Shown: positions 1 to 64,000 of the stretch, piece after piece | How the letters are laid out: the number at the start of each line of letters is the position of its first letter | Numbering within the stretch: the stretch's first letter is position 1 | From: Streptococcus sp. Marseille-P6264 | GTDB lineage: Bacteria; Bacillota; Bacilli; Lactobacillales; Streptococcaceae | Direction: 5' to 3' | Assembly: GCF_902460355.1 (NCBI RefSeq) | Contig: NZ_CABPTO010000001.1 | Span: forward strand, 186,001-250,000 | Length of the DNA: 64,000 nucleotides | Program-made: the position numbers and the translations under genes | The notes under the pieces: generated by a model | The model's input: only the letters and a program-made list of their open reading frames with translations | Told to the model about the DNA's origin: nothing | Databases searched by the model: none

Positions 1-1206
1 ATCGACCAACGTCGCATTATCTGGAAGCGGGTGGTTGACCTGAATGACCGAGCACTACGCCATGTGACTGTCGGCTTAGGCAGCCCTCTCAATGGTATTC
101 CGCGCGAAGATGGTTTTGATATCACGGTTGCTTCTGAAGTCATGGCGATTCTTTGCTTGGCAACGGATATTGAAGATTTGAAAAATCGCTTGGCTAACAT
201 CGTTATCGGCTATCGCTATGACCGCACGCCAGTCTATGTTCGTGACCTTGAGGTAGAAGGAGCCTTGGCATTAGTCTTGAAAGATGCGATTAAGCCAAAT
301 CTAGTACAGACTATTTACGGAACACCAGCCTTTGTTCATGGCGGACCGTTTGCCAATATCGCCCATGGCTGTAACTCGGTCTTGGCGACTAGTACAGCGC
401 TGCGTTTAGCTGATTATACGGTGACAGAAGCCGGATTCGGTGCAGACCTTGGTGCTGAGAAATTCCTCGATATCAAAACTCCGAACTTACCAACTTCTCC
501 AGATGCAGTGGTAATTGTCGCAACACTTCGTGCTCTTAAGATGAATGGTGGTGTGGCCAAGGATGCACTTACAGAAGAAAATGTTGAGGCGGTACGTGCT
601 GGCTTTGCCAATCTCAAACGTCACGTTGAAAATATCCGTAAGTTCGGTATTCCAGCGGTAGTAGCTATCAATGAATTTGTCTCTGATACGGAAGCTGAAA
701 TTGCTGCTCTTAAGGAACTCTGTGCAGAAATCGGAGTACCAGTTGAGTTAGCTAGCGTCTGGGCTGATGGTGCCGAAGGTGGTGTGGCCCTAGCTGAAAC
801 TGTTGTCAAAACCATTGACGAAAAACCAGCACACTACACTCGTCTTTATGACAATGACTCAACTATCGAAGAGAAGATCGAGAAAATTGTCACTGAAATC
901 TATCGCGGTTCAAAAGTAAACTTTGAGAAAAAAGCGCAGACTCAGATTCGTGAAATTGTCAAGAATGGCTGGGACAAGCTGCCAATCTGTATGGCTAAAA
1001 CACAGTATAGTTTTTCAGATAATCCTGCTGCTTTGGGCGCGCCAGAAAACTTTGAAATTACCATTCGTGAATTGGTACCAAAACTTGGGGCAGGCTTTAT
1101 TGTGGCTTTGACAGGAGATGTCATGACCATGCCAGGATTGCCAAAACGTCCTGCGGCACTCAATATGGATGTGGCGGCAGACGGCACAGCGATCGGTCTG
1201 TTCTAA
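1..1206 (+). CDS. fhs: Formate--tetrahydrofolate ligase, 3' part
   Basis: Joins formate to tetrahydrofolate with ATP, giving 10-formyl-THF for purine and formyl-methionine synthesis in the cytoplasm. The reading frame is open from base 1, so the N-terminal part, about 165 residues of the usual 556, lies outside the window. The visible part has the family's GNAT-free C-terminal two-thirds, including the segment '[13 protein letters not shown]' and the C-terminal '[16 protein letters not shown]', both diagnostic for this enzyme. A GTG at 31 is only an internal codon and not the true start. A terminator follows at once, so it probably ends its transcript. Identification is firm. Confidence 0.96.
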
Positions 1207-1225
1207 TTGAATTTAAGATATAAGA

Positions 1226-1262
1226 AGAGGTTGGGCTAAATAGCGCTGGGCCTCTCTTTTTT
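1226..1262 (+). terminator. Terminator after fhs
   Basis: AGAGG and CCTCT arms close a GC-containing loop and are followed by a run of seven T residues (1256-1262). It lies 20 bases after the fhs stop. Confidence 0.65.
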
Positions 1263-1283
1263 AGACTTAAATTCCAGATATTT

Positions 1284-1292
1284 TGATATAAT
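1284..1292 (+). promoter_or_regulatory. Extended -10 promoter for the 1340-3668 operon
   Basis: TGATATAAT is a perfect extended -10 (TG-n-TATAAT). No good -35 is seen, as is common for such promoters in streptococci. It lies about 50 bases before the TTG start at 1340. Confidence 0.6.
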
Positions 1293-1339
1293 AAAGCCAT
1301 ATTCCCATCACCTAGTTTTTGCTCATAGGAGGATGAACA

Positions 1340-1882
1340 TTGAAAAAAAGAAGTCTCAAACAGGAATTAATTTATTTGGCCTCAGGGGAATCGATAAGTG
1401 TCGTGTTGTTCTGTATCGTGTATGTTCTGCATACGAAACCAGAGACCCGATTTGCCACATCCAGTGCCGTCCTTTATTTCCCACTGTTAATTCTTAATCT
1501 GATATTGGTTCAAGGTTCCCTCTATTGGCTTAACTGTTTAAGACGAATCCAAAAGAAGAAGGCCCTGAAAGCTCAACTACTTGTACCTCTTTATAAAGGA
1601 TTAAAAGTGCTAGATTTAATGATGCTGCTTGCATATATACCGATTTGGATCTGGTCTTTTAGAGTGAGTAGTAGCAGTAATATCATTATTGGAGTTTTAC
1701 TTTGGTTGTTTGCCATCATTGAATTTGTAAATTATTTTTACTATCGCCTGTCTTACTATGCAATGGGTGGCCTAGGACTGCAAGTGATGAGGCCTCTCAA
1801 GTTATTATTGACGGGAAAAGCAGCCAAATCCCAAATTGCAAAAGAAATTTCCTTATACGAAAAAAATATGGAGCATAAATAA
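1340..1882 (+). CDS. Membrane protein of unknown function
   Basis: A 180-residue protein I do not recognise. It has about four hydrophobic segments (roughly residues 14-32, 43-62, 90-108 and 113-133) and basic ends, so it is an integral membrane protein. The start is TTG at 1340, chosen because AGGAGG stands at 1327-1332 with good spacing. Its TAA shares one base with the ATG of the next gene (TAATG), so the lipoprotein downstream is probably translated by coupling. The pair may work together at the membrane. No catalytic motif is visible. Confidence 0.75.
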   Translation: MKKRSLKQELIYLASGESISVVLFCIVYVLHTKPETRFATSSAVLYFPLLILNLILVQGSLYWLNCLRRIQKKKALKAQLLVPLYKGLKVLDLMMLLAYIPIWIWSFRVSSSSNIIIGVLLWLFAIIEFVNYFYYRLSYYAMGGLGLQVMRPLKLLLTGKAAKSQIAKEISLYEKNMEHK

Positions 1883-2490
1883 TGAAAAAGAAATACCTAT
1901 TAATAGCTCTTTTGAGTATTGGTCTTTTGACCTTGACCGGTTGTCAGTCTGTTGAAAAGTGGTTCAAAAATGCCAAGGAGGAATGGCTTGGTTTAGAGAT
2001 GACGGTTCGCACCTATGATGAAAATTCTCAGCTCATTGACCAGATGTCAGGCAAGTCCTTATCCATCTCGCGTAACGAGGAATTTGACTCAGTTGATGCG
2101 GAGGGAAATTCCAAGGAAGATTCTTCTGTGCTCAAAATCACCTTGGGTAAGTATGAGATTGACCATGTGGGATCTTCCTTAATAGCAGAAGAAAAAGGCT
2201 TGAAAGATGTGTTTGCCCAGTATCAAAAGACGGCAGATGTTGAGGAGAATAGCCGTTCAGTTCCCGTTTTAAATCGCATGATTTCAGCTTTTAAAAACGA
2301 CTTTACTGGCAAGAAGAAGGTCATTCTGATTCGCTCTCAAAACGGGACTCCTCTAGCAGCTTATGCTGTCGACCGTGTCTCTCTTGATAAGTCAGATGCT
2401 CCTAAAACTTCTGAGTTGCTGATTGACGGCAAGCGTCTCGTTATTTACCGCTGTGACTACACTATTTATGACCGTGAATTGCTGGAGTAA
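1882..2490 (+). CDS. DUF5052-type lipoprotein
   Basis: A 202-residue exported lipoprotein. Residues 1-20 are a signal peptide with a lipobox ending in L-T-G-C, which predicts lipid attachment at Cys21 on the outer face of the membrane. The rest is soluble and charged and looks like the streptococcal DUF5052 family, whose function is unknown. It overlaps the upstream membrane-protein gene by one base and is followed after three bases by an AlkD-like gene, so all belong to one transcript. The family name is from memory of the sequence pattern. Confidence 0.8.
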   Translation: MKKKYLLIALLSIGLLTLTGCQSVEKWFKNAKEEWLGLEMTVRTYDENSQLIDQMSGKSLSISRNEEFDSVDAEGNSKEDSSVLKITLGKYEIDHVGSSLIAEEKGLKDVFAQYQKTADVEENSRSVPVLNRMISAFKNDFTGKKKVILIRSQNGTPLAAYAVDRVSLDKSDAPKTSELLIDGKRLVIYRCDYTIYDRELLE

Positions 2491-2493
2491 GCT

Positions 2494-3147
2494 ATGAATG
2501 TAGAGGAATTGGTAAAAGAGTTAAAAGCTGTAGCTAACCCTGATGATGCAGTGGCTATGAAATCCTATATGAAAAATAAATTTGAGTTTCTAGGAGTCAA
2601 GACTCCAGCCAGACGGAAACTCGCAAAAGCTTTTTTCAAACAGCAAACTGACTCTGTTATTGACTGGAATTTTATAAATGAAGCTTGGAACAATCTTTAT
2701 CGAGAATTGCAGTATGCCGCGCTAGATTATCTGGAGATTAGCAAGAAGCTGTTGACTCCATCTGACTTGCCTTGTTTGAAAAAGCTGGCTCAAACAAAAT
2801 CTTGGTGGGATACTATTGACTTTTTGGATCGCTTGGTCGGATCAATCATTGCCCGATTTCCAGAAACCAAAGAGATTATTTTATCCTGGAGTTGTGATGA
2901 GGATATCTGGCTGCGGCGCTTGGCCATCGATCATCAGCTGCTGCGAAAAGAGGAAACAGACACAGGGCTGTTGGAGAAAATTTTAGTCAATAATCTAGGC
3001 CAAACAGAATTCTTTATTAACAAGGCAATCGGCTGGGCGCTGAGAGATTATTCCAAAACCAACCCAGACTGGGTCAGAGATTTTATCGAGCGGCATCAGG
3101 CAGAAATGGCTGCGCTTAGTATTCGAGAGGGAAGTAAGTATTTATGA
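2494..3147 (+). CDS. AlkD-like DNA alkylation repair protein
   Basis: 217 residues, the usual size for the AlkD family of HEAT-like-repeat DNA glycosylases, which remove alkylated bases such as 3-methyladenine. Visible family traits are the N-terminal 'MKNKFEFLGVKTPARR' region, the W-W-D-T-I-D segment near residue 108 and the aromatic/basic C-terminal part 'GWALRDYSKTNPDWV'. It sits three bases after the lipoprotein gene and overlaps the next gene by four bases (ATGA), so it is inside an operon. Substrate range cannot be told from sequence. Confidence 0.88.
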   Translation: MNVEELVKELKAVANPDDAVAMKSYMKNKFEFLGVKTPARRKLAKAFFKQQTDSVIDWNFINEAWNNLYRELQYAALDYLEISKKLLTPSDLPCLKKLAQTKSWWDTIDFLDRLVGSIIARFPETKEIILSWSCDEDIWLRRLAIDHQLLRKEETDTGLLEKILVNNLGQTEFFINKAIGWALRDYSKTNPDWVRDFIERHQAEMAALSIREGSKYL

Positions 3148-3668
3148 AACATATTTATTTAAAATATCTGGAAGAGAAAGATTATTCGGCTTGGCTGGAA
3201 GGATTTTCCGATAGACTGCCTTCCCAATCTCCATTTGATGATGGGTTTTTAGATATGACAATTTGTACAGAAAGTTGGTTTGCGGATTTGGTGGCTAAGC
3301 ACCGAGATTTCCGAGAGAAAGACCAACAGTATATTTGGGGAATTTATGATGCAAAAAGCGGAAAACATGTAGGAATGGTTAATTTATTTGTGCTGGCTAG
3401 AGACGATTTTCAATGGGCGGAAATAGGTTATACGATACATAATCAATTTTGGCGTCAGGGCTACGCCAGAGCTATGCTAGGTGAACTTAAGAAAGTCAGT
3501 CGTGAACTAGGATTTCATCGTTTAGAAGCACATGTTGATCTACAGAATATCCCTTCACAGAATTTGCTGGAGCAAGCTGATTTCTATCTTGAAGGAGTAC
3601 GGAAACAATTCCAAAAAGAAGGTCAGGAATGGAAAGATAGACAAGTTTTTGTTTATATTTTAGATTAA
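3144..3668 (+). CDS. GNAT acetyltransferase, RimJ/RimL-like
   Basis: 174 residues. It fits the GNAT N-acetyltransferase fold: the acetyl-CoA site is the 'WRQGYARAMLGEL' stretch (about residues 103-115), followed by 'NIPSQNLLEQADFYLEG', typical of the RimJ/RimL ribosomal-protein acetyltransferase group (Asn-x-x-S-x-x-L-x-E). It overlaps the AlkD-like gene by four bases and is the last gene of the operon. The acceptor is unknown. Confidence 0.85.
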   Translation: MKHIYLKYLEEKDYSAWLEGFSDRLPSQSPFDDGFLDMTICTESWFADLVAKHRDFREKDQQYIWGIYDAKSGKHVGMVNLFVLARDDFQWAEIGYTIHNQFWRQGYARAMLGELKKVSRELGFHRLEAHVDLQNIPSQNLLEQADFYLEGVRKQFQKEGQEWKDRQVFVYILD

Positions 3669-3673
3669 ATACC

Positions 3674-3703
3674 TTGACAAAACGGAGAAAGATAAGGTAA
3701 ACT
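3674..3703 (+). promoter_or_regulatory. Promoter of the small RNA upstream of asd
   Basis: Consensus TTGACA at 3674-3679, 18-base spacer, TAAACT at 3698-3703. It lies directly after the acetyltransferase stop codon and points at a stretch that has no reading frame but ends in a perfect terminator, so it should drive a small RNA starting near 3710. Confidence 0.65.
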
Positions 3704-3707
3704 ATAT

Positions 3708-3850
3708 TTCGTGCGATGAGTCGATATGCAGATTTTCTGCAAATTGAAGCATGGGAGGTCATAACGCAGGAGCGGACCTTGATCAGTTGTGTGAACCTGC
3801 TGATCACACGAAAGTGCCCCTATCCCCAGTCTACGGATTGGGGATTTTTC
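3708..3850 (+). ncRNA. Structured small RNA, probably the asd RNA motif
   Basis: About 140 bases with promoter and terminator but no coding frame. The 5' strand at 3707-3720 (TTTCGTGCGATGAG) pairs with the 3' strand at 3800-3813 with two mismatches, closing a long helix. Inside are a GCAG/CTGC hairpin (3729-3740) and a GGTC/GACC stem. The terminator at 3822-3850 has a 10-bp stem capped by a C(UACG)G tetraloop, then T5. An RNA class called the asd motif is known from lactic acid bacteria in front of asd genes, and this RNA lies about 370 bases before asd. The class name rests on position and overall look; a covariance search would settle it. A 6S-like RNA is the alternative. Confidence 0.6.
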
Positions 3851-3860
3851 TATGTCTCTT

Positions 3861-4110
3861 AGATTGGCGAGACCATTGGTCGAAGCTGATCCTAGAGACA
3901 TTGATACTGAGACGGTCGTCGTCGTGAGTGCTATTGCTCTTGAGGAAACAACTTCGCAGAAGACAGTTGAGTCGTAGAGCAATGGATGCAGCTTTGTTCG
4001 TGAGAACAAAATTTGTAAACCATGAAACTTCTCTCAGAGAGGCAAGACGGTTGGTCGCAGTCGAGCTTAGAGACATTGATACTGAGAGGGTCAGTATTGT
4101 GAGTGCTGAG
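3861..4110 (+). repeat. Two diverged direct-repeat units with hairpins upstream of asd
   Basis: A 73-base unit at 3861-3933 recurs at 4036-4108 (offset 175). The core AGAGACATTGATACTGAGA is identical and the rest is roughly four-fifths identical. Between them are a hairpin with arms ATTGCTCT (3933-3940) and AGAGCAAT (3976-3983), and one with arms TTTGTTC/GAACAAA and a GTGA tetraloop (3993-4010). No reading frame on either strand looks real. It could be an intergenic repeat family or a decayed structured RNA. Confidence 0.6.
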
Positions 4111-4148
4111 CATTGCAACAAAATAAGTCCGTAATTCTTTAGAAATAT

Positions 4149-4176
4149 TTGCATTTTTCCTTAAAAATAGTATAAT
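4149..4176 (+). promoter_or_regulatory. Promoter of asd
   Basis: TTGCAT at 4149-4154, 16-base spacer, perfect TATAAT at 4171-4176. It starts transcription about 35 bases before the asd start codon. Confidence 0.6.
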
Positions 4177-4190
4177 ACTAGAATATACAA

Positions 4191-4205
4191 AATTTTTAGA
4201 AAATT
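4191..4205 (+). promoter_or_regulatory. CodY-box-like site before asd
   Basis: AATTTTTAGAAAATT differs from the CodY consensus AATTTTCWGAAAATT at one base. It lies just downstream of the -10 and before the ribosome binding site, a position where CodY would block transcription when branched-chain amino acids are plentiful. Inference from sequence only. Confidence 0.5.
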
Positions 4206-4219
4206 CAGAGGTGGATTGT

Positions 4220-5296
4220 ATGGGATATACAGTTGCTGTAGTCGGCGCGACAGGTGCTGTTGGCGCTCAAATGATTAAAATGCTGGAAGAATCGTCACTT
4301 CCAATTGATAAGATCCGTTATTTGGCTTCTGCTCGTTCAGCTGGTAAGGTTCTTCAGTTCAAGGGACAAGATGTTACCATTGAAGAAACAACAGAAACTG
4401 CCTTTGAAGGTGTAGACATCGCTCTTTTCTCAGCTGGTGGCTCTACTTCAGCAAAATATGCTCCCTATGCAGTTAAAGCTGGTGCAGTCGTAGTGGACAA
4501 CACCTCATATTTCCGCCAAAATCCTGATGTGCCTCTGGTTGTTCCAGAAGTCAATGCTCATGCACTAGATCAGCATAAAGGGATTATCGCTTGTCCCAAT
4601 TGCTCAACAATCCAAATGATGGTGGCTCTTGAGCCTGTTCGTCAAAAATGGGGCTTGGAGCGTATCATTGTTTCAACTTATCAGGCGGTTTCTGGTGCAG
4701 GTATGGGAGCGATTCTTGAAACGCAACGCGAGCTTCGTGAAGTGTTGAATGATGGTGTGAATCCACGTGATTTGCATGCGGAAATCTTGCCTTCAGGTGG
4801 TGACAAGAAACACTATCCTATCGCTTTTAACGCTCTTCCACAAATCGATGTCTTCACTGACAATGATTACACATACGAAGAGATGAAGATGACTAAGGAA
4901 ACTAAGAAAATCATGGAAGATGACAGCATTGCAGTATCTGCAACATGTGTGCGTATTCCCGTCTTGTCAGCTCACTCTGAGTCTGTTTACATCGAAACGA
5001 AAGAAGTGGCTCCAATTGAAGAAGTCAAGGCAGCCATTGCAGCTTTCCCAGGTGCTGTTCTTGAAGATGACGTAGCTCATCAAATCTATCCTCAAGCAAT
5101 TAACGCAGTTGGTTCACGCGATACTTTTGTAGGTCGTATTCGTAAAGACTTGGATGCAGAAAAAGGAATCCATATGTGGGTCGTTTCAGACAACCTTCTC
5201 AAAGGTGCTGCTTGGAATTCTGTCCAAATCGCTGAAACTCTTCATGAGCGTGGTTTGGTCCGTCCGACGGGAGAAGTTGTTTTTGAATTAAAATAA
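4220..5296 (+). CDS. asd: Aspartate-semialdehyde dehydrogenase
   Basis: Reduces aspartyl phosphate to aspartate semialdehyde with NADPH, the branch point to lysine/peptidoglycan precursors, threonine and methionine. 358 residues, the normal streptococcal length. N-terminal Rossmann motif 'VGATGAVG' (residues 8-15), the catalytic cysteine in 'ACPNCSTIQ' (Cys near 130) and the active-site histidine region '[12 protein letters not shown]' are visible. The ATG at 4220 is preferred over an in-frame GTG at 4211 because the latter lies in the AGAGGTGG ribosome binding site. dapA follows, giving a lysine-branch pair, with a hairpin between them that may lower read-through. Confidence 0.97.
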
Positions 5297-5321
5297 ACTG
5301 TCTGAAAATACGTGACAGGTC

Positions 5322-5354
5322 GAGGATTGAATATCTGTCATTCAATCCTCTTTT
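5322..5354 (+). terminator. Hairpin terminator or attenuator between asd and dapA
   Basis: GAGGATTGAAT (5322-5332) pairs perfectly with ATTCAATCCTC (5340-5350) and TTTT follows. No promoter is obvious between it and dapA, so it may act as a partial terminator that lowers dapA relative to asd. Confidence 0.6.
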
Positions 5355-5375
5355 CATACAAAGAGAGGTAAGTCT

Positions 5376-6311
5376 ATGGCATACGCAGATTTGAAGAATT
5401 GTAAAATCATCACAGCTTTCATCACGCCTTTTCATGAAGATGGCTCCATCAATTTTGAGGCCATTCCAGACTTGATTGAGCATCTTTTGGCTCACCATAC
5501 GGATGGAATTTTGCTAGCTGGGACGACTGCAGAGAGTCCAACCTTGACTCACGATGAAGAATTGGAGCTATTTGCGGCAGTTCAAAAGGTTGTTAAGGGG
5601 CGTGTTCCTTTGATAGCTGGTGTCGGTACCAACGAAACGCGTGACTCCATCGAATTTGTCAAAGAAGTAGATGTCTTTGGTGGTTTTGCGGCTGGTTTGG
5701 CTATTGTTCCCTACTACAATAAACCGTCTCAAGAAGGCATGTATCAGCATTTTAAAGCCATTGCGGATGCTTCAAACCTGCCTATTATTATCTATAATAT
5801 CCCAGGACGGGTAGTAGTTGAGATGACACCTGAGACTATGTTGCGGCTGGCAGAACACCCAAATATTATCGGCGTGAAAGAATGCACCAGTCTGGCGAAT
5901 ATGGCTTATTTGATTGAACATCGTCCAGAGGAGTTCCTGATTTATACAGGTGAGGATGGCGATGCCTTTCATGCTATGAATCTGGGGGCTGATGGAGTTA
6001 TTTCCGTTGCTTCTCATACAAATGGTGATGAAATGTTTGAAATGCTGGATGCTATTGAGCACAATGATATCAAAAAAGCAGCAGCTATCCAACGGAAATT
6101 CATCCCTAAAGTCAATGCACTTTTCTCTTATCCAAGCCCAGCCCCAGTCAAGGCTGTGCTTAATTACATGGGATTTGCAGCGGGTCCAACCCGCTTACCG
6201 CTTGTGCCAGCTCCTGAAGAAGATGCCAAACGCATTATCAAGGTCGTGGTTGATGGCGACTATGAAGCGACGAAAGAGACTGTTAAAGGTGTCTTGAGAC
6301 CAGATTATTGA
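5376..6311 (+). CDS. dapA: 4-Hydroxy-tetrahydrodipicolinate synthase
   Basis: Condenses pyruvate with aspartate semialdehyde, the first step of the lysine branch, which also feeds the peptide side chain of the cell wall. 311 residues. Visible: '[15 protein letters not shown]', the substrate-binding 'GTTAESPTL' (about residues 48-56), 'YYNKPSQEG', the tyrosine in '[10 protein letters not shown]' and the Schiff-base lysine in 'IIGVKECT' (Lys near 166). An AGAGAGGT ribosome binding site precedes the ATG. Its substrate comes from the asd product next door. Confidence 0.97.
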
Positions 6312-6364
6312 TCGGCAAATTTGTTTTAGAGGATACAGGTATAAGTGAGGTGTGATTTCATAAT

Positions 6365-7021
6365 ATGACAGAAAAGCATAGTCAACGAATCGAAGAGTAC
6401 AAGGCAAAGCACAGTCTGGAAAAACTTGAGGGGAAGAGAGTTTACGACAAACCAATTATTCGAACTGGTGATAAGGCAAGTTTCTATGGCGCAGGTTTAA
6501 TTTTGTTAGGATTTGGTTTAGTGGCTCTTTATTTACTCCTTAACCTTATAACAGATTGGGATTTAAAACTTTTCTCTCTTATATGGGAAACACTTGCTGG
6601 ATTAGGGATTGTTGTCAGTCTTTTCGGGGCTTTTAAAATTGGTCGGTTAGAGTTACATACTGTGTCAATGATAGCAGACAAAGAGAAGAATTTTGACATT
6701 AAAAGAGCTTTCAATCTTTATAATGTCATCCACAAACCGACTAAGAAAGTTTTACTTCAATACGATAGTGAGGATGATAGTTTGATTTCTCTAAACGCTG
6801 GGGGTGATTTATTAGTTGAGCTCCTAAAGAAAGTTGAGGAAGAGAAATTGCCTTTTAATAAGATTAACAAAACTCTGAAATTAGAAGAAGTATCTGAAAA
6901 TCATTGGAAAATGCATTATCGTTACAAGAAACAAGACATTGTATTAGAGCAAAGTGAGAGTGGGACAGAAATCGGTAATTCGTTAGAATTCGATTTCGTC
7001 GTCCCACCTCCGCACAGTTGA
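6365..7021 (+). CDS. Membrane protein of unknown function with a repeat-derived C-terminus
   Basis: 218 residues, not recognised. There is a charged N-terminus (1-38), two hydrophobic segments (about 39-62 and 70-92) and a cytoplasmic-looking tail rich in Lys and Glu. The start is ATG at 6365 with GAGGTG upstream. The last 20 or so codons lie in a long palindromic sequence (from 6960) that continues past the stop as a chain of hairpins, so the original C-terminus may have been replaced by a repeat element. The GTG and AAG content is like that of the neighbours, so the body of the gene is not foreign. Confidence 0.7.
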   Translation: MTEKHSQRIEEYKAKHSLEKLEGKRVYDKPIIRTGDKASFYGAGLILLGFGLVALYLLLNLITDWDLKLFSLIWETLAGLGIVVSLFGAFKIGRLELHTVSMIADKEKNFDIKRAFNLYNVIHKPTKKVLLQYDSEDDSLISLNAGGDLLVELLKKVEEEKLPFNKINKTLKLEEVSENHWKMHYRYKKQDIVLEQSESGTEIGNSLEFDFVVPPPHS

Positions 7022-7130
7022 GTAGGGCTGTAAAAGCTGATGAGATCAGCGTAGTAGAGCCCACTCAACCACCGCGTCTTGCTCGACAATCCAAAGACAA
7101 TTGAGAGGCTAGGACTTTTGTCCCAGCCTC
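6960..7130 (+). repeat. Three-hairpin structured repeat overlapping a gene end
   Basis: Hairpin 1 (6960-7007) has nested arms GTGGGAC/GTCCCAC, GAAATCG/CGATTTC and AATTC/GAATT. Hairpin 2 (7017-7069) has nested arms GTTGAGT/ACTCAAC, GGGCT/AGCCC and GCTGAT/ATCAGC. Hairpin 3 (7105-7130) has GAGGCT/AGCCTC and GGAC/GTCC around TTTT. The density of pairing is far above the surroundings and the element begins inside the coding region. I believe similar sequences are dispersed in oral streptococci, but that is recollection. Confidence 0.7.
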
Positions 7131-7295
7131 TTATTAGTTAGTTCTATTAACTTGATAAAAAGACTAATACTTATAGTTCTCTGAAAAATATTTCAAAAGG
7201 ATTGTATCTGAATGGTGCATCAAACGTTAGATAACATTCTAAGGATTGTGGTTCGGTTCATCTCTGCAGCCCTTTTTCTAAATGTTCCATTCTTT

Positions 7296-7324
7296 TTGAA
7301 AAAAACAAGAAAAAATTGTATAAT
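7296..7324 (+). promoter_or_regulatory. Promoter of the 7358 acetyltransferase
   Basis: TTGAAA at 7296-7301, 17-base spacer, TATAAT at 7319-7324. The stretch 7131-7295 before it holds no gene that I can support. Confidence 0.75.
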
Positions 7325-7357
7325 GACAGGGTAAGTCTTCGCTTGAGAGGTGAGAAA

Positions 7358-7858
7358 ATGCAGGTTCGTAAGGCAAGCAAGGATGATTGGCATCAAATCC
7401 AAAAAATATGTAGAGAAACTTGGCTGACTACCTATAAAGATATTTACTCCTCTTCCTACATAGAGCGAGTGTTTGACATGTTCTATAGCCAAGAACGTTT
7501 GCACAAGGACTTGACTGAACTTTCTACCGAATGGAACGGCTATTGGCTGGCAGAAGTGAATGGGCAGATGCTTGGTTGTATTGGTGGTGGAATGAGTGAG
7601 GACGGCAGAGCCAATGTTTATGTTCTCTACGTCTTGCCGCAGGCTCAACGTTTGGGAATCGGTCATGAGTTATTGGAGACCTTGACAACTTATCAAAAAT
7701 CACAATATCAGGCTAGAAAACAAGCCGTCACAGTAACTGAAGGAAATGCTATTGGTCTTCCTTTTTATGAAAAAGAGGGCTTTGTCTTTGACTCTGCTAC
7801 TGAAAATTGGATTGATAGCAGTCAAGCCAGAGATTTACATTACATCAGAAATATATAA
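7358..7858 (+). CDS. GNAT acetyltransferase
   Basis: 166 residues. GNAT fold with the acetyl-CoA loop 'LPQAQRLGIGHELLETL' (about residues 92-108) and the closing 'GLPFYEKEGF' motif near residue 137. The start is ATG at 7358 with GAGAGGTGA upstream; an in-frame ATG at 7316 falls in the -10 box and cannot be used. Substrate unknown. A small ATP-cone gene follows after 15 bases, probably on the same transcript. Confidence 0.85.
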   Translation: MQVRKASKDDWHQIQKICRETWLTTYKDIYSSSYIERVFDMFYSQERLHKDLTELSTEWNGYWLAEVNGQMLGCIGGGMSEDGRANVYVLYVLPQAQRLGIGHELLETLTTYQKSQYQARKQAVTVTEGNAIGLPFYEKEGFVFDSATENWIDSSQARDLHYIRNI

Positions 7859-7873
7859 ATAAAGGAGTATTTT

Positions 7874-8212
7874 ATGAAAGTTATTAAACGTAGTGGGGAA
7901 GTCGTTGATTTTGACCCAGATAAAATCTATCAAGCGGTATTAAAAGCAGCTCAAACTGTTTATGTCTTGACAGACGACCTCCGTCAAAATCTAGCCTTGG
8001 TGACAAAAAAAGTCGTGTTAGATTTGGAAGAAGCCAAGGTTGAGCGTGCGACTATCAGTATGATTCAGTCTATGGTTGAAAATCGTCTCTTGGGAGCAGG
8101 TTATATCACCATTGCTGAGCATTATATTTCTTACCGCTTGCAGCGTGATTTGGAGCGCAGTGGTTACGGTGATCATATCGCTGTCCATTTGCATTTTGAG
8201 CAAATCCGATAA
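7874..8212 (+). CDS. Stand-alone ATP-cone domain protein
   Basis: 112 residues made almost entirely of one ATP-cone domain: 'VIKRSGEVVDFDPDKIYQAV' at the N-terminus, a middle helix region and 'GYITIAEHYISYRLQRD' near the end. ATP-cones sense ATP/dATP in ribonucleotide reductases and in NrdR. Here neither the reductase nor the NrdR zinc ribbon is attached. It may be a nucleotide-sensing accessory or regulator, but nothing in the context proves it. A strong terminator follows. Confidence 0.8.
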   Translation: MKVIKRSGEVVDFDPDKIYQAVLKAAQTVYVLTDDLRQNLALVTKKVVLDLEEAKVERATISMIQSMVENRLLGAGYITIAEHYISYRLQRDLERSGYGDHIAVHLHFEQIR

Positions 8213-8220
8213 AAATGCTG

Positions 8221-8248
8221 AAAAGCCCACATGGGCTTTTTCTTTTTT
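8221..8248 (+). terminator. Terminator after the ATP-cone gene
   Basis: AAAAGCCCA and TGGGCTTTT arms around CA, then a T-rich tail. Confidence 0.85.
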
Positions 8249-8295
8249 TAAACTCAATATAAAAAGTCAGTTCAAGGTAGATCTTTCTTCAAAGT

Positions 8296-8311
8296 TTGTA
8301 ACCGCATTCAA
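8296..8311 (+). promoter_or_regulatory. Distal cre-like site (CcpA)
   Basis: TTGTAACCGCATTCAA fits the consensus WTGNAARCGNWWWCAW at all but one base (C for R). It lies about 110 bases upstream of the -35 of the acyl-CoA dehydrogenase promoter. Confidence 0.4.
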
Positions 8312-8407
8312 AGATTTTTTCCTAGTTTTTATTAGAAAAAGACCTTTCAAAGCCAGTCAAATCAATATGTATAATCTCAACTTATGGTCTTATTAATCTT
8401 TCTTAAG

Positions 8408-8436
8408 TAGACATTATAACATATTAGATATAAAAT
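8408..8436 (+). promoter_or_regulatory. Promoter of the acyl-CoA block
   Basis: TAGACA at 8408-8413, 17-base spacer, TAAAAT at 8431-8436. The next cre-like site starts on the last bases of the -10. Confidence 0.6.
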
Positions 8437-8450
8437 GAAAGCGTCAACAA
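8435..8450 (+). promoter_or_regulatory. Promoter-overlapping cre site (CcpA)
   Basis: ATGAAAGCGTCAACAA matches the cre consensus with one mismatch (C at the first W). Overlap with the -10 is the classic position for catabolite repression. Confidence 0.65.
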
Positions 8451-8465
8451 ATACTGAGCCGCAAA

Positions 8466-8481
8466 ATGAAAGCGCTCTTAT
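8466..8481 (+). promoter_or_regulatory. Second downstream cre-like site
   Basis: ATGAAAGCGCTCTTAT shares AAAATGAAAGCG with the site 31 bases upstream; two mismatches to cre. It lies in the 5' leader of the acyl-CoA dehydrogenase gene. Confidence 0.45.
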
Positions 8482-8515
8482 TACAAATAAAAACTATACA
8501 AAAGGAGTCAATAAA

Positions 8516-9724
8516 ATGGCAACTAAAGAAGAAATTTTGCGTGAACTATACCCTGAGGATCTTTTCCACTATGCAGATGGCTTGACATTGGGAGAAGCTG
8601 AAGTATTACAAGAAACTCGTCGTTTGATTGAAAAACACCTTCGTCCTGTAATCAATGAATATTGGGAAGCACCTGATTTCCCATTCGAACAATTCTATGC
8701 TGTTGCTAAAGGCGCTCAAATTATGAACAACCCTAAATTGTTCGAAGGTCGCGAAGGCAACTACAAACCATCAGAACTTTATATCGCATTCTTGTATTTG
8801 GAATTAGCTCGTTTTGATGCGTCTATAGCAACTTTCTTCACAGTTCATGGTGGACTTTGCTACAACACAATCTTGCTTGGTGGTGACGAGCGTCAACAAA
8901 AAGAATTCCTTCCTAAATTGGCTGCATTTGACTGGCAAGGATGTTTCGCTTTGACTGAGCCGTTGTCAGGTTCTGACATTGCTGGAGGTCTTGCTACAAC
9001 AGCTGAGCGTGTTGGCGATAAATGGATCTTGAACGGAGAAAAACGTTGGATCGGTGGATCAGATACAGCTGATGTTGTTCCAGTATTTGCCCGCGACGTT
9101 GAAGATGGAAAAGTGAAATGCTTTATCGTTCGTAAGGGAGCTCCTGGATATCATGCAGAACCAATCCCACACAAGATTGCTCTTCGTTGTGTCCGTAATG
9201 GCCATATTACCATGAAGAATGTAGAGGTTCCAGATTCAGACCGTTTGGTAAATATCAATGGTTTTGGTGATGTAGCCCGTATCTTGACCTTCACTCGTGC
9301 GGACGTTGCTCACATTGCTATGGGAGTGACTTGTGGATCATATGTTGCAGCTCTTAAATATGCTAAAGATCGTGAACAGTTCAAACGTCCAATCGCCAAA
9401 TTCCAAATTGTTCAAGAAAAATTGGCTCGTATGCAAGCAAATGCTGTAGCAGTTATTGCTTATTCAACTCGTATTGCAGAAATGCAAGAAGCAGGTAACG
9501 AATTGATGCTTAACTCTGCACTTGCTAAGATGCACAACTCATTGGTAATGCGCGAAACAGTTGCTCTTGCTCGTGAAACTTGCGGAGGTAATGGTATTAC
9601 ACTTGAGACAGACGTTGCTCGTTTCTTTGCAGATGCTGAATCAATCTATACATATGAAGGTTCACACGAAGTGAATGCCTTGATTGTTGGTCGTGAGATT
9701 ACTGGTGTTGGAGCATTTGTATAA
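8516..9724 (+). CDS. Acyl-CoA dehydrogenase, glutaryl-CoA dehydrogenase/short-chain oxidase-like
   Basis: 402 residues, a full acyl-CoA dehydrogenase that makes a 2,3-double bond in an acyl-CoA using FAD. The FAD/substrate loop 'ALTEPLSGSD' is at residues 145-154, and the catalytic base is Glu381 in 'YTYEGSHEVNALIVGREITG'. The C-terminal 'LIVGREITG' form is closer, from memory, to glutaryl-CoA dehydrogenase and plant short-chain acyl-CoA oxidase than to clostridial butyryl-CoA dehydrogenase. No electron-transfer flavoprotein gene is in the window. The start ATG 8516 has AAAGGAGT upstream; an in-frame ATG at 8435 lies inside the cre site. First gene of the acyl-CoA block; expected to be under CcpA. 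Confidence 0.9.
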   Translation: MATKEEILRELYPEDLFHYADGLTLGEAEVLQETRRLIEKHLRPVINEYWEAPDFPFEQFYAVAKGAQIMNNPKLFEGREGNYKPSELYIAFLYLELARFDASIATFFTVHGGLCYNTILLGGDERQQKEFLPKLAAFDWQGCFALTEPLSGSDIAGGLATTAERVGDKWILNGEKRWIGGSDTADVVPVFARDVEDGKVKCFIVRKGAPGYHAEPIPHKIALRCVRNGHITMKNVEVPDSDRLVNINGFGDVARILTFTRADVAHIAMGVTCGSYVAALKYAKDREQFKRPIAKFQIVQEKLARMQANAVAVIAYSTRIAEMQEAGNELMLNSALAKMHNSLVMRETVALARETCGGNGITLETDVARFFADAESIYTYEGSHEVNALIVGREITGVGAFV

Positions 9725-9734
9725 TAATGAATTT

Positions 9735-9783
9735 GGAACGATTGCTCAGCATTTGCTAGTGATCGTTCCGATTCTTTCTTTTT
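9735..9783 (+). terminator. Terminator after acyl-CoA dehydrogenase
   Basis: GGAACGAT (9735-9742) pairs with ATCGTTCC (9762-9769), followed by a T-rich stretch. It may be partial, because no strong promoter is evident before the next gene. Confidence 0.6.
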
Positions 9784-9818
9784 GAAGTTTATATTTTGAT
9801 AGTAAATAGGAGAAAAAA

Positions 9819-10667
9819 ATGAGTATTTCAAAAGTGATGATCATTGGATCAGGTCAAATGGGAAGCGGTATTGCACAAGTCTTTGCTCAATCAGGTTTCA
9901 CAGTTTATCTCAATGATATCAAGGAAGAGTTTGTTCAAAGAGGACTAGATGGTATCACCAAGCAATTGTCTCGTTCTGTTGAAAAAGGTCGTTTGTCAGC
10001 AGAAGATAAAGATAGCATTTTGGCAAATCTGATTCCTTCTACATCTTATGAAGATGCTAAACATGTTCAATTGGTTATTGAAGCAGCTACTGAAAATCGC
10101 GATATCAAATTGAGCATCTTTAAACAGTTGGATGAGTTGACTGATCCTCAAACTATTTTGGCTTCAAACACTTCATCCCTATCTATTACTGATATTGCAG
10201 CTGCGACAGTTCATCAAGAACGCGTTATTGGTATGCACTTCTTCAACCCAGCACCAGTTATGAAATTGGTTGAAGTTATTCGTGCGCTTCAAACATCAGA
10301 TGAAGTTGTGAAAGCTGTTCGTGAATTGACTGAAAAAATCGGTAAAACAGCTGTAGATGTGAAAGATTCGTATGGTTTTGTTGTGAACCGCGTCTTGATT
10401 CCAATGATCAATGAAGCTATTTTCATCTTAGGAGAAGGAATTGCTTCAGCAGAAGAAATTGACGAAGCAATGAAACTAGGTGCTAATCACCCAATTGGCC
10501 CATTGGCATTAGCTGACTTGATCGGTCTTGATGTCTGCTTGGCTATCATGGGAGTGTTAAACAATGGATTTGGAGATCCTAAGTATCGTCCTGCTCCACT
10601 TCTGAAGAAGATGGTTGAAGCTGGTAAGCTTGGTCGCAAGACTAAAGAAGGATTCTTTAAATACTAA
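9819..10667 (+). CDS. hbd: 3-Hydroxybutyryl-CoA dehydrogenase
   Basis: Interconverts acetoacetyl-CoA and 3-hydroxybutyryl-CoA with NAD(P)H. 282 residues, the exact size of the clostridial-type single-function enzyme. NAD-binding '[12 protein letters not shown]' at residues 9-20, catalytic Ser119 and His140 in '[15 protein letters not shown]', and the '[15 protein letters not shown]' segment with the conserved Asn. AGGAG precedes the ATG. The thiolase gene follows after 18 bases, so they are co-transcribed and act on successive intermediates. Confidence 0.94.
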
Positions 10668-10685
10668 GATAATAAGGAGCAAGAA

Positions 10686-11864
10686 ATGAAAGAAGCAGTT
10701 ATTGTAGCAGCAGTCCGCACACCTTTAGGTTCTTTTGGTGGAACTTTAAAAAATGTTTCGGCTGTTGATCTAGGTAGTTTAGTTATTAAAAGTGCTATTG
10801 AACGAGCAAATTTGAAACCAGAACAAGTTGATGAAGTTATCATGGGGAATGTTCTGGGTGCAGGTCTTGGTCAAAACGTAGCTCGCCAAATGAGTGTTAA
10901 CGCAGGTGTCCCGGTAGTTTCTCCAGCTTTCACTATTAACAAAGTTTGTGGCTCTGGTTTGAAAGCAGTTCAATTGGCGGCTCAAGCTGTATTGTGTGGA
11001 GATGCTGATATCGTTGTAGCCGGTGGGGCTGAAAACATGAGCCAAGCTCCTTATGTCCTTCAAAACCAACGTTGGGGCGCTCGTATGGGAGACTCTCAAG
11101 TAGTAGACACTATGCTCCGCGATGGCTTGACAGATGCCTTTGGATCCTTCCATATGGGAATTACAGCTGAAAACGTTGCCGAACAATATGGCATTACACG
11201 TGAAGACCAAGATAACTTTGCTGTGCAATCTCAAAAGCGTGCAGTTGCAGCGATCGAAGCTGGTCGTTTCAAAGAAGAAATTGTTCCTGTTGAAATTCCG
11301 CAACGTAAAGGCGATCCTATCGTATTTGATACAGATGAATTCCCAAGAAAAGACGCTTCTCTTGAAGGTTTGGGTAAATTGCGTCCAGTGTTCAAGAAGG
11401 ATGGTACTGTAACTGCTGGTAATGCCTCAGGTATTAACGACGGTGCAGCAGCAGTTGTTGTTATGAGTGCTGATAAAGCTAAAGAATTGGGCGTTCCAGT
11501 TTTGGCAACGATCAAATCTTACGCAAGCGCTGGACTAGATCCAAAAATTATGGGTTGTGGTCCGATTTACGCATCTCGCAAAGCCCTTGAAAAAGGCGGA
11601 TTTACAGTGGAAGATTTAGATTTGGTTGAATCCAATGAAGCATTTGCAGCGCAAGCATGTGCCGTTGGAAAAGAATTGAATCTTGATCCTGAAAAAGTCA
11701 ATGTAAATGGTGGTGCGATTGCTCTTGGTCACCCAATCGGTGCTTCAGGCTGCCGTATTTTGGTAACACTCTTGCATGAAATGCAAAAACGTGATGTTAA
11801 ACGTGGCCTTGCTACCCTTTGTATCGGTGGCGGAATGGGTACAGCGGTCATCGTAGAACGCTAA
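10686..11864 (+). CDS. Acetyl-CoA C-acetyltransferase (thiolase)
   Basis: Condenses two acetyl-CoA to acetoacetyl-CoA or cleaves it in reverse. 392 residues, the standard length of biosynthetic thiolases. The nucleophile Cys88 is in '[11 protein letters not shown]', His349 in '[14 protein letters not shown]' and the second cysteine Cys379 in 'CIGGGMG'; all three catalytic residues are present. AAGGAG upstream. It lies just after hbd. A second, mevalonate-pathway thiolase may exist elsewhere, so this copy is assigned to the short-chain acyl-CoA block by context. Confidence 0.93.
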
Positions 11865-11907
11865 ACCCTAGTTCATTTTTGAAGTTTTTCATTTGCTTCT
11901 ACTATAT

Positions 11908-11966
11908 AAACAAGTCCTATCGATGTGATGCTTTTTGCAAACAAGCCTTGATAGGGCTTGTTTTAT
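11908..11966 (+). terminator. Terminator after thiolase
   Basis: AAACAAGTCCTATC (11908-11921) is complementary, with one bulge-type mismatch, to GATAGGGCTTGTTT (11950-11963), followed by a T-rich stretch. The long loop contains another T5. Confidence 0.7.
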
Positions 11967-11997
11967 TCTTTGGGAAATTAATTTGAATATCAAAGCT

Positions 11998-12084
11998 ATA
12001 AGCTTAGCTTATTGATGTATAAATGATGATTAAGTAGACGAAGTGTGAGAAATGGTATATCATAATAATGTAAGCTCTTACATT
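11998..12084. promoter_or_regulatory. Two inverted repeats upstream of the crotonase gene, operator candidates
   Basis: ATAAGC-TTA-GCTTAT (11998-12012) is a perfect dyad. AATGTAAG-CT-CTTACATT (12067-12084) has perfect 8-base arms. Both lie in the 284-base gap before the enoyl-CoA hydratase gene; a TTGACA follows at 12102. They could bind the LysR protein encoded downstream or another regulator; no family can be named. Confidence 0.45.
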
Positions 12085-12148
12085 TTGGGTTTAAGTATTT
12101 GTTGACACCATACTTAGTCATTCAATTTTTATAAGTAGGAGCATAAAA

Positions 12149-12928
12149 ATGAGTAAAACTGTTTTATTAGAAGTTAAAAACGGGATTGGATATATCACTA
12201 TCAACCGTCCCGAAGCTTTGAACGCCCTGAGTTCTCAAGTTTTGGCTGATTTGAATGAAGTTCTTGATCAAGTTGAGAAAAGCGAAGAAATTCGCGTTGT
12301 TATCGTAACTGGAGCAGGAGAGAAAGCATTCGTCGCTGGAGCTGACATCAAGGAAATGGATTTGATGTCACCTATTCAAGCATTTGAATACATGACATTT
12401 GCAAATGATACATTTACTCGCCTTTCAGATTTACGCCAACCAACGATCGCAGTCCTCAATGGTTATGCACTCGGTGGTGGTATGGAGCTAGCACTTTCAA
12501 CAGATATCCGTATCGGATTTGAAAAAACAGTGGTTGGCTTCCCAGAAGTTGGCTTGGGTATTATTCCAGGATTTGCTGGTACTCAACGGATGTCTCGCTT
12601 GATTGGAACTAGCCGTGCCAAAGAACTTATTTTCACTGCTCGTACAGTGAAAGGTCAAGAAGCCTATGACTTAGGTATTCTTAACAAACTGGTTCCTGCT
12701 GAAGAATTGTTGTCTTCAGCTGAAGAATTAGCCGCAGCCATCATGAAGAATGCACCGTTAGCTGTTGAAAAAGCAAAACATGTCATTCAAGTTGGTGCGG
12801 AACTTCCTCTCAAAAATGCAATCCGTCTGGAAACAGAAGCAGAAGCATTGCTCTTCTCTACAGAAGACAAACTAGAAGGAATGCGTGCTTTTGTTGAAAA
12901 ACGCAAAGCTGTTTTCAATCGTAAGTAA
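12149..12928 (+). CDS. Enoyl-CoA hydratase (crotonase)
   Basis: Adds water to crotonyl-CoA to give 3-hydroxybutyryl-CoA, or the reverse. 259 residues, typical for short-chain crotonases. The oxyanion-hole segment 'FVAGADIKEM' is at residues 61-70, and both catalytic glutamates are present: Glu113 in 'LGGGMELALSTD' and Glu133 in 'FPEVGLGIIPG'. TAGGAG ribosome binding site. It opens a second transcription unit with the two CoA-transferase genes, 16 bases before the first of them. Confidence 0.93.
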   Translation: MSKTVLLEVKNGIGYITINRPEALNALSSQVLADLNEVLDQVEKSEEIRVVIVTGAGEKAFVAGADIKEMDLMSPIQAFEYMTFANDTFTRLSDLRQPTIAVLNGYALGGGMELALSTDIRIGFEKTVVGFPEVGLGIIPGFAGTQRMSRLIGTSRAKELIFTARTVKGQEAYDLGILNKLVPAEELLSSAEELAAAIMKNAPLAVEKAKHVIQVGAELPLKNAIRLETEAEALLFSTEDKLEGMRAFVEKRKAVFNRK

Positions 12929-12944
12929 AAGAGGAGGTATCAGC

Positions 12945-13670
12945 ATGAAATCAGTTGTATCATTATCAGAAGCTATTTCTAAGGTCAAATCGGGTGACAT
13001 CGTTGGAATTTCTGGATTCCTCGGAGTCGGTGAACCTTTTGAACTGATTGAAGAATTAGTGAAACAAAACCAGCAAGACTTGACTTTGGTATCAGTGGTA
13101 ACATCTCATCCTGGTAAAGAAGTTGGGGTTGGACGACTTTGTGAAAATCACCAAGTTAAAAAATATATTGCAGCCCACGTAGGAACATCTGCAGCAGCTC
13201 AACGTGAATATTTCAGCAAGACTATGGAAGTTGAATTTACACCGATGGGAACTGTTGTTGAACGTCTCCATGCAGCTGGAGCTGGCCTAGGAGCTGTCTT
13301 GACTCCGACAGGTGTTGGAACAATCCTTGAAAAAGATTATGAAAAAGTAGAACGTAATGGCCGCGAATATTTGGTCTATGATCCACTTAAAATCGATGTT
13401 GCCTTGATCAAAGCGACTAAAGCTGACAAATATGGCAACTTGTATATCGATGGCACTACGAAAAATATTTCCTTGCAATTAGCTCTCGCAGCAGATACTG
13501 TTATCGTTGAAGCGAATGAAATTGTTGAAGCTGGCGAAATTAATCCGAATGATATTTATATTCCGGGCATCCTTGTTGACTATGTCGTACAAAGCTTGAC
13601 TCCAGAAGAACACCATAAGATGATGGGTGATCTTTGGACTGAGACTAAAAAATTGGCGGGGGTGAACTAA
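12945..13670 (+). CDS. Acetoacetate/butyrate-type CoA-transferase, subunit A
   Basis: One half of a family I CoA-transferase that moves CoA between acetyl-, acetoacetyl- or butyryl-CoA and a free acid. 241 residues. N-terminal 'GDIVGISGFLGVGEPFELIEEL' region is the conserved GxGG-like CoA site, and 'PTGVGTILEKDYEK' followed by 'ALIKATKADKYGNL' are family hallmarks. The start is ATG 12945 behind GAGGAGGT. Subunit B starts one base after this stop, so both chains are made in equal amounts. Confidence 0.92.
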   Translation: MKSVVSLSEAISKVKSGDIVGISGFLGVGEPFELIEELVKQNQQDLTLVSVVTSHPGKEVGVGRLCENHQVKKYIAAHVGTSAAAQREYFSKTMEVEFTPMGTVVERLHAAGAGLGAVLTPTGVGTILEKDYEKVERNGREYLVYDPLKIDVALIKATKADKYGNLYIDGTTKNISLQLALAADTVIVEANEIVEAGEINPNDIYIPGILVDYVVQSLTPEEHHKMMGDLWTETKKLAGVN

Positions 13671-13671
13671 T

Positions 13672-14325
13672 ATGAAAGCAAAAGAAATTATTGCAAGACG
13701 TGTTGCACAAGAATTTAAAGATGGAGATGTTGTCAATCTAGGATTTGGTATTCCAAACGCATCTGCTGACTATATTCCTGACGGAGTAAACGTTATTCTT
13801 CAGGCTGAAAATGGAGCTCTTCGCTTTGGTGAAACACCAACGAAAGATAATTACAATCCAAACCTAGCAAACTCTGGAGGAGCGCCAATTACTCTCTTAC
13901 CTGGAGCAGCTTTGTTTGACTTGCAGACTTCCTTCGCGATCATCCGTGGTGGACACGTTGACGCGACCGTGCTAGGAGCTTTGGAAGTAAGTCAAGATGG
14001 TAGTATCGCTAACTGGATTATTCCAGGTAAGTTTGCACCAGGAATGGGTGGAGCTATGGACTTGTTGGTTGGAGCGAAACGTGTTATCGGTGCAATCCAG
14101 CATACTACCTCAGATGGTGAATCTAAACTCTTGCCAGAGTGCACTTTGCCACTTTCTGCTAAAGGAGTTCTTGATCTAGTCATTACAGAGTTGGCTGTCT
14201 TTGGTTTCCAAGATGGTAAGTTCCTCTTGAAAGAACTTGCTCCTGGCGTTACCTTAGAGGAAGTGCTTGAAAAGACAGCAGGAGAAGTAATTGTTTCAGA
14301 AGACTTGAAAACGATGTCAATCTAA
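13672..14325 (+). CDS. Acetoacetate/butyrate-type CoA-transferase, subunit B
   Basis: The catalytic half of the CoA-transferase. 217 residues. The active glutamate that carries the acyl-CoA thioester is Glu46 in 'LQAENGALRFG', preceded by the 'VNLGFGIPNASADYIP' CoA-binding segment; 'GGHVDATVLGALEVSQDG' and 'GMGGAMDL' further on are also family features. The gene starts one base after subunit A, with the ribosome binding site inside the upstream gene. It ends the crotonase-transferase unit. Confidence 0.93.
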   Translation: MKAKEIIARRVAQEFKDGDVVNLGFGIPNASADYIPDGVNVILQAENGALRFGETPTKDNYNPNLANSGGAPITLLPGAALFDLQTSFAIIRGGHVDATVLGALEVSQDGSIANWIIPGKFAPGMGGAMDLLVGAKRVIGAIQHTTSDGESKLLPECTLPLSAKGVLDLVITELAVFGFQDGKFLLKELAPGVTLEEVLEKTAGEVIVSEDLKTMSI

Positions 14326-14421
14326 TAAAGTTAGTAAGCAATTATTCTGCTCTTTCTCTGAAAGTGTGTTACTATGTGTTTATGACAACTTGAGCGATGA
14401 TTAGTTTTTAATCAGAATACT

Positions 14422-14466
14422 AGCAACTGGTCATCATGCTTTCGAGGGCCAGTTGCTGTTTTATTT
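14422..14466 (+). terminator. Terminator between CoA-transferase and LysR genes
   Basis: AGCAACTGG (14422-14430) and CCAGTTGCT (14449-14457) are perfectly complementary, followed by GTTTTATTT. It ends 45 bases before the LysR start. Confidence 0.8.
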
Positions 14467-14510
14467 ATGGCAAATTACCTCGTAAAAATTTGAAAGATGG
14501 GAGACGAAAA

Positions 14511-15425
14511 GTGGATATAATTCAAATGACTTACTTTATCAATATCGTCGAATGTGGATGCAATCTTTCTATAGCGGCTAAGAAAATTCATATCAGTCAG
14601 TCAGCCTTGAGTCAGTTTGTCACAAATTTTGAATCAACGGAAGGAATCCAGCTCTTCAATCGTAGAAATGGAAGATTAGAGAGTCTGACGGAAGCTGGTG
14701 GTAAGATTTACCGCTTTGCCACAGAGATTGTCAACCGGCATGAAGAGATGCAATCAATGATTCATATGGAAGCCCTCAAACAAAAAGGGACCTTTAACTT
14801 GGGCATTCCATCATTGATTTTACGTGTATATTTTTCTAGTATTTTACCAAAGTTCTTACAAGACAATCCGCAAGTTAACATTCAGGTTACTGAGGATGGA
14901 GGTAATGAATTGCGCCAAAAGTTGGTTACGGGTGATTTGAATTTTGCGGTAGTGATTGAACCTACCAACCTGGATCCAAAGAAATATGAACAGTATATCA
15001 TCCAAGTTGATGAATACGTAGCTTATATGGATAAGAATCATCCTTTGGCGGACAAAGAATTATTGGAATGGAAAGATATAGCTCAGTACGGTTTAGCGAC
15101 CTTTAATAAATCATTTACAACCTACGATTTAATCACTGAAAAATTAAAGAGTAAAAAGATAAAAGCGAATTTTGCCTATTTATCATCGACATGGGATTTC
15201 TTGATAGAGTCAACTTATCAAAACGATATGATTGCACTTTTACCTCGTCCTTTGGAGTATTTTGTCGATAAGAATAAATTCAAGGTTGTGCGCTTTAAGG
15301 ATCCGGTGCCTTTCAATATTTGGTTCTGCCGGCCTTATAAAGCAAACTATAATGAGGTAGAAGCATACGTATATGAAGAGCTTTTAAAAGGTTATTATCA
15401 GCCTCTTTCTGAGCCACATTCATAG
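14511..15425 (+). CDS. LysR-family transcriptional regulator
   Basis: 304 residues with GTG start at 14511, chosen because GGGAG stands at 14500 and the product then begins right at the winged helix ('IIQMTYFINIVECGCNLSIAAKK'). DNA-binding helix-turn-helix around residues 18-40 ('ISQSALSQFVTNFE'), linker, then a type 2 periplasmic-binding-like effector domain. The likely targets are the acyl-CoA genes on one or both sides, with an acyl-CoA or short acid as effector, by context. It is on the same strand as its neighbours, not divergent, and the next gene starts 11 bases later. Confidence 0.88.
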   Translation: MDIIQMTYFINIVECGCNLSIAAKKIHISQSALSQFVTNFESTEGIQLFNRRNGRLESLTEAGGKIYRFATEIVNRHEEMQSMIHMEALKQKGTFNLGIPSLILRVYFSSILPKFLQDNPQVNIQVTEDGGNELRQKLVTGDLNFAVVIEPTNLDPKKYEQYIIQVDEYVAYMDKNHPLADKELLEWKDIAQYGLATFNKSFTTYDLITEKLKSKKIKANFAYLSSTWDFLIESTYQNDMIALLPRPLEYFVDKNKFKVVRFKDPVPFNIWFCRPYKANYNEVEAYVYEELLKGYYQPLSEPHS

Positions 15426-15436
15426 AGGGAGAATTG

Positions 15437-16549
15437 ATGATGAAGTCCAGTACTAAAACAGCAGCATTGAGTTCATATGTAAATACAGCTATTAGAGACT
15501 ACATGAAAAATCATGATGAGTCAGTCGACTTTCCTCAGGAGATTTGGGAAGAATTAACGACGGATTTGGATATTTTTTCACCGATTTTGTCAGAAGACGA
15601 CCAGGTTTTGGCTTCTGATTTTATCAGCTCTATTCGAATGATTTCGAATGAGTTTCCAGCTCTTTCAACTATATTGCTGACCCAAGGTTGTTATGGTGTT
15701 TATCCGATTTTGAATTTTGGTACGGGGCAACAGAAAGAGCGTTATCTGGACAAGTTGGTAAAGGGAACTTGTATAGCGGGTCTTGGATTCTCTGAATCTA
15801 AACATCTAAATACTTTGGCAGATTTGGAGACCTATGCGATTAAGACAGAGACAGGTTGGCAACTTTCGGGAGAAAAAGCTAAGGTGTCAAATAGCAGCAT
15901 TGCGGACATTCTCTTGGTCTTAGCCAAAGTAAGAGAGGCTGGAAAGCCTGATTCCTACGGATTCTTCATTGTGGAGACGAGTGCTTCAGGTGTGCTCATT
16001 GGTGAGCAGATAGAAAAGCAGGGTTTACTAGGACTTCCACTAAGTTCTGTTACCTTGGACAAGGTAAACCTACCAGAAACTGCTTTATTAGGCGGAGTCT
16101 TGGCTGGAAATGAACAATTTAATAACATTATAAAGAATATGCAACTCGGCTTGAGTGCGGTTGCTTTAGGAGTTGCGGAGGGCGCCTTTAATAAGGGCCT
16201 TGAGTTTGCACGTGTAAAAAGAGGATTTGGCAAGCGACTGATGGATGTCGAAGTGCATCAGTACAAGTTTGCAGATTTGTACAATAAACTTTCTGCTGCG
16301 GATGCTTATTTTTCGTCCTATCCCAATCAAATAGAAGAAGATTCCAAGTTTGTTTCACGGATAAAGCTATATATGACTAAAGTAGCGCTAGAGGTTACAG
16401 AGGAAATCCTCCGTCTTATCGGACCTTTACAAAAATTTGATCATGTGAACATCAAACGCTATTTTAAAGATGCTGAAATTATTGAGAATTATGGACGGTC
16501 AGGAAATTCGATCAGAAAAGAAATCGCAGAAAGATGGTTAAAGGAGTAA
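15437..16549 (+). CDS. Acyl-CoA dehydrogenase-like protein without catalytic glutamate
   Basis: 370 residues with the overall acyl-CoA dehydrogenase pattern: 'VALGVAEGAFNKGLEFARVKRGFGKRL' (about 242-268) and 'YFKDAEIIENYG' near the end. At the place of the usual catalytic Glu ('YEG' in MCAD type) it reads Tyr352-Gly353-Arg354. At the alternative Glu of isovaleryl-CoA type enzymes it has Met235. The FAD loop 'TEPxxGSD' is replaced by 'FSESKHLNT' (118-126). So it may be inactive as a dehydrogenase or do another reaction on an acyl-CoA. It lies between the LysR gene and a lactonase-like gene (3-base gap). Confidence 0.8.
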   Translation: MMKSSTKTAALSSYVNTAIRDYMKNHDESVDFPQEIWEELTTDLDIFSPILSEDDQVLASDFISSIRMISNEFPALSTILLTQGCYGVYPILNFGTGQQKERYLDKLVKGTCIAGLGFSESKHLNTLADLETYAIKTETGWQLSGEKAKVSNSSIADILLVLAKVREAGKPDSYGFFIVETSASGVLIGEQIEKQGLLGLPLSSVTLDKVNLPETALLGGVLAGNEQFNNIIKNMQLGLSAVALGVAEGAFNKGLEFARVKRGFGKRLMDVEVHQYKFADLYNKLSAADAYFSSYPNQIEEDSKFVSRIKLYMTKVALEVTEEILRLIGPLQKFDHVNIKRYFKDAEIIENYGRSGNSIRKEIAERWLKE

Positions 16550-16552
16550 AAA

Positions 16553-17467
16553 ATGACAGAACTCAAATTACAAGAGTATCAGTTTGGGGAAATGAAGCTG
16601 ACTTGGTTGCGTGGAGCGGATAAGCTCACAGATGCAGGTACCTTATTTGGCCCTGTACCAAAGGTTGTTTGGTCGCGTTATTATCCAACAACAGAAGAAA
16701 ATATGATGGCTGAACTGACAGATCCGATTTTGATTCAATACAAGGGGCAGAATTATTTAATTGATGCGAGTTTTGATACGGCTAAGCTGTCTGATAAACA
16801 ACGCCGCAATCTAGGTATTCTTTCTGAGAGCCGTGTTGAAGAAAGTTTGGCTCTCTTGGGATTAAAACCGGAAGATATTTCCCATATTTTAATGACGCAC
16901 ATGCACCATGATCACTCTGGCGGTTTGACTAGAATAGATGAAAACAATCAGCTTGTTTCAAAATTCCCAAATGCAAAGATTTTTGTAAATGAGATAGAAT
17001 GGTACGAAATGAGAAATCCCAATAGTCGGACAAGGGGAACTTATCTGAAGGAAAATTGGGAGCCAATCCAGGATCAGGTTGAAACCTTTACTGAATATCT
17101 GAACGTCATTCCAGAAATTCAAATGGTTCATACAGGCGGTCACAGTAACGGTCACAGCATCATCTTACTCAAACAGGGCGAGGAAACCATGATTCATATG
17201 GCTGATCTGGTGTTGACTCATGCCCATCGGAAACCCCTATGGGTTGCTGCGGTAGATGATTATCCAATGCGTTCAATCGTAGCTAAGGACAAATGGCTCA
17301 ATGAAGCTTTTGAAAACCACTATAAGTTTTTCTTTTACCACGATCAATTTTTCGCAGTTGCTGAGTTTGATCAGACTGGCGAGGAATTTGTTGATTATGT
17401 GACTAGGATTCGTGAACCGCGAGTTCCATTCACCGATAAACAGGATCGCAAACCGTCATTTTTATAA
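16553..17467 (+). CDS. Metallo-beta-lactamase-fold hydrolase, YtnP-like lactonase
   Basis: 304 residues. The zinc motif HxHxDH is intact (His116, His118, Asp120, His121 in 'THMHHDHSGG'); further ligands are in 'VHTGGHSNGHS' and the Asp of 'HMADLVLTH'. The N-terminus ('LTWLRGADKLTDAGTLFGPV' region with 'PKVVWSRYYP') resembles Bacillus YtnP, described as a lactonase that quenches quorum signals. By context it could instead hydrolyse a lactone or thioester of the acyl-CoA pathway. It ends the LysR operon, and a terminator follows. Confidence 0.85.
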   Translation: MTELKLQEYQFGEMKLTWLRGADKLTDAGTLFGPVPKVVWSRYYPTTEENMMAELTDPILIQYKGQNYLIDASFDTAKLSDKQRRNLGILSESRVEESLALLGLKPEDISHILMTHMHHDHSGGLTRIDENNQLVSKFPNAKIFVNEIEWYEMRNPNSRTRGTYLKENWEPIQDQVETFTEYLNVIPEIQMVHTGGHSNGHSIILLKQGEETMIHMADLVLTHAHRKPLWVAAVDDYPMRSIVAKDKWLNEAFENHYKFFFYHDQFFAVAEFDQTGEEFVDYVTRIREPRVPFTDKQDRKPSFL

Positions 17468-17475
17468 GAATAGAG

Positions 17476-17516
17476 AATCGCTTCTGTCAGTTTGAGGGAG
17501 CGATTTTACTATTTTA
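17476..17516 (+). terminator. Terminator after the lactonase gene
   Basis: AATCGCT (17476-17482) pairs with AGCGATT (17499-17505), then a T-rich tail. Confidence 0.65.
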
Positions 17517-17532
17517 TTCTCTATTTTTTTGG

Positions 17533-17538
17533 TATAAT
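17533..17538 (+). promoter_or_regulatory. -10 box for rbgA
   Basis: Perfect TATAAT 35 bases before the rbgA start. No convincing -35. Confidence 0.5.
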
Positions 17539-17572
17539 GAGATACTAGAAGATTGTAAGAAAGAGGTTTTTA

Positions 17573-18424
17573 ATGGCAACGATTCAATGGTTTCCGGGGC
17601 ACATGTCCAAGGCTCGGAGACAGGTTCAAGAAAGTATTAAATTTGTAGATTTTGTGACGATTTTGGTAGATGCGAGGCTGCCTCTATCCAGTCAAAATCC
17701 TATGTTGACCAAAATTGTTGGGGACAAGCCTAAGTTGCTGATTTTAAATAAGGCCGACTTAGCGGATCCAAACTTAACCAAGGAATGGCAGGCCTATTTT
17801 GAAAGTCAGGGGATCAAAACCTTGGCCATTAACTCTAAGGAGCAATCTGCAGTCAAAAAAGTGACCGAAGCAGCTAAGAAATTGATGGCTGATAAGCTCG
17901 CTCGCCAGCGAGAAAGAGGAATTCAAATTGAGACTCTGCGAACTATGATTATCGGGATTCCCAATGCTGGAAAGTCAACGCTGATGAATCGGCTAGCTGG
18001 TAAGAAAATCGCAATAGTCGGCAATAAACCAGGGGTCACCAAAGGTCAGCAGTGGCTCAAGTCCAATAAGGATTTGGAAATTCTAGATACACCGGGGATT
18101 CTTTGGCCCAAATTTGAAGATGAAATGGTGGCTTTGAAACTCGCTTTGACGGGTGCTATCAAGGACAATTTGCTGCCCATGGACGAAGTTACTATTTTTG
18201 GACTCAATTATTTCAAAGAGCATTATCCTAAGGCACTGCAGGAGCGCTTTGAGCAGCTGGATTTAGAGCTGGAAGCGCCAGACATGATTATGGATATGAC
18301 GCAGAAACTAGGCTTTAGAGAGGACTACGATCGCTTTTACAGTCTCTTTGTCAAGGAAGTGCGTGATGGCCGCTTAGGACGTTATACACTGGATGGTCTG
18401 GAGGAATTGGATGGCCACGATTAA
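17573..18424 (+). CDS. rbgA: Ribosome biogenesis GTPase RbgA (YlqF)
   Basis: Helps the last steps of 50S ribosomal subunit assembly. 283 residues, a circularly permuted GTPase: the G4 motif 'NKAD' comes first (residues 59-62), then G1 'GIPNAGKST' (about 127-135), G2 and G3 'DTPG' (about 168-171). The N-terminal 'WFPGHMSKA' is diagnostic. AGAGG ribosome binding site. The rnhB start lies inside its 3' end (14-base overlap). Confidence 0.97.
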
Positions 18425-19178
18425 GGAAATCCAAGAGCAGTTGGCTCAAGTATCTGACTTGCAGGATCCGCTTTTTCAGGATTTGAAGCAGGATGAGCGG
18501 AGCGGTGTTCAAAAACTGCTACTCAAGCGCCAAAAAGAAATTCAAGCAGAGCTAGATGAAGATTTACGCCTGGAGTACATGCTGCGCTATGAAAAAGAAC
18601 TCTACAATCAAGGCTTCCAAGCCCTTGCTGGCATTGATGAAGTCGGACGAGGTCCCTTAGCTGGTCCAGTAGTCGCAGCAGCAGTCATTCTGCCTCCTAA
18701 CTGCAAAATCAAGGGGCTGAATGACAGTAAAAAGATTCCCAAGAAAAAGCATGAGGCAATTTATCAAGCGGTGCTAGATCAGGCCTTAGCCGTTGGTTTG
18801 GGCATTATGGATAATCAAACGATTGACCGAGTCAATATTTATGAAGCGACCAAGCTAGCCATGTTAGAAGCTGTAGCCCAGCTCAAGATTAAGCCAGATT
18901 ACCTCTTGATTGACGCGATGAAGTTAGACTTGCCCTTGCCTCAGCAGTCCATTATTAAGGGCGATGCCAATTCCCTGTCCATCGCTGCGGCTTCTATCGT
19001 AGCCAAGGTGACGAGGGACAAGATGATGGCGGATTTTGATCAGATTTATCCGGGCTATGACTTTGCCCAGAATGCTGGTTATGGCACCAAGCTACATCTG
19101 GAAGGCTTGGAAAAATACGGTATCACACCGATTCACCGCCGAAGCTTTGAACCGATTAAATCCATGATAAATTCATAA
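18411..19178 (+). CDS. rnhB: Ribonuclease HII
   Basis: Removes ribonucleotides and RNA primers from DNA. 255 residues. The catalytic '[15 protein letters not shown]' gives Asp-Glu, and further acidic residues are in 'LNDSKK' and '[10 protein letters not shown]'. The start is ATG 18411 with GAGGA seven bases before it, inside rbgA; the ATG-like codon at 18393 has no such site. Coupled with rbgA as in other streptococci. Confidence 0.96.
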
Positions 19179-19207
19179 GAAATCCTAATCGTTATGAGGA
19201 AATAAGT

Positions 19208-19771
19208 ATGATTAGTGAATACCAAAAAATGATTGCAGGAGAGAACTACAGCCCTCAAGATCCTGAATTGAGAGCATTGGCTGCTCGCTCGAGAGATTTT
19301 CAGTATCGTTTTAACCAAGAACGAGATATTGAAAAACGTAGTGCTATCGTCAAGGAGTGGTTTGGCAGTACAGGGGAGAATCTTTGGTTGCATCCAGATT
19401 TGGTCTGTGATTATGGAGTTAACATTCACTTAGGGGAGAATTTTTATTCCAACTGGAATCTGACCATGCTGGATGTCTGTCCTATTACCATTGGAAAGAA
19501 TGCCATGCTGGGGCCCAATTGCCAGTTTCTGACGCCGCTGCATCCCCTTGATCCAGTGGAACGAAATTCCGGTATTGAATACGGGGCGCCCATTAAGATC
19601 GGTGACAATTTCTGGGCTGGTGGTGGTGTAACCATTCTACCAGGCGTGACGCTAGGAGATAATGTCGTAGTTGGAGCAGGTGCAGTGGTGACTAAATCAT
19701 TCGGCGATAACCTAGTCCTGGCCGGCAATCCTGCTAAGATTATTAAGGAAATTCCTGTTCATGAAGAATAG
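19208..19771 (+). CDS. maa: Maltose/galactoside O-acetyltransferase-like (LbH repeat) protein
   Basis: 187 residues. N-terminal maltose acetyltransferase cap ('EYQKMIAGENYSPQDPELRAL') then a left-handed beta-helix of hexapeptide repeats ('FWAGGGVTILPGVTLGDNVVVGAG', about residues 138-161), ending 'NPAKIIKEI'. The active His is in 'LTPLHPLD' (near 118). Acetylates a sugar or nodulation-factor-like acceptor using acetyl-CoA. It follows rnhB by 29 bases. Confidence 0.88.
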   Translation: MISEYQKMIAGENYSPQDPELRALAARSRDFQYRFNQERDIEKRSAIVKEWFGSTGENLWLHPDLVCDYGVNIHLGENFYSNWNLTMLDVCPITIGKNAMLGPNCQFLTPLHPLDPVERNSGIEYGAPIKIGDNFWAGGGVTILPGVTLGDNVVVGAGAVVTKSFGDNLVLAGNPAKIIKEIPVHEE

Positions 19772-19815
19772 AAGAACTCAACCATTTTTCAATAATTAAT
19801 CGAATAAGAAACAAG

Positions 19816-19839
19816 GAACTGTATTGCAGTTCTTTTTTT
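19816..19839 (+). terminator. Terminator before dprA
   Basis: GAACTG and CAGTTC arms around TATTG, then T7. Confidence 0.75.
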
Positions 19840-19848
19840 GAACTTTTT

Positions 19849-19856
19849 TACGAATA
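19849..19856 (+). promoter_or_regulatory. Combox (SigX/ComX promoter) of dprA
   Basis: TACGAATA, the exact consensus of the streptococcal late-competence promoter, behind a T-rich tract (19843-19849). It lies 20 bases before the dprA ATG. A related CGAATAAGAAA occurs 50 bases upstream at 19801. Confidence 0.85.
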
Positions 19857-19875
19857 AGAAAGTGAGGTGATAAAA

Positions 19876-20718
19876 ATGAATAATTTTGAAATTTATAAAA
19901 TGAAAAAAGCTGGCTTGACCAATCAACAGGTCTTAAATATCTTGAGGTATGCAGAAAATAAAGAGGGAGAGTTATCTTTGCGAGACAAGGCAGTCGTCTC
20001 TGAGTGCCGCAATCCCGCACTCTTTATGGAAAAGTACAGACGATTAGACTTAACATTGTTGAAAGAAGAATTTGAACTTTTCCCGTCCTTTTCAATCTTG
20101 GATGATGTATATCCTTGGGATTTATGTGAGATTTATGATGCTCCGACTTTGCTATTTTATCAAGGAAATTTAAATTTGCTAGAAATGCCTAAGATAGCCA
20201 TTGTCGGTAGTCGAGACAGCAGTAAGCAGGGCAATGCTGCTGTGCAGAAAATCATTAAGGAGTTGAATAATGAGCTGGTTATCGTCAGCGGGCTGGCTCG
20301 TGGGATTGATACCGTGTCCCACATGGCTGCCCTGCAAAGTGGTGGCCAAACTATTGCTGTTATTGGGACGGGGCTAGATGTCTTCTATCCCAAGGCCAAT
20401 CAAAAACTGCAGGCTTATATTGGCAAAAATCATTTATTGCTGACGGAGTATGGGCCGGGTGAGCAACCCTTGAAATTCCATTTTCCAGAGCGAAATCGTA
20501 TCATCGCTGGTCTCTGCCGAGGAGTCATTGTGGCGGAAGCCAAGATGCGCTCAGGCAGTCTGATTACCTGTGAGCGGGCAATGGAAGAGGGGCGGGATGT
20601 CTTTGCCATTCCAGGGTCCATTTTGGATGGAAAATCGGACGGTTGTCATCATTTGATTCAAGAGGGTGCAAAGTGCATCACATCAGGTTCTGACGTCCTT
20701 TCTGAGTTTAAATTTTAA
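19876..20718 (+). CDS. dprA: DNA processing protein DprA
   Basis: Binds incoming single-stranded DNA during transformation and loads RecA; in pneumococcus it also shuts off competence. 280 residues. Rossmann-type DNA-binding domain with 'AIVGSRDSSKQG' (about 108-119), 'VSGLARGIDTVSH', 'AVIGTGLDVFYP' and 'MRSGSLIT'. The ATG 19876 is chosen over GTG 19867 because the GTG is part of the ribosome binding site AGTGAGGTG. The combox just upstream indicates expression only in competence. Confidence 0.96.
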   Translation: MNNFEIYKMKKAGLTNQQVLNILRYAENKEGELSLRDKAVVSECRNPALFMEKYRRLDLTLLKEEFELFPSFSILDDVYPWDLCEIYDAPTLLFYQGNLNLLEMPKIAIVGSRDSSKQGNAAVQKIIKELNNELVIVSGLARGIDTVSHMAALQSGGQTIAVIGTGLDVFYPKANQKLQAYIGKNHLLLTEYGPGEQPLKFHFPERNRIIAGLCRGVIVAEAKMRSGSLITCERAMEEGRDVFAIPGSILDGKSDGCHHLIQEGAKCITSGSDVLSEFKF

Positions 20719-20748
20719 AATAAGTTTTCCTATAGAAATAGTTACGAG

Positions 20749-20777
20749 TTGACATCTCTCAAAAAATAGTTTAAACT
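20749..20777 (+). promoter_or_regulatory. Promoter of topA
   Basis: TTGACA at 20749-20754, 17-base spacer, TAAACT at 20772-20777, then AGAAGGTG before topA. Confidence 0.75.
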
Positions 20778-20811
20778 CTATGAGATTTATTTCTTATAGA
20801 AGGTGTCTAAT

Positions 20812-22896
20812 TTGGTAACAAAAACAAAGAAAAAGTCTGCGGTCAAGAAGAATCTTGTCATCGTAGAATCGCCTGCCAAGGCAAAAACAATAGAAAAATA
20901 TCTGGGGCGAAACTATAAGGTTCTAGCCAGTGTGGGGCATATTCGCGACCTGAAAAAGTCTACCATGTCCATCGATTTTGAGAACAACTACGAGCCACAA
21001 TACATCAATATTCGTGGTAAAGGTCCTTTGATTAATGATTTGAAAAAAGAAGCCAAGAAAGCCAAGCAAGTCTTTCTAGCAAGTGACCCGGACCGCGAAG
21101 GAGAAGCTATTTCTTGGCATCTGGCTCACATTCTCGATCTAGATGAAAAAGAGAAAAACCGCGTCGTTTTCAACGAAATTACCAAAGATGCGGTAAAGAA
21201 TGCTTTTAAAGAGCCACGTCAGATTGATATGGATTTGGTCAATGCCCAGCAGGCTCGTCGGGTTCTGGACCGCTTGGTTGGTTATTCCATTTCACCTATT
21301 CTTTGGAAGAAAGTCAAAAAAGGCCTGTCAGCTGGTCGGGTGCAGTCTGTCGCCCTCAAGCTGATTATCGACCGTGAAAATGAAATCAACGCCTTCAAAC
21401 CGGAAGAATACTGGACAATTGACGGAACCTTCAAGAAAGGAACTCGTCAATTTCAAGCTAGCTTTTATGGTATGAATGGCAAGAAGATGAAGTTGACCAA
21501 CAACGATGAGGTCAAAGAAGTTCTGTCTCACCTCAAGGGTGATGACTTTACTGTCGACAGCATTGAAAAGAAGGAGCGCCGACGCAATGCTCCACTGCCC
21601 TACACGACTTCCTCTATGCAGCAGGATGCCGCTAATAAGATTAATTTCCGAACTCGTAAGACCATGATGGTGGCCCAGCAGCTCTATGAGGGGATTAATA
21701 TTGGTTCTGGCGTACAAGGTCTTATTACCTATATGCGTACCGACTCGACTCGCATCAGTCCTGTGGCTCAAAATGAAGCAGCAAGCTTTATTACGGATAA
21801 ATTTGGTGCTAAATATTCCAAACATGGCAGCAAGGCTAAGAACGCTTCTGGCGCTCAAGATGCCCATGAGGCCATTCGTCCTTCCAGCGTCTTCAATACA
21901 CCAGAAAGCATTGCAAAATATCTGGATAAGGATCAGCTTAAGCTTTATACGCTGATCTGGAACCGTTTTGTAGCCAGCCAAATGACAGCAGCAGTCTTTG
22001 ATACAATGAATGTTAAGCTGGAGCAAAATGGTGTCCAATTTGCTGCCAACGGTAGTCAGGTCAAGTTTGATGGCTATCTGGCTATTTATAACGACTCTGA
22101 CAAGAATAAAATGCTGCCGGATATGGAAAAGGGTGATAAAGTCAAACGTGTCAATACCAATCCAGAACAGCACTTTACCCAGCCACCTGCTCGTTATTCT
22201 GAAGCAACTCTCATCAAAACTTTAGAAGAAAATGGTGTTGGTCGTCCGTCTACCTATGCACCGACCATTGAAACCATTCAGAAACGCTACTATGTTAAGC
22301 TGGTTTCCAAGCGCTTTGAGCCGACGGAACTAGGTGAGATTGTCAATTCATTGATTGTCGAATTCTTCCCGGACATCGTGAATGTGAAATTCACAGCCGA
22401 AATGGAAGCAAAACTGGATGATGTAGAAGTTGGCAAAGAGCAGTGGCAGAAAATTATTGACGAATTTTACAAACCTTTTGAAAAGGAAGTGGCTAAAGCT
22501 GAGTCTGAGATGGAGAAAATCCAAATCAAGGATGAGCCAGCCGGTTTTGACTGTGAGGTCTGTGGTAGTCCGATGGTCATTAAGTTGGGGCGATTTGGCA
22601 AGTTCTACGCCTGCAGCAATTTCCCAGACTGTCGTCATACTCAAGCTATTGTCAAGGAAATCGGCGTGACCTGCCCGCAGTGTCAGAAAGGTCAAGTTAT
22701 CGAGCGTAAGACTAAGCGAAATCGCATTTTCTACGGCTGTGATCGTTATCCTGACTGTGATTTCACATCTTGGGATAAGCCCGTTGGGCGCAACTGTCCA
22801 AAATGCGATCATTATCTGATTGAAAAGAAAGTTCGTGGTGGCGGCAAGCAAGTGGTCTGCAGCAATGGTGACTATCAAGAAGAAAAAGTGAAATAG
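20812..22896 (+). CDS. topA: DNA topoisomerase I
   Basis: Relaxes negative supercoils. 694 residues from the TTG at 20812. Toprim domain with '[17 protein letters not shown]' near the N-terminus and '[13 protein letters not shown]' (Asp-x-Asp), catalytic Tyr307 in '[10 protein letters not shown]', and C-terminal Cys4-type zinc ribbons ('[21 protein letters not shown]' region and two more up to the end). The TTG start fits AGAAGGTG at 20798; a GTG at 20803 in the same frame is the alternative but falls in the binding site. dprA-topA order is usual in streptococci. Confidence 0.97.
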
Positions 22897-22952
22897 TTTT
22901 TTACATAATTTATATTACGTGAAATATTTTTCTGAAGAAGAGGTGCAGTTTT

Positions 22953-23447
22953 ATGATGGATAAATTTGCAGAGTTTCTTAAAATCGCGTCTCAACTGAAC
23001 AAGATGGGAATTGTTCCACTTCTGATGGGTTCTCTAGGTCTGGAGCAGGTTACTGGACAAGACTGGCAAGCGCGGGATATCGACATTCACGTTCATGGCG
23101 ATGAGCGTGGCTGGGAAGCACCTGATGAAGAGCGTATTTACGATATGGACAAGATTGAACCTATGATGGAGCGCTTGAGCTATCGTTTGGTCGACCTGCA
23201 CGAACATGAATTTCAAAAAGAAGGCTTGTCTGTTGAGTTTGGGGTCATGGAAACTTTGGAGTCCTTTTCAGGTGTGCCAATAGCGGAGCTGACTCGGAGA
23301 GAAGTGGAAGGTGTGGAATTTCTACTGCCGACTCCAGAGCAATTTCTGGCGATCTACCGTGCCTCTTCTCAAGATTCTTACCGAAATGATAATAACAATC
23401 ATAAGGATTTTGCTAAGATTGCTTATTTAGAAAAAATGACAAAATGA
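22953..23447 (+). CDS. Nucleotidyltransferase-like protein
   Basis: 164 residues. 'VPLLMGSLGLEQVTGQDWQARDIDIHVHG' (about 21-49) has the Gly-Ser followed by Asp-x-Asp pattern of the nucleotidyltransferase fold (as in MNT antitoxin-type or lincosamide nucleotidyltransferases). The C-terminal 'NHKDFAKIAYLE' is also seen in such proteins. Whether it is active is not clear, since the second glycine-serine is 'GSLGLE'. No HEPN partner gene is next to it. The ribosome binding site GAAGAGGTG fits ATG 22953. Confidence 0.65.
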   Translation: MMDKFAEFLKIASQLNKMGIVPLLMGSLGLEQVTGQDWQARDIDIHVHGDERGWEAPDEERIYDMDKIEPMMERLSYRLVDLHEHEFQKEGLSVEFGVMETLESFSGVPIAELTRREVEGVEFLLPTPEQFLAIYRASSQDSYRNDNNNHKDFAKIAYLEKMTK

Positions 23448-23449
23448 TG

Positions 23450-23481
23450 GACAGCCAGGAATCCTCCTGTCTGTCTTTTTT
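23450..23481 (+). terminator. Terminator before trmFO
   Basis: GACAGCCAGGA and TCCTGTCTGTC pair (one mismatch) around ATCC, then T6. Placed right after the previous stop. Confidence 0.85.
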
Positions 23482-23494
23482 ACTATCTTTTTGT

Positions 23495-23500
23495 TATAAT
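23495..23500 (+). promoter_or_regulatory. -10 box for trmFO
   Basis: Perfect TATAAT 41 bases before the ATG; no convincing -35. Confidence 0.45.
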
Positions 23501-23540
23501 GGTCAGAGTGAAAATCTAGAAATATCTAAGGGAGAGTATC

Positions 23541-24875
23541 ATGTCATCATCCTATATCAATGTTATCGGAGCTGGTCTTGCGGGCAGTGAAGCGGCTTAC
23601 CAGATTGCCAAGCGCGGAATCCCAGTCAAACTCTATGAAATGCGGGGCGTCAAGTCGACTCCTCAGCACAAAACTGCAGACTTTGCAGAACTGGTCTGCT
23701 CTAACTCCCTGCGAGGAGATGCGTTGACCAATGCAGTTGGTCTGCTCAAGGAAGAAATGAGACGGTTGGACTCAGTCATCTTAAAGTCGGCAGAAGCGAC
23801 TCGGGTGCCAGCGGGTGGTGCTCTAGCGGTTGATAGAGAAGGTTTTTCTCAGATGGTAACGGAGCAAGTGACCAATCATCCATTGATTGAAGTCATTCGT
23901 GAGGAAATCACTGAAATTCCAGAGGATGCCATCACAGTCATTGCTACAGGGCCTTTGACCAGCGATGCGCTAGCAGAAAAAATTCACGCGCTCAATGGGG
24001 GCCACGGCTTTTATTTCTACGATGCAGCAGCGCCAATCATCGATGTCAATACCATTGATATGACCAAGGTCTATCTTAAATCCCGCTATGACAAGGGCGA
24101 AGCAGCTTATCTCAATGCGCCCATGACCAAGCAAGAATTTATGGATTTCCATGATGCTTTGGTCAATGCGGAGGAAGCACCGCTTAATTCCTTTGAAAAA
24201 GAAAAATACTTTGAAGGCTGTATGCCTATTGAAGTCATGGCTAAGCGAGGGATTAAAACCATGCTTTATGGACCGATGAAGCCGGTTGGTTTAGAATATC
24301 CAGATGACTACCAAGGGCCTCGTGACGGAGATTTTAAGACGCCATACGCTGTGGTGCAGCTTCGTCAGGATAATGCTGCAGGCAGCCTTTACAACATAGT
24401 CGGCTTCCAGACCCATCTCAAGTGGGGCGAGCAAAAGCGAGTCTTTCAGATGATTCCTGGCCTTGAGAATGCAGAATTTGTCCGCTATGGTGTCATGCAC
24501 CGCAACTCCTATATGGACTCTCCAAATCTGCTGGAACAGACTTTCCGCTCTAAGAAACAGTCCAATCTTTTCTTTGCTGGACAAATGACGGGTGTCGAAG
24601 GCTATGTTGAGTCTGCGGCTTCTGGTCTAGTGGCAGGTATCAATGCCGCTCGACTCTTCAATGGAGAAGAAGCACTTGTTTTTCCAGAAACAACAGCAAT
24701 CGGTAGTCTGCCGCATTATATCACTCACGCTGATAGCAAGCATTTCCAACCGATGAATGTCAATTTCGGTATTATCAAAGAGCTTGAAGGTCCTCGGATT
24801 CGTGATAAGAAAGAGCGTTATGAGAAGATTGCTGAGCGTGCCTTGCAAGATTTACAGCCTTATTTGGATAAATAA
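23541..24875 (+). CDS. trmFO: Folate-dependent tRNA (uracil-54) C5-methyltransferase
   Basis: Makes ribothymidine at position 54 of tRNA with methylene-THF and FADH2, instead of SAM. 444 residues. N-terminal FAD motif '[19 protein letters not shown]' (7-25), '[11 protein letters not shown]' and the conserved Cys in '[10 protein letters not shown]', and the GidA-like '[19 protein letters not shown]' in the last third. GGGAGAG precedes the ATG. Ordinary streptococcal gene in its usual place after topA. Confidence 0.96.
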
Positions 24876-24911
24876 TCTATTTTCTATCATTATCTAATAA
24901 AAATCATTAAA

Positions 24912-24937
24912 AAGTTAGGAATTTCCTAACTTTTTTG
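24912..24937 (+). terminator. Terminator after trmFO
   Basis: AAGTTAGGAA and TTCCTAACTT form a near-perfect palindrome, then T6. Confidence 0.85.
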
Positions 24938-24990
24938 CTTAATTTGTGATATAATAAATAAAAATTTTGAAAATAGAAAGTTTTCTGAAA

Positions 24991-25815
24991 ATGAATAAAT
25001 CCTATTTCTATCTTGATATGAAAACTCATGAGTTGGTGGTTCCTTACACCAAACAAAAACGGCGCGTGCGAGTGCTGCTCCCTAAAAATTATGAACAAGA
25101 TACTAAAAAGACCTATCCTGTCGTCTATTTTCATGATGGACAAAATGTCCTCTATAGCAAGGAGTCTTTCAGTGGGCATTCTTGGAAAGTGATTCCGACA
25201 ATCAAACGTAATCCTGATATTGAAAAAATGATAGTCGTGGCTATTGACAATGATGGACCACGACGGATGGATGAGTATTCTGCTTGGAAGTTTCAGGAGT
25301 CCAATATTCCTGGTGTCCAATTTGGCGGCAAGGGCACAGAGTACGCAGAGTTTGTCATGGATATCGTCAAACCTTTTATTGACGAAAACTATCGGACTAA
25401 GCCTGACCGCCATCATACGGCTATGATTGGTTCTTCATTGGGGGGCAATATTACCCAGTTTATCGGCATTGAATATCAGGATCAGGTCGGCTGTCTAGGT
25501 GTTTTTTCATCGGCCAACTGGCTCCACCAAGAGGCTTTTGACCGCTATATAGAACGCCAGAAGTTACATCCAGACCAGCGAGTTTTCATCTATGTTGGTA
25601 CGGAGGAAGCTGATGATACTGACAAGACCCTCATGGCAGGCAATATCAAACAAGCCTATATTGATTCTTCGCTCAGTTATTACCGTCAGCTGATTGCTGC
25701 TGGTGTGGTGCTGGACAATCTGCACATCAAAATCCAATCTGGAGCGATTCACAATGAAGTGGACTGGGCGGAAAATCTACCTGACTGTTTCCGCTTTATC
25801 AGTGAAAAGTGGTAG
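24991..25815 (+). CDS. Esterase family protein (alpha/beta hydrolase), first of pair
   Basis: 274 residues, esterase-D-like alpha/beta hydrolase. The nucleophile elbow is 'GSSLGGN' with Ser about residue 150; the N-terminal 'YPVVYFHDGQN' holds the oxyanion region, and 'SGAIHNEVDW' near the C-terminus gives the likely His. Cytoplasmic, no signal peptide. The start at ATG 24991 is preferred to TTG 24967. A CodY-like palindrome overlaps this ATG. The next two genes follow with 26- and 27-base gaps, forming an operon that I recall as conserved in pneumococcus. Confidence 0.85.
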   Translation: MNKSYFYLDMKTHELVVPYTKQKRRVRVLLPKNYEQDTKKTYPVVYFHDGQNVLYSKESFSGHSWKVIPTIKRNPDIEKMIVVAIDNDGPRRMDEYSAWKFQESNIPGVQFGGKGTEYAEFVMDIVKPFIDENYRTKPDRHHTAMIGSSLGGNITQFIGIEYQDQVGCLGVFSSANWLHQEAFDRYIERQKLHPDQRVFIYVGTEEADDTDKTLMAGNIKQAYIDSSLSYYRQLIAAGVVLDNLHIKIQSGAIHNEVDWAENLPDCFRFISEKW

Positions 25816-25841
25816 GAAAAGAAGCTAAAAGGAGAAAACAA

Positions 25842-26582
25842 ATGCATGTAGAATTTTTAAGTCATTGGAGCGGTCATTTGAACCGTGAAATGTATGTCAA
25901 TCGTTACGGTCATGCTGGAATTCCAGTGGTAGTATTTGCCTCGTCAGGCGGTTCTCACAATGAATATGCTGACTTCGGCATGATTGAAGCCTGCTCTTGG
26001 TTTATCGAGACAGGGAAGGTGCAATTTTTCACCTTGAGCAGCGTAGATAGTGAAAGCTGGCTGGCAGACTGGAAACATCCCCATGACCGTGCTGAGATGC
26101 ACCGTGCTTATGAGCGTTATGTTATTGAAGAAGCAATTCCCTTTATCAAACACAAGACAGGCTGGTTTGACCCAATGATGACGACAGGCTGCTCTATGGG
26201 GGCTTATCATGCTGTCAATTTCTTCCTCCAGCATCCAGATGTTTTCAATAAAGTGATTGCCCTTAGTGGTGTCTATGACGCTCGCTTTTTTGTCGGTGAC
26301 AATTTGAACGACGAGGCCATTTATCAAAACTCACCAGCTGACTATATCTGGAACCAAAATGATGGCTGGTTTATTGACCGCTATCGACAGGCTGACATTA
26401 TTGTTTGTACCGGTTTGGGCGACTGGGAGCAGGATGGTCTTCCTTCATTCTATACACTGAAAGAAGCCTGCGAGCACAAAAATATTCCAGCCTGGTTTGC
26501 TGAATGGGGCCATGATGTGTCCCATGATTGGATTTGGTGGCGCAAGCAGATGCCTTATTTCTTGAGCCAGTTAAATCTTTAA
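25842..26582 (+). CDS. Esterase family protein (alpha/beta hydrolase), second of pair
   Basis: 246 residues, a different but related hydrolase. Nucleophile in 'TGCSMGAYHA' (Ser near 124), Asp and His in the tail ('WGHDVSHDW'). Has the 'VVVFASSGGSHNEYADFGM' loop near the N-terminus. The start ATG 25842 has AAAAGGAG; an in-frame upstream GTG at 25809 has none. Function unknown; the pairing of two esterases with an ATP-grasp ligase suggests a small-molecule or peptide conjugate pathway. Confidence 0.85.
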   Translation: MHVEFLSHWSGHLNREMYVNRYGHAGIPVVVFASSGGSHNEYADFGMIEACSWFIETGKVQFFTLSSVDSESWLADWKHPHDRAEMHRAYERYVIEEAIPFIKHKTGWFDPMMTTGCSMGAYHAVNFFLQHPDVFNKVIALSGVYDARFFVGDNLNDEAIYQNSPADYIWNQNDGWFIDRYRQADIIVCTGLGDWEQDGLPSFYTLKEACEHKNIPAWFAEWGHDVSHDWIWWRKQMPYFLSQLNL

Positions 26583-26609
26583 AATGTTAAGTAGAAAGGA
26601 AGTCTTACT

Positions 26610-27776
26610 ATGAATTATATTGTTATTTCACCTTATTATCCAGAAAATTTCCAGCAGTTTACGATTGAGCTGGCTAACAAAGGTATTACGGTGCTTGGTA
26701 TCGGACAGGAGCCTTATGAACAGTTAGGACCAGGTCTCCAGAACGCTTTGACAGAGTATTTCCGTGTTGACAATTTGGAAAATCTGGACGAAGTTAAACG
26801 TGCGGTAGCCTTCCTTTTCTACAAACATGGACCGATTGACCGCATTGAATCCCATAATGAATACTGGCTGGAGCAAGATGCCCAGTTGCGGGAACAATTT
26901 AACGTTTTTGGAGCTAAGCCAGATGACCTGAAAAAGACCAAATTCAAGTCTGAAATGAAGAAACTCTTCAAGAAAGCTGGTGTGCCAGTCGTTCCAGGTC
27001 AGGTTGTCAGAAAACTATCGGATGTGGATCAGGCTGTCAAAAAAATCGGCCTTCCTCTGATTGCCAAGCCAGATAATGGAGTGGGAGCAGCAGCCACGTT
27101 TAAGATTGAGACAGCTGCGGATGTCGAGCATTTTAAGTCTGAATGGGATCAGGAGACTGTCTATTTCTTTGAAAAATTTGTGACTTCTAGCGAGATCTGT
27201 ACGTTTGATGGCCTGATTGATTCCGAGGGGAATATTGTCTTTTCAACAACTTTTGACTACGCCTACACACCGCTTGACCTCATGCTTTATAAAATGGATA
27301 ATTCTTACTATGTCCTCAAGGAGATGGATCCAAAACTTCGTGCTTATGGGGAAGCTATCGTTCAAGCATTTGGCATGAAAGAGCGCTTTTTCCATATCGA
27401 ATTTTTCCGTAAAGACGATGATTACATAGCTATCGAATACAATAACCGTCCAGCAGGTGGTTTCACCATCGATGTTTATAATTACGCTCACTCAATCGAT
27501 CTCTATCGTGGATACGCGAATATTGTTGCGGGGGAACCTTTCCCCGAATCAGACATGGAGCCATTATTCTGCTTGGCAACATCTCGTCGCGCAAGCTCAC
27601 ATTATGCCTATTCAGAGGCGGAGTTGTTAGAAAAGTATCGGGATAACTTTAAAGTCAAAAAAGATATGCCAGCGGCCTTCGCAGAGTTGCAAGGTGATTA
27701 CCTCTACATGCTGACCACTCCAAGTCGGGAGCAGATGGAAGAGATGATTGCGGACTTTGGAAAGAAAGCAGAATAA
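26610..27776 (+). CDS. ATP-grasp domain ligase
   Basis: 388 residues. ATP-grasp fold as in carbamoyl-phosphate synthase or D-Ala-D-Ala ligase relatives: the N-terminal pre-domain, then 'PLIAKPDNGVGAAATFKI' (lysine and glycine-rich loop, about residues 150-167) and 'HIEFFRKDDDYIAIEYNNRPAGGFTID' (metal-binding Glu/Asn, about 262-288). It should form an amide or thioester bond at the cost of ATP. Third gene of the esterase operon; substrate unknown. AAAGGAAG upstream. Confidence 0.85.
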   Translation: MNYIVISPYYPENFQQFTIELANKGITVLGIGQEPYEQLGPGLQNALTEYFRVDNLENLDEVKRAVAFLFYKHGPIDRIESHNEYWLEQDAQLREQFNVFGAKPDDLKKTKFKSEMKKLFKKAGVPVVPGQVVRKLSDVDQAVKKIGLPLIAKPDNGVGAAATFKIETAADVEHFKSEWDQETVYFFEKFVTSSEICTFDGLIDSEGNIVFSTTFDYAYTPLDLMLYKMDNSYYVLKEMDPKLRAYGEAIVQAFGMKERFFHIEFFRKDDDYIAIEYNNRPAGGFTIDVYNYAHSIDLYRGYANIVAGEPFPESDMEPLFCLATSRRASSHYAYSEAELLEKYRDNFKVKKDMPAAFAELQGDYLYMLTTPSREQMEEMIADFGKKAE

Positions 27777-27933
27777 TTTTTTATAGCAAATAGTTCTCTT
27801 ACAGCGGTGAACATCCAGTCAGCATATATAATAGTGTTGCGGAAATAGAATGAGAATCTAGTTTTGAATCTATTGAACCATTCAAAAAAATCTAAGAATG
27901 ATAGTTTGTGAAATATTTATTTTTGTTTTATCA

Positions 27934-27968
27934 ATCAGCGTATCTATGCGATATGCTGATTTTTCTTT
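27934..27968 (+). terminator. Terminator upstream of the pdh promoter
   Basis: ATCAGCGTATC (27934-27944) pairs with GATATGCTGAT (27950-27960), one G-U, then TTTTCTTT. The stretch 27777-27933 between the ATP-grasp gene and this hairpin holds a TATAAT at 27827 without a good -35 and no coding frame; a small RNA is possible but not shown. Confidence 0.75.
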
Positions 27969-27991
27969 GTGAAAAAATTTGAGCAAAAACT

Positions 27992-28020
27992 TTGACAGTG
28001 CTTACAATATTCGTTAGAAT
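27992..28020 (+). promoter_or_regulatory. Promoter of the pyruvate dehydrogenase operon
   Basis: TTGACA at 27992-27997, 17-base spacer, TAGAAT at 28015-28020. Confidence 0.8.
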
Positions 28021-28026
28021 AGAAGG

Positions 28027-28173
28027 GAAATAAATAATTCTTATACCCTGTATCATTCGGAATTATAGGACAATTCGAGCGCGTGGGATATTCATGAAAG
28101 CTCAGTGCGACTTGGTCAGCTCCCAACAATTGTCTTAGTTCACGATTGAACAGCGTTTTAGAAAGGCAAAGAA
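28027..28173 (+). other. Folded 5' leader of the pdh operon
   Basis: About 150 bases between promoter and first ATG, without a coding frame. ATAATTC (28034-28040) pairs with GAATTAT (28060-28066). A long-range helix has GACAATT (28069-28075) with AATTGTC (28128-28134), and inside it TGGGA (28084-28088) with TCCCA (28121-28125) and GCT with AGC. Could be a regulatory leader; no known riboswitch class is recognised. Confidence 0.45.
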
Positions 28174-29142
28174 ATGGCAACTTTAGATAAATCTCTCTTA
28201 TTAGAGATGTTCCGTAAGATGGAAGAGATCCGTCGCATGGACTTGAAAATTGCGCAACTTGTAAAAAAAGGAAAAGTTCCAGGCATGACTCACTTTTCAG
28301 TTGGTGAGGAAGCAGCAAACGTTGGTGCAATGTTAGCTTTGAATCCGGATGATTTAATCACTTCTAATCACCGTGGACACGGCCAAGCCATTGCCAAAGG
28401 CATTGACCTGAATGGTATGATGGCTGAAATCCTTGGTAAGTATAATGGTACTTGTAAAGGAAAAGGCGGCTCTATGCATATTGCCGATCTGGATGCTGGA
28501 AACCTTGGTGCCAATGGTATTGTAGGAGGCGGTATGGGAATCGCTGTCGGAGCAGCTCTGACCCAGCAAATGAAAAAGACAGGCAAGATTGTTGTCTGCT
28601 TCTTTGGTGACGGTGCGACCAACGAAGGTGTTTTCCATGAAGCAGTCAACATGGCTTCCATCTGGAATCTACCAGTTATTTTCTACTGTATCAATAACGG
28701 CTACGGTATTTCTGCTGACATCAAGAAAATGACCAATGTTGACCATATTCATCAGCGCAGCGCAGCTTATGGTATTCCAGGCATGTTCATCGAAGACGGA
28801 AATAATGTTCTCGATGTCTATGAAGGCTTCCAAAAGGCTGTCGAGCATGTTCGCAGTGGTAAGGGACCAGTTCTGATCGAAAGTGTAACCTATCGCTGGT
28901 TGGGACATTCATCTTCTGACCCTGGTAAATACCGTACTCGTGAAGAAGTTGACGAATGGAAGAAGAAAGATCCAATCGAAAATCTTCGTAAATACCTGCT
29001 GGAAAACAAGATTGCAAGCGAGGAAGAGCTAGAAGCTATCCAAGCTAGTGTCAAAGAGGCAGTAGAAGCATCTGTCAAGTTTGCAGAAGAAAGCCCATTC
29101 CCGCCGCTTGAATCTGCCTTTGAAGATATTTACGCAGACTAA
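28174..29142 (+). CDS. pdhA: Pyruvate dehydrogenase E1 component, alpha subunit
   Basis: With E1 beta it decarboxylates pyruvate on thiamine diphosphate and passes the acetyl group to lipoate. 322 residues. The TPP motif starts with 'GDGATNEG' and ends with 'YCINNGYG' (about residues 150-176); 'GGSMHIADLDAGNLGANGIVGGG' is the usual substrate-loop region, and the phospho-loop-like 'TYRWLGHSSSDPGKYR' is near the end. First gene of the operon pdhA-pdhB-pdhC-pdhD-lplA. The acetoin-dehydrogenase family is a close relative, but the lplA gene and operon order favour pyruvate. Confidence 0.9.
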   Translation: MATLDKSLLLEMFRKMEEIRRMDLKIAQLVKKGKVPGMTHFSVGEEAANVGAMLALNPDDLITSNHRGHGQAIAKGIDLNGMMAEILGKYNGTCKGKGGSMHIADLDAGNLGANGIVGGGMGIAVGAALTQQMKKTGKIVVCFFGDGATNEGVFHEAVNMASIWNLPVIFYCINNGYGISADIKKMTNVDHIHQRSAAYGIPGMFIEDGNNVLDVYEGFQKAVEHVRSGKGPVLIESVTYRWLGHSSSDPGKYRTREEVDEWKKKDPIENLRKYLLENKIASEEELEAIQASVKEAVEASVKFAEESPFPPLESAFEDIYAD

Positions 29143-29160
29143 AGAGAGGAGAAAAAGAAA

Positions 29161-30153
29161 ATGGAAACTAAAACTATGTCTTTTCGTGACACCATTATCC
29201 TCGCTATGTCTGAGGAAATGCGTCGCGATGAAAATGTACTCTTGATGGGAGAAGATGTCGGAGTCTTCGGTGGAGATTTCGGAACATCTGTTGGTATGCT
29301 GGAAGAATTTGGACCTGAGCGTGTACGTGACTGTCCGATTTCAGAAGCAGCGATTTCTGGAGCGGCAGCAGGAGCAGCTATGACAGGACTCCGTCCCATC
29401 GTGGATATGACCTTCATGGACTTTGCTGTGATTGCCATGGATAATATCGTCAACCAAGCGGCTAAAACACGTTATATGTTTGGTGGTAAAGGACAAGTTC
29501 CGATGACCATTCGCTGTGCAGCTGGTAATGGAGTGGGTTCCGCAGCGCAGCACTCACAATCTCTAGAGTCTTGGTTTACGCATATCCCTGGACTTAAGGT
29601 TGTGGCACCAGGTACACCTGCGGATATGAAAGGACTGCTCAAGTCTTCTATCCGCGATAACAACCCAGTCATCATTCTTGAGTACAAGTCAGAATTTAAC
29701 CAAAAAGGGGAGGTGCCGGTTGATCCGGACTACACGATTCCGCTTGGCGTTGGCGAAATCAAAAAAGAAGGTACTGATGTAACAGTTGTTACCTACGGAA
29801 AAATGCTGCGCCGTGTCATGCAGGCGGCTGAAGAATTGGCAGAAGAAGGTATCTCTGTAGAAGTCGTTGACCCACGTACATTGGTGCCGCTTGATAAGGA
29901 TATTATCATCAATTCTGTTAAGAAGACTGGTAAGGTTGTTCTGGTAAATGATGCCCACAAAACTAGCGGTTTTATTGGTGAAATTTCAGCGATTATTGCT
30001 GAATCTGAAGCATTTGACTATCTAGATGCACCAATCCGCCGTTGTGCAGGTGAAGATGTGCCAATGCCTTATGCACAAAACTTGGAAAACGCGATGATTC
30101 CGACTGTTGAAAGCATCAAAGACGCTATTCGGAAGACATATCATAAAGAATAA
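29161..30153 (+). CDS. pdhB: Pyruvate dehydrogenase E1 component, beta subunit
   Basis: 330 residues, transketolase-like. Contains 'LLMGEDVGVFGGDFGTSVGML' near the N-terminus with the Glu that activates thiamine, 'MTIRCAAGNGVGSAAQHSQSLE' (about residue 120) and the C-terminal transketolase domain ending in 'EVVDPRTLVPLD'. Starts 18 bases after pdhA with AGAGAGGAG. Co-assembles with PdhA as an alpha2beta2 tetramer. Confidence 0.93.
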   Translation: METKTMSFRDTIILAMSEEMRRDENVLLMGEDVGVFGGDFGTSVGMLEEFGPERVRDCPISEAAISGAAAGAAMTGLRPIVDMTFMDFAVIAMDNIVNQAAKTRYMFGGKGQVPMTIRCAAGNGVGSAAQHSQSLESWFTHIPGLKVVAPGTPADMKGLLKSSIRDNNPVIILEYKSEFNQKGEVPVDPDYTIPLGVGEIKKEGTDVTVVTYGKMLRRVMQAAEELAEEGISVEVVDPRTLVPLDKDIIINSVKKTGKVVLVNDAHKTSGFIGEISAIIAESEAFDYLDAPIRRCAGEDVPMPYAQNLENAMIPTVESIKDAIRKTYHKE

Positions 30154-30181
30154 GGTATAATAAAGAAAAGGCTTTCTCATG

Positions 30182-30217
30182 GATTAGATTACATAGATTA
30201 TTTTATGTAATCTAATC
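30182..30217 (+). repeat. Perfect 14-bp inverted repeat between pdhB and pdhC
   Basis: GATTAGATTACATA (30182-30195) and TATGTAATCTAATC (30204-30217) with an 8-base loop. No T-run follows, so it is not a normal terminator. It stands in a 220-base gap in the middle of the operon, with a TATAAT at 30155; the rest of the gap has no gene. Possible mRNA processing or stability hairpin, or an operator. Confidence 0.75.
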
Positions 30218-30373
30218 TTGTGTAGAGGGTCAAAGATGTTAAAACTTTCGTGATGGCTGATAGTCGTTACAAATAGCATTAAAATAACTTGTAGGGTTAC
30301 GACTGGAAGGAATTGAAACTATTTTTTCTTTGCAGTCAGTGCCCTTAGTATCATAATTAGAATTGGAGAGGTC

Positions 30374-31417
30374 ATGGCTGATGATAAGCTAAGAGCGACT
30401 CCTGCTGCTAGAAAGTTAGCGGATGATTTGGGAATCAACCTCTATGATGTTTCTGGCTCAGGCGCAAACGGTCGTGTCCACAAAGAAGACGTGGAAATTT
30501 ATAAAGATACAAATGTGGTGCGGATTTCGCCACTGGCAAAACGAATTGCCCAAGAACATAATATCGCTTGGCAAGAAATTCAAGGAACTGGCCATCGTGG
30601 CAAGATTATGAAAAAAGATGTCCTTGCCTTTCTGCCTGAAAATATTGAGTCGGATACGATTAAGTCTCCTGCTCAAATCGAGAAAGTGGAAGAAGTTCCA
30701 GACAACATCACTCCTTACGGTGAAATTGAGCGTATTCCAATGACGCCAATGCGGAAGGTTATCGCACAACGGATGGTTGAATCTTACCTAACTGCGCCAA
30801 CCTTTACCCTCAACTATGATGTTGACATGACAGAAATGTTGGCTCTGCGTAAAAAAGTTCTAGAGCCAATCCTAGAAGCAACTGGCAAGAAAGTAACTGT
30901 GACAGACCTGCTTTCGCTTGCTGTTGTCAAGACATTGATGAAGCACCCTTATCTCAACGCTTCATTGACGGACGAAGGTAAGACGATCATCACTCACAAT
31001 TATGTGAATTTGGCTATGGCAGTCGGTATGGACAATGGCCTGATGACACCAGTCGTCTACAACGCAGAAAAAATGAGCTTGTCAGAGTTAGTTGTCGCCT
31101 TTAAAGACGTTATCGGACGTACTTTGGATGGTAAGTTGGCACCGAGCGAACTGCAAAACTCAACCTTCACGATTAGTAACTTGGGAATGTTTGGTGTACA
31201 GTCTTTTGGACCAATCATCAACCAACCAAACTCTGCTATCTTGGGTGTCAGCTCAACAGTTGAAAAACCTGTCGTTGTGAATGGAGAAATCGTTATCCGT
31301 CCAATTATGAGCTTGGGCTTGACCATTGACCACCGTGTAGTTGATGGAATGGCAGGAGCTAAGTTCATGAAGGACTTGAAGGCTCTGATTGAAGACCCAA
31401 TTTCAATGTTGGTATAA
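30374..31417 (+). CDS. pdhC: Pyruvate dehydrogenase E2 component without lipoyl domain
   Basis: Dihydrolipoamide acetyltransferase core, moves the acetyl group to CoA. 347 residues. There is no N-terminal lipoyl domain. Instead it starts directly with a peripheral-subunit-binding domain ('RATPAARKLADDLGINL', residues 7-45), then a second similar one ('RISPLAKRIAQEHNIAW', about 51-90), then the catalytic domain with 'DHRVVDG' (His and Asp of the active site) near residue 320. The lipoyl domain of this complex is on E3 instead. Known for streptococci. Confidence 0.92.
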   Translation: MADDKLRATPAARKLADDLGINLYDVSGSGANGRVHKEDVEIYKDTNVVRISPLAKRIAQEHNIAWQEIQGTGHRGKIMKKDVLAFLPENIESDTIKSPAQIEKVEEVPDNITPYGEIERIPMTPMRKVIAQRMVESYLTAPTFTLNYDVDMTEMLALRKKVLEPILEATGKKVTVTDLLSLAVVKTLMKHPYLNASLTDEGKTIITHNYVNLAMAVGMDNGLMTPVVYNAEKMSLSELVVAFKDVIGRTLDGKLAPSELQNSTFTISNLGMFGVQSFGPIINQPNSAILGVSSTVEKPVVVNGEIVIRPIMSLGLTIDHRVVDGMAGAKFMKDLKALIEDPISMLV

Positions 31418-31489
31418 GATTTTCTTTGCTAGTCTGAAAAGCAAAGAAGCGCTCAGCAAATGAAGAACTAATTAGAAAAGGAAATAAAA

Positions 31490-33193
31490 ATGGCTTTAGA
31501 AGTAATTATGCCAAAAGCCGGCGTGGATATGACCGAAGGACAAATTGTTCAATGGAATAAAAAAGTCGGCGAATTTGTCAAAGAAGGGGAAATCCTTTTG
31601 GAAATCATGACTGACAAGGTCAGCATGGAATTGGAAGCAGAAGAAGATGGCTACTTGATTGCCATTCTCAAGGGTGATGGCGAAACTGTCCCTGTAACGG
31701 AAGTTATCGGTTACCTTGGTGAAGAAGGCGAAAATATCCCAACAGCAGGAGCAGCAGCGCCAGCAGCTAGCCCTGCACCTGCAGCAAGTGCATCAAATGA
31801 TGATGGTAAGAGCGATGACGCTTACGATATCGTTGTTATCGGCGGTGGTCCTGCTGGATACGTAGCTGCCATCAAAGCGGCTCAACTTGGTGGCAAGATT
31901 GCCTTGGTTGAAAAGTCTGAACTCGGCGGAACTTGCTTGAACCGTGGCTGTATCCCAACTAAGACTTATCTCCACAATGCTGAAATTATCGAAAACATCG
32001 GTCATGCAGCAAATCGTGGTATTGTCATTGAAAATCCAAACTTTACAGTTGATATGGACAATCTCCTAGCAACCAAGTCTAAAGTTGTCAATACCTTGGT
32101 GGGTGGTGTTGCTGGCCTTCTCCGCAGCTATGGCGTAGATGTTCATAAGGGTATTGGTACCATTACTAAAGACAAGAATGTTTTGGTTAATGGTTCAGAA
32201 TTGCTTGAAACCAAGAAGATCATCCTTGCTGGTGGTTCAAAAGTCAGCAAGATTAACGTTCCTGGTATGGAATCATCTCTTGTTATGACCAGTGATGATA
32301 TTCTGGAAATGAACGAAGTGCCAGAAAGCCTCGTGATCATCGGTGGTGGAGTTGTTGGTATTGAGCTTGGTCAAGCCTTCATGACCTTTGGTTCAAAAGT
32401 TACGGTTGTTGAAATGATGGATCGTATCGTTCCAGCCATGGATGCGGAAGTTTCTAAGAACCTTCGTCTCATCTTGGAGCGCAAGGGTATGACAATTCTG
32501 ACTGAAACTAAGTTGGAAGAAATCATCGAAGAAAACGGCAAACTTCGTATCAAGGTTGAAGGAAAAGAAGATATCCTCGCAGATAAAGCTCTGCTTTCTA
32601 TCGGACGTGTGCCAGATCTAGAGGGTATTGGCGATGTCGAGTTCGAATTGGATCGTGGCCGTATCAAGGTCAACGAGTACATGGAAACTTCTGTTCCAGG
32701 TATTTACGCACCGGGCGATATCAACGGTACCAAGATGTTGGCCCACGCAGCCTTCCGTATGGGTGAAGTTGCTGCTGAAAATGCCCTTAAAGGAAACCAT
32801 GTTGTAGCGAAACTTAACTTGACTCCTGCAGCCATTTACACTCTTCCTGAAGTAGCAGCAGTTGGTTTAACAGAAGAGCAAGCTCGTGAGAAATACGATG
32901 TTGCTATCGGTAAATTCAACTTTGCGGCTAACGGACGTGCCATTGCTTCTGATGCGGCCCAAGGATTCGTTAAAGTCATCGCTGATAAGAAATACGGAGA
33001 AATCCTCGGTGTTCACATCATTGGTCCTGCAGCTGCAGAATTGATCAACGAAGCATCAAGTATCATCGAAATGGAAATCACTGTTGAAGAAATGCTCAAG
33101 ACCATCCACGGACACCCAACATACTCTGAAGTTATGTACGAAGCATTTGCAGATGTTCTAGGAATGGCCATCCATTCACCTAAGAAAAAATAA
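31490..33193 (+). CDS. pdhD: Dihydrolipoamide dehydrogenase (E3) with N-terminal lipoyl domain
   Basis: Re-oxidises dihydrolipoamide with NAD+. 567 residues. Residues 1-80 are a lipoyl domain with the modified lysine in 'IMTDKVSMELEAE' (Lys about 43), then an Ala/Pro-rich linker (about 82-100), then the flavoprotein: 'DIVVIGGGPAGYVAAIKAAQLGG', redox 'GGTCLNRGCIPTK', NAD motif 'VIIGGGVVGIELGQ' and the C-terminal His-Pro-x-x-Ser-Glu of 'HGHPTYSEVMYEA'. The lipoyl domain is needed since E2 lacks it. Confidence 0.96.
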   Translation: MALEVIMPKAGVDMTEGQIVQWNKKVGEFVKEGEILLEIMTDKVSMELEAEEDGYLIAILKGDGETVPVTEVIGYLGEEGENIPTAGAAAPAASPAPAASASNDDGKSDDAYDIVVIGGGPAGYVAAIKAAQLGGKIALVEKSELGGTCLNRGCIPTKTYLHNAEIIENIGHAANRGIVIENPNFTVDMDNLLATKSKVVNTLVGGVAGLLRSYGVDVHKGIGTITKDKNVLVNGSELLETKKIILAGGSKVSKINVPGMESSLVMTSDDILEMNEVPESLVIIGGGVVGIELGQAFMTFGSKVTVVEMMDRIVPAMDAEVSKNLRLILERKGMTILTETKLEEIIEENGKLRIKVEGKEDILADKALLSIGRVPDLEGIGDVEFELDRGRIKVNEYMETSVPGIYAPGDINGTKMLAHAAFRMGEVAAENALKGNHVVAKLNLTPAAIYTLPEVAAVGLTEEQAREKYDVAIGKFNFAANGRAIASDAAQGFVKVIADKKYGEILGVHIIGPAAAELINEASSIIEMEITVEEMLKTIHGHPTYSEVMYEAFADVLGMAIHSPKKK

Positions 33194-33207
33194 AGGATGT
33201 CTCGTCA

Positions 33208-34197
33208 ATGAAATATATCATTAACAATAGCAATGATACTGCCTTTAATATCGCTCTCGAGGAGTATGCTTTTAAGCATCTCCTTGATGAGGATCAAATT
33301 TTCCTGCTCTGGATCAATAAGCCATCAATTATTGTCGGGCGCCATCAAAACACCATCCAAGAAATCAACCGCGACTATGTACGGGAACATGGTATCGAAG
33401 TTGTGCGCCGCATTAGCGGTGGTGGAGCTGTCTACCACGATCTTAACAACCTCAACTACACGATTATTTCCAAAGAAGATGAGAATAAAGCCTTTGACTT
33501 CAAGAGCTTCTCAACGCCAGTAATCAATACCTTGGCTCAACTTGGTGTAAAGGCTGAATTCACTGGGCGGAATGACTTGGAAATTGATGGCAAGAAATTC
33601 TGTGGCAATGCCCAAGCCTACATTAATGGCCGTATCATGCACCATGGCTGTCTGCTATTTGATGTGGATTTGTCAGTCTTGGCCAATGCTCTTAAGGTTT
33701 CTAAGGATAAGTTTGAATCCAAGGGAGTTCAATCTGTCCGTGCTCGTGTGACCAATATTGTGGACGAGCTACCAGAGAAAATCACTGTTGAAGAGTTTAA
33801 AGATCTTCTCCTGGCTTATATGAAAAAAGAATACCCTGAGATGACAGAATACGTCTTCTCAGAAGAAGAATTAGCTGAAATCAATCGTATCAAGGATACT
33901 AAATTTGGTACTTGGGACTGGAATTACGGTAAATCACCTGAGTTTAACGTCCGTCGTGGAACAAAATTCCCTAGTGGTAAGGTCGAAGTTTTTGCCAATG
34001 TTATCGAGTCTAAAATCCAAGACATCAAGATTTATGGTGACTTCTTTGGTATCGAAGACGTCGCAGCAGTAGAAGATGTCCTTCGCGGTGTTCGCTATGA
34101 ACGTGAGGATGTCCTCAAAGCACTGGAAACAATAGATATTACCCGCTATTTTGCTGGTATCAGTCGTGAAGAAATCGCTGAAGCAGTAGTAGGATAA
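33208..34197 (+). CDS. lplA: Lipoate--protein ligase A
   Basis: Attaches scavenged lipoate to the lipoyl domain of PdhD. 329 residues. 'RRISGGGAVYHDLNNLNYTII' (about 70-91) is the lipoyl-AMP site, and 'GRNDLEIDGKKFCGNAQ' includes the key lysine. The C-terminal domain of the large LplA type follows. Last gene of the pdh operon, 14 bases after pdhD, which makes functional sense as the sole substrate is encoded just upstream. A terminator follows. Confidence 0.95.
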   Translation: MKYIINNSNDTAFNIALEEYAFKHLLDEDQIFLLWINKPSIIVGRHQNTIQEINRDYVREHGIEVVRRISGGGAVYHDLNNLNYTIISKEDENKAFDFKSFSTPVINTLAQLGVKAEFTGRNDLEIDGKKFCGNAQAYINGRIMHHGCLLFDVDLSVLANALKVSKDKFESKGVQSVRARVTNIVDELPEKITVEEFKDLLLAYMKKEYPEMTEYVFSEEELAEINRIKDTKFGTWDWNYGKSPEFNVRRGTKFPSGKVEVFANVIESKIQDIKIYGDFFGIEDVAAVEDVLRGVRYEREDVLKALETIDITRYFAGISREEIAEAVVG

Positions 34198-34205
34198 AAA
34201 CATGA

Positions 34206-34233
34206 GAGATTCGCTTTTGCGGATCTCTTTTTT
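34206..34233 (+). terminator. Terminator after lplA
   Basis: GAGATTCGC and GCGGATCTC pair with one G-U, then T6. Confidence 0.8.
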
Positions 34234-34356
34234 GGACTCAGTTTTACCTATAAATAGTTTCTAATATATTACTTTTATGGTATTATATAGATGGATAAAG
34301 TCGTTTGAAAAACTAGAAGTATCTCTCTTCAATCTCTCTTTAGAAAGTGTGAGCTT

Positions 34357-36366
34357 ATGAAACGAGTCTTTATTATCTTTTCTAATCTTTTTGTCACCAG
34401 CTTTCTTCTTTGGATTGCCTTTATTTCACCAAATACGCTCATCTACCGAAGCCTCCCTGTAGTAGGAGTTCTTAAACAAGAAAGAACTGTCACCTATGAG
34501 GAGCTTTCAGCCAATTTAGATCAGTTAGCAAGGGAAAGCAATAGTGTAATCGCTCGCCAGATTCAACAAACGGATTCGCAAGGTCAGGTCAAGTTCTCCT
34601 ACGATCTCTACGGAGAGGGAGAGATGCCAAAGGGCATCAAAAAAGCAGATAAAGAAGTCGCTTCTAAGAAAAGCTTACTTACCAATTACTATATACTCTC
34701 AGGGAAGTTACCACTCGAAAAGTTGGAACAAAAACTACACGAACTTGGTTTCTCAAAGACTTTCATGAATAAGCCTAATCTCTTGCAGAATTTTATGGCA
34801 TTTTTTGGTTCCGGTTCCCAATCCTTAGCCTTGGTTATTTTTATTCTTAGCTTTAGTGCATTGGCCATTATTCAAAAAACACTTGAATTGAGGAGTGCAG
34901 GGATTCGTTACATTGCAGGGATGAGACGGTACCAACTCTTTGGACGTTCTCTCATGGAAGACAGCAGAGAGCTGCTTTTAGGATGTATTGGAGCCAGTGC
35001 CTTAGGATCCATTTTGATTTATTGTTTACAATTAACCCCCTTTGCCTATTCCTTCATCATTTCGAGTAGTATCATTTACAATATGCTCTTACTCATCGTA
35101 TCAGCTCTCCTGTCCTTTATCTTTGCTTTCAGCATCCAGACGGTGCACTTGGTTAGCCTTTTAAAAGGGAAAATTCCAGTAAAAAGGATTTTAGTTTTTC
35201 TCTTTACATGTCAATTTCTTGCAATCACTGTCATTGGTCTCTCAATTCATCGTGTCAGCATCTATGGCTCTATCTGGCAGACTTATCAAGAGGGAAGTTT
35301 GGCTTGGTCTAAAGAGACAAATTGGATACAAATTAGTTTGAATCGGGAAAATGTTTTACAAACGACAAACAAAGAAATGCAAATTGAACAAATAGCTAAA
35401 TGGTCTAAACTGATCGAGTCTGGCATTGAAAAAGGTGGACTTTTGGTCCATCATCAGCTTGCCGCATTTAATTCAAAAGGCTTCATGAACGATCATAGAA
35501 CAGGGAGAGAGCTTTCGATCACAGATTACGATCCTCTTGCCAACACCCTGTATGTAACACCAAATTACCTTGATATCCAAAGGATCTTAGTTTCCCCTGA
35601 GGAAAAAGAGCGCTTGAATCACTTGCAAGCTGGAGAATTTGGACTCTTGCTTCCTGAAAAGTTGAAAGGGCAAGAAGAGGAGTTGAAAAAACGCTATGAA
35701 GATTATCTGACTCCTAGTGATGAACAAGGAAAGAGTCAGTTGCCTATGAAAGCACGGGTGACCTATCTTCCTAACAACCAAAAACGATTTATCTATAATA
35801 ATACACCGATGATCTATCAGCAATTCTTGACAGACCCGATTTTGGTTGTTGTTCTACCTAGAAGCTTTGGTGGCTACGATAATCCTTATTTTTCTCATCT
35901 TAATTCTTATCTCTACTTTGATGGTCTGGAAAAAAGCAAGAAACTAGTAGTTGAGAATGGGCTTGAAAAAAATGTTAGTCAATATGACTATGCGGCGTCT
36001 GTATACCAGCAGATGACCCAATCCATTCAATTAGAGAATCTCATTACCATTGCAGGAGGAATCTTTGCAATAGCTACTTCCATTCTACTCTTTAACACCA
36101 TGAATTTCCTCTATTTTGAAGAGTTTAGAAGACCGATCTTTCTGAAGAAAATTGCGGGCATGGACTTTTTGAAAATTCACAAAAGTATGCTCGTATCAGA
36201 GATTACCATGCTGCTATTAGGTAGTGTCCTGATTTTCTTTCTCACACAGGAATGGTGGATTGCTCTCGTCACGTTTTTATTATTTACGATTAATGCATGG
36301 CTGATTCTCCTTTACCGCTCGCATAAAGAGGAGCATTTCTTGCCCATTATTCTGAAAGGAGCCTAA
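34357..36366 (+). CDS. Bacteriocin-associated integral membrane protein (DUF1430 type)
   Basis: 669 residues. About seven hydrophobic segments: one near the N-terminus (8-28), a cluster of four around residues 145-285 and the last two near 560-655, with a large external loop (about 300-550) in between. The layout (1-4-long loop-2) and the sequence recall the DUF1430 bacteriocin-associated membrane proteins and the FtsX-like MacB permeases. The ABC ATPase starts two bases after its stop. No bacteriocin peptide gene is found within the window, so the substrate may be an external peptide or antibiotic. Confidence 0.8.
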   Translation: MKRVFIIFSNLFVTSFLLWIAFISPNTLIYRSLPVVGVLKQERTVTYEELSANLDQLARESNSVIARQIQQTDSQGQVKFSYDLYGEGEMPKGIKKADKEVASKKSLLTNYYILSGKLPLEKLEQKLHELGFSKTFMNKPNLLQNFMAFFGSGSQSLALVIFILSFSALAIIQKTLELRSAGIRYIAGMRRYQLFGRSLMEDSRELLLGCIGASALGSILIYCLQLTPFAYSFIISSSIIYNMLLLIVSALLSFIFAFSIQTVHLVSLLKGKIPVKRILVFLFTCQFLAITVIGLSIHRVSIYGSIWQTYQEGSLAWSKETNWIQISLNRENVLQTTNKEMQIEQIAKWSKLIESGIEKGGLLVHHQLAAFNSKGFMNDHRTGRELSITDYDPLANTLYVTPNYLDIQRILVSPEEKERLNHLQAGEFGLLLPEKLKGQEEELKKRYEDYLTPSDEQGKSQLPMKARVTYLPNNQKRFIYNNTPMIYQQFLTDPILVVVLPRSFGGYDNPYFSHLNSYLYFDGLEKSKKLVVENGLEKNVSQYDYAASVYQQMTQSIQLENLITIAGGIFAIATSILLFNTMNFLYFEEFRRPIFLKKIAGMDFLKIHKSMLVSEITMLLLGSVLIFFLTQEWWIALVTFLLFTINAWLILLYRSHKEEHFLPIILKGA

Positions 36367-36367
36367 T

Positions 36368-37000
36368 ATGATAAAAATAGAACACCTGTCAAAATCATTT
36401 GGAGAACGGACTGTCTTTCAGGATATCAATCTGCAATTTGCATCAGGAAAAGTCTATGCCCTAATCGGAAATAGCGGTTGTGGCAAAACAACCTTACTCA
36501 ATATTCTGGCTAAGCTGGAACCTTATGATAAGGGAAGCATCAGCTACCGAGGGCAAGAGCTTAAGCAAATCAAATCTCATCATTTTTTCAAAAATGAATT
36601 AGGCTATCTCTTTCAAAATTTTGGTCTTCTTGAAAACGAGATCATAGCTGCAAATTTAGAACTTGGATTGATTGGTCAAAAATGGACTAAACAAGAGAAG
36701 AAGAAGCGAGAAGAAGAAGTCTTAGAAAAGGTGGGATTGAATTATCTCACTCTTGATCAAAAAATCTACGAATTATCAGGCGGAGAAGCACAGCGTGTCG
36801 CCTTGGCCAAAGTCATCCTCAAGGATCCTCCTTTGATTTTGGCAGATGAACTGACTGCAGCACTCGATCCAGAAACTTCACAAGAAATTATGAACTTGCT
36901 TTTATCATTGAAAAAGCCGGACCGCTTGATAATTCTTGCAACTCATAATCCAGTGATTTGGGAAAAGGCCGATGAAGTGATTCGGTTAAACACTATTTAA
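36368..37000 (+). CDS. ABC transporter ATP-binding protein, partner of the DUF1430 protein
   Basis: 210 residues, a small LolD/MacB-type ATPase. Walker A 'GNSGCGKTT' (about 35-43), signature 'LSGGEAQRVALAK' (about 138-150), Walker B 'LILADELTAALD' and switch His in 'ILATHNP'. Two bases after the membrane-protein gene, so the two make one export or extraction machine. Last + gene before the replication terminus. Confidence 0.93.
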   Translation: MIKIEHLSKSFGERTVFQDINLQFASGKVYALIGNSGCGKTTLLNILAKLEPYDKGSISYRGQELKQIKSHHFFKNELGYLFQNFGLLENEIIAANLELGLIGQKWTKQEKKKREEEVLEKVGLNYLTLDQKIYELSGGEAQRVALAKVILKDPPLILADELTAALDPETSQEIMNLLLSLKKPDRLIILATHNPVIWEKADEVIRLNTI

Positions 37001-37010
37001 GTTAAGTAGA

Positions 37011-37042
37011 AATGCTCTATGATTTTTTGTTCATAGAGCATT
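37011..37042. terminator. Hairpin between the + and - arms
   Basis: AATGCTCTATGA and TCATAGAGCATT are perfect 12-base arms around TTTTTTGT. It separates convergent genes; T residues are few on either side, so it may be a bidirectional terminator of modest strength. Confidence 0.6.
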
Positions 37043-37077
37043 TACTATTGCATGTGTCATAATTTTAGTTCTGTAAA

Positions 37078-38148
37078 CTATAGTTTATCCAAAGCATTCT
37101 TTTGTTCATCATTGACAATGTGGGTGTAGAGGTCAGTAACTTGTGTACTAGCATGCCCCAGCTGGTGACTGACGAGAACTTGAGATTTGGTTGCATCGTA
37201 TAAACGTGTAGCAAGTGTATGGCGGAGTTTGTGAGGCGTCACCCGCACCTTGAAGTCCTCAGAATACTTGGCTACCATTTTTTCGACACTGGAAGCATCA
37301 ATTCGATTCGGAGTGCCACGGTATTCCGTCAAAAAGAAGGCTGTATCCGTCTTTTCGGCCTTGTATCGCTTACTCCGAATGCTCAAATACTCTTCTAAAT
37401 AGGGCTTGGCAAAAGCAGCGACATTGACAGAGTCCCTTTTCCCGCCTTTTCTAGTTACTTCAATAACCATCATCTTGAGATTGATGTCTTTTAGGTCCAG
37501 ATTGACGGCTTCAGACAGACGAACACCAGAGGCTAGCAGCAAGGCAATGATGGCTAGATCTCGTTCCTTGTTCTTGTTAAAAGAGGACAGGGCGCGATTA
37601 GAGAGCTTCTTAGGGTACTCTGTATCAATATACTGGAGGAATTCTTCTGTCTCATCCCCTAAAAAGAGCTTCTGCTTAATATTCTCTGCACGAGCGGCCA
37701 GAGTTTCCTTTTTCTTCTTGGTAGCAACCTTTTTCATCACATTTCGATAGAAGTAGGGCTCACCCTGTTCGTTTTCAACTTCCTCAGTCAAATATTTGTA
37801 GAGGCTGGACAAAGCTGACAGAGTCCGGTTGATGGTTGTCTGGGAAACACCATTTTGGGTCGTATTTGCATTGAGAAGTGGGCGCTCCCGTAAGTATAGA
37901 ATAAAGGCCTCCATGTCTTTCTTAGTCATATTTTCCAAGACCGAGAGAGGAATCCCAGCAATTTCTGAAGCGTCAGATATACCAGAGTCTAAAACCCAGC
38001 GAAAAAATCGATCGTATTCTTTAAGATATTCATACAAGGTCGTAAAACTATAAGGTACCGCCAGCTTGGACTGATAGTATTCTAGAACGTACCAGGGCAT
38101 GATTTGCTTCAGCTTATCAATTCGTTCCAATAAAATCTCGCGTTTCAT
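37078..38148 (-). CDS. xerS: Tyrosine recombinase XerS
   Basis: Single recombinase that resolves chromosome dimers at difSL in streptococci and lactococci, replacing XerC/XerD. 356 residues, the XerS size. Catalytic Arg in '[15 protein letters not shown]', then '[14 protein letters not shown]' (His-x-x-Arg) and '[17 protein letters not shown]' with the nucleophile Tyr. Reads on - with GAGGAAG before the ATG. The dif site lies 54 bases upstream of the start. The strand bias of genes flips here. Confidence 0.96.
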
Positions 38149-38178
38149 TCCATCTTCCTCATAATTTTCTATAAAAGA

Positions 38179-38207
38179 AGTATAGCATATCTAGATATAT
38201 TTTTCAA
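38179..38207 (-). promoter_or_regulatory. Promoter of xerS, overlapping dif
   Basis: On - strand: TTGAAA (38207-38202), 17-base spacer, TATACT (38184-38179) preceded by TGC, an extended -10. The -35 hexamer is the outer end of the dif site. Confidence 0.65.
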
Positions 38208-38232
38208 GAAAATTATAGTTTTTCGGAAAGAT
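38202..38232. other. difSL-like chromosome dimer resolution site
   Basis: A 31-base stretch that, on the - strand, reads ATCTTTCCGAAAAAC followed by TATAATTTTCTTGAAA. As I remember the published difSL of lactococci and streptococci, this differs at a single base. It has two imperfect inverted arms (TTTCCGAAA and TTTCTTGAAA) around the centre AACTATAATT and is next to xerS, the position known for this family. Marks the replication terminus. Confidence 0.9.
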
Positions 38233-38328
38233 GGTAGGAGAAATTAAGCAATCTGACTTTACTACAAAATAGTAACCAAAATTTTTTCAAACTAAACTTA
38301 ATCCCGATAATGTACTTTATTTAAGTGA

Positions 38329-38502
38329 AAACTGGAAATTTTAAAAGCTATTTACGGAATGACTTTCACCAATTACAACGATTTTAAAAAAGTTATCAAT
38401 AACATAAATCATTATCGTCAAAGACGTAATAATGCTAAAAAAGCTAAAACTTCTTTACGTAAATTTGATTATGATAATTTAAAATATTATATCAGGATAT
38501 AA
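38329..38502 (+). pseudogene. Short coding remnant, possibly of a transposase
   Basis: A 57-codon open stretch (ATG at 38359 or read from 38329) rich in Lys, Asn and Arg, with 'AIYGMTFTNYNDFKKV' at its start, faintly like the C-terminal end of ISL3-type transposases. AT-rich and without a good ribosome binding site. After it, around 38575-38640, another short open stretch shows a Cys-x-x-Cys ('TCPKC') but is cut by stops. So 38233-38652 is best read as eroded mobile DNA next to dif. Weak identification. Confidence 0.3.
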
Positions 38503-38652
38503 TTGCTAATGTAAATATCAAAACAAGAGAACCTCAAACTAAGAACGTTGATGAGTTTGTTTAAAAAGAAACTAGGTAACTTGTCCAAAGTGCTACGATG
38601 TTTCCTGTCGTTCGTATTCTATTTTTGATACTGATAAATCGGAATTTCTAGC

Positions 38653-39156
38653 TTACTTCAGTTCCTTTTGCATCACAACTCCTGTATAACGTTCCTGCAC
38701 CATCTCAATTCCTGTTGGTATAAAACCATTCTTTTTCCAAAATGCTTCACTTTGAGGATTTCCTTTCACAAATCCTAGACGAATGTAGTGATATCCATTC
38801 TTCCTAAAAAATTCTTCTAATTCCTTTACCAGTTTACTTCCAATTCCTTTTTGCTGATATTCTATCGCCATCATAAAGAACCCTACAAAGACAGTCTGTT
38901 CATTGGGATATTTCACAATTAAATCCGCAACTGCAACTAAATGATTTTGCTTAAAATATCCCACATAATACTTTTCTTTTTTTGTGGTTCTTGGTGGAAG
39001 TGCACTCATATCCTGAATAATAGATTCTTTCGTTACAGCAGGAGGACAATATTCAAAATACATAGGTTTTCCAAGTGACAACTGATATAGTATGTCGACA
39101 TCATCTTCCGTTAGTTTGCGTACTTCATATTCGCTTGATAATTCACTTATGTTCAT
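38653..39156 (-). CDS. GNAT acetyltransferase
   Basis: 167 residues. Acetyl-CoA loop 'AIEYQQKGIGSKLVKELEEFF' (about residues 97-117), then 'YIRLGFVKGNPQSEAFWKKNGFIPTG', the usual beta5 region, and a C-terminal hydrophobic strand. The start at 39156 fits AGAGAGGAA upstream; an in-frame codon at 39204 lies further out without one. AT-rich compared with neighbours, next to eroded DNA, so possibly acquired. Substrate unknown. Confidence 0.8.
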   Translation of the reverse strand: MNISELSSEYEVRKLTEDDVDILYQLSLGKPMYFEYCPPAVTKESIIQDMSALPPRTTKKEKYYVGYFKQNHLVAVADLIVKYPNEQTVFVGFFMMAIEYQQKGIGSKLVKELEEFFRKNGYHYIRLGFVKGNPQSEAFWKKNGFIPTGIEMVQERYTGVVMQKELK

Positions 39157-39396
39157 ACTATTAAATTCCTCTCTTACAAAACACAATTTGTCGCTCACAA
39201 GCAAAAAATATTATATTTTGATTAATAAATGTTGCCAGATGTGAAACACCTAACGTTTCAATTTGTCTATTATTTGCCAAAATTTCACCTCATAACATAA
39301 GACTATGTGCCATATATTATAACATTAAAAAGGGATAATTATCCAGCATACAACTACTACTATTCAGCTTAATCCACACATTATCATCTTAATAAA

Positions 39397-39428
39397 TATA
39401 CAATTGAATCTACTATTTCAATTGTATA
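39397..39428. repeat. Perfect 12-bp inverted repeat in an AT-rich gap
   Basis: TATACAATTGAA and TTCAATTGTATA flank TCTACTAT. It lies in the 39157-39515 gap, where I see no gene. Role unknown. Confidence 0.6.
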
Positions 39429-39515
39429 TTCTACCTCGTTTTGTACAATTAAATTTCTTCGATTTCATTTTCCATTTAATTATTAAAAGTATGTAATTTT
39501 TTAAAAGACATGAGT

Positions 39516-40307
39516 CTATCCCAACAAAAACTCCCTAATCAAATCAACTACCTGTTCATTTTGTGGTAGGGATGAATGATGAGCAGACTTGCCTGTGATG
39601 ACGACTTCTCTATACGAAGCGATCTTTCCTTTGTAAATCAGGCGTCCGGCCTCTACACTGCTTCTATGGACAATTCCGTCACCGTCTCGGAAAAATATTC
39701 CTAAAATCGATAAATGCTGAAGCTTCTTAGGCAGTTTTCCCTGATTAGCTACAAATTCATCTAGCATTGGGACTCGATGATTAAGATTTTTCTTGTTCAG
39801 ATTGTAAGGACTGCCAATAGTCAGGAGCTTTTCCATCTCCAACCCAGAATAGTTTGCCAGATATTGCTGCAGGAAAGCTGTGTATACTAGGCCTCCGTTA
39901 GAATGTCCCAGCCCTTTAAAGCTAGTAAAAGAGTACTTATCTCGCAAAACAGTTATGGCAGCGTTGAACATAGCAGCCTGCTTCTTGATATTTTTATAAC
40001 CATCGCGATTATTCTGAAAACCTACCACAAAAATGGGATTTCTATCCTTGCGCTTCAAATGCCCACGATAAGTCATGCGGCCGTCATTCCAGACTTTGAT
40101 ACGAACGAGACTATGGTGAGGATGCTGGCCGTGATTGAGCTTTCTAACCATTTTGTTAAAACGATTCTCTGTTGCTGAACTGCCCGGAATCATGATAATT
40201 GGCTGAATATCAACTTTGCTAAAGGGCAGATGGCTGATGGGATGGGAAGTGAGCTTCGCTTGTATGTCGTTATAAAGCCGAATTAGGTACTTAATAAACT
40301 TTTTCAT
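39516..40307 (-). CDS. Alpha/beta hydrolase, DUF915 family (first copy)
   Basis: 263 residues. 'IIMIPGSSATENRF' near residue 41 is the oxyanion-hole region, the nucleophile is Ser in 'GLGHSNGGLVYT' and the C-terminal 'SAHHSSLPQNEQV' supplies the His. No clear signal peptide; the start at 40307 fits AGGAAA. A homologue with a membrane anchor is at 46152. DUF915 hydrolases are cell-surface or cytosolic lipase-like proteins of unknown substrate. Confidence 0.8.
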   Translation of the reverse strand: MKKFIKYLIRLYNDIQAKLTSHPISHLPFSKVDIQPIIMIPGSSATENRFNKMVRKLNHGQHPHHSLVRIKVWNDGRMTYRGHLKRKDRNPIFVVGFQNNRDGYKNIKKQAAMFNAAITVLRDKYSFTSFKGLGHSNGGLVYTAFLQQYLANYSGLEMEKLLTIGSPYNLNKKNLNHRVPMLDEFVANQGKLPKKLQHLSILGIFFRDGDGIVHRSSVEAGRLIYKGKIASYREVVITGKSAHHSSLPQNEQVVDLIREFLLG

Positions 40308-40330
40308 TTCTTTTTTCCTAAGTGTACAAA

Positions 40331-40362
40331 ACAAGCTACATAAACCAAATTATGTAACTTGT
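40331..40362 (-). terminator. Terminator after ffh
   Basis: ACAAGCTACATAA and TTATGTAACTTGT form a stem with one mismatch; on - it ends in TTTTG. Lies 7 bases past the ffh stop. Confidence 0.55.
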
Positions 40363-40368
40363 TTGCGA

Positions 40369-41937
40369 TTACTTCCGTTTTTTCTTGTTTTTCTTCATTT
40401 GCTTGGCCATTTTATTCATGCTGCGGCGCATGAGGAATTCTCCTGCTTTACCTTTTAGGCCACCGCCGAAAAGTTGACTCATATCTGGCATTCCTGCTCC
40501 GCCTAGGGCAGATAAATCAGGCATGCCTCCTTGGCCCATCATGCCTTCTAAAGCCGACATATCAGGCATGCCGCCCGGCATATTTTTAGGAAGATTGTTA
40601 GGATTGAGCCCCATCTGTTTCATCATTTTGTTCATATCTCCAGATAAGACGCCCTGCATCATTTGTTTAGCTTGGTTAAAGTCCTTGATAAACTTGTTGA
40701 CTTCGACAAAGCTATTACCAGACCCAGCTGCAATCCGACGGCGACGGCTTGGGTTAAGCAGGTCTGGATTTTCCCGCTCGGCTGGTGTCATAGAGGATAC
40801 GATGGCACGTTTACGGGCAATTTCTTTTTCATCTACTTTGATATTTTTGAGAGCAGGATTATTGGCCATACCTGGCAGCATCTTGAGCAATTCTTCCATA
40901 GGACCCATGTTCTGCACTTGGTCCAGCTGGTCGATGAAATCGTTGAAATCAAAGGTGTTTTCCCGCATTTTTTCAGCCATTTCAAGAGATTTCTTCTCAT
41001 CGTACTCTTGAGCGGCCTTTTCAATCAGGGTCAGCATATCCCCCATACCGAGGATACGGCCAGACATACGGTCTGGGTGGAAGGTTTCGATATCAGTAAT
41101 CTTTTCACCGGTACCAGTAAACTTGATTGGTTTGCCAGTAATCTGACGGACTGACAGAGCTGCACCACCACGGGTATCCCCATCAATCTTGGTCAGGATA
41201 ACCCCAGTCACTTCGAGTTGATTGTTAAATTCACGGGCTACGTTTGCTGCTTCCTGACCGATCATGGCATCGACTACCAGCAGAATTTCATTTGGCTGTG
41301 CTAATGCCTTGACATCAGCTAGCTCCTGCATGAGCTTTTCATCAATTTGTAGGCGACCAGCCGTATCAATCAGGACATAGTCGTTGTGGTTAGCCTTGGC
41401 TTGCTCCAAACCTTGACGGACAATCTCTACTGCTGGAAACTCGGTACCCAAGGCAAAGACTGGCACATCAATCTGTTGCCCTAGTGTTTTCAGCTGATCA
41501 ATAGCCGCTGGACGGTAGATATCCGCCGCAATCATCAAAGGACGGGCGTTTTCTTCTTTCTTGAGTTTATTGGCCAATTTACCCGCAAAGGTCGTCTTAC
41601 CAGCCCCTTGCAAACCTACCATCATGATAACAGTCGGAATCTTTGGTGACTTGATAATCTCGGCAGTATCAGAACCTAGAATGGCTGTTAGCTCTTCATC
41701 TACGATTTTAATGATTTGTTGAGCTGGATTGAGCGTGTCAATAACTTCGTGTCCAATAGCTCGCTCACGAATCTTTTTAATAAAGTCTTTAACAACAGGC
41801 AGGGCAACGTCAGCCTCCAAGAGAGCAAGGCGGATCTCCTTGGTCGCTTCCTGGATATCACTCTCAGAAATTTTGCCCTTTCTGCGTAGGTTTTTAAAGA
41901 CGTTCTGTAAGCGTTCAGTTAAATTTTCAAAAGCCAT
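40369..41937 (-). CDS. ffh: Signal recognition particle protein Ffh
   Basis: Brings ribosomes making membrane proteins to the translocon with SRP RNA. 522 residues. N domain, GTPase G domain ('GLQGAGKTTFAGKLA' about 107-121, 'DTAGRLQID', 'TKIDGDTRGG') and the methionine-rich M domain. The C-terminus has a Gly/Met repeat ('GMPDMSALEGMMGQG', 'GMPDLSALG', 'GMPDMSQLFGGG') before a basic tail, as in streptococci. GAGGAG before the ATG. Confidence 0.97.
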   Translation of the reverse strand: MAFENLTERLQNVFKNLRRKGKISESDIQEATKEIRLALLEADVALPVVKDFIKKIRERAIGHEVIDTLNPAQQIIKIVDEELTAILGSDTAEIIKSPKIPTVIMMVGLQGAGKTTFAGKLANKLKKEENARPLMIAADIYRPAAIDQLKTLGQQIDVPVFALGTEFPAVEIVRQGLEQAKANHNDYVLIDTAGRLQIDEKLMQELADVKALAQPNEILLVVDAMIGQEAANVAREFNNQLEVTGVILTKIDGDTRGGAALSVRQITGKPIKFTGTGEKITDIETFHPDRMSGRILGMGDMLTLIEKAAQEYDEKKSLEMAEKMRENTFDFNDFIDQLDQVQNMGPMEELLKMLPGMANNPALKNIKVDEKEIARKRAIVSSMTPAERENPDLLNPSRRRRIAAGSGNSFVEVNKFIKDFNQAKQMMQGVLSGDMNKMMKQMGLNPNNLPKNMPGGMPDMSALEGMMGQGGMPDLSALGGAGMPDMSQLFGGGLKGKAGEFLMRRSMNKMAKQMKKNKKKRK

Positions 41938-41992
41938 AAATATTTCTCCTCTTAATTATCAAATGATGGAAATGGACAGGTTTCTAGCCGTT

Positions 41993-42325
41993 TTATTCTC
42001 GGTTATCAATGCTGGACAAAACCGCAAGTTGCTCCTGCAAATAGGGATCATCAGGGTATTTCTCCATAATCTGATCGAAAATCTGACTTCTGACGATATA
42101 GTCAGAGTACATGTGTAGTTTCATTTCGTAGTCTTCCAGAATTTTCTCTGTCCGCTTGATATTGTCATAGACAGCTTGGCGGCTTACATTAAACTCTTCG
42201 GCAATTTCAGCAAGGCTGTAATCATCTGCATAGTAGAGCTCAATATAGTTCATCTGCTTGTCGGTCAGCAAAGCCGCATAAAACTCAAACAGAGCGTTCA
42301 TTCGATTTGTTTTTTCAATTTCCAT
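41993..42325 (-). CDS. ylxM: YlxM, SRP-associated DNA-binding protein
   Basis: 110 residues. '[32 protein letters not shown]' (about 28-59) is a helix-turn-helix like that of sigma-70 region 4. In streptococci ylxM stands before ffh in the secretion and acid-tolerance (sat) operon, and the product stimulates SRP. Here 55 bases before ffh. AGGA-type site not strong. Confidence 0.92.
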
Positions 42326-42393
42326 AAAGAATATTATACCAAATAATCCCTTTAAACTCCACTCTTTCGGTATGTTTGAAAATAGAGAATTAT

Positions 42394-42420
42394 AAAAAAA
42401 CTGCCGATCGACAGTTTTTA
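42394..42420 (-). terminator. Terminator after the gntR gene
   Basis: On - strand AAAAACTGTCGATCGGCAG folds back on itself (ACTG/CAGT and CGATCG) and is followed by T7. Confidence 0.6.
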
Positions 42421-42442
42421 TAACATAATTTAAGTTATGTAA

Positions 42443-43141
42443 TTATTTGTTTTCTAAATAAAATTCAAAGCGTTCGCCGACATACTGGCTTTTTACGTAC
42501 TCAAAGGCCGTTCCATCATCAAAATAAGAAACTTGTGTCAAGCCTAAAATGGCATGACCACGGGGAATTCCTAGGTATTTAGCGATTTTCTCCTTGGCCA
42601 AACGGGCGTAAATGGTCTGTTGGGACTTGCCAATTTTATACCCATGCTCCTGTAGAGTTTGAAAGAAATGGCTGGTCACTTCTTCTTTTTTGAAATTCTT
42701 TATAAATTTCTCTGGAATCGAGGCAACTTCATAGACTACGGGGATATCGTCAGCGTAGCGAACCCGTTCCATGCGGATGATGTTCTCTGTCTTATGGATG
42801 CCCAACTTCTCGACTTCTCGCTCGCTAGGTAGCGTCCGACGGTAAGAAATCAGCTGGCTGGACGGTACTTTCCCTTGAGACTTCATAATTTCTGTAAAAC
42901 TAGTTGTTCCACGCATTTTTTCCTGAACGCGTGTACTTGCGACATAAGTCCCGCTGCCGACTCGACGCTCAAGAACTCCCTCTTCGACCAAGAGAGTGAT
43001 CGCTTGGCGTAGGGTCATTCTGCTGACCTCGAAAGTTTCAGCAAGATCACGTTCGCTTGGCAAACGCTCGCCAATCTCCCAAATACCCTCGTCAATATCT
43101 TTTTTTATTTGATCATGTATTTTCACATAAGCAGGTAACAT
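42443..43141 (-). CDS. GntR/HutC-family transcriptional regulator
   Basis: 232 residues. Winged helix N-terminus ('IGERLPSERDLAETFEVSRMTLRQAI', residues 22-47, then 'RRVGSGTYV') and a UTRA effector domain. Related to sugar- or amino-sugar-sensing regulators of the NagR/TreR type; which ligand it senses cannot be told. Divergent from guaA with a 240-base spacer that holds a dyad (43199-43219), so it probably autoregulates and perhaps acts on guaA. Confidence 0.88.
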   Translation of the reverse strand: MLPAYVKIHDQIKKDIDEGIWEIGERLPSERDLAETFEVSRMTLRQAITLLVEEGVLERRVGSGTYVASTRVQEKMRGTTSFTEIMKSQGKVPSSQLISYRRTLPSEREVEKLGIHKTENIIRMERVRYADDIPVVYEVASIPEKFIKNFKKEEVTSHFFQTLQEHGYKIGKSQQTIYARLAKEKIAKYLGIPRGHAILGLTQVSYFDDGTAFEYVKSQYVGERFEFYLENK

Positions 43142-43198
43142 CCATGGTCCTCTTTTCTGATTTTAAGCAGCTTTTTTATACATTTATTGTATTATCAA

Positions 43199-43219
43199 TT
43201 AGTTTAAATGTCAAACTAA
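43199..43219. promoter_or_regulatory. Dyad between gntR and guaA, operator candidate
   Basis: TTAGTTT and AAACTAA around AAATGTC. Lies 58 bases upstream of the gntR start. Confidence 0.45.
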
Positions 43220-43315
43220 ATATCAATCAATGTGGGGAAATCTTATTTTATTATCAATTTTCAGAGCAAATGCCCTTACTTTCAGTTATTTTTACTTGCA
43301 GCTAGTCTTATTACC

Positions 43316-43344
43316 TTGGAAAAATTCGATTTTTGTGATAAAAT
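43316..43344 (+). promoter_or_regulatory. Promoter of guaA
   Basis: TTGGAA at 43316-43321, 17-base spacer, TAAAAT at 43339-43344, then AAGAAAGGG before the start. Confidence 0.7.
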
Positions 43345-43381
43345 GAGGGGAAAAGATTACTTCTTTTAAGAAAGGGAAAAG

Positions 43382-44941
43382 ATGACAACTACAACTGAAT
43401 TGCAAGATGTTGAAAAAATCATCGTGCTTGATTACGGCAGCCAGTACAACCAGCTGATTTCACGCCGTATCCGTGAAATTGGTGTATTTTCTGAACTCAA
43501 GAGCCACAAGATCACAGCGGATGAAGTTCGTGCTATCCGTCCTGTCGGGATTATCCTTTCAGGTGGACCTAACTCAGTTTATGAAGAAGATTCATTTGAT
43601 ATTGACCCAGAGATTTTTGAGTTGGGGATCCCAATTTTGGGGATTTGCTATGGTATGCAGCTTTTGACTCATAAATTGGGCGGGAAGGTGGTGCCAGCAG
43701 GTGATGCCGGTAATCGTGAATATGGACAATCAAAACTAACACGTACTACTTCTCCTCTCTTTGAAAGCACACCAGAAGAGCAGCTTGTCCTGATGAGCCA
43801 CGGTGATGCGGTGACAGAGATTCCTGCAGACTTTGTCCGCACTGGTACATCTGCAGACTGTCCTTTTGCATCTATTGAAAATCCTGACAAGAAAATCTAC
43901 GGAATTCAATTCCACCCTGAGGTTCGTCATTCTGAGTACGGTTACGATATTCTGCGCAATTTTGCTCTCAATATCTGTGGCGCTAAGGGCGACTGGTCTA
44001 TGGATAACTTCATCGATATGCAGATTCAAAAAATCCGTAAAACAGTCGGTGACAAGCGTGTCCTGCTCGGTCTATCAGGTGGTGTTGACTCTTCTGTCGT
44101 AGGTGTCCTCTTGCAGAAAGCTATCGGCGATCAATTGATCTGTATCTTTGTAGATCACGGTCTTTTGCGTAAAGGCGAAGCTGATCAAGTTATGGAGATG
44201 CTAGGTGGCAAGTTTGGTCTTAATATCGTCAAAGCGGACGCAGCTAAGCGTTTCCTTGACAAACTTGCTGGCGTATCTGATCCAGAGCAAAAACGTAAAA
44301 TCATTGGAAACGAGTTTGTTTATGTCTTTGACGATGAAGCTAGCAAGCTGAAAGATGTGAAATTCTTGGCTCAAGGTACACTTTATACTGACGTTATCGA
44401 ATCTGGTACTGACACTGCTCAAACTATCAAGTCTCACCACAATGTTGGTGGTCTGCCAGAAGATATGCAGTTTGAGTTGATTGAACCTCTAAATACACTT
44501 TACAAGGATGAAGTGCGCGCTTTGGGTACAGAGCTTGGTATGCCTGATGAAATTGTCTGGCGCCAACCATTCCCAGGTCCTGGGCTTGCTATCCGTGTCA
44601 TGGGTGAAATCACTGAGGAAAAATTAGAAACTGTCCGCGAATCGGACGCTATCCTCCGCGAAGAAATCGCCAAGGCTGGTCTTGACCGAGACATCTGGCA
44701 ATACTTCACTGTCAATACAGGCGTTCGTTCAGTAGGTGTTATGGGCGACGGTCGGACTTACGACTACACAATTGCCATTCGCGCTATTACTTCTATCGAT
44801 GGTATGACAGCTGACTTTGCCAAGATCCCTTGGGAAGTTCTGCAAAAGATCTCTGTCCGTATCGTCAACGAAGTAGATCACGTCAACCGTATCGTCTACG
44901 ATATCACAAGTAAACCACCTGCAACTGTGGAGTGGGAATAA
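43382..44941 (+). CDS. guaA: GMP synthase (glutamine-hydrolysing)
   Basis: Makes GMP from XMP, ATP and glutamine. 519 residues. Class I glutaminase: nucleophile Cys in '[11 protein letters not shown]' (about residue 93) and His-x-Glu in '[12 protein letters not shown]'. PP-loop ATPase '[14 protein letters not shown]' (about 223-236), and C-terminal dimer domain ending '[11 protein letters not shown]'. Only + gene between xerS and the right end. Guanine riboswitch not seen in its leader. Confidence 0.97.
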
Positions 44942-44952
44942 GAAATATGCAA

Positions 44953-44980
44953 AAACCAGCTAGAATCTAGCTGGTTTTTT
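44953..44980 (+). terminator. Terminator after guaA
   Basis: AAACCAGCTAG and CTAGCTGGTTT perfect arms around AAT, then T-rich. Also ends the convergent - gene region. Confidence 0.9.
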
Positions 44981-45001
44981 AGTTATATTTTAAAGACAGT
45001 C

Positions 45002-45982
45002 TTATTGACCTAGCAGGCCCTTAAAGAAATTGACGATTGCATTCCAGATATTGCTAAAGAAATTACCGCCATCTTCAAGAAGTCCGTTTGCATCAAAGTT
45101 AAGGTTGATATTATTGAATGTGTCGCCAGCCTTTGAAACAATACTGTTTTTTAAGTCGGTGAGCGTCTTTGTGAAATCAGAATTTGTGATGACTCCACTG
45201 TTTGAAAGATTGACTGCAAAGTTAATAATCAGATTAATTTGGTCAGCTGTGACTGAACTGCTGAGACCGTAGTTTTTCAGTGTTTCTTCAACGATTTTAC
45301 GGACATCAGCTTCGGTCAAATTGCTGTTATTCTTTTTAGCATTAGCAACAGCTGTTTTAATATCTGTCAGTGCCACATTCAGCTTATCGGCATCGTAGCC
45401 TTCCTTACCTTGGTTCTCAGCGTTGATATTTGAAAGTGCGGCTAATTCTTCCTGAGCCAAGTCTTTATTTTCCTGAGGAACGCTAGCTCCATTTTCCTCC
45501 AGCGAGTAATAAATACCAGCTAGGGCACTTTCTCCAGTCACAGGGATAGGTGCTGCTACTGTAATTTCTGCATGCTGTACGCCCAAGGTGACTGCTGCAT
45601 TGCGATACATATCCTCTGTAACCTTGGTGATATTTTGCGGCGTAACAATCTTAACTTGAAGCGGCTTCTTGTTGCCCAACTTCTTAATCTTAACAGAAGA
45701 ATATAGCTGCAAACTAGGATCATTTGCTACATTCATAATCTTTGAATAGACATCAGGTGTCATTGTTTTCAGAGGTTTAGAATCACTCGATGCATTGTAG
45801 CCTAAGAGCTGAAGTGTTTGCTCTTTTTGGCTGTCATCCAAGGAATAGCCCAAGACATACTCAGGCTGAACATAAGTTTCGTCAATGACTTTTTGAACGT
45901 TTGTGTCAGCAGTTGCTGTAGATACGGTAAAGAGAGTAGCTACTAGAGCTCCTGCTGTCAGTAATGTTTTCTTAAATTTCAT
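45002..45982 (-). CDS. Secreted DUF1002 protein
   Basis: 326 residues. Residues 1-26 are a signal peptide ('KKTLLTAGALVATLFTVSTATA') without lipobox, so it is exported and released. The middle ('YVLGYSLDDSQKEQTLQLLGY') and the Gln/Glu-rich remainder match DUF1002, a family of unknown function in Firmicutes. Hydrophobic residues at the very end ('FFSNIWNAIVNFFKGLLGQ') look amphipathic. Start at 45982 fits GAGGAGT; codon 46009 does not. Confidence 0.85.
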   Translation of the reverse strand: MKFKKTLLTAGALVATLFTVSTATADTNVQKVIDETYVQPEYVLGYSLDDSQKEQTLQLLGYNASSDSKPLKTMTPDVYSKIMNVANDPSLQLYSSVKIKKLGNKKPLQVKIVTPQNITKVTEDMYRNAAVTLGVQHAEITVAAPIPVTGESALAGIYYSLEENGASVPQENKDLAQEELAALSNINAENQGKEGYDADKLNVALTDIKTAVANAKKNNSNLTEADVRKIVEETLKNYGLSSSVTADQINLIINFAVNLSNSGVITNSDFTKTLTDLKNSIVSKAGDTFNNINLNFDANGLLEDGGNFFSNIWNAIVNFFKGLLGQ

Positions 45983-46151
45983 TTTACTCCTCAATCTATC
46001 TCTAAACAATAAGGTTTTAGAGAAGCTTCGATTATAATCAGCGTATTGCGCTGTCGCATTAAATCAGGAAAGGAAAACTTTCCATAGAACAAAATAGTAT
46101 AAAATGCTTAAAGTTTTCTTACAGACGAAGAATAGCCTGCTTTTCTTAAAA

Positions 46152-47003
46152 TCATTTGCCCCAAAGAAAATCAATCAATAATCGATCTACTTCTGGATTT
46201 TCATGCAGCTGGCTATGTTGAGCCAGAGGGCCAGTCACTCTTTTTTCCTGATAGGACTTGGCATTGTCGATTACAAGATACTTGAGACTGCGAGAAGAAA
46301 CGTTTAAAACAGAACCATCTGATTGATTTTTAAAATCTCCATAGATATTGAGAACATCCACTTGATCTTGCGGATAAATTTCGCGCAAGCCCAGAAGTTT
46401 TTGATAGCTATCACTCATGGCGCTAGGCTGCCCTGTATGGTTGTCTAGAATGGTCAAGCTAGCTGGTAGATCCATCCCCTCCAAACCATTGACATGATTG
46501 GCGATATTTACCTGTTTTTGTAACTGTGGAAATTCTTCATTCTGAGCGTGCTCTAATAGGTAAAATAAAATAGACATATTCCCCATAGAATGCGCGACAA
46601 AATTCATCTTTTTGAAAGCATATTTTGCTTGCAACTTTCGAACAACTGCTGCTGCATATTCTCCGTCCTGAGCATAATCGGGATTTCGATTGTCTTTGAA
46701 CTCAACCATGACAATTGGATTGATAGCATCTTTTGGTATATCTCCTTTAAAGGTTACTTGAGCATGACTATCAACTGTAGCTGTGATGATGGTTTGAGTA
46801 ACTCCAGCTTGTCTGGCTGCCTCTACCATATGCTTTTCAGCATTAGCACTTGAGCCATAACCATGGAAAAACAAGGTCGGAGTCCTTGACTGAATATAGT
46901 CTCTACTATTTAACTCTCTTGTTTGTAGCTTCGGCACTAGAAATAAAGTGATAAGAACAATAAACAGAAAAGTTGAGAGTGCGATAATAGACCGTTTTCT
47001 CAT
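46152..47003 (-). CDS. Membrane-anchored alpha/beta hydrolase, DUF915 family (second copy)
   Basis: 283 residues. Residues 7-24 form a hydrophobic anchor or signal ('IIALSTFLFIVLITLFLV'), so it acts outside the membrane. 'PTLFFHGYGSSANAE' (about 44-58) is the oxyanion region, nucleophile Ser in 'FVAHSMGNMSILFY' (near 144), Asp in the middle and His in 'PLAQHSQLHENPEV'. Paralogue of the gene at 39516. Confidence 0.85.
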   Translation of the reverse strand: MRKRSIIALSTFLFIVLITLFLVPKLQTRELNSRDYIQSRTPTLFFHGYGSSANAEKHMVEAARQAGVTQTIITATVDSHAQVTFKGDIPKDAINPIVMVEFKDNRNPDYAQDGEYAAAVVRKLQAKYAFKKMNFVAHSMGNMSILFYLLEHAQNEEFPQLQKQVNIANHVNGLEGMDLPASLTILDNHTGQPSAMSDSYQKLLGLREIYPQDQVDVLNIYGDFKNQSDGSVLNVSSRSLKYLVIDNAKSYQEKRVTGPLAQHSQLHENPEVDRLLIDFLWGK

Positions 47004-47210
47004 TTTCCACCTCCCATCTTGTATAGATTAGTATTATAACATTTCTGGTATTTGTAGACAAATAAAGGACTTATATTTCAATTTAAACCATATCATATTA
47101 TTTAATTTGAAACTTGTGATTATAAATACGTATTATAACGAATCAAGGCAACTATCCGAGTTCTTTGCTCTAATTAAAACGAAATATAGTGGATTTGCAG
47201 GACTTCCTGG

Positions 47211-47792
47211 TTAGGTCAGCTTGTCGTCATACCTTCTCTTATAAAGCTTTTTGGATTTTTGCGTGTACTGCCTGATGAAATCAGTTTTAGCTTCTGTATA
47301 GGCATCACGATTGTGCTCGTGCTTTTTCCGTAAGATTAATTTTAACTGCTCGTAGTCTTTAGCGACAGCTGGATGATCTTTCAGATAGTCTCGGAAATAG
47401 AGTTCATCATGGTCTCCATGGTAGCGCAGATGCAAGTGGAAAACGCGCTCCGCAAAACCTTGCAGTGTATAGCCCTTATTAAAAGACATGCGGCCTTCTG
47501 ACTCTGACATAAGCAGGTAGCCATGCTCCAGCAATTCTCTCTTGATGCTCCCCATATCTTCACTTCGAGGAATTTCTAAAAGAATGTCAATAATCGGCTT
47601 AGCCCATATCCCCTCAATAGATGTGGAGCCAATATGGTGCATTTCATACAACTGATTTGCTGGCAAAAAACTTTGTATTCTTCTGCTTTCCTCCTTATAC
47701 CAAGCTGGCCAGTCCTTATTGTGCTCCTCTAAGAAAATCGGGAACAACTGCCATAATTCTTCTAAAGACATATCTTCTAGGGCTTTTGCCAT
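47211..47792 (-). CDS. GrpB family protein (UPF0157)
   Basis: 193 residues. 'YEMHHIGSTSIEGIWAKPIIDILLEI' (about 49-74) is the GSTS-V/IxG-x-KPIxD hallmark of the GrpB family, which shares the nucleotidyltransferase fold. The later 'HLHLRYHGDHDELYFRDYLKDHP' also fits. Function not known; links to dephospho-CoA kinase domain proteins in other bacteria. Start 47792 with AAGGAGAAG upstream. Confidence 0.92.
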   Translation of the reverse strand: MAKALEDMSLEELWQLFPIFLEEHNKDWPAWYKEESRRIQSFLPANQLYEMHHIGSTSIEGIWAKPIIDILLEIPRSEDMGSIKRELLEHGYLLMSESEGRMSFNKGYTLQGFAERVFHLHLRYHGDHDELYFRDYLKDHPAVAKDYEQLKLILRKKHEHNRDAYTEAKTDFIRQYTQKSKKLYKRRYDDKLT

Positions 47793-47834
47793 GTGACTTC
47801 TCCTTACCTTGTATCAAATGAGAATTAGAGTAAA

Positions 47835-47862
47835 GACTGGGAATCCTATCCCAGCCTCAGTT
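47835..47862. terminator. Weak hairpin between satE and grpB
   Basis: CTGGGA and TCCCAG arms around ATCCTA, followed on + by a T-rich stretch. Low strength. Confidence 0.35.
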
Positions 47863-47866
47863 TTTA

Positions 47867-48604
47867 TTACCAATAAAGCAAGCCATAAGTCAGTAAAACG
47901 CTGATCATGCTAAAAAGTGAACCGATCAGATAGTATTCTGCAAAAGACTGGCTTTCTGAGATCTTATTATAGCGGGCAATAGATTTAGCTGTAAAAACTA
48001 ACCCAATGGCAGTAAACTGCCTGAAAATAAGGGAAAGTCCCATAATCAAGCGCTCCAAAATCCCAATCATGGCACCAGCCCCCGCAATAGTCTCTCCGCT
48101 GTCTTCTCCGGCCTGATACTTGCTGAAGAAGAGTTTAAAGAGGATATTAACCGGCTTACCAGTAAGGGCGAAGAAAAAGAGAGCCTGTAGCATGAGGTAG
48201 CGCTCAGACAGCCAATTAGGAGCTGAAATTTTCTGCTGCCCTAAGAGAAAATAAAGAGCAAAAATGCTAATCAGATGCAAGACCTGATCCAGTATAAAGG
48301 CAAACTTTTGAGCATGATGGCGGACAATCGATGAATTCAGCCTATTCTTCAAGAAGTCAATAAGCGCATGGCTGAGCCAGACCAAGGCGAAATATAGCAG
48401 ATAATTAGGTAAGATGAGCCCCAAGAGCAACAGGGGCAAGAGAACAATTCCCAAGTGGAGAATTAAGAAATTTAGCCGCCGACTTTTGAGGTCGGCCATT
48501 TTCTGACTTTGAAGCTGAAAATCAGCTAGCACATGAGCCAGCAAAGTCAATACAAGAATCGGATTCTGCATGAAAAATTCTGAAAATCCCATAAAATTCG
48601 TCAT
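47867..48604 (-). CDS. DUF3307 membrane protein (SatE-like)
   Basis: 245 residues with about six hydrophobic segments, starting with 'ILVLTLLAHVLADFQLQSQKM', the DUF3307 hallmark (His-x-x-x-Asp-x-x-Leu-Gln). Later 'LVWLSHALIDFLKNRL' repeats the His-x-x-x-Asp pattern. Overlaps the satD gene by four bases and so is co-translated. In S. mutans the gene after satD is called satE and belongs to the acid-tolerance operon; the name is by analogy. Confidence 0.82.
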   Translation of the reverse strand: MTNFMGFSEFFMQNPILVLTLLAHVLADFQLQSQKMADLKSRRLNFLILHLGIVLLPLLLLGLILPNYLLYFALVWLSHALIDFLKNRLNSSIVRHHAQKFAFILDQVLHLISIFALYFLLGQQKISAPNWLSERYLMLQALFFFALTGKPVNILFKLFFSKYQAGEDSGETIAGAGAMIGILERLIMGLSLIFRQFTAIGLVFTAKSIARYNKISESQSFAEYYLIGSLFSMISVLLTYGLLYW

Positions 48605-49266
48605 TGTTCAGCCTCCTTTGCTGCTTTTAGAATCATTCTCATAGCTAAACGACGATTTCTCAGATAAATCTTCAGTCCAGACGACTTGAGCCGTTTACTA
48701 AGCGCACTGGGACTAATCTGCAGCAGCTCTGCTATTTCCCCATGAGAAAAATTCTCGTCATAGATATATTCCATGAGCATCCGCTCCAGAACCTCTCTCT
48801 GACTGGTGTTCCACTTGCTCTGGATGAATGAAGTAGCTGCCAGCACCGTATTAACCGCCTGACTGAGCTCTTCGTCTTCCAAGGATACAGCTATACGGCT
48901 GCTGCCGTAGTCGTTCTTCTCGTGAATAGCCTCAATGGCTGCGCGTGCCCTCCAGTAGGCCGGACCGTCGGCACCAATACTCTGCTCCCGATTGATGTCC
49001 GTCACAATCTCCCCCAGGCCAAGCCCGAAGCGAATCGGATGAGGAAAGCCCAAGGCAATCTGATCAAGGAGCTGCATGATCTCTGGATTTGGCCGCAGCA
49101 AAGCCTGAAACTCATCTCCAGTCGTTACCGTGAAAGGCGACACCAAATAATCCTGATAATCCTGATTTAGCACTGCCATCATGTCCTGCAGGTCCTTCTG
49201 CGCCTGCTTACGGTTTTTTAGCTGTTTGGATTCGATCAAATCTCCAATAAGAGCAATATAAAGCAT
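48601..49266 (-). CDS. satD: SatD family DNA-binding protein
   Basis: 221 residues. N-terminal part resembles a degenerate cyclase/PilZ-like fold ('LYIALIGDLIESKQLKNR', 'TTGDEFQALLRP', 'IRFGLGLGEI') and the C-terminal 60 residues are a helix-turn-helix ('HGEIAELLQISPSALSKRLKSSGLKIYLRNRR', about 176-206). Belongs to SatD of the streptococcal sat operon. AAAGGAGG precedes the ATG. Its promoter region carries three copies of a dyad, so autoregulation is likely. Confidence 0.88.
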   Translation of the reverse strand: MLYIALIGDLIESKQLKNRKQAQKDLQDMMAVLNQDYQDYLVSPFTVTTGDEFQALLRPNPEIMQLLDQIALGFPHPIRFGLGLGEIVTDINREQSIGADGPAYWRARAAIEAIHEKNDYGSSRIAVSLEDEELSQAVNTVLAATSFIQSKWNTSQREVLERMLMEYIYDENFSHGEIAELLQISPSALSKRLKSSGLKIYLRNRRLAMRMILKAAKEAEQ

Positions 49267-49287
49267 AGCTGATCAAACCTCCTTTAA

Positions 49288-49363
49288 GTCCATTATAACG
49301 GAAAATTATTAAAATGTCCATTAAAACGGAAAATTTTAGAAATATCCATTGGAACAGAAAGAC
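49288..49363 (-). promoter_or_regulatory. Three-copy operator upstream of satD
   Basis: Copies at 49288-49307, 49316-49335 and 49344-49363, exactly 28 bases apart. The core on + is TCCATTATAACGGA, TCCATTAAAACGGA and TCCATTGGAACAGA, each a near-dyad TCCATT-NN-AACGGA. The first copy contains, on -, the -10 TATAAT. About 2.7 helix turns between centres. Likely bound by SatD. Confidence 0.7.
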
Positions 49364-49680
49364 TATTTTTTCTTTTTAGGTGCTGATAAGGCAGGATAGG
49401 CAGCTTCAATCAAACTGCAGAGAAAGGCAGCATCTTCTATTTTTTCTATATGAAGCATTGGCTTTGCGCCTGGATAAGGAGACTCATAAACCGGATTTTC
49501 AAAAAAATCCAGAGCTGGCTCGACTGGCTTGAGCAGAAAGCGATTGTCATAAATCCCGCCGAATAAGCGACCTCGATAATAGAGCAAATATTCCCCCATC
49601 ATCTTGCGAAAGCTAATTTCTTGACCTAAGCCCTCCAGTTGCTTCAGGATAAAATCCAAATATTCTTGACTAGATGCCAT
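49363..49680 (-). CDS. TfoX N-terminal domain protein
   Basis: 105 residues, a single TfoX-N domain: 'SQEYLDFILKQLEGLGQEISFRKMMGEYLLYYRGRLFGGIYDNRF' (2-46). The family is named for a competence regulator of gammaproteobacteria, but short Gram-positive copies have unknown function. The start at 49680 fits GGAGGTG; the 49698 codon lies in front of it. The last bases of the gene overlap the third satD operator copy. Confidence 0.85.
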   Translation of the reverse strand: MASSQEYLDFILKQLEGLGQEISFRKMMGEYLLYYRGRLFGGIYDNRFLLKPVEPALDFFENPVYESPYPGAKPMLHIEKIEDAAFLCSLIEAAYPALSAPKKKK

Positions 49681-49781
49681 CGGAACACCTCCATACATTG
49701 ATACTTTATTATACCAAAAATGGATGAAGATTGCTGATGTATCTTCTTTAATCTGCAGTCTATCTATTCTAAAACAAGTAA

Positions 49782-49812
49782 AAAAGCTAGACCTTAGGAG
49801 TCTAACTTTTAT
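49782..49812 (-). terminator. Terminator of the osmolyte transporter operon
   Basis: AAAAGCTAGAC and GTCTAACTTTT, on - followed by T6. Confidence 0.75.
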
Positions 49813-49815
49813 TTC

Positions 49816-51336
49816 TTATTTTTTCAAAAGTCCTTCCTTGACCAGATAATCACGCGCGACAGCTTCCGCTTTTTTGCCTTCAATGCCGACTTGATAATTC
49901 ATCTGGCTCATCTGGCTTTCTGTAATTTTACCAGCCAGCTTATTGAGAATACCTTCCAACTCAGGGTGTTTTTCTAGCAGTTCAGCCTTCATGAGAGGCG
50001 CACCTTGATAAGGAGGGAAAAGATGTTTATCGTCTTCTAAAATCTGAAGTTGATAGCGCTCAATTTCAGGGTCAGTTGAATAGACTTCCATAATCTGAAT
50101 AGCGCCTGATTTAATCGCATCATAGCGAAGAGCTGGCTCCATGGTTGACACATTGAGATTCAGTCCATAGACAGATTGAAGTCCCTTGTTCCCATCTTCA
50201 CGGTCGTTAAATTCCAAGGTAAACCCTGCCTTGAGCTTGTCTTGGACTGCTTTAAGATCAGAGATGGTTTTAAGATTGTATTCTTTTGCAACACTCTTAG
50301 GTACAGCAATGGCATAAGTATTTTGATAAGCCATGTGATTGAGCAAGACTAGATTGTCCTGTTTTTTGATTCCATCACGTGCTGCTTCAAAAACTTCTTC
50401 AGCATCATTGCTGACCTTTGGAGCAGGCTGCAAGAGAGTGCCAGTAATCGTACCGGTAAACTCAGGATAGATATCAATATCGCCTTTTTTCAGAGCTTGA
50501 TAAAGGAAGTCGGTCTTCCCAAAATTAGGCTTGACTGTCACAGTCATATCCGTATTTTCCTCGATGAGGAGTTTATACATATTCATAAGAATTTCTGGCT
50601 CTGGACCTAATTTCCCAGCTATAACCAGATGATCCTTTTCCTGCTTGGGAAAGAGACTCGGCGAGTAAGAAGCACCGAGGCCGAGGATTAAGACAGCAAA
50701 AGCTGTAAATACCGTCCGAAGCTTAGCCTTTTCCATCCATTTAAGGAGACTATTGAAAAGAATAGCCAAAACTGCAGATGAAATTGCTCCAATCAAGATT
50801 AGACTGGCATTGCGACGATCAATTCCTAGAAGGATAAAAGAACCTAATCCACCAGCTCCAACAAGGGCTGCCAGAGTCGCTGTTCCGATAATCATTACCG
50901 TCGCCGTCCGAACTCCTGACACGATTACGGGCATAGCTAGAGGCAGTTCAAACTTTTTGAGTCGCTCCCACTTGGTCATCCCAAAGGCGATTCCAGCTTC
51001 TTCTAAACTAGGATCAATCCCATTCAAAGCCGTGACAGTATTTTCTAAAATCGGGAAAATGGCGTAAATCACCAGAGCAGTCAGTGCCGGCAGTGTGCCA
51101 ATTCCCATAAGGGGGATAAAGAGTCCCAGCAAAGCCATTGAAGGAATGGTCTGAAAGATTCCTGCAATTTGCAGCACCCAATTGGCCGCTTTTTTGTGAC
51201 TATTGAGATAGATAGCGAGCGGAATAGTCAGGAAGATGGCCACTAGTAAGGTCAGAAGAGAGAGCTGGAGGTGCTGACCAAGGGCTGTCAACCATTCTCC
51301 AAAGCGCTCTTGAAAGGTAGAAATTAAATTAGTCAT
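49816..51336 (-). CDS. Glycine betaine/choline-type ABC transporter, permease fused to binding protein
   Basis: 506 residues. Residues about 1-205 form a permease with six membrane segments and the EAA-like loop '[19 protein letters not shown]'; after a membrane segment at about 212-232, the substrate-binding domain (about 240-505) with 'KFNREDGNKG'-type ligand sites follows, exposed outside. OpuBC/OpuAC-type fusion as in lactic acid bacteria and staphylococci. Start 51336 fits GGAGGTG. Imports quaternary ammonium compounds for osmotic protection; exact substrate unclear. Confidence 0.9.
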
Positions 51337-52057
51337 GTTTAACACCTCCAAATAAATCTGCTACGAAGTTAGTCGCAGGTGCAGATAAGATTTCCCCAGG
51401 TGTCGCTACTTGACGAATCTCCCCGTCCTGCAGAACAGCAATCCGATTCCCCAATTTCAAGGCCTCATCCGTATCATGGGTCACAAAGATTGTCGTCATC
51501 CCAAACTGGTCATGGATACTCTTGGTTAAGCTCTGCAATTGCTTACGCGAGATAGCATCAAGAGCAGAAAAAGGCTCGTCCATCAGCAGGATTTTGGGTT
51601 GGGCAATAATGGCACGGACAATGCCCACCCGCTGCTGCTCACCACCAGACAGCTCACTCGGCATACGCTGAGCATAATCTTCAGCAGGCAAACCTACTAA
51701 CTCCAGCAATTCATCGGTCTTCTGCTGAATCTCTGCCTTGCTCCAATCTTTCATCTCAGGAATGAGAGCAATATTTTCTGCAACCGTTAGATTGGGAAAG
51801 AGAGCAATAGCCTGTAAGACATAGCCTGTAGAAAGGCGCAACTCACGCTCATCATAGTCCTTGATTCTCTTATTATCCATATAGATGTTGCCATCTGTTG
51901 GCTCTAAAAGACGGTTGATCATCTTGAGCATAGTTGTCTTACCGGAACCAGAAGGCCCCACTAAAACCATGAACTCTCCATTCTCAATCCGTAAATTAAC
52001 ATCTCTCAAGATATCTTTTTCTGTATAGCGTAGCGCTACATTTTTATATTCAATCAT
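51329..52057 (-). CDS. Osmolyte ABC transporter ATP-binding protein (OpuBA-like)
   Basis: 242 residues. Walker A '[11 protein letters not shown]' (about 35-45), signature '[14 protein letters not shown]', Walker B '[12 protein letters not shown]', His switch 'VTHDTDEA'. No CBS domains at the end, so shorter than OpuAA and like OpuBA. Overlaps the permease gene by eight bases and the upstream NAD-binding gene by eight bases, so all are one translational unit. Confidence 0.92.
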
Positions 52058-52910
52058 GTTCTTCCTCAATAAGTTTTCTGTCTCTAAGAATATCCAATAT
52101 GCTACTTGCTGGATACCCTAGTACTTTTTCGATATCTGTTGAAACCCCAGCTTGTTCCCCAACTTTTATAGCTGTATAGGTACTGACCCAGGCATCGTAC
52201 TCCCAAGTTTGTGCTGGCCATTTTTTCCGTGACTCATAGGCTTCTTCCACTGATTCATCTACATAGGTGATTAGTTGTTTGGTTGCTTTTGAAAGGAGTG
52301 TCGCAATCTCTTCCATAGTAAGATCCTCTGGTCCTGTTAGATTCAAGGTTTGATTTTCCCATTTCTTAGCATGTAAGAGAATCTCAGCTGCAACCCTAGA
52401 TGTGTCCTTACGAGCAACAGCTGACACAAGGCCACTGCTGGCCGGACCACGAATTTCTCCATTTTCAAGCGCAATATCAATAAATAAATCCAAGTAAAAA
52501 TTATCTCTTAGAAAAGTGTAGGTGAATCCTAACTCCTTGATATAAGCTTCCGTCTGGGCATGATCCCGAGATAAGGTAAAAGTTGCCTTTTCATCTGCCC
52601 CATAAAATGAGGTATAGACGATATGCTGAATCCCCGCTAGCTTTACGGCATCTAAAAAACTCTTGTGTTCCTTAACACGCTCTGGATTTTCCCGAGCAGA
52701 GACCATCAACAAGACATCGATCCCCTTTAAGGCCTCAACCACCTCTGGAGTATTGGCATACACCATCTTACGAATTTCCGCAGACGCATAGACTTTTGCC
52801 CGCTCAGGGCTTCGTGCTAGATGGACGGAAGCGATTCCTTTCTTATCGACAAGATCAGCCACATAGGAGCCTAATTTCCCTGTTACACCCGTAATTCCAA
52901 TCATAAGCAT
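52050..52910 (-). CDS. NAD(P)-binding protein, NmrA-like (atypical SDR)
   Basis: 286 residues. 'MIGITGVTGKLGSYV' at the N-terminus is the Rossmann motif of atypical SDRs (G-x-x-G-x-x-G), and 'HIVYTSFYGADEKATF' is typical of the QOR2/NmrA/YtfG group (no catalytic Tyr-Lys). May reduce quinones or sense NADP. It lies between a MarR regulator and the osmolyte transporter, overlapping the latter by eight bases, which is an odd partner for a transporter. Confidence 0.85.
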   Translation of the reverse strand: MLMIGITGVTGKLGSYVADLVDKKGIASVHLARSPERAKVYASAEIRKMVYANTPEVVEALKGIDVLLMVSARENPERVKEHKSFLDAVKLAGIQHIVYTSFYGADEKATFTLSRDHAQTEAYIKELGFTYTFLRDNFYLDLFIDIALENGEIRGPASSGLVSAVARKDTSRVAAEILLHAKKWENQTLNLTGPEDLTMEEIATLLSKATKQLITYVDESVEEAYESRKKWPAQTWEYDAWVSTYTAIKVGEQAGVSTDIEKVLGYPASSILDILRDRKLIEEEHD

Positions 52911-52921
52911 TTTCCCTTCTA

Positions 52922-53371
52922 CTATAGTTCATTTTCTTTAGCTTTTAGATTTGAGATAATTCGATCTTGATAAGCCTCAAATTCTCGGATTTCTTGATCC
53001 GAAAAGCCTTGGTAGAAAATATCGCCCAACTCTTTACTAACACGATCCCCAATTTCCTTTTGTGCCCAACCCAATTCGGTCAAACTAACAAATTTTCTTC
53101 TCTTATCTTGAGTGCAAGTTTTTACAGTAACCAAGCCCTGGTCTTCTAACTTCTTAATCATGCTGGTCAGGGTATTGTTAGCTAGTCCTGAAGCAAGGGC
53201 GATATCCGTAGCAGTTGCTCTACCATCTTCTGTTTGCCAAAGCACTGTTAAAATTTTCCCTTGTTCACTTCTGTATTGAGCTTCTGGTTCCTTCCTCAAT
53301 AGTTTTTGAAAGATACGCCCATTCAATAAACGAATCTGTAGAGCTTGGTAGCCCCCTATCATCTTATTCAT
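52922..53371 (-). CDS. MarR-family transcriptional regulator
   Basis: 149 residues. Winged helix 'RATATDIALASGLANNTLTSMIKKLEDQGLVT' (about 51-82) with the wing 'CTQDKRRKFVSLTELG'. First gene of the operon that continues with the NmrA-like gene and the ABC transporter (11-base gap). A dyad fills the spacer of its promoter, so it should repress itself and the whole operon; the signal may be oxidative or a small phenol or quinone. Confidence 0.9.
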   Translation of the reverse strand: MNKMIGGYQALQIRLLNGRIFQKLLRKEPEAQYRSEQGKILTVLWQTEDGRATATDIALASGLANNTLTSMIKKLEDQGLVTVKTCTQDKRRKFVSLTELGWAQKEIGDRVSKELGDIFYQGFSDQEIREFEAYQDRIISNLKAKENEL

Positions 53372-53410
53372 TTCGCCTCCTTTTTATTCTATCTCGAATT
53401 GTTTTTATCA

Positions 53411-53439
53411 ATTGTAACACCACGTATTACATCTGTCAA
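53411..53439 (-). promoter_or_regulatory. Promoter with built-in operator for the marR operon
   Basis: On - strand: TTGACA (53439-53434), 17 bases, TACAAT (53416-53411). The spacer and -10 hold the dyad TGTAACAC-CAC-GTATTACA (53413-53431, one mismatch), a typical MarR site. Confidence 0.8.
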
Positions 53440-53507
53440 GAATTTTGTTCTATTTGGAAATAATTTTAAACTGGCTAAAGATTTTAAACTTAAAGTTCCA
53501 AACTAAA

Positions 53508-53554
53508 AAGCCCAGTGTAAAGAGGTAATCCCTCTCTCACACTGGGCTTCTTTT
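53508..53554. terminator. Bidirectional terminator
   Basis: AAGCCCAGTGT and ACACTGGGCTT enclose AGAGG/CCTCT; T-rich on both sides. Ends the yrdC-like gene on -. Confidence 0.85.
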
Positions 53555-53558
53555 TATC

Positions 53559-54338
53559 TTAGTAATATTCACCCTGACGGTAATCCCATGAGTTAAAGGT
53601 ATCGGACAGGTGCATCATGATTTTGTCAATGTCCAAGCCTTTCCGGATGACTACTGGTGCTGGTGAGATGGAACGTTGGCCACCTTGTTCTGGAATCAGT
53701 TTTCCATCCTTGTCCACCATGGAGACCATAACGCCTTGCTCGTAACGAGTTTCGATGGTCTTATCTGGCTGGATAGAGGCTACATAGTCATCTGCTTCAA
53801 TGACGAGGTCAACAGCGTTTTCGATGCGCTCGCCAATTCCTTCGACCTTGCCACGGTTTCCTTTACCGGATGGGTTGGCTGAGGATGCATAGACCATCTT
53901 GCCTTCTTCCCAAAGCTTAGCTGCCAGCTGCTCGCCCGCCTTACCAAACTTAATAACAAAACAGCTCGTGCCACGAACATCTGTCATCAGCTCTTCCCGA
54001 CCGTCGCCATAGGCTTTGAGCTTTTCAAAAGCTTCTGGCTTCCATGGAAGGATACAACCCAAGAGGATGTCTTCATCCCAGTGCTTTTGGTAAAAAGCTT
54101 CAATTTCCGGATTTAGCTGCGCCAAAGCACGAAGCTCATCCATACTGCCACAGAGGACAACACCTGGCTTATTACGGTTACGGGCCTTAGCTTCGAACTT
54201 ACGCTCCAAACCTGCCTTATCACTAGTCATAATGATGTAACCCACCTTGGTCGGGCAAACGATACAGCCGCCATCGCCTTTCAGGATGTCATAGCCTTCT
54301 TGTGAAAGAGTTCCGTTCCATTGAATGTGTTTTGTCAT
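53559..54338 (-). CDS. YrdC/Sua5-domain protein
   Basis: 259 residues. 'GGCIVCPTKVGYIIMTSDKAGLERKFEAK', 'NKPGVVL' and 'YASSANPSGKGNRG' match the YrdC fold that makes threonylcarbamoyl-AMP for tRNA t6A. The usual KxR and SxN motifs are partly changed and the C-terminal Sua5 domain is missing, replaced by a tail that ends 'SWDYRQGEYY'. So it may be a paralogue of the tRNA enzyme with another role. Own transcription unit with a terminator. Confidence 0.8.
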   Translation of the reverse strand: MTKHIQWNGTLSQEGYDILKGDGGCIVCPTKVGYIIMTSDKAGLERKFEAKARNRNKPGVVLCGSMDELRALAQLNPEIEAFYQKHWDEDILLGCILPWKPEAFEKLKAYGDGREELMTDVRGTSCFVIKFGKAGEQLAAKLWEEGKMVYASSANPSGKGNRGKVEGIGERIENAVDLVIEADDYVASIQPDKTIETRYEQGVMVSMVDKDGKLIPEQGGQRSISPAPVVIRKGLDIDKIMMHLSDTFNSWDYRQGEYY

Positions 54339-54437
54339 AAGTTTCTTCCTTTTCTATTAAATTAAGATTTATTTTACCATATATTTTTATCGGAGACAAG
54401 ATTTTTTCAGAATTTTCTCAATATAGCAAAAATAAGG

Positions 54438-55028
54438 TTACTGCCAATAAGATGGACGATTTTTTTCATATTCTGTAATCAAATCCTCGTACTGGAGTGT
54501 AATGCCAATGTCATCCAGACCGTTGAGGAGCTTGTGCTTCCATTCTTCATCAATGTCAAAGGAGAATTCTCCCACCGGAGAAAAAATCTTCTGCTGCTCC
54601 AAATCCACCGTCACTTTATCCATTGGCTTCAGATTAGCCAAGGCTTGCCGTACTTCGAGCGGCTGGACGATCGGCAGCATGCCGTTATTGAGCTCGTTAT
54701 TGTAGTGAATATCCCCGAAAGATCCGGCAATGACTACCTTAAAGCCATAGTCAGCCAAGGCCCAGGCAGCGTGCTCCCGAGAGGAACCCGCACCGAAATT
54801 GTCCCCTGTAATCAGAATAGTCGCCTTGCGATACTCCGGTCTGTTAAAGACGAAATCAGGATCTTCGGTGTACTGATTGTCCAGATAGCGCCATGCGTAC
54901 ATGAGGTACTTGCCAAAACCTTTTTTATCAATCAACTTGAGAAACTGCTTGGGCAAGATTTGGTCCGTATCGATATTGTCATTCATGAGGGGAACCGTTG
55001 TCCCCGTGTAGATTGTAAATTTTTCCAT
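54438..55028 (-). CDS. leuD: 3-Isopropylmalate dehydratase, small subunit
   Basis: Swivel half of the isomerase that converts 2- to 3-isopropylmalate in leucine synthesis. 196 residues. '[15 protein letters not shown]' (about 17-31) and '[15 protein letters not shown]' (about 75-89) are diagnostic. Last gene of the leu operon, nine bases after leuC. Confidence 0.96.
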
Positions 55029-55037
55029 AAAACTTCC

Positions 55038-56420
55038 TTACTGGACCTCCGGTAGTTGGCGGACGTCTACGAAGTGCCCGGCAATGGCTGCCGCTGCTGC
55101 CATGGCAGGACTGCAAAGATGAGTCTTAGCACCAAATCCCTGACGATCCTCAAAGTTCCGATTGCTGGTCGAGGCACAGTGGACTCCGTCTGGCACCTTG
55201 TCTGGATTCATCCCCAGACACATGGAGCAACCCGGATCACGCCACTCAAAGCCTGCATCCATAAAAATTTTATCCAGTCCCATCTTTTCAGCAGCCCGCT
55301 TGACTGGACGAGAGCCTGGTACGACGATAGCAGTCAGATTGGGAGCGATATGCTTGCCAGCGACAAACTTAGCAGCCAGCTGCAAATCACTGAGTCTGGC
55401 ATTAGTGCAGGAGCCGATAAAGATATAACCTAGGTCAATATCTTCTGCTTTCTTGCCTGGCGAGAGATCCATGTAATTATAGGCCCGCTCGTCGTTCATA
55501 TCACGGATTTCAGGGAAGGCTGCACCGAACTCTACTCCCATAGCAGGATTGGTTCCCCAAGTCACCATAGGTGCCAACTCGGAGACATCCATCTCAATGA
55601 CCTTATCATAGACAGCATCGGGATCACTGACCAGAGTCTTCCAATCAGCCACTGCCGCCTCAAAGTCCTTAGGTGCTCCCGGCCGTCCTTGAACGTAATC
55701 ATAGGTCTTCTGGTCAGGATTCATAATGCCCATCTTGGAGCCAAACTCAATGGACATATTGCAGATGGTCATGCGCTCTTCCATGGTCAAATGATCAATG
55801 GCATCACCAGCATACTCGACCACATAGCCAACACCTGCAGCTACACCGTATTTGGCAATCAGAGCAAGTATGAAGTCTTTAGAATAAACACCTTTAGGTG
55901 GCACTCCAGTAAATTTGACCAACATTTTCTTAGGCTTGACCTGCCAGATCGTTTGAGTGGCAAAGACGTGCTCTACCTCCGAAGTACCAATTCCAAAAGC
56001 GATAGCTCCAAAAGCTCCGTGAGTGGCCGTGTGACTGTCACCGCAGACAATGAATTTGCCCGGCTGAGTCTTGCCCGTTTCGGGTCCAACCATATGAACA
56101 ATCCCCTGCAGTTCCGATCCGTGAGCCGCATGCTCGATGCCAAAATCCTTGACATTCTCAGAAAGCTTATCAATCTGAGCCTTGGAAATCACATCCCGAA
56201 TATCATAGATATTGACCGTAGGAACATTATGGTCAAAGGTTCCAAAGGTCAAGTCCGGCCGTCTAACTTTGCGCCCTGCATCTCGTAGACCTTGAAAAGC
56301 CTGAGGGCTGGTTACTTCATGAATATAATGCTGATCCACATACATAAGCTGGGGTTGACCTTCTCGGCCTGTGATCACATGCCTGTCCCAAAGTTTATCA
56401 AAAATCGATTTTCCAGCCAT
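55038..56420 (-). CDS. leuC: 3-Isopropylmalate dehydratase, large subunit
   Basis: Iron-sulfur half of the isomerase. 460 residues. Cluster cysteines in '[13 protein letters not shown]' (about residue 340) and in '[12 protein letters not shown]' (about 402-410); '[29 protein letters not shown]' is the substrate region. The start at 56420 fits GGAGAAG; the in-frame codon at 56453 is inside the preceding gene. One base after the DUF1294 gene. Confidence 0.97.
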
Positions 56421-56421
56421 A

Positions 56422-56688
56422 CTAGCTTCTCCATATGTAATATAAAATTCCAATTTCCACTATTATTCCACAAATCCAAGCCAACCAGAAATACCATTTT
56501 CTGGTCTTGTGATGAAAGAGGCGACCGCCTAATAAAGCGCCCAAACCTCCGGCTGCAAGAGCTGACAAGAGCAAGGTTTTCTCTGGAATGCGGTAGTGAT
56601 TTTTCTTAGCCTTTCGCTTATCCCAGCCATAAAGCAGGAAAACGACAAGGTTCCATAGCAGGCAAATGCCTGTTACTATCCATTTCAT
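56422..56688 (-). CDS. DUF1294 membrane protein inside the leu operon
   Basis: 88 residues with three hydrophobic segments (about 3-20, 36-54 and 66-85) and a basic loop '[17 protein letters not shown]' between the first two, typical of DUF1294. Its ATG overlaps the leuB stop by four bases (ATGA) and its stop is one base before leuC, so it is tightly coupled to the leucine genes. Function unknown. Confidence 0.85.
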
Positions 56689-57722
56689 AAGTTCTTAATA
56701 ATTGCCTCCGTCATTTGAGCTGTGCTAGCCTGACCACCCAGATCTCGGGTTAAAATACCTTGAGACAAAGTCTTCTCAACTGCTGCTTCAATCGCCTCTG
56801 CAGCTTCTAGCTCTGCAAAACTATCCCGCAGCATCATGGCTACAGAAAGGATCATACTGATCGGATTGGCAATACCCTGTCCCGCAATATCGGGAGCCGA
56901 GCCATGAATAGGCTCATAAAGACTTGGCCCAGCAGTCGAATGACTGGCCGATGGCATAACTCCCAGCGTCCCTGACAAGATACTAGACTCGTCTGAGAGA
57001 ATATCTCCAAATAGATTTTCCGTTACTACAACGTCAAACTTAGCAGGATTGGTAATCATGAGCATAGCAGCGCTGTCCACAAGCTGGTGCTCCAGAGTCA
57101 CATCTGGATAATCCTTGGCCACTTCATCAGCTACTCTGCGCCAGAGTTTGGATGTTGCTAACACATTTTGCTTGTCAATACTGGTCACAAGCTTTCTGCG
57201 ACCACGCGCAATGTCAAAGGCCTTACGGACAATCCGCTCCACCTCTTCATAGCTGTAGTCGTTGATATCACGCGCAGATTTATCCTCCAAAATATGCTCA
57301 CCAAAGTAAATCCCACCAGTCAGCTCGCGCACGACCACGAAGTCCACGCCAGCAATACGCTCTGCCTTCAAGGGCGACAAATGCTTAAGAGCATCGAAAA
57401 TCTTAACTGGGCGGATATTGGCATAGAGCTCAAGCTCCTTGCGCAGAGCCAGCAAGCCTTGCTCCGGACGAACTGGAGCATTATCATACTGGGGACTGCC
57501 GATAGCTGCTAGGAGAATAGCATCCGCCTCCTTAGCCGCTTCTAGAGTTGATTGAGGCAGAGGATGACCTTCCGCATCAATACCATCACCCCCAAAAGCT
57601 TTCTCCGTGATATGATAAGTAAAACCGAACTTGTCCGCAACAGCAGCCAGCACTTGGAGACCAGCTTCCATAATTTCTGGGCCGATACCGTCACCCGCCA
57701 GAGCTACAATTTCTTTTGTCAT
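56685..57722 (-). CDS. leuB: 3-Isopropylmalate dehydrogenase
   Basis: Oxidises 3-isopropylmalate with NAD+ and decarboxylates it. 345 residues. 'LAGDGIGPEIMEAGLQVL' at the N-terminus, 'RELTGGIYFGEH' (about 137-148), the Lys/Asp sites in 'TSIDKQNVLATSKLWR' and 'VTENLFGDILSDESSIL' (about 232-248), and 'EPIHGSAPDIAGQGIANP'. Twelve bases after leuA. Confidence 0.97.
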   Translation of the reverse strand: MTKEIVALAGDGIGPEIMEAGLQVLAAVADKFGFTYHITEKAFGGDGIDAEGHPLPQSTLEAAKEADAILLAAIGSPQYDNAPVRPEQGLLALRKELELYANIRPVKIFDALKHLSPLKAERIAGVDFVVVRELTGGIYFGEHILEDKSARDINDYSYEEVERIVRKAFDIARGRRKLVTSIDKQNVLATSKLWRRVADEVAKDYPDVTLEHQLVDSAAMLMITNPAKFDVVVTENLFGDILSDESSILSGTLGVMPSASHSTAGPSLYEPIHGSAPDIAGQGIANPISMILSVAMMLRDSFAELEAAEAIEAAVEKTLSQGILTRDLGGQASTAQMTEAIIKNL

Positions 57723-57734
57723 AGTCGCTTCCTT

Positions 57735-59300
57735 CTAATTATTTGCAGGCATATCGCGATAGGAAACGCTTCGTCCCATCTCACCAGCATTCTCCTTTTG
57801 AACATAGGTATTGGCATTGATGTAGGCAATAGCTGAAGCCTTCAGTACATCGAAATCAATCCCTGCTGCATTAAAGATGGTCTCTGTATCTCTGTTTTCA
57901 ACAGTCACCAATACCCGAGCCTGGGCATCAATCCCATCTGTCACCGCATCGATAGTGTAGGACACCAAGCGAACAGATTGATTGAAGAACTTGTCGATAG
58001 CGTTGAAGATAGCCTCAACGGAACCTTGTCCTGTCGCATTAAATTCGACCTTCTCACCATCCATATTAGCTAAGCTAACGATTGCTTCGATGTCATTATC
58101 TGCATAAGTTTGTAGTTGTAAATCATCAAAGTGGAATCCTTCTGGGTTTTCAACCATGGTTCCAGCTACCAGAGCACGAATATCTGCATCTGTGATTTCT
58201 TGTTTCTTATCAGCCAGCGCCTTGAACTTAGCAAAGAGTGGTTTGATGTCCTCTTCTGTAAAGTCTAGGGCCAAATCTCTTAGTTTTTCTACAAATGCAT
58301 GGCGACCAGACAATTTTCCAAGCGGAAGACTATTACTCTTGACACCGACCAATTCAGGTGTGATGATCTCATAAGTGAGAGGATTTTTAAGGACTCCATC
58401 CTGATGGATACCAGACTCGTGAGAGAAGGCATTACCACCAACAACGGCCTTGTTTTTAGGAACTGGAATACCAGAGAAGCGAGAAACCATTTCTGACGTA
58501 TTCATTGTTTCATCCAAAACAATATCACTAGTTGCTTGGAAGAAATCCTCACGAATCTTCAAAGCAACAGCTACTTCTTCAAGAGCAACATTACCTGCGC
58601 GTTCACCGATACCATTAATAGTTCCCTGGACACGTCCAGCACCGTGTTTAATTGCTGTCAAAGTATTTGCAGTTGCCATACCGAGATCATCGTGACAGTG
58701 GACACCAAAGACAACTTTATGATCTGATTTAATATTTTCAGTCAAGTGATCAAAGATGCGTGCAAACTCTTCTGGAGTCGTAAAGCCAACTGTGTCAGGG
58801 ATATTTATATAAGATGCACCTGCATCGACCGCTGTTTGAACGACTTGTAATAGGAAATCCAACTCTGTTCTAGTCGCATCTTCAGGAGAGAACTCGACAA
58901 CCTCAAACTTAGAACGTGCATAAGAAACATGCTCCTTAATAGCTTCTAAAATCTCTTCCTTGCTCTTATTGAGTTTATACTTGCGGTGAATCGGACTGGT
59001 AGCGATAAAGACATGAATCTGTGGATACTTGGCATCCTTAAGTGCCTCATAACAAGCATCAATATCAGATTTTACAGAACGAGCTAATCCTGTCACTGCT
59101 GTTTTTTTCATAGCTTTAGCAATTTCTTGAACGGCTATAAATGAATCTGGACTAGCAGCCGGAAAACCAGCTTCAATTACAGAAATTCCCCATTTCTCCA
59201 GCTGTCTTGCAATGGAAACTTTTTCCTTTATTGAGAAGTTAACACCAGGTGTTTGTTCCCCATCACGAAGACTTGTATCAAAAAATTCAACTTTACGCAT
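57735..59300 (-). CDS. leuA: 2-Isopropylmalate synthase
   Basis: Condenses acetyl-CoA with 2-ketoisovalerate, the committed step to leucine. 521 residues, the long leucine-inhibited form. 'FDTSLRDGEQTPGVNFS' (8-24), the metal-binding 'GVHCHDDLGMATANTL' (His-x-His, about 199-214) and the C-terminal LeuA regulatory domain (about 380-515) are present. Preceded by a leucine attenuator. It uses the acetyl-CoA pool fed by the pdh operon. Confidence 0.97.
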   Translation of the reverse strand: MRKVEFFDTSLRDGEQTPGVNFSIKEKVSIARQLEKWGISVIEAGFPAASPDSFIAVQEIAKAMKKTAVTGLARSVKSDIDACYEALKDAKYPQIHVFIATSPIHRKYKLNKSKEEILEAIKEHVSYARSKFEVVEFSPEDATRTELDFLLQVVQTAVDAGASYINIPDTVGFTTPEEFARIFDHLTENIKSDHKVVFGVHCHDDLGMATANTLTAIKHGAGRVQGTINGIGERAGNVALEEVAVALKIREDFFQATSDIVLDETMNTSEMVSRFSGIPVPKNKAVVGGNAFSHESGIHQDGVLKNPLTYEIITPELVGVKSNSLPLGKLSGRHAFVEKLRDLALDFTEEDIKPLFAKFKALADKKQEITDADIRALVAGTMVENPEGFHFDDLQLQTYADNDIEAIVSLANMDGEKVEFNATGQGSVEAIFNAIDKFFNQSVRLVSYTIDAVTDGIDAQARVLVTVENRDTETIFNAAGIDFDVLKASAIAYINANTYVQKENAGEMGRSVSYRDMPANN

Positions 59301-59328
59301 AAGATTACCCCTTTTCCAAATATGGTTT

Positions 59329-59366
59329 TAAAAAAACATCTCGCTCAGAAACCCAAGCGAGATGTT
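59329..59366 (-). terminator. Attenuator terminator of the leu operon
   Basis: On - AACATCTCGCT and AGCGAGATGTT are perfect arms, followed by T7. The left arm can instead pair with CCAAGCG further upstream (near 59385-59378), which would form an antiterminator. Confidence 0.88.
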
Positions 59367-59394
59367 GATTTACTCCCGCTTGGTAAGCCAAACA

Positions 59395-59418
59395 GGACTA
59401 ATGCTTTCGCACTAGCCC
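59395..59418 (-). promoter_or_regulatory. Protector hairpin in the leu leader
   Basis: On - GGGCTAGTGC and GCATTAGTCC pair around a GAAA tetraloop. It starts within the stop codon region of the leader peptide. When ribosomes finish the peptide, this hairpin and the terminator form; when they stall, the antiterminator can form. Confidence 0.7.
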
Positions 59419-59465
59419 GAGTAACACAACAACAAAGCAAAGTTTGAATATTGGGTTGACTTCAT
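59412..59465 (-). CDS. leuL: Leu leader peptide
   Basis: 17 residues (MKSTQYSNFALLLCYSG) with three Leu codons in a row, all TTG, behind a strong ribosome binding site (AAAAGGAG). Too short for a normal gene, it is the classical leader that couples leucyl-tRNA supply to transcription of leuABCD. The three-Leu run is placed so that a stalled ribosome covers the 5' arm of the protector hairpin. Confidence 0.85.
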   Translation of the reverse strand: MKSTQYSNFALLLCYSG

Positions 59466-59501
59466 GTTTGACTGACTCCTTTTGAAATGTTATTGTCTAG
59501 T

Positions 59502-59530
59502 ATTTTAGCATAGTATCATTGGGCTGTCAA
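59502..59530 (-). promoter_or_regulatory. Promoter of the leu operon
   Basis: On - TTGACA (59530-59525), 17 bases, TAAAAT (59507-59502). Confidence 0.88.
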
Positions 59531-59542
59531 CAGATAATTCAA

Positions 59543-59557
59543 TATTTTCTGAAAATT
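59543..59557 (-). promoter_or_regulatory. CodY box upstream of the leu promoter
   Basis: TATTTTCTGAAAATT differs from AATTTTCWGAAAATT at one base. It lies 13 bases upstream of the -35, so CodY would act next to the promoter. Confidence 0.65.
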
Positions 59558-59601
59558 TTTAATATGCTGGATCTTTTTTCGGTCTTATTACTATAAATGC
59601 G

Positions 59602-59627
59602 AAAAAGGAGCAAGTTAGCTCCTCCTT
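59602..59627 (-). terminator. Terminator on - past the membrane-protein pair
   Basis: On - GGAGC and GCTCC around TAACTT, then T5. Between it and 59785 I see no gene. Confidence 0.55.
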
Positions 59628-59784
59628 CTTCAAGTATTATATTGATTACAATGCTAACCAGTCATTCCTCCCCATTCGAAGAGAATTATACGCCGCAAAT
59701 CTCTATAATAATTATCGAATGTTTTTAATTTCTAAATGGCAAAGTAAAAAGATCATCATAGAATATGCTCTCTAAACACACTAA

Positions 59785-60870
59785 TCATTGATTTCTATAT
59801 TCCTTTTCTTTTTCTAATACTTTCAAATATTTGGTTTTTTTAAATTGCCCAGACAGGAGTAAGAGCAAGAAACAATACCATATCACAATCGTCAAAAATA
59901 AAAGTAGGAAACTGCCAAATAGAAGATAAAGCCAAGAGAAAACAGCTGAAATCAAGGCAAAGAGGAAAATGAGAGCATAGGTTTTTAGACCGTTGGATTT
60001 TTGGGTGGCAAAATAGTCTATGGGCATCTCATAAGGCACTACTTCAACTACTGATTTCTCCCTTCTATTTTTAAACTGGTAAAGAGTCAGTAAAAGCATG
60101 AAAATGAAGGAAAAAAGTAAAGGGAACAAACCTCGTACAGTCAGATTCTCCGTAAATATATACAGGCCGTAAGAAAAACCAGCACTTGGTAGAAAAATCA
60201 TTGGAAAAGGCACACTTTTCCCTACAAAAAGCTCATTTCGCTTAATATCATAAAACACAGTTTTTTTAACATTTCCTTGATCTGCTCCAAATTCGATAAA
60301 ATCAGATAACTTCCTAGTGACTGTCAATACTGACTTTGGTTCTGTATGCCCATCTTCTTCAATTAACTCTAACTGCCCAAAAGCGTTCAGTTTCCACGAA
60401 TCTTCCTTAGGCAGAGGCTGTACTTTCCCTTCCAGATGTTCTTGAATAAACTGCTGGAATTGACGATTCTTCTGCTTACTTCCAATCAATTTCAAAGTCA
60501 CTTTTTGACTTCCGCCGTTTTTAGTTAAGGCTTCCCCTACAATAAATATAGTCCATTCATAATTCCCACGATAAGCATGTCTGCTTTTGCCGAAGTAAAA
60601 TGTAACCGAAGAAAGTGGAAAGCGATAGCATTTGAAATTTCGGAAAACAAGCAAGTATTGACCATCAAGCTGGATTTTTCCCATAAAAGCAAAGGCCATC
60701 CAACCTACTGTGAGCAATAAAGAAACTGCTACTAAGAAATAGAAAAGATTTGCTGACCAATTGTCTTCTAGGAAGATATTAAAAAAACTGATCACCACCA
60801 TTAAACCAAATAGACTAAGTAATCCCAGTGCTGATCTTTTATAGATAACAATCGATGGCTTTTTTATCAA
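59785..60870 (-). CDS. Membrane protein of unknown function, second of pair
   Basis: 361 residues; two hydrophobic segments near the N-terminus (about 13-31 and 37-60), a soluble stretch of about 170 residues and then two to four more (about 226-262 and 294-342). Not recognised. Overlaps the upstream gene by four bases (ATGA), so the two are made together and are perhaps partners in the membrane. Basic tail 'KYLKVLEKEKEYRNQ'. Confidence 0.7.
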   Translation of the reverse strand: MIKKPSIVIYKRSALGLLSLFGLMVVISFFNIFLEDNWSANLFYFLVAVSLLLTVGWMAFAFMGKIQLDGQYLLVFRNFKCYRFPLSSVTFYFGKSRHAYRGNYEWTIFIVGEALTKNGGSQKVTLKLIGSKQKNRQFQQFIQEHLEGKVQPLPKEDSWKLNAFGQLELIEEDGHTEPKSVLTVTRKLSDFIEFGADQGNVKKTVFYDIKRNELFVGKSVPFPMIFLPSAGFSYGLYIFTENLTVRGLFPLLFSFIFMLLLTLYQFKNRREKSVVEVVPYEMPIDYFATQKSNGLKTYALIFLFALISAVFSWLYLLFGSFLLLFLTIVIWYCFLLLLLSGQFKKTKYLKVLEKEKEYRNQ

Positions 60871-61541
60871 TTCGCATCCTCCTCTACTGCCTCGGCAAAA
60901 ACCACTTCTCCCTTATCGTATTTTCGCACAGCTAACAGCCAGCGAATAGGGTTGTTTTGGAATAGAGAAATCACAACCGCAGCTGGAAGCACCCCTGCCA
61001 ATGGTGAAAATAATAATGAAAGATTAAACCAATCATGGTCATAATAAGGAATAAGCATTCCTGGTATTCCAAACATACCTACAATTCCCACACAAAATAG
61101 AAGAATCAATATAATAAACAAGAAAAAGAAGATCTTACCAAATGTGGCCTTCTTATCAGAAAAACCTTCCCAAATTAAACTTCCATTCACCGCATCTTTA
61201 AACTGTTCCTTGCTTGCTAAAACTATGGATCGAACATTTTTATACAAGGCCTTTTCCAACATATAAATACTACCAACAAAAACTAAAAATATGGCTAATA
61301 AAATGATTGGAATCATCCTCTCGTTTAATCTAAATGGACTAGCAAAAGAAAAAATCGCAACTCCAGTACCTCCACCAAATAATGCAAAAAGCAAAATCAA
61401 AGGAATAATGGCTCTATTCGATTTTCTTGCCCCTTCCGTATTTAACAAGACACTCTTATCAGCTACCAAAGCCTCTTTTGTTCGTGTGTTATAGTAGACG
61501 GTTTTATCATCGCTCTGTCCAATAAAAATTATTTTTCTCAT
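60867..61541 (-). CDS. Membrane protein of unknown function, first of pair
   Basis: 224 residues with four hydrophobic segments (about 44-66, 77-97, 134-160 and 172-195). Not recognised. The N-terminal 43 residues are soluble ('QSDDKTVYYNTRTKEALVADKS'). Translationally coupled to the next gene. AGA-rich ribosome binding site is weak. Confidence 0.7.
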   Translation of the reverse strand: MRKIIFIGQSDDKTVYYNTRTKEALVADKSVLLNTEGARKSNRAIIPLILLFALFGGGTGVAIFSFASPFRLNERMIPIILLAIFLVFVGSIYMLEKALYKNVRSIVLASKEQFKDAVNGSLIWEGFSDKKATFGKIFFFLFIILILLFCVGIVGMFGIPGMLIPYYDHDWFNLSLLFSPLAGVLPAAVVISLFQNNPIRWLLAVRKYDKGEVVFAEAVEEDAN

Positions 61542-61601
61542 TTCTCTTATTTATTTAATAAATTACAACTAAGGCTTCTTCTTTCCTAAGCCATTTCGTC
61601 T

Positions 61602-62270
61602 TTATCTTCGTACATACTGAACCAAGCGGAACATCATGAAGGTAAATAGAATTCCTGCAACGATCCAAATGGTTCGTAAAGCGTAAAATTGGAGCATATA
61701 GGTCGAAATAATGGCTCCGATGACAAAGCTTCCTAACAAAGCAACAAAGAAAATGCCCTCTTTCAAATATGGTTTTTCCTTCGTTCGCACAAAATTTCCA
61801 AAAGCCACCATTGTTTTCTTGATATTTCCTGTCATAAAGGAATTATTGTAGACTATGCCATCTACTTCGCCAAAAGCTGTGGCAACGACCCCCATACAGA
61901 AAGCAATCGGAGGAACAATCAGCATATTAGGCACGGTACTTGGCATAAAACCTACCAGAGTACAGATGAGAACCATTGGTGAAATGCTACTTACTCGCCA
62001 TATTGACTGCTCAAAAAAGGAACGGAAAACGGTTATCAGAAAGATCCCCAGCATAAAAGCCAGCATGGTAGCCAGTTTCACTTCAATCTCTCCAGTCTTG
62101 TGATGAATCAGCTCAACGGACAAAAAGACGACGTTTCCTGTCTGGCCCGCAACCAATGTACCCCCGCGTTCCATAAAAGTGTAAGCATCCACAAAACCTG
62201 CGCAAAAGGTCAACAAACAGGCAAAAAACTTTGATCGAGAATGGAATTCTCTTTTGACGAACTTTCTCAT
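61602..62270 (-). CDS. DUF1275 (YoaK-like) membrane protein
   Basis: 222 residues, six hydrophobic segments. 'LLTFCAGFVDAYTFMERGGTLVAGQTGNVVFL' (about 18-49) is the family signature, and 'NSFMTGNIKKTMVAFGNF' repeats the T-G-N pattern in the second half. Function unknown. Starts shortly after udk on the same strand, with a hairpin in between. Confidence 0.9.
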   Translation of the reverse strand: MRKFVKREFHSRSKFFACLLTFCAGFVDAYTFMERGGTLVAGQTGNVVFLSVELIHHKTGEIEVKLATMLAFMLGIFLITVFRSFFEQSIWRVSSISPMVLICTLVGFMPSTVPNMLIVPPIAFCMGVVATAFGEVDGIVYNNSFMTGNIKKTMVAFGNFVRTKEKPYLKEGIFFVALLGSFVIGAIISTYMLQFYALRTIWIVAGILFTFMMFRLVQYVRR

Positions 62271-62282
62271 AATTTACCCAAA

Positions 62283-62308
62283 AAGTCCAGTGTAACACCA
62301 GACTTCCT
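62283..62308 (-). terminator. Terminator after udk
   Basis: AAGTCCAGTGT and ACACCAGACTT nearly pair, on - followed by T5. Confidence 0.75.
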
Positions 62309-62310
62309 TT

Positions 62311-62946
62311 CTATCCTTCTCTAGCTTCCTCCAAAATCTTTTCAATCTTGGTGGTAATCAAATCAATCGCAACTTTATTAGAAGCGCCCTCTGGAATGAT
62401 GACATCCGCATAGCGCTTGGTCGGCTCGATAAACTGATGGTACATAGGCTTGACGACACCCAGATACTGCTCAATGACACTATCCAAACTGCGTCCACGT
62501 TCTTCCATGTCCCTCTTAATCCGACGAATAATCCGCACATCATCATCAGTATCAACGAAAATCTTGATGTCCATCAAATCGCGGAGGCGTTGGTCTTCCA
62601 AAACCAAAATCCCCTCTACAATGAAGACATCCTGGGGTTCCTGACGATAGGTTTTATTGCTGCGCGTGTGCTCCGTATAGTCATAGGTCGGGATGTCCAC
62701 TGGACGGCCAGCCAAAAGCTCCTTGATCTGCTCAATCATCAAGTCTGTATCAAAAGCAAAAGGATGGTCATAGTTGGTCTTAACCCGCTCCTCAAAGGTC
62801 AAATGAGACTGATCCTTATAGTATGAATCATGCTCAATCATGGAAATCTTCTCATTAGGAAAATGATCTAAAATAGCCCGAGATACACTGGTTTTTCCCC
62901 CACCAGATCCACCTGTAACACCGATAATAATAGGTCTGTTTTGCAT
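62311..62946 (-). CDS. udk: Uridine kinase
   Basis: Phosphorylates uridine and cytidine (pyrimidine salvage). 211 residues. P-loop '[15 protein letters not shown]' (about 9-23), '[11 protein letters not shown]' and '[25 protein letters not shown]'. The start at 62946 fits GGAG six bases before; the 62958 codon overlaps it. Single gene with a terminator. Confidence 0.95.
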
Positions 62947-62991
62947 TGTTTTCTCCATTACTTGTTATCTTATCTATTTTACCTTAATTCA

Positions 62992-63000
62992 TGATATAAT
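62992..63000 (+). promoter_or_regulatory. Extended -10 promoter for the oxidoreductase
   Basis: TGATATAAT, a perfect extended -10, 51 bases before the ATG. Confidence 0.65.
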
Positions 63001-63050
63001 GAAAGGGTGAATCAAGAAAAATTCAGGAAAATCATTTTAAAGGAGAAAGT

Positions 63051-64000
63051 ATGTTACGACTCGGTATCATCGGTACGGGAACTATTTCCCACGAGTTTAT
63101 CAAAGCAGCTCAATTGAGTGGTGAGTATGAGTTTACAGCTGTTTACTCACGAACCTTGAGTGCTGCAGAGCGTTTTGCGCAGGCTTATAAAAACGTCGCC
63201 CTCTACACCGATATGATTGAATTCTTATCTGCCGACCTAGATGTGGTTTACATCGCCAGTCCCAATAGCCTCCACTTTAACCATGCCAAGGTAGCCATTT
63301 TGGCTCGAAAACATGTCATAGTTGAAAAACCGGCTGTATCAAGGCCTGAAGAATGGCAAGAATTGGTCAAGCTGGCAGCTGAGCATCAGGTTTATATCTT
63401 TGAGGCAGCCAGAAACTACCACGAAGCAGCTTTTGCAGTCATTCAGGACTTCCTAAAAGACAAGAAAATCTGGGGAGCCAACTTCACCTATGCAAAATAC
63501 TCCTCCAAGATGGGAGCCCTGCTGAGTGGACAGGAGCCCAATGTTTTTTCCGCTAAATTCTCAGGCGGTGCTCTGATGGATCTGGGCGTCTACACGCTTT
63601 ATGCAGCTGTCCGACTCTTTGGTGCACCACAAAACACCCGCTATACAGCTCAACAACTGCCAAATGGCGTTGACCTTAACGGTTCAGGCAGTCTTATTTA
63701 TCCTGATTTTCAGGTTCGTATTCAAGCTGGAAAAAATATTCATAGCCAGCTGCCAGCTGAAATCTATACGGACCAAGGCACTCTGACCTTAGACGGTATC
63801 GAGTTTATCCGCTCTGCCATTTTCCAAAAGCTCAATGGAGAGACGGAAAGTCTAGCTATCCGCCAAGCAGACCACCAAATGCTGGAAGAAGCCCAGGCTT
63901 TTGCTCGTGTCCTTAAAGGCGGCCAGGAAGAACTTTACAGCGACTATCTGCAGGCTGCTGCTACTGTGCATGAGTGCATGTTTGCCATGAGAAAAGATGC
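63051..64000 (+). CDS. Gfo/Idh/MocA family oxidoreductase, 5' part
   Basis: 316 codons are visible and the frame runs off the window. Rossmann motif 'RLGIIGTGTISHEFI' (3-17), 'VVYIASPNSLHFNHA' (about 64-78), 'HVIVEKPAVSRPEEW' with the catalytic Lys (near 93), and the typical 'GGALMDLGVYTLYAA' (about 175-189). NAD(P)-dependent sugar or polyol dehydrogenase; substrate unknown. AAAGGAGAAAG precedes the ATG. Confidence 0.92.
   Translation, partial: MLRLGIIGTGTISHEFIKAAQLSGEYEFTAVYSRTLSAAERFAQAYKNVALYTDMIEFLSADLDVVYIASPNSLHFNHAKVAILARKHVIVEKPAVSRPEEWQELVKLAAEHQVYIFEAARNYHEAAFAVIQDFLKDKKIWGANFTYAKYSSKMGALLSGQEPNVFSAKFSGGALMDLGVYTLYAAVRLFGAPQNTRYTAQQLPNGVDLNGSGSLIYPDFQVRIQAGKNIHSQLPAEIYTDQGTLTLDGIEFIRSAIFQKLNGETESLAIRQADHQMLEEAQAFARVLKGGQEELYSDYLQAAATVHECMFAMRKD

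What the first reader, a model, noticed from the sequence alone, without database searches (positions are those of the whole stretch)
15437..17467. Acyl-CoA dehydrogenase homologue without its catalytic base, paired with a lactonase
By my alignment the usual glutamate is Gly353, the alternative glutamate is Met235, and the FAD loop is altered. The gene sits in a LysR-led three-gene operon with a YtnP-like metallo-hydrolase. This suggests a non-redox job on an acyl-CoA or a signal molecule, possibly an unrecognised two-enzyme module.
Basis: partly seen in the sequence, partly recalled or inferred. Interest (0 to 1): 0.65.

Follow-up and report, generated by a model that had tools for sequence, protein, structure and literature searches.

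The report
Baseless acyl-CoA dehydrogenase in streptococcal fat-burning cluster
Some streptococci and related bacteria keep a copy of a fat-burning enzyme that has lost its catalytic residue, and in streptococci much of its cofactor pocket, near a working-looking relative, which suggests the dead-looking copy has taken on a supporting or different job.

Summary
The 370-residue acyl-CoA dehydrogenase homologue (15437-16549, "ACADx") has Gly353 where ordinary members have the catalytic Glu, Met235 at the alternative-base position, and eroded FAD motifs. This is a family trait: of 27 aligned members 26 have Gly and one Ala, none an acid at either site; 35 of 35 readable ordinary homologues keep Glu. 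ACADx is under purifying selection but is the least conserved gene of its cluster in 29 of 29 loci.

The setting was under-read. ACADx lies in a nine-gene short-chain beta-oxidation locus with a Glu-bearing FadE/acyl-CoA-oxidase-4-like enzyme; no ETF was found in 21 of 22 carriers searched. The hydrolase pairing is real (adjacent in 30 of 30 Streptococcus carriers) but not exclusive: five genomes keep LysR-hydrolase without ACADx. A 2025 S. [quoted passage not shown]

Best reading: an ETF-orphaned butyryl-CoA dehydrogenase, now non-dehydrogenating and probably a pseudoenzyme. A non-redox enzyme is not excluded. Glu-less acyl-CoA dehydrogenases are known, so this is a new variant.

The parts
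15437..16549 (+). ACADx: acyl-CoA dehydrogenase homologue without catalytic Glu (Gly353; Met235 at the alternative base position), 370 aa
16553..17467 (+). YtnP-like metallo-beta-lactamase-fold hydrolase, HxHxDH motif; nearest solved relative 3esh, E 6.5e-63 (organism S. aureus by recall)
14511..15425 (+). LysR-family regulator (best NCBIfam model CidR, 140.3 bits against a cut-off of 415); GTG start chosen by eye from a ribosome-binding site
8516..9724 (+). Glu-bearing FadE-type enzyme, passes NCBIfam Staph FadE; nearest solved relative Arabidopsis acyl-CoA oxidase 4; ATG start chosen by eye
9819..10667 (+). 3-hydroxybutyryl-CoA dehydrogenase (named from its sequence; not scanned against a family library)
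   Evidence: name by recall
10686..11864 (+). acetyl-CoA acetyltransferase (thiolase)
12149..12928 (+). short-chain enoyl-CoA hydratase (crotonase)
12945..13670 (+). CoA-transferase subunit A (AtoD-like)
13672..14325 (+). CoA-transferase subunit B (AtoA-like)
8436..8480 (+). two cre-like (CcpA) sites, 8436-8449 and 8467-8480, one mismatch each, upstream of the FadE-type gene; a site at the nearer place in 7 of 16 other loci scanned
   Evidence: consensus recalled
12069..12082 (+). cre-like palindrome, one mismatch, upstream of the crotonase gene; also in 7 of 16 other loci scanned
   Evidence: consensus recalled
14306..14319 (+). cre-like site, no mismatch, at the end of atoA and upstream of the LysR gene
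   Evidence: consensus recalled
11939..11963 (+). terminator-like hairpin between thiolase and crotonase genes (z -2.5; 4 of 200 shuffles fold as well)
14422..14457 (+). terminator-like hairpin before the LysR gene (z -4.2; 0 of 200 shuffles)
17474..17507 (+). terminator-like hairpin after the hydrolase gene (z -3.4; 0 of 200 shuffles)

Best explanation
ACADx is a former butyryl-CoA dehydrogenase of a thl-bcd-hbd-crt operon. In a lineage of Lactobacillales that appears to do short-chain beta-oxidation without electron-transfer flavoprotein, an acyl-CoA-oxidase-4/FadE-like enzyme carries out the oxidation step and ACADx is freed from it. ACADx lost the catalytic Glu first (Gly or Ala in every member aligned), then in Streptococcus much of the FAD site, and is kept under purifying selection as a non-dehydrogenating protein: most likely a pseudoenzyme that keeps the fold and acyl-CoA cleft and supports the locus, by binding a CoA ester, by associating with its FadE-type paralogue, or by modulating the pathway. 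It is probably co-expressed with the locus under LysR and catabolite control. Shown: missing base, eroded FAD motifs, constant genomic setting, ETF not detected, selection; predicted: the fold. Inferred: loss of dehydrogenase activity, descent from a butyryl-CoA dehydrogenase, order of loss, pseudoenzyme role, co-expression here. Not shown: any binding, activity or partner.
For: No acid at either base position in 27 of 27; in a FastTree tree ACADx forms one clade beside ordinary butyryl-CoA-dehydrogenase-like enzymes, of which 35 of 35 readable keep Glu; the least eroded copy (L026) has C. difficile 5ol2_C, a butyryl-CoA dehydrogenase, as nearest solved relative (E 1.5e-78), with YGGT opposite YEGT; thl-ACADx-hbd-crt order in 5 of 6 carriers outside Streptococcus; Glu-bearing paralogue in 29 of 29 loci; ETF not found in 21 of 22 carriers; FAD-position retention 28% in 10 Streptococcus ACADx against 80% in five FadE-type neighbours; dN/dS 0.05-0.40 in 12 pairs, above 0.16 only where dS is 0.05 or less; residues R67, Q83, R267, W367 conserved in 14 of 14 ACADx compared and never the majority residue in 36 ordinary enzymes; model matches a solved butyryl-CoA dehydrogenase at Z 43.8, rmsd 2.8, 361 aligned; the probable S. 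anginosus orthologue rises about 10-fold together with thlA, HBD, LysR and ytnP (PMC12282319).
Against: No experiment. Four relatives outside Streptococcus (L022, L023, L025, L026) keep GGYG and NE(P/L)-like FAD motifs (retention 48%), so FAD binding and a non-redox reaction remain possible there. FAD positions in Streptococcus ACADx are not significantly more eroded than its other conserved positions (220 of 2000 random subsets as low). The FAD positions come from recalled MCAD numbers. The ordinary enzymes in the tree were chosen by similarity to ACADx, and branch supports were not read, so descent from butyryl-CoA dehydrogenase is a likely reading, not a test. The G088 copy is only 25% identical and lacks R67 and R267. 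The S. anginosus gene was equated with ACADx by gene order only.
Confidence: 0.5

Rival explanations
1. ACADx is an active non-redox or decarboxylating enzyme: the missing base is an adaptation, as in 3-sulfinopropionyl-CoA desulfinase or benzylmalonyl-CoA dehydrogenase, where a leaving group rather than a proton departs from the substrate.
For: Glu-less subfamilies with other chemistries exist: GGG in IaaF, AGG in the desulfinase, YGG in a pimeloyl-CoA branch (PMC8360864). Four ACADx outside Streptococcus keep about half of the FAD positions. Residues conserved in the clade only.
Against: IaaF contains FAD (PMC8360864); Streptococcus ACADx has lost most of the FAD positions examined, the second Gly of GGxG included. 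ACADx is the least conserved gene of the locus (29 of 29). Score to the desulfinase model is far below cut-off (105.7 against 600 bits).
Confidence: 0.2
2. ACADx is the non-catalytic subunit of a heteromeric acyl-CoA dehydrogenase with the FadE-type neighbour, like ChsE1/ChsE2, where only one subunit of each pair carries the Glu.
For: Both paralogues in the same locus in 29 of 29 carriers inspected; precedent described in PMC8399759.
Against: The FadE-type enzyme keeps both its own and the across-interface FAD motifs (which side is which is recalled), so it seems to need no partner to complete the site; the two are about 20% identical; 6 of 36 genomes with a FadE-type hit have no ACADx hit, one of them with a close (97%) copy in a decayed locus.
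Confidence: 0.15
3. ACADx is a decaying relict without a present function.
For: Least conserved gene of the locus; frameshifted in one carrier (G023); catalytic and FAD residues lost.
Against: dN/dS well below 1 in all 12 pairs with usable dS; one open reading frame in 28 of 29 loci inspected; residues conserved in the clade only; the probable S. anginosus orthologue is strongly regulated (PMC12282319).
Confidence: 0.1
4. One reading: ACADx and the lactonase form a two-enzyme module acting on a signal molecule (compare the S. anginosus authors' 'putative quorum-quenching synthesis system').
For: Adjacent in 30 of 30 Streptococcus carriers; the hydrolase's best NCBIfam model is YtnP.
Against: ACADx goes with the beta-oxidation locus and is not adjacent to the hydrolase in the six carriers inspected outside Streptococcus; LysR-hydrolase occurs without it in 5 genomes; hydrolase below the YtnP cut-off.
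Confidence: 0.05

Closest known systems
Butyryl-CoA dehydrogenase (e.g. 5ol2_C, C. difficile)
   Same: Whole fold (predicted); the less eroded relative L026 aligns over residues 13-370 at E 1.5e-78; thl-x-hbd-crt gene order in 5 of 6 carriers outside Streptococcus
   Different: Glu replaced by Gly; FAD motifs eroded in Streptococcus; ETF genes not found in 21 of 22 carriers
3-sulfinopropionyl-CoA desulfinase (5af7/5ahs)
   Same: Acyl-CoA dehydrogenase fold without the catalytic Glu (AGG motif, PMC8360864)
   Different: 105.7 bits against a cut-off of 600; different locus; FAD positions eroded in Streptococcus ACADx. Its key residues were not compared, its structure paper not held
Benzylmalonyl-CoA dehydrogenase IaaF
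   Same: Glu replaced by Gly; not ETF-dependent (PMC8360864)
   Different: GGG motif (Tyr also lost), FAD-containing, uses oxygen, in indoleacetate operons; ACADx keeps the Tyr and lies in a beta-oxidation locus
Pimeloyl-CoA dehydrogenase branch with YGG motif
   Same: Same Tyr-Gly-Gly as several ACADx (L026, L065-L070)
   Different: TIGR03203 (small subunit) score 59.6 against a cut-off of 652.7 bits; other pathway
ChsE1/ChsE2 heteromeric acyl-CoA dehydrogenases
   Same: One Glu-bearing and one Glu-less paralogue encoded together (PMC8399759, passages)
   Different: The FadE-type neighbour has complete motifs of its own; no evidence of a complex
S. aureus fadXDEBA locus
   Same: The Glu-bearing neighbour passes the Staph FadE model (662 against 600 bits); CoA transferase plus beta-oxidation genes
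   Different: No second acyl-CoA dehydrogenase among the five genes named for S. aureus (PMC12369327, passages seen)
YtnP-family lactonase
   Same: Metallo-hydrolase with HxHxDH, best NCBIfam hit NF047919
   Different: 368.5 bits, below the equivalog cut-off of 425

Membership tests
Acyl-CoA dehydrogenase superfamily (fold) | N-terminal, middle and C-terminal acyl-CoA dehydrogenase domains | tested here: met
   (all above cut-off); predicted fold
Functional acyl-CoA dehydrogenase | Catalytic Glu at the YEG or the isovaleryl/long-chain position | tested here: not met
   Gly353 and Met235; by sequence alignment
Functional acyl-CoA dehydrogenase | FAD-binding motifs (TEP-x-GS, W/F-I-T, R, Q-x-x-GGxG; recalled) | tested here: not met
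   28% of 16 positions kept in 10 Streptococcus ACADx, 48% in four others, 12% in G088's; sequence only, binding not tested
Functional acyl-CoA dehydrogenase | ETF partner in the genome (not required of oxidases) | tested here: not met
   PF00766 and PF01012 not found in 21 of 22 carriers, the window's genome included; controls rang in 10 of 14
3-sulfinopropionyl-CoA desulfinase | NCBIfam NF042439 equivalog cut-off (600 bits) | tested here: not met
   105.7 bits
Pimeloyl-CoA dehydrogenase small subunit | TIGR03203 cut-off (652.7 bits) | tested here: not met
   59.6 bits
Benzylmalonyl-CoA dehydrogenase (IaaF) | GGG motif and indoleacetate operon | tested here: not met
   Motif YGR, beta-oxidation locus; definition from PMC8360864
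ChsE-type heteromeric acyl-CoA dehydrogenase | Obligate alpha2-beta2 complex with shared FAD site | tested here: inconclusive
   Complex not testable; the neighbour has complete motifs of its own
YtnP quorum-quenching lactonase | NCBIfam NF047919 equivalog cut-off (425 bits) | tested here: not met
   368.5 bits
YtnP quorum-quenching lactonase | Hydrolysis of acyl-homoserine lactones | not testable with these tools
   biochemical

The most novel reading that the evidence does not exclude
A conserved pseudo-acyl-CoA dehydrogenase: a catalytically dead butyryl-CoA dehydrogenase kept as a dedicated acyl-CoA-binding partner or regulator of an ETF-independent, possibly peroxide-forming, short-chain beta-oxidation pathway in streptococci and relatives.
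Probability: 0.3. Interest if true: 0.6.

Novelty: new variant of a known kind. Interest (0 to 1): 0.42.

Why it matters
Streptococci are mostly regarded as sugar fermenters. The locus around ACADx looks like short-chain beta-oxidation without a detectable ETF, with a FadE-type enzyme whose nearest solved relative is an oxidase, so its electron acceptor (perhaps oxygen, giving peroxide) is an open and testable question. ACADx itself is a graded natural series, from Glu-less relatives that keep part of the FAD motifs to eroded ones, useful for asking what a dead acyl-CoA dehydrogenase can still do. It also offers another reading of the published LysR-dehydrogenase-YtnP trio than a quorum-quenching system.

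Tried and rejected
Rejected: sequence error or one-off mutation (Gly or Ala in 27 of 27); an alternative Glu at the isovaleryl position (none in 27); pseudogene (dN/dS; one open frame in 28 of 29 loci). marks one stop inside the match for G583 and for G696; by coordinates each is the gene's own stop codon at the end of the match, and both ORFs are 369 aa.

The profile search of the phylum (99 of 398 genomes at E 1e-70 or better) was meant to find Glu-less relatives elsewhere. Only the best 29 loci were read: 36 ordinary sequences, 35 with Glu and one truncated; the other matches were not read, so Glu-less relatives elsewhere are not excluded. A first extraction from these loci failed for matches on the minus strand and near contig ends and is replaced. 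The plasmid search gave 203 records, all under 60% identity, and was not followed. PADLOC gave nothing for ACADx and a weak LmuA match (E 1.1e-4) for the hydrolase. The permutation test for special depletion of FAD positions was not significant (220 of 2000). Promoter-like sites in 8100-17700 are no more than chance (19 against 23.4); terminator-like sites are 11 against 6.7, sd 2.7. A cre pattern without mismatches was not above chance (2 against 1.2).

Literature: no held paper has Streptococcus, acyl-CoA dehydrogenase, LysR, acetoacetate and short-chain fatty acid together; some searches listed 2 papers each, seen as listings only, none about a streptococcal Glu-less enzyme by title and abstract. 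Passages were seen of PMC12282319 (also its section 18 whole), PMC8360864, PMC11659651, PMC8399759, PMC12369327 and PMC13170264. No claim is made that ACADx is absent from print.

Rows dropped: from the 29 loci, L027 (frameshifted), L059 and L069 (near-duplicates) were left out of A1, which is the window plus 26 loci. The retention and residue counts use 14 ACADx (10 Streptococcus, 4 others) with G088's shown apart. The dN/dS pairs overlap (one sequence in several pairs); 4 of 16 pairs were saturated for ACADx and give no ratio.
Full report
WHAT IS THERE. The window lies in a Streptococcus genome near S. cristatus: six S. cristatus contigs carry the gene at 94-97% identity. ACADx is ATG 15437 to stop 16549, 370 aa; the metallo-hydrolase is 16553-17467. 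Four Pfam acyl-CoA dehydrogenase models match above cut-off. Residue 353 is Gly within ENYGRSG and residue 235 is Met. Alignments to solved enzymes put this motif opposite YEGT. A model built from alignment A1 has pLDDT 87.4 and pTM 0.89; Foldseek's best match is 2cx9 at E 2.1e-22 and VIA-align's is butyryl-CoA dehydrogenase 9w61_D at Z 43.8, rmsd 2.8, 361 residues, tied with other rows. The predicted fold is a complete acyl-CoA dehydrogenase. The tools give no residue-level superposition, so the missing Glu is shown by sequence alignment.

THE FAMILY. ACADx was found in 13 of 97 relatives at E 1e-30, in 6 of 398 genomes drawn from the class at 1e-40 and in 30 of 295 drawn from the family at 1e-40, all in one genus. 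In A1 (window plus 26 of 29 loci; L027, L059, L069 left out) the Glu column is Gly 26, Ala 1 and the alternative column Met 12, Leu 11, Asn 4. A FastTree tree places ACADx as one clade beside butyryl-CoA-dehydrogenase-like enzymes, away from the Glu-bearing neighbour (supports not read, comparison set chosen by similarity). Of 36 ordinary sequences from the best 29 loci of a phylum search, 35 have Glu and one is truncated. The relative in G093 (L026) has C. difficile butyryl-CoA dehydrogenase as nearest solved relative, E 1.5e-78, and keeps GGYG. The Streptococcus members compared have GPLQ, GAYS or similar there. Of 16 conserved FAD or catalytic positions (picked by recalled MCAD numbers), 10 Streptococcus ACADx keep 28%, four others 48%, G088's 12%, and five Glu-bearing neighbours 80%; at the other conserved positions the values are 42%, 56%, 35% and 40%. 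A permutation test did not show FAD positions to be lost faster than other positions (220 of 2000), so the statement is loss of constraint, not targeted loss.

SELECTION. By identity to the window's proteins ACADx is the least conserved cluster gene in 29 of 29 loci. Nei-Gojobori dN/dS is 0.05-0.40 over 12 overlapping pairs with usable dS, above 0.16 only where dS is 0.05 or less; four further pairs were saturated. One of 29 loci has a frameshifted copy (L027). Residues R67, Q83, R267 and W367 are the same in 14 of 14 ACADx compared and are not the usual residue in 36 ordinary enzymes; G088's copy, left out of that count, shares Q83 and W367 only. This is a maintained, fast-changing protein.

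THE LOCUS. Upstream on the same strand lie a Glu-bearing dehydrogenase, HBD, thiolase, crotonase and two CoA-transferase subunits (HBD named by recall). The first passes the NCBIfam Staph FadE model, 662 against 600 bits, and its nearest solved relative is Arabidopsis acyl-CoA oxidase 4, E 6.7e-89, ahead of glutaryl-CoA dehydrogenases. The 23 Streptococcus loci inspected show the same gene order; for one (L070) the first three genes were seen in a second stretch (L114). Four genomes of one other family (g14) have dehydrogenase-LysR-thl-ACADx-hbd-crt and then the hydrolase, with a CoA transferase before the hydrolase in the one read in full (L024); G093 has a similar order, and G088 a looser one without a hit to this hydrolase. 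The Glu-bearing paralogue was found with ACADx in 29 of 29 loci. ETF alpha and ETF domains were not found in 21 of 22 carriers searched, the window's genome included; the controls rang in 10 of 14 known genomes. G093 is the exception.

PAIRING. In the 295 family genomes, by comparing the lists by eye, the FadE-type enzyme (E 1e-100) occurs in 36: the 30 ACADx carriers and six others, five of them distant (47-53%); the sixth, G614 (97%), has a decayed locus with a split HBD and no crotonase or later genes in the stretch read. The hydrolase (E 1e-60) occurs in 36: next to ACADx in the 30 carriers, and in six without an ACADx hit, five of which show LysR beside the hydrolase and no beta-oxidation genes in the stretch read; the sixth is a partial hit. 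The pairing is therefore real but is one part of a larger association.

REGULATION. Terminator-like hairpins lie at 11939-11963, 14422-14457 and 17474-17507, giving three probable units, the third being LysR-ACADx-hydrolase. A recalled cre consensus with up to one mismatch gives 14 matches in the window against 4.3 expected, none of 100 shuffles as many; three palindromic places are counted twice, so there are 11 distinct places, and five of them lie between 8297 and 14319, before the FadE-type, crotonase and LysR genes. Sites before the first two genes recur in 7 of 16 other loci scanned and not in the other nine. A stricter pattern was not above chance (2 against 1.2). In S. anginosus KH1 the LysR, acyl-CoA dehydrogenase, YtnP, thlA and HBD genes are each about 10-fold or more higher in artificial SV than in modified SM (PMC12282319, section 18; I take these to be saliva and serum media, the definitions were not read), which fits one regulated locus; identity with ACADx is inferred from gene order.

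MECHANISM. I commit to a former butyryl-CoA dehydrogenase that lost its redox role in an ETF-less pathway and is kept as a non-dehydrogenating protein (0.5). A non-redox enzyme (0.2), a subunit of the FadE-type enzyme (0.15), a relict (0.1) and a signal module (0.05) are the rivals. No activity, ligand or partner has been shown.

COMPARISON. Glu-less acyl-CoA dehydrogenases are known: PMC8360864 lists isovaleryl (GAG), desulfinase (AGG), carnitine (SGG), pimeloyl (YGG) and IaaF (GGG) branches. ACADx does not pass the desulfinase and pimeloyl small-subunit models and does not have the IaaF motif or setting; the carnitine branch was not tested beyond NF002885 (62.5 against 540 bits). Heteromeric enzymes with one Glu-less subunit are described in PMC8399759. 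The variant here is a Glu-less, FAD-eroded butyryl-CoA dehydrogenase relative fixed in a beta-oxidation locus of genomes without detectable ETF.

Noticed in passing
8516-9724: The Glu-bearing FadE-type enzyme is nearest to a plant short-chain acyl-CoA oxidase, in a genome where no ETF was found; it may pass electrons to oxygen.
   Followed up: partly
L065:4536-5732, L028:4604-5791: An MFS transporter of the lactate/oxalate-formate type sits in the locus of one Streptococcus (between thiolase and crotonase), and a similar-looking ORF lies in G088.
   Followed up: partly
L125-L129: LysR and YtnP-like hydrolase genes stand together without ACADx or beta-oxidation genes nearby in five Streptococcus genomes; in the three read further (L125, L127, L129) they lie beside what look like holA and sodA (names recalled).
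   Followed up: partly
L105:11178-12039: In G614 the beta-oxidation locus is decaying: HBD is split into two ORFs and the genes after thiolase are not in the stretch.
   Followed up: no
3711-3849: Rfam asd/MarS small RNA (RF01732, 122.3 bits).
   Followed up: no
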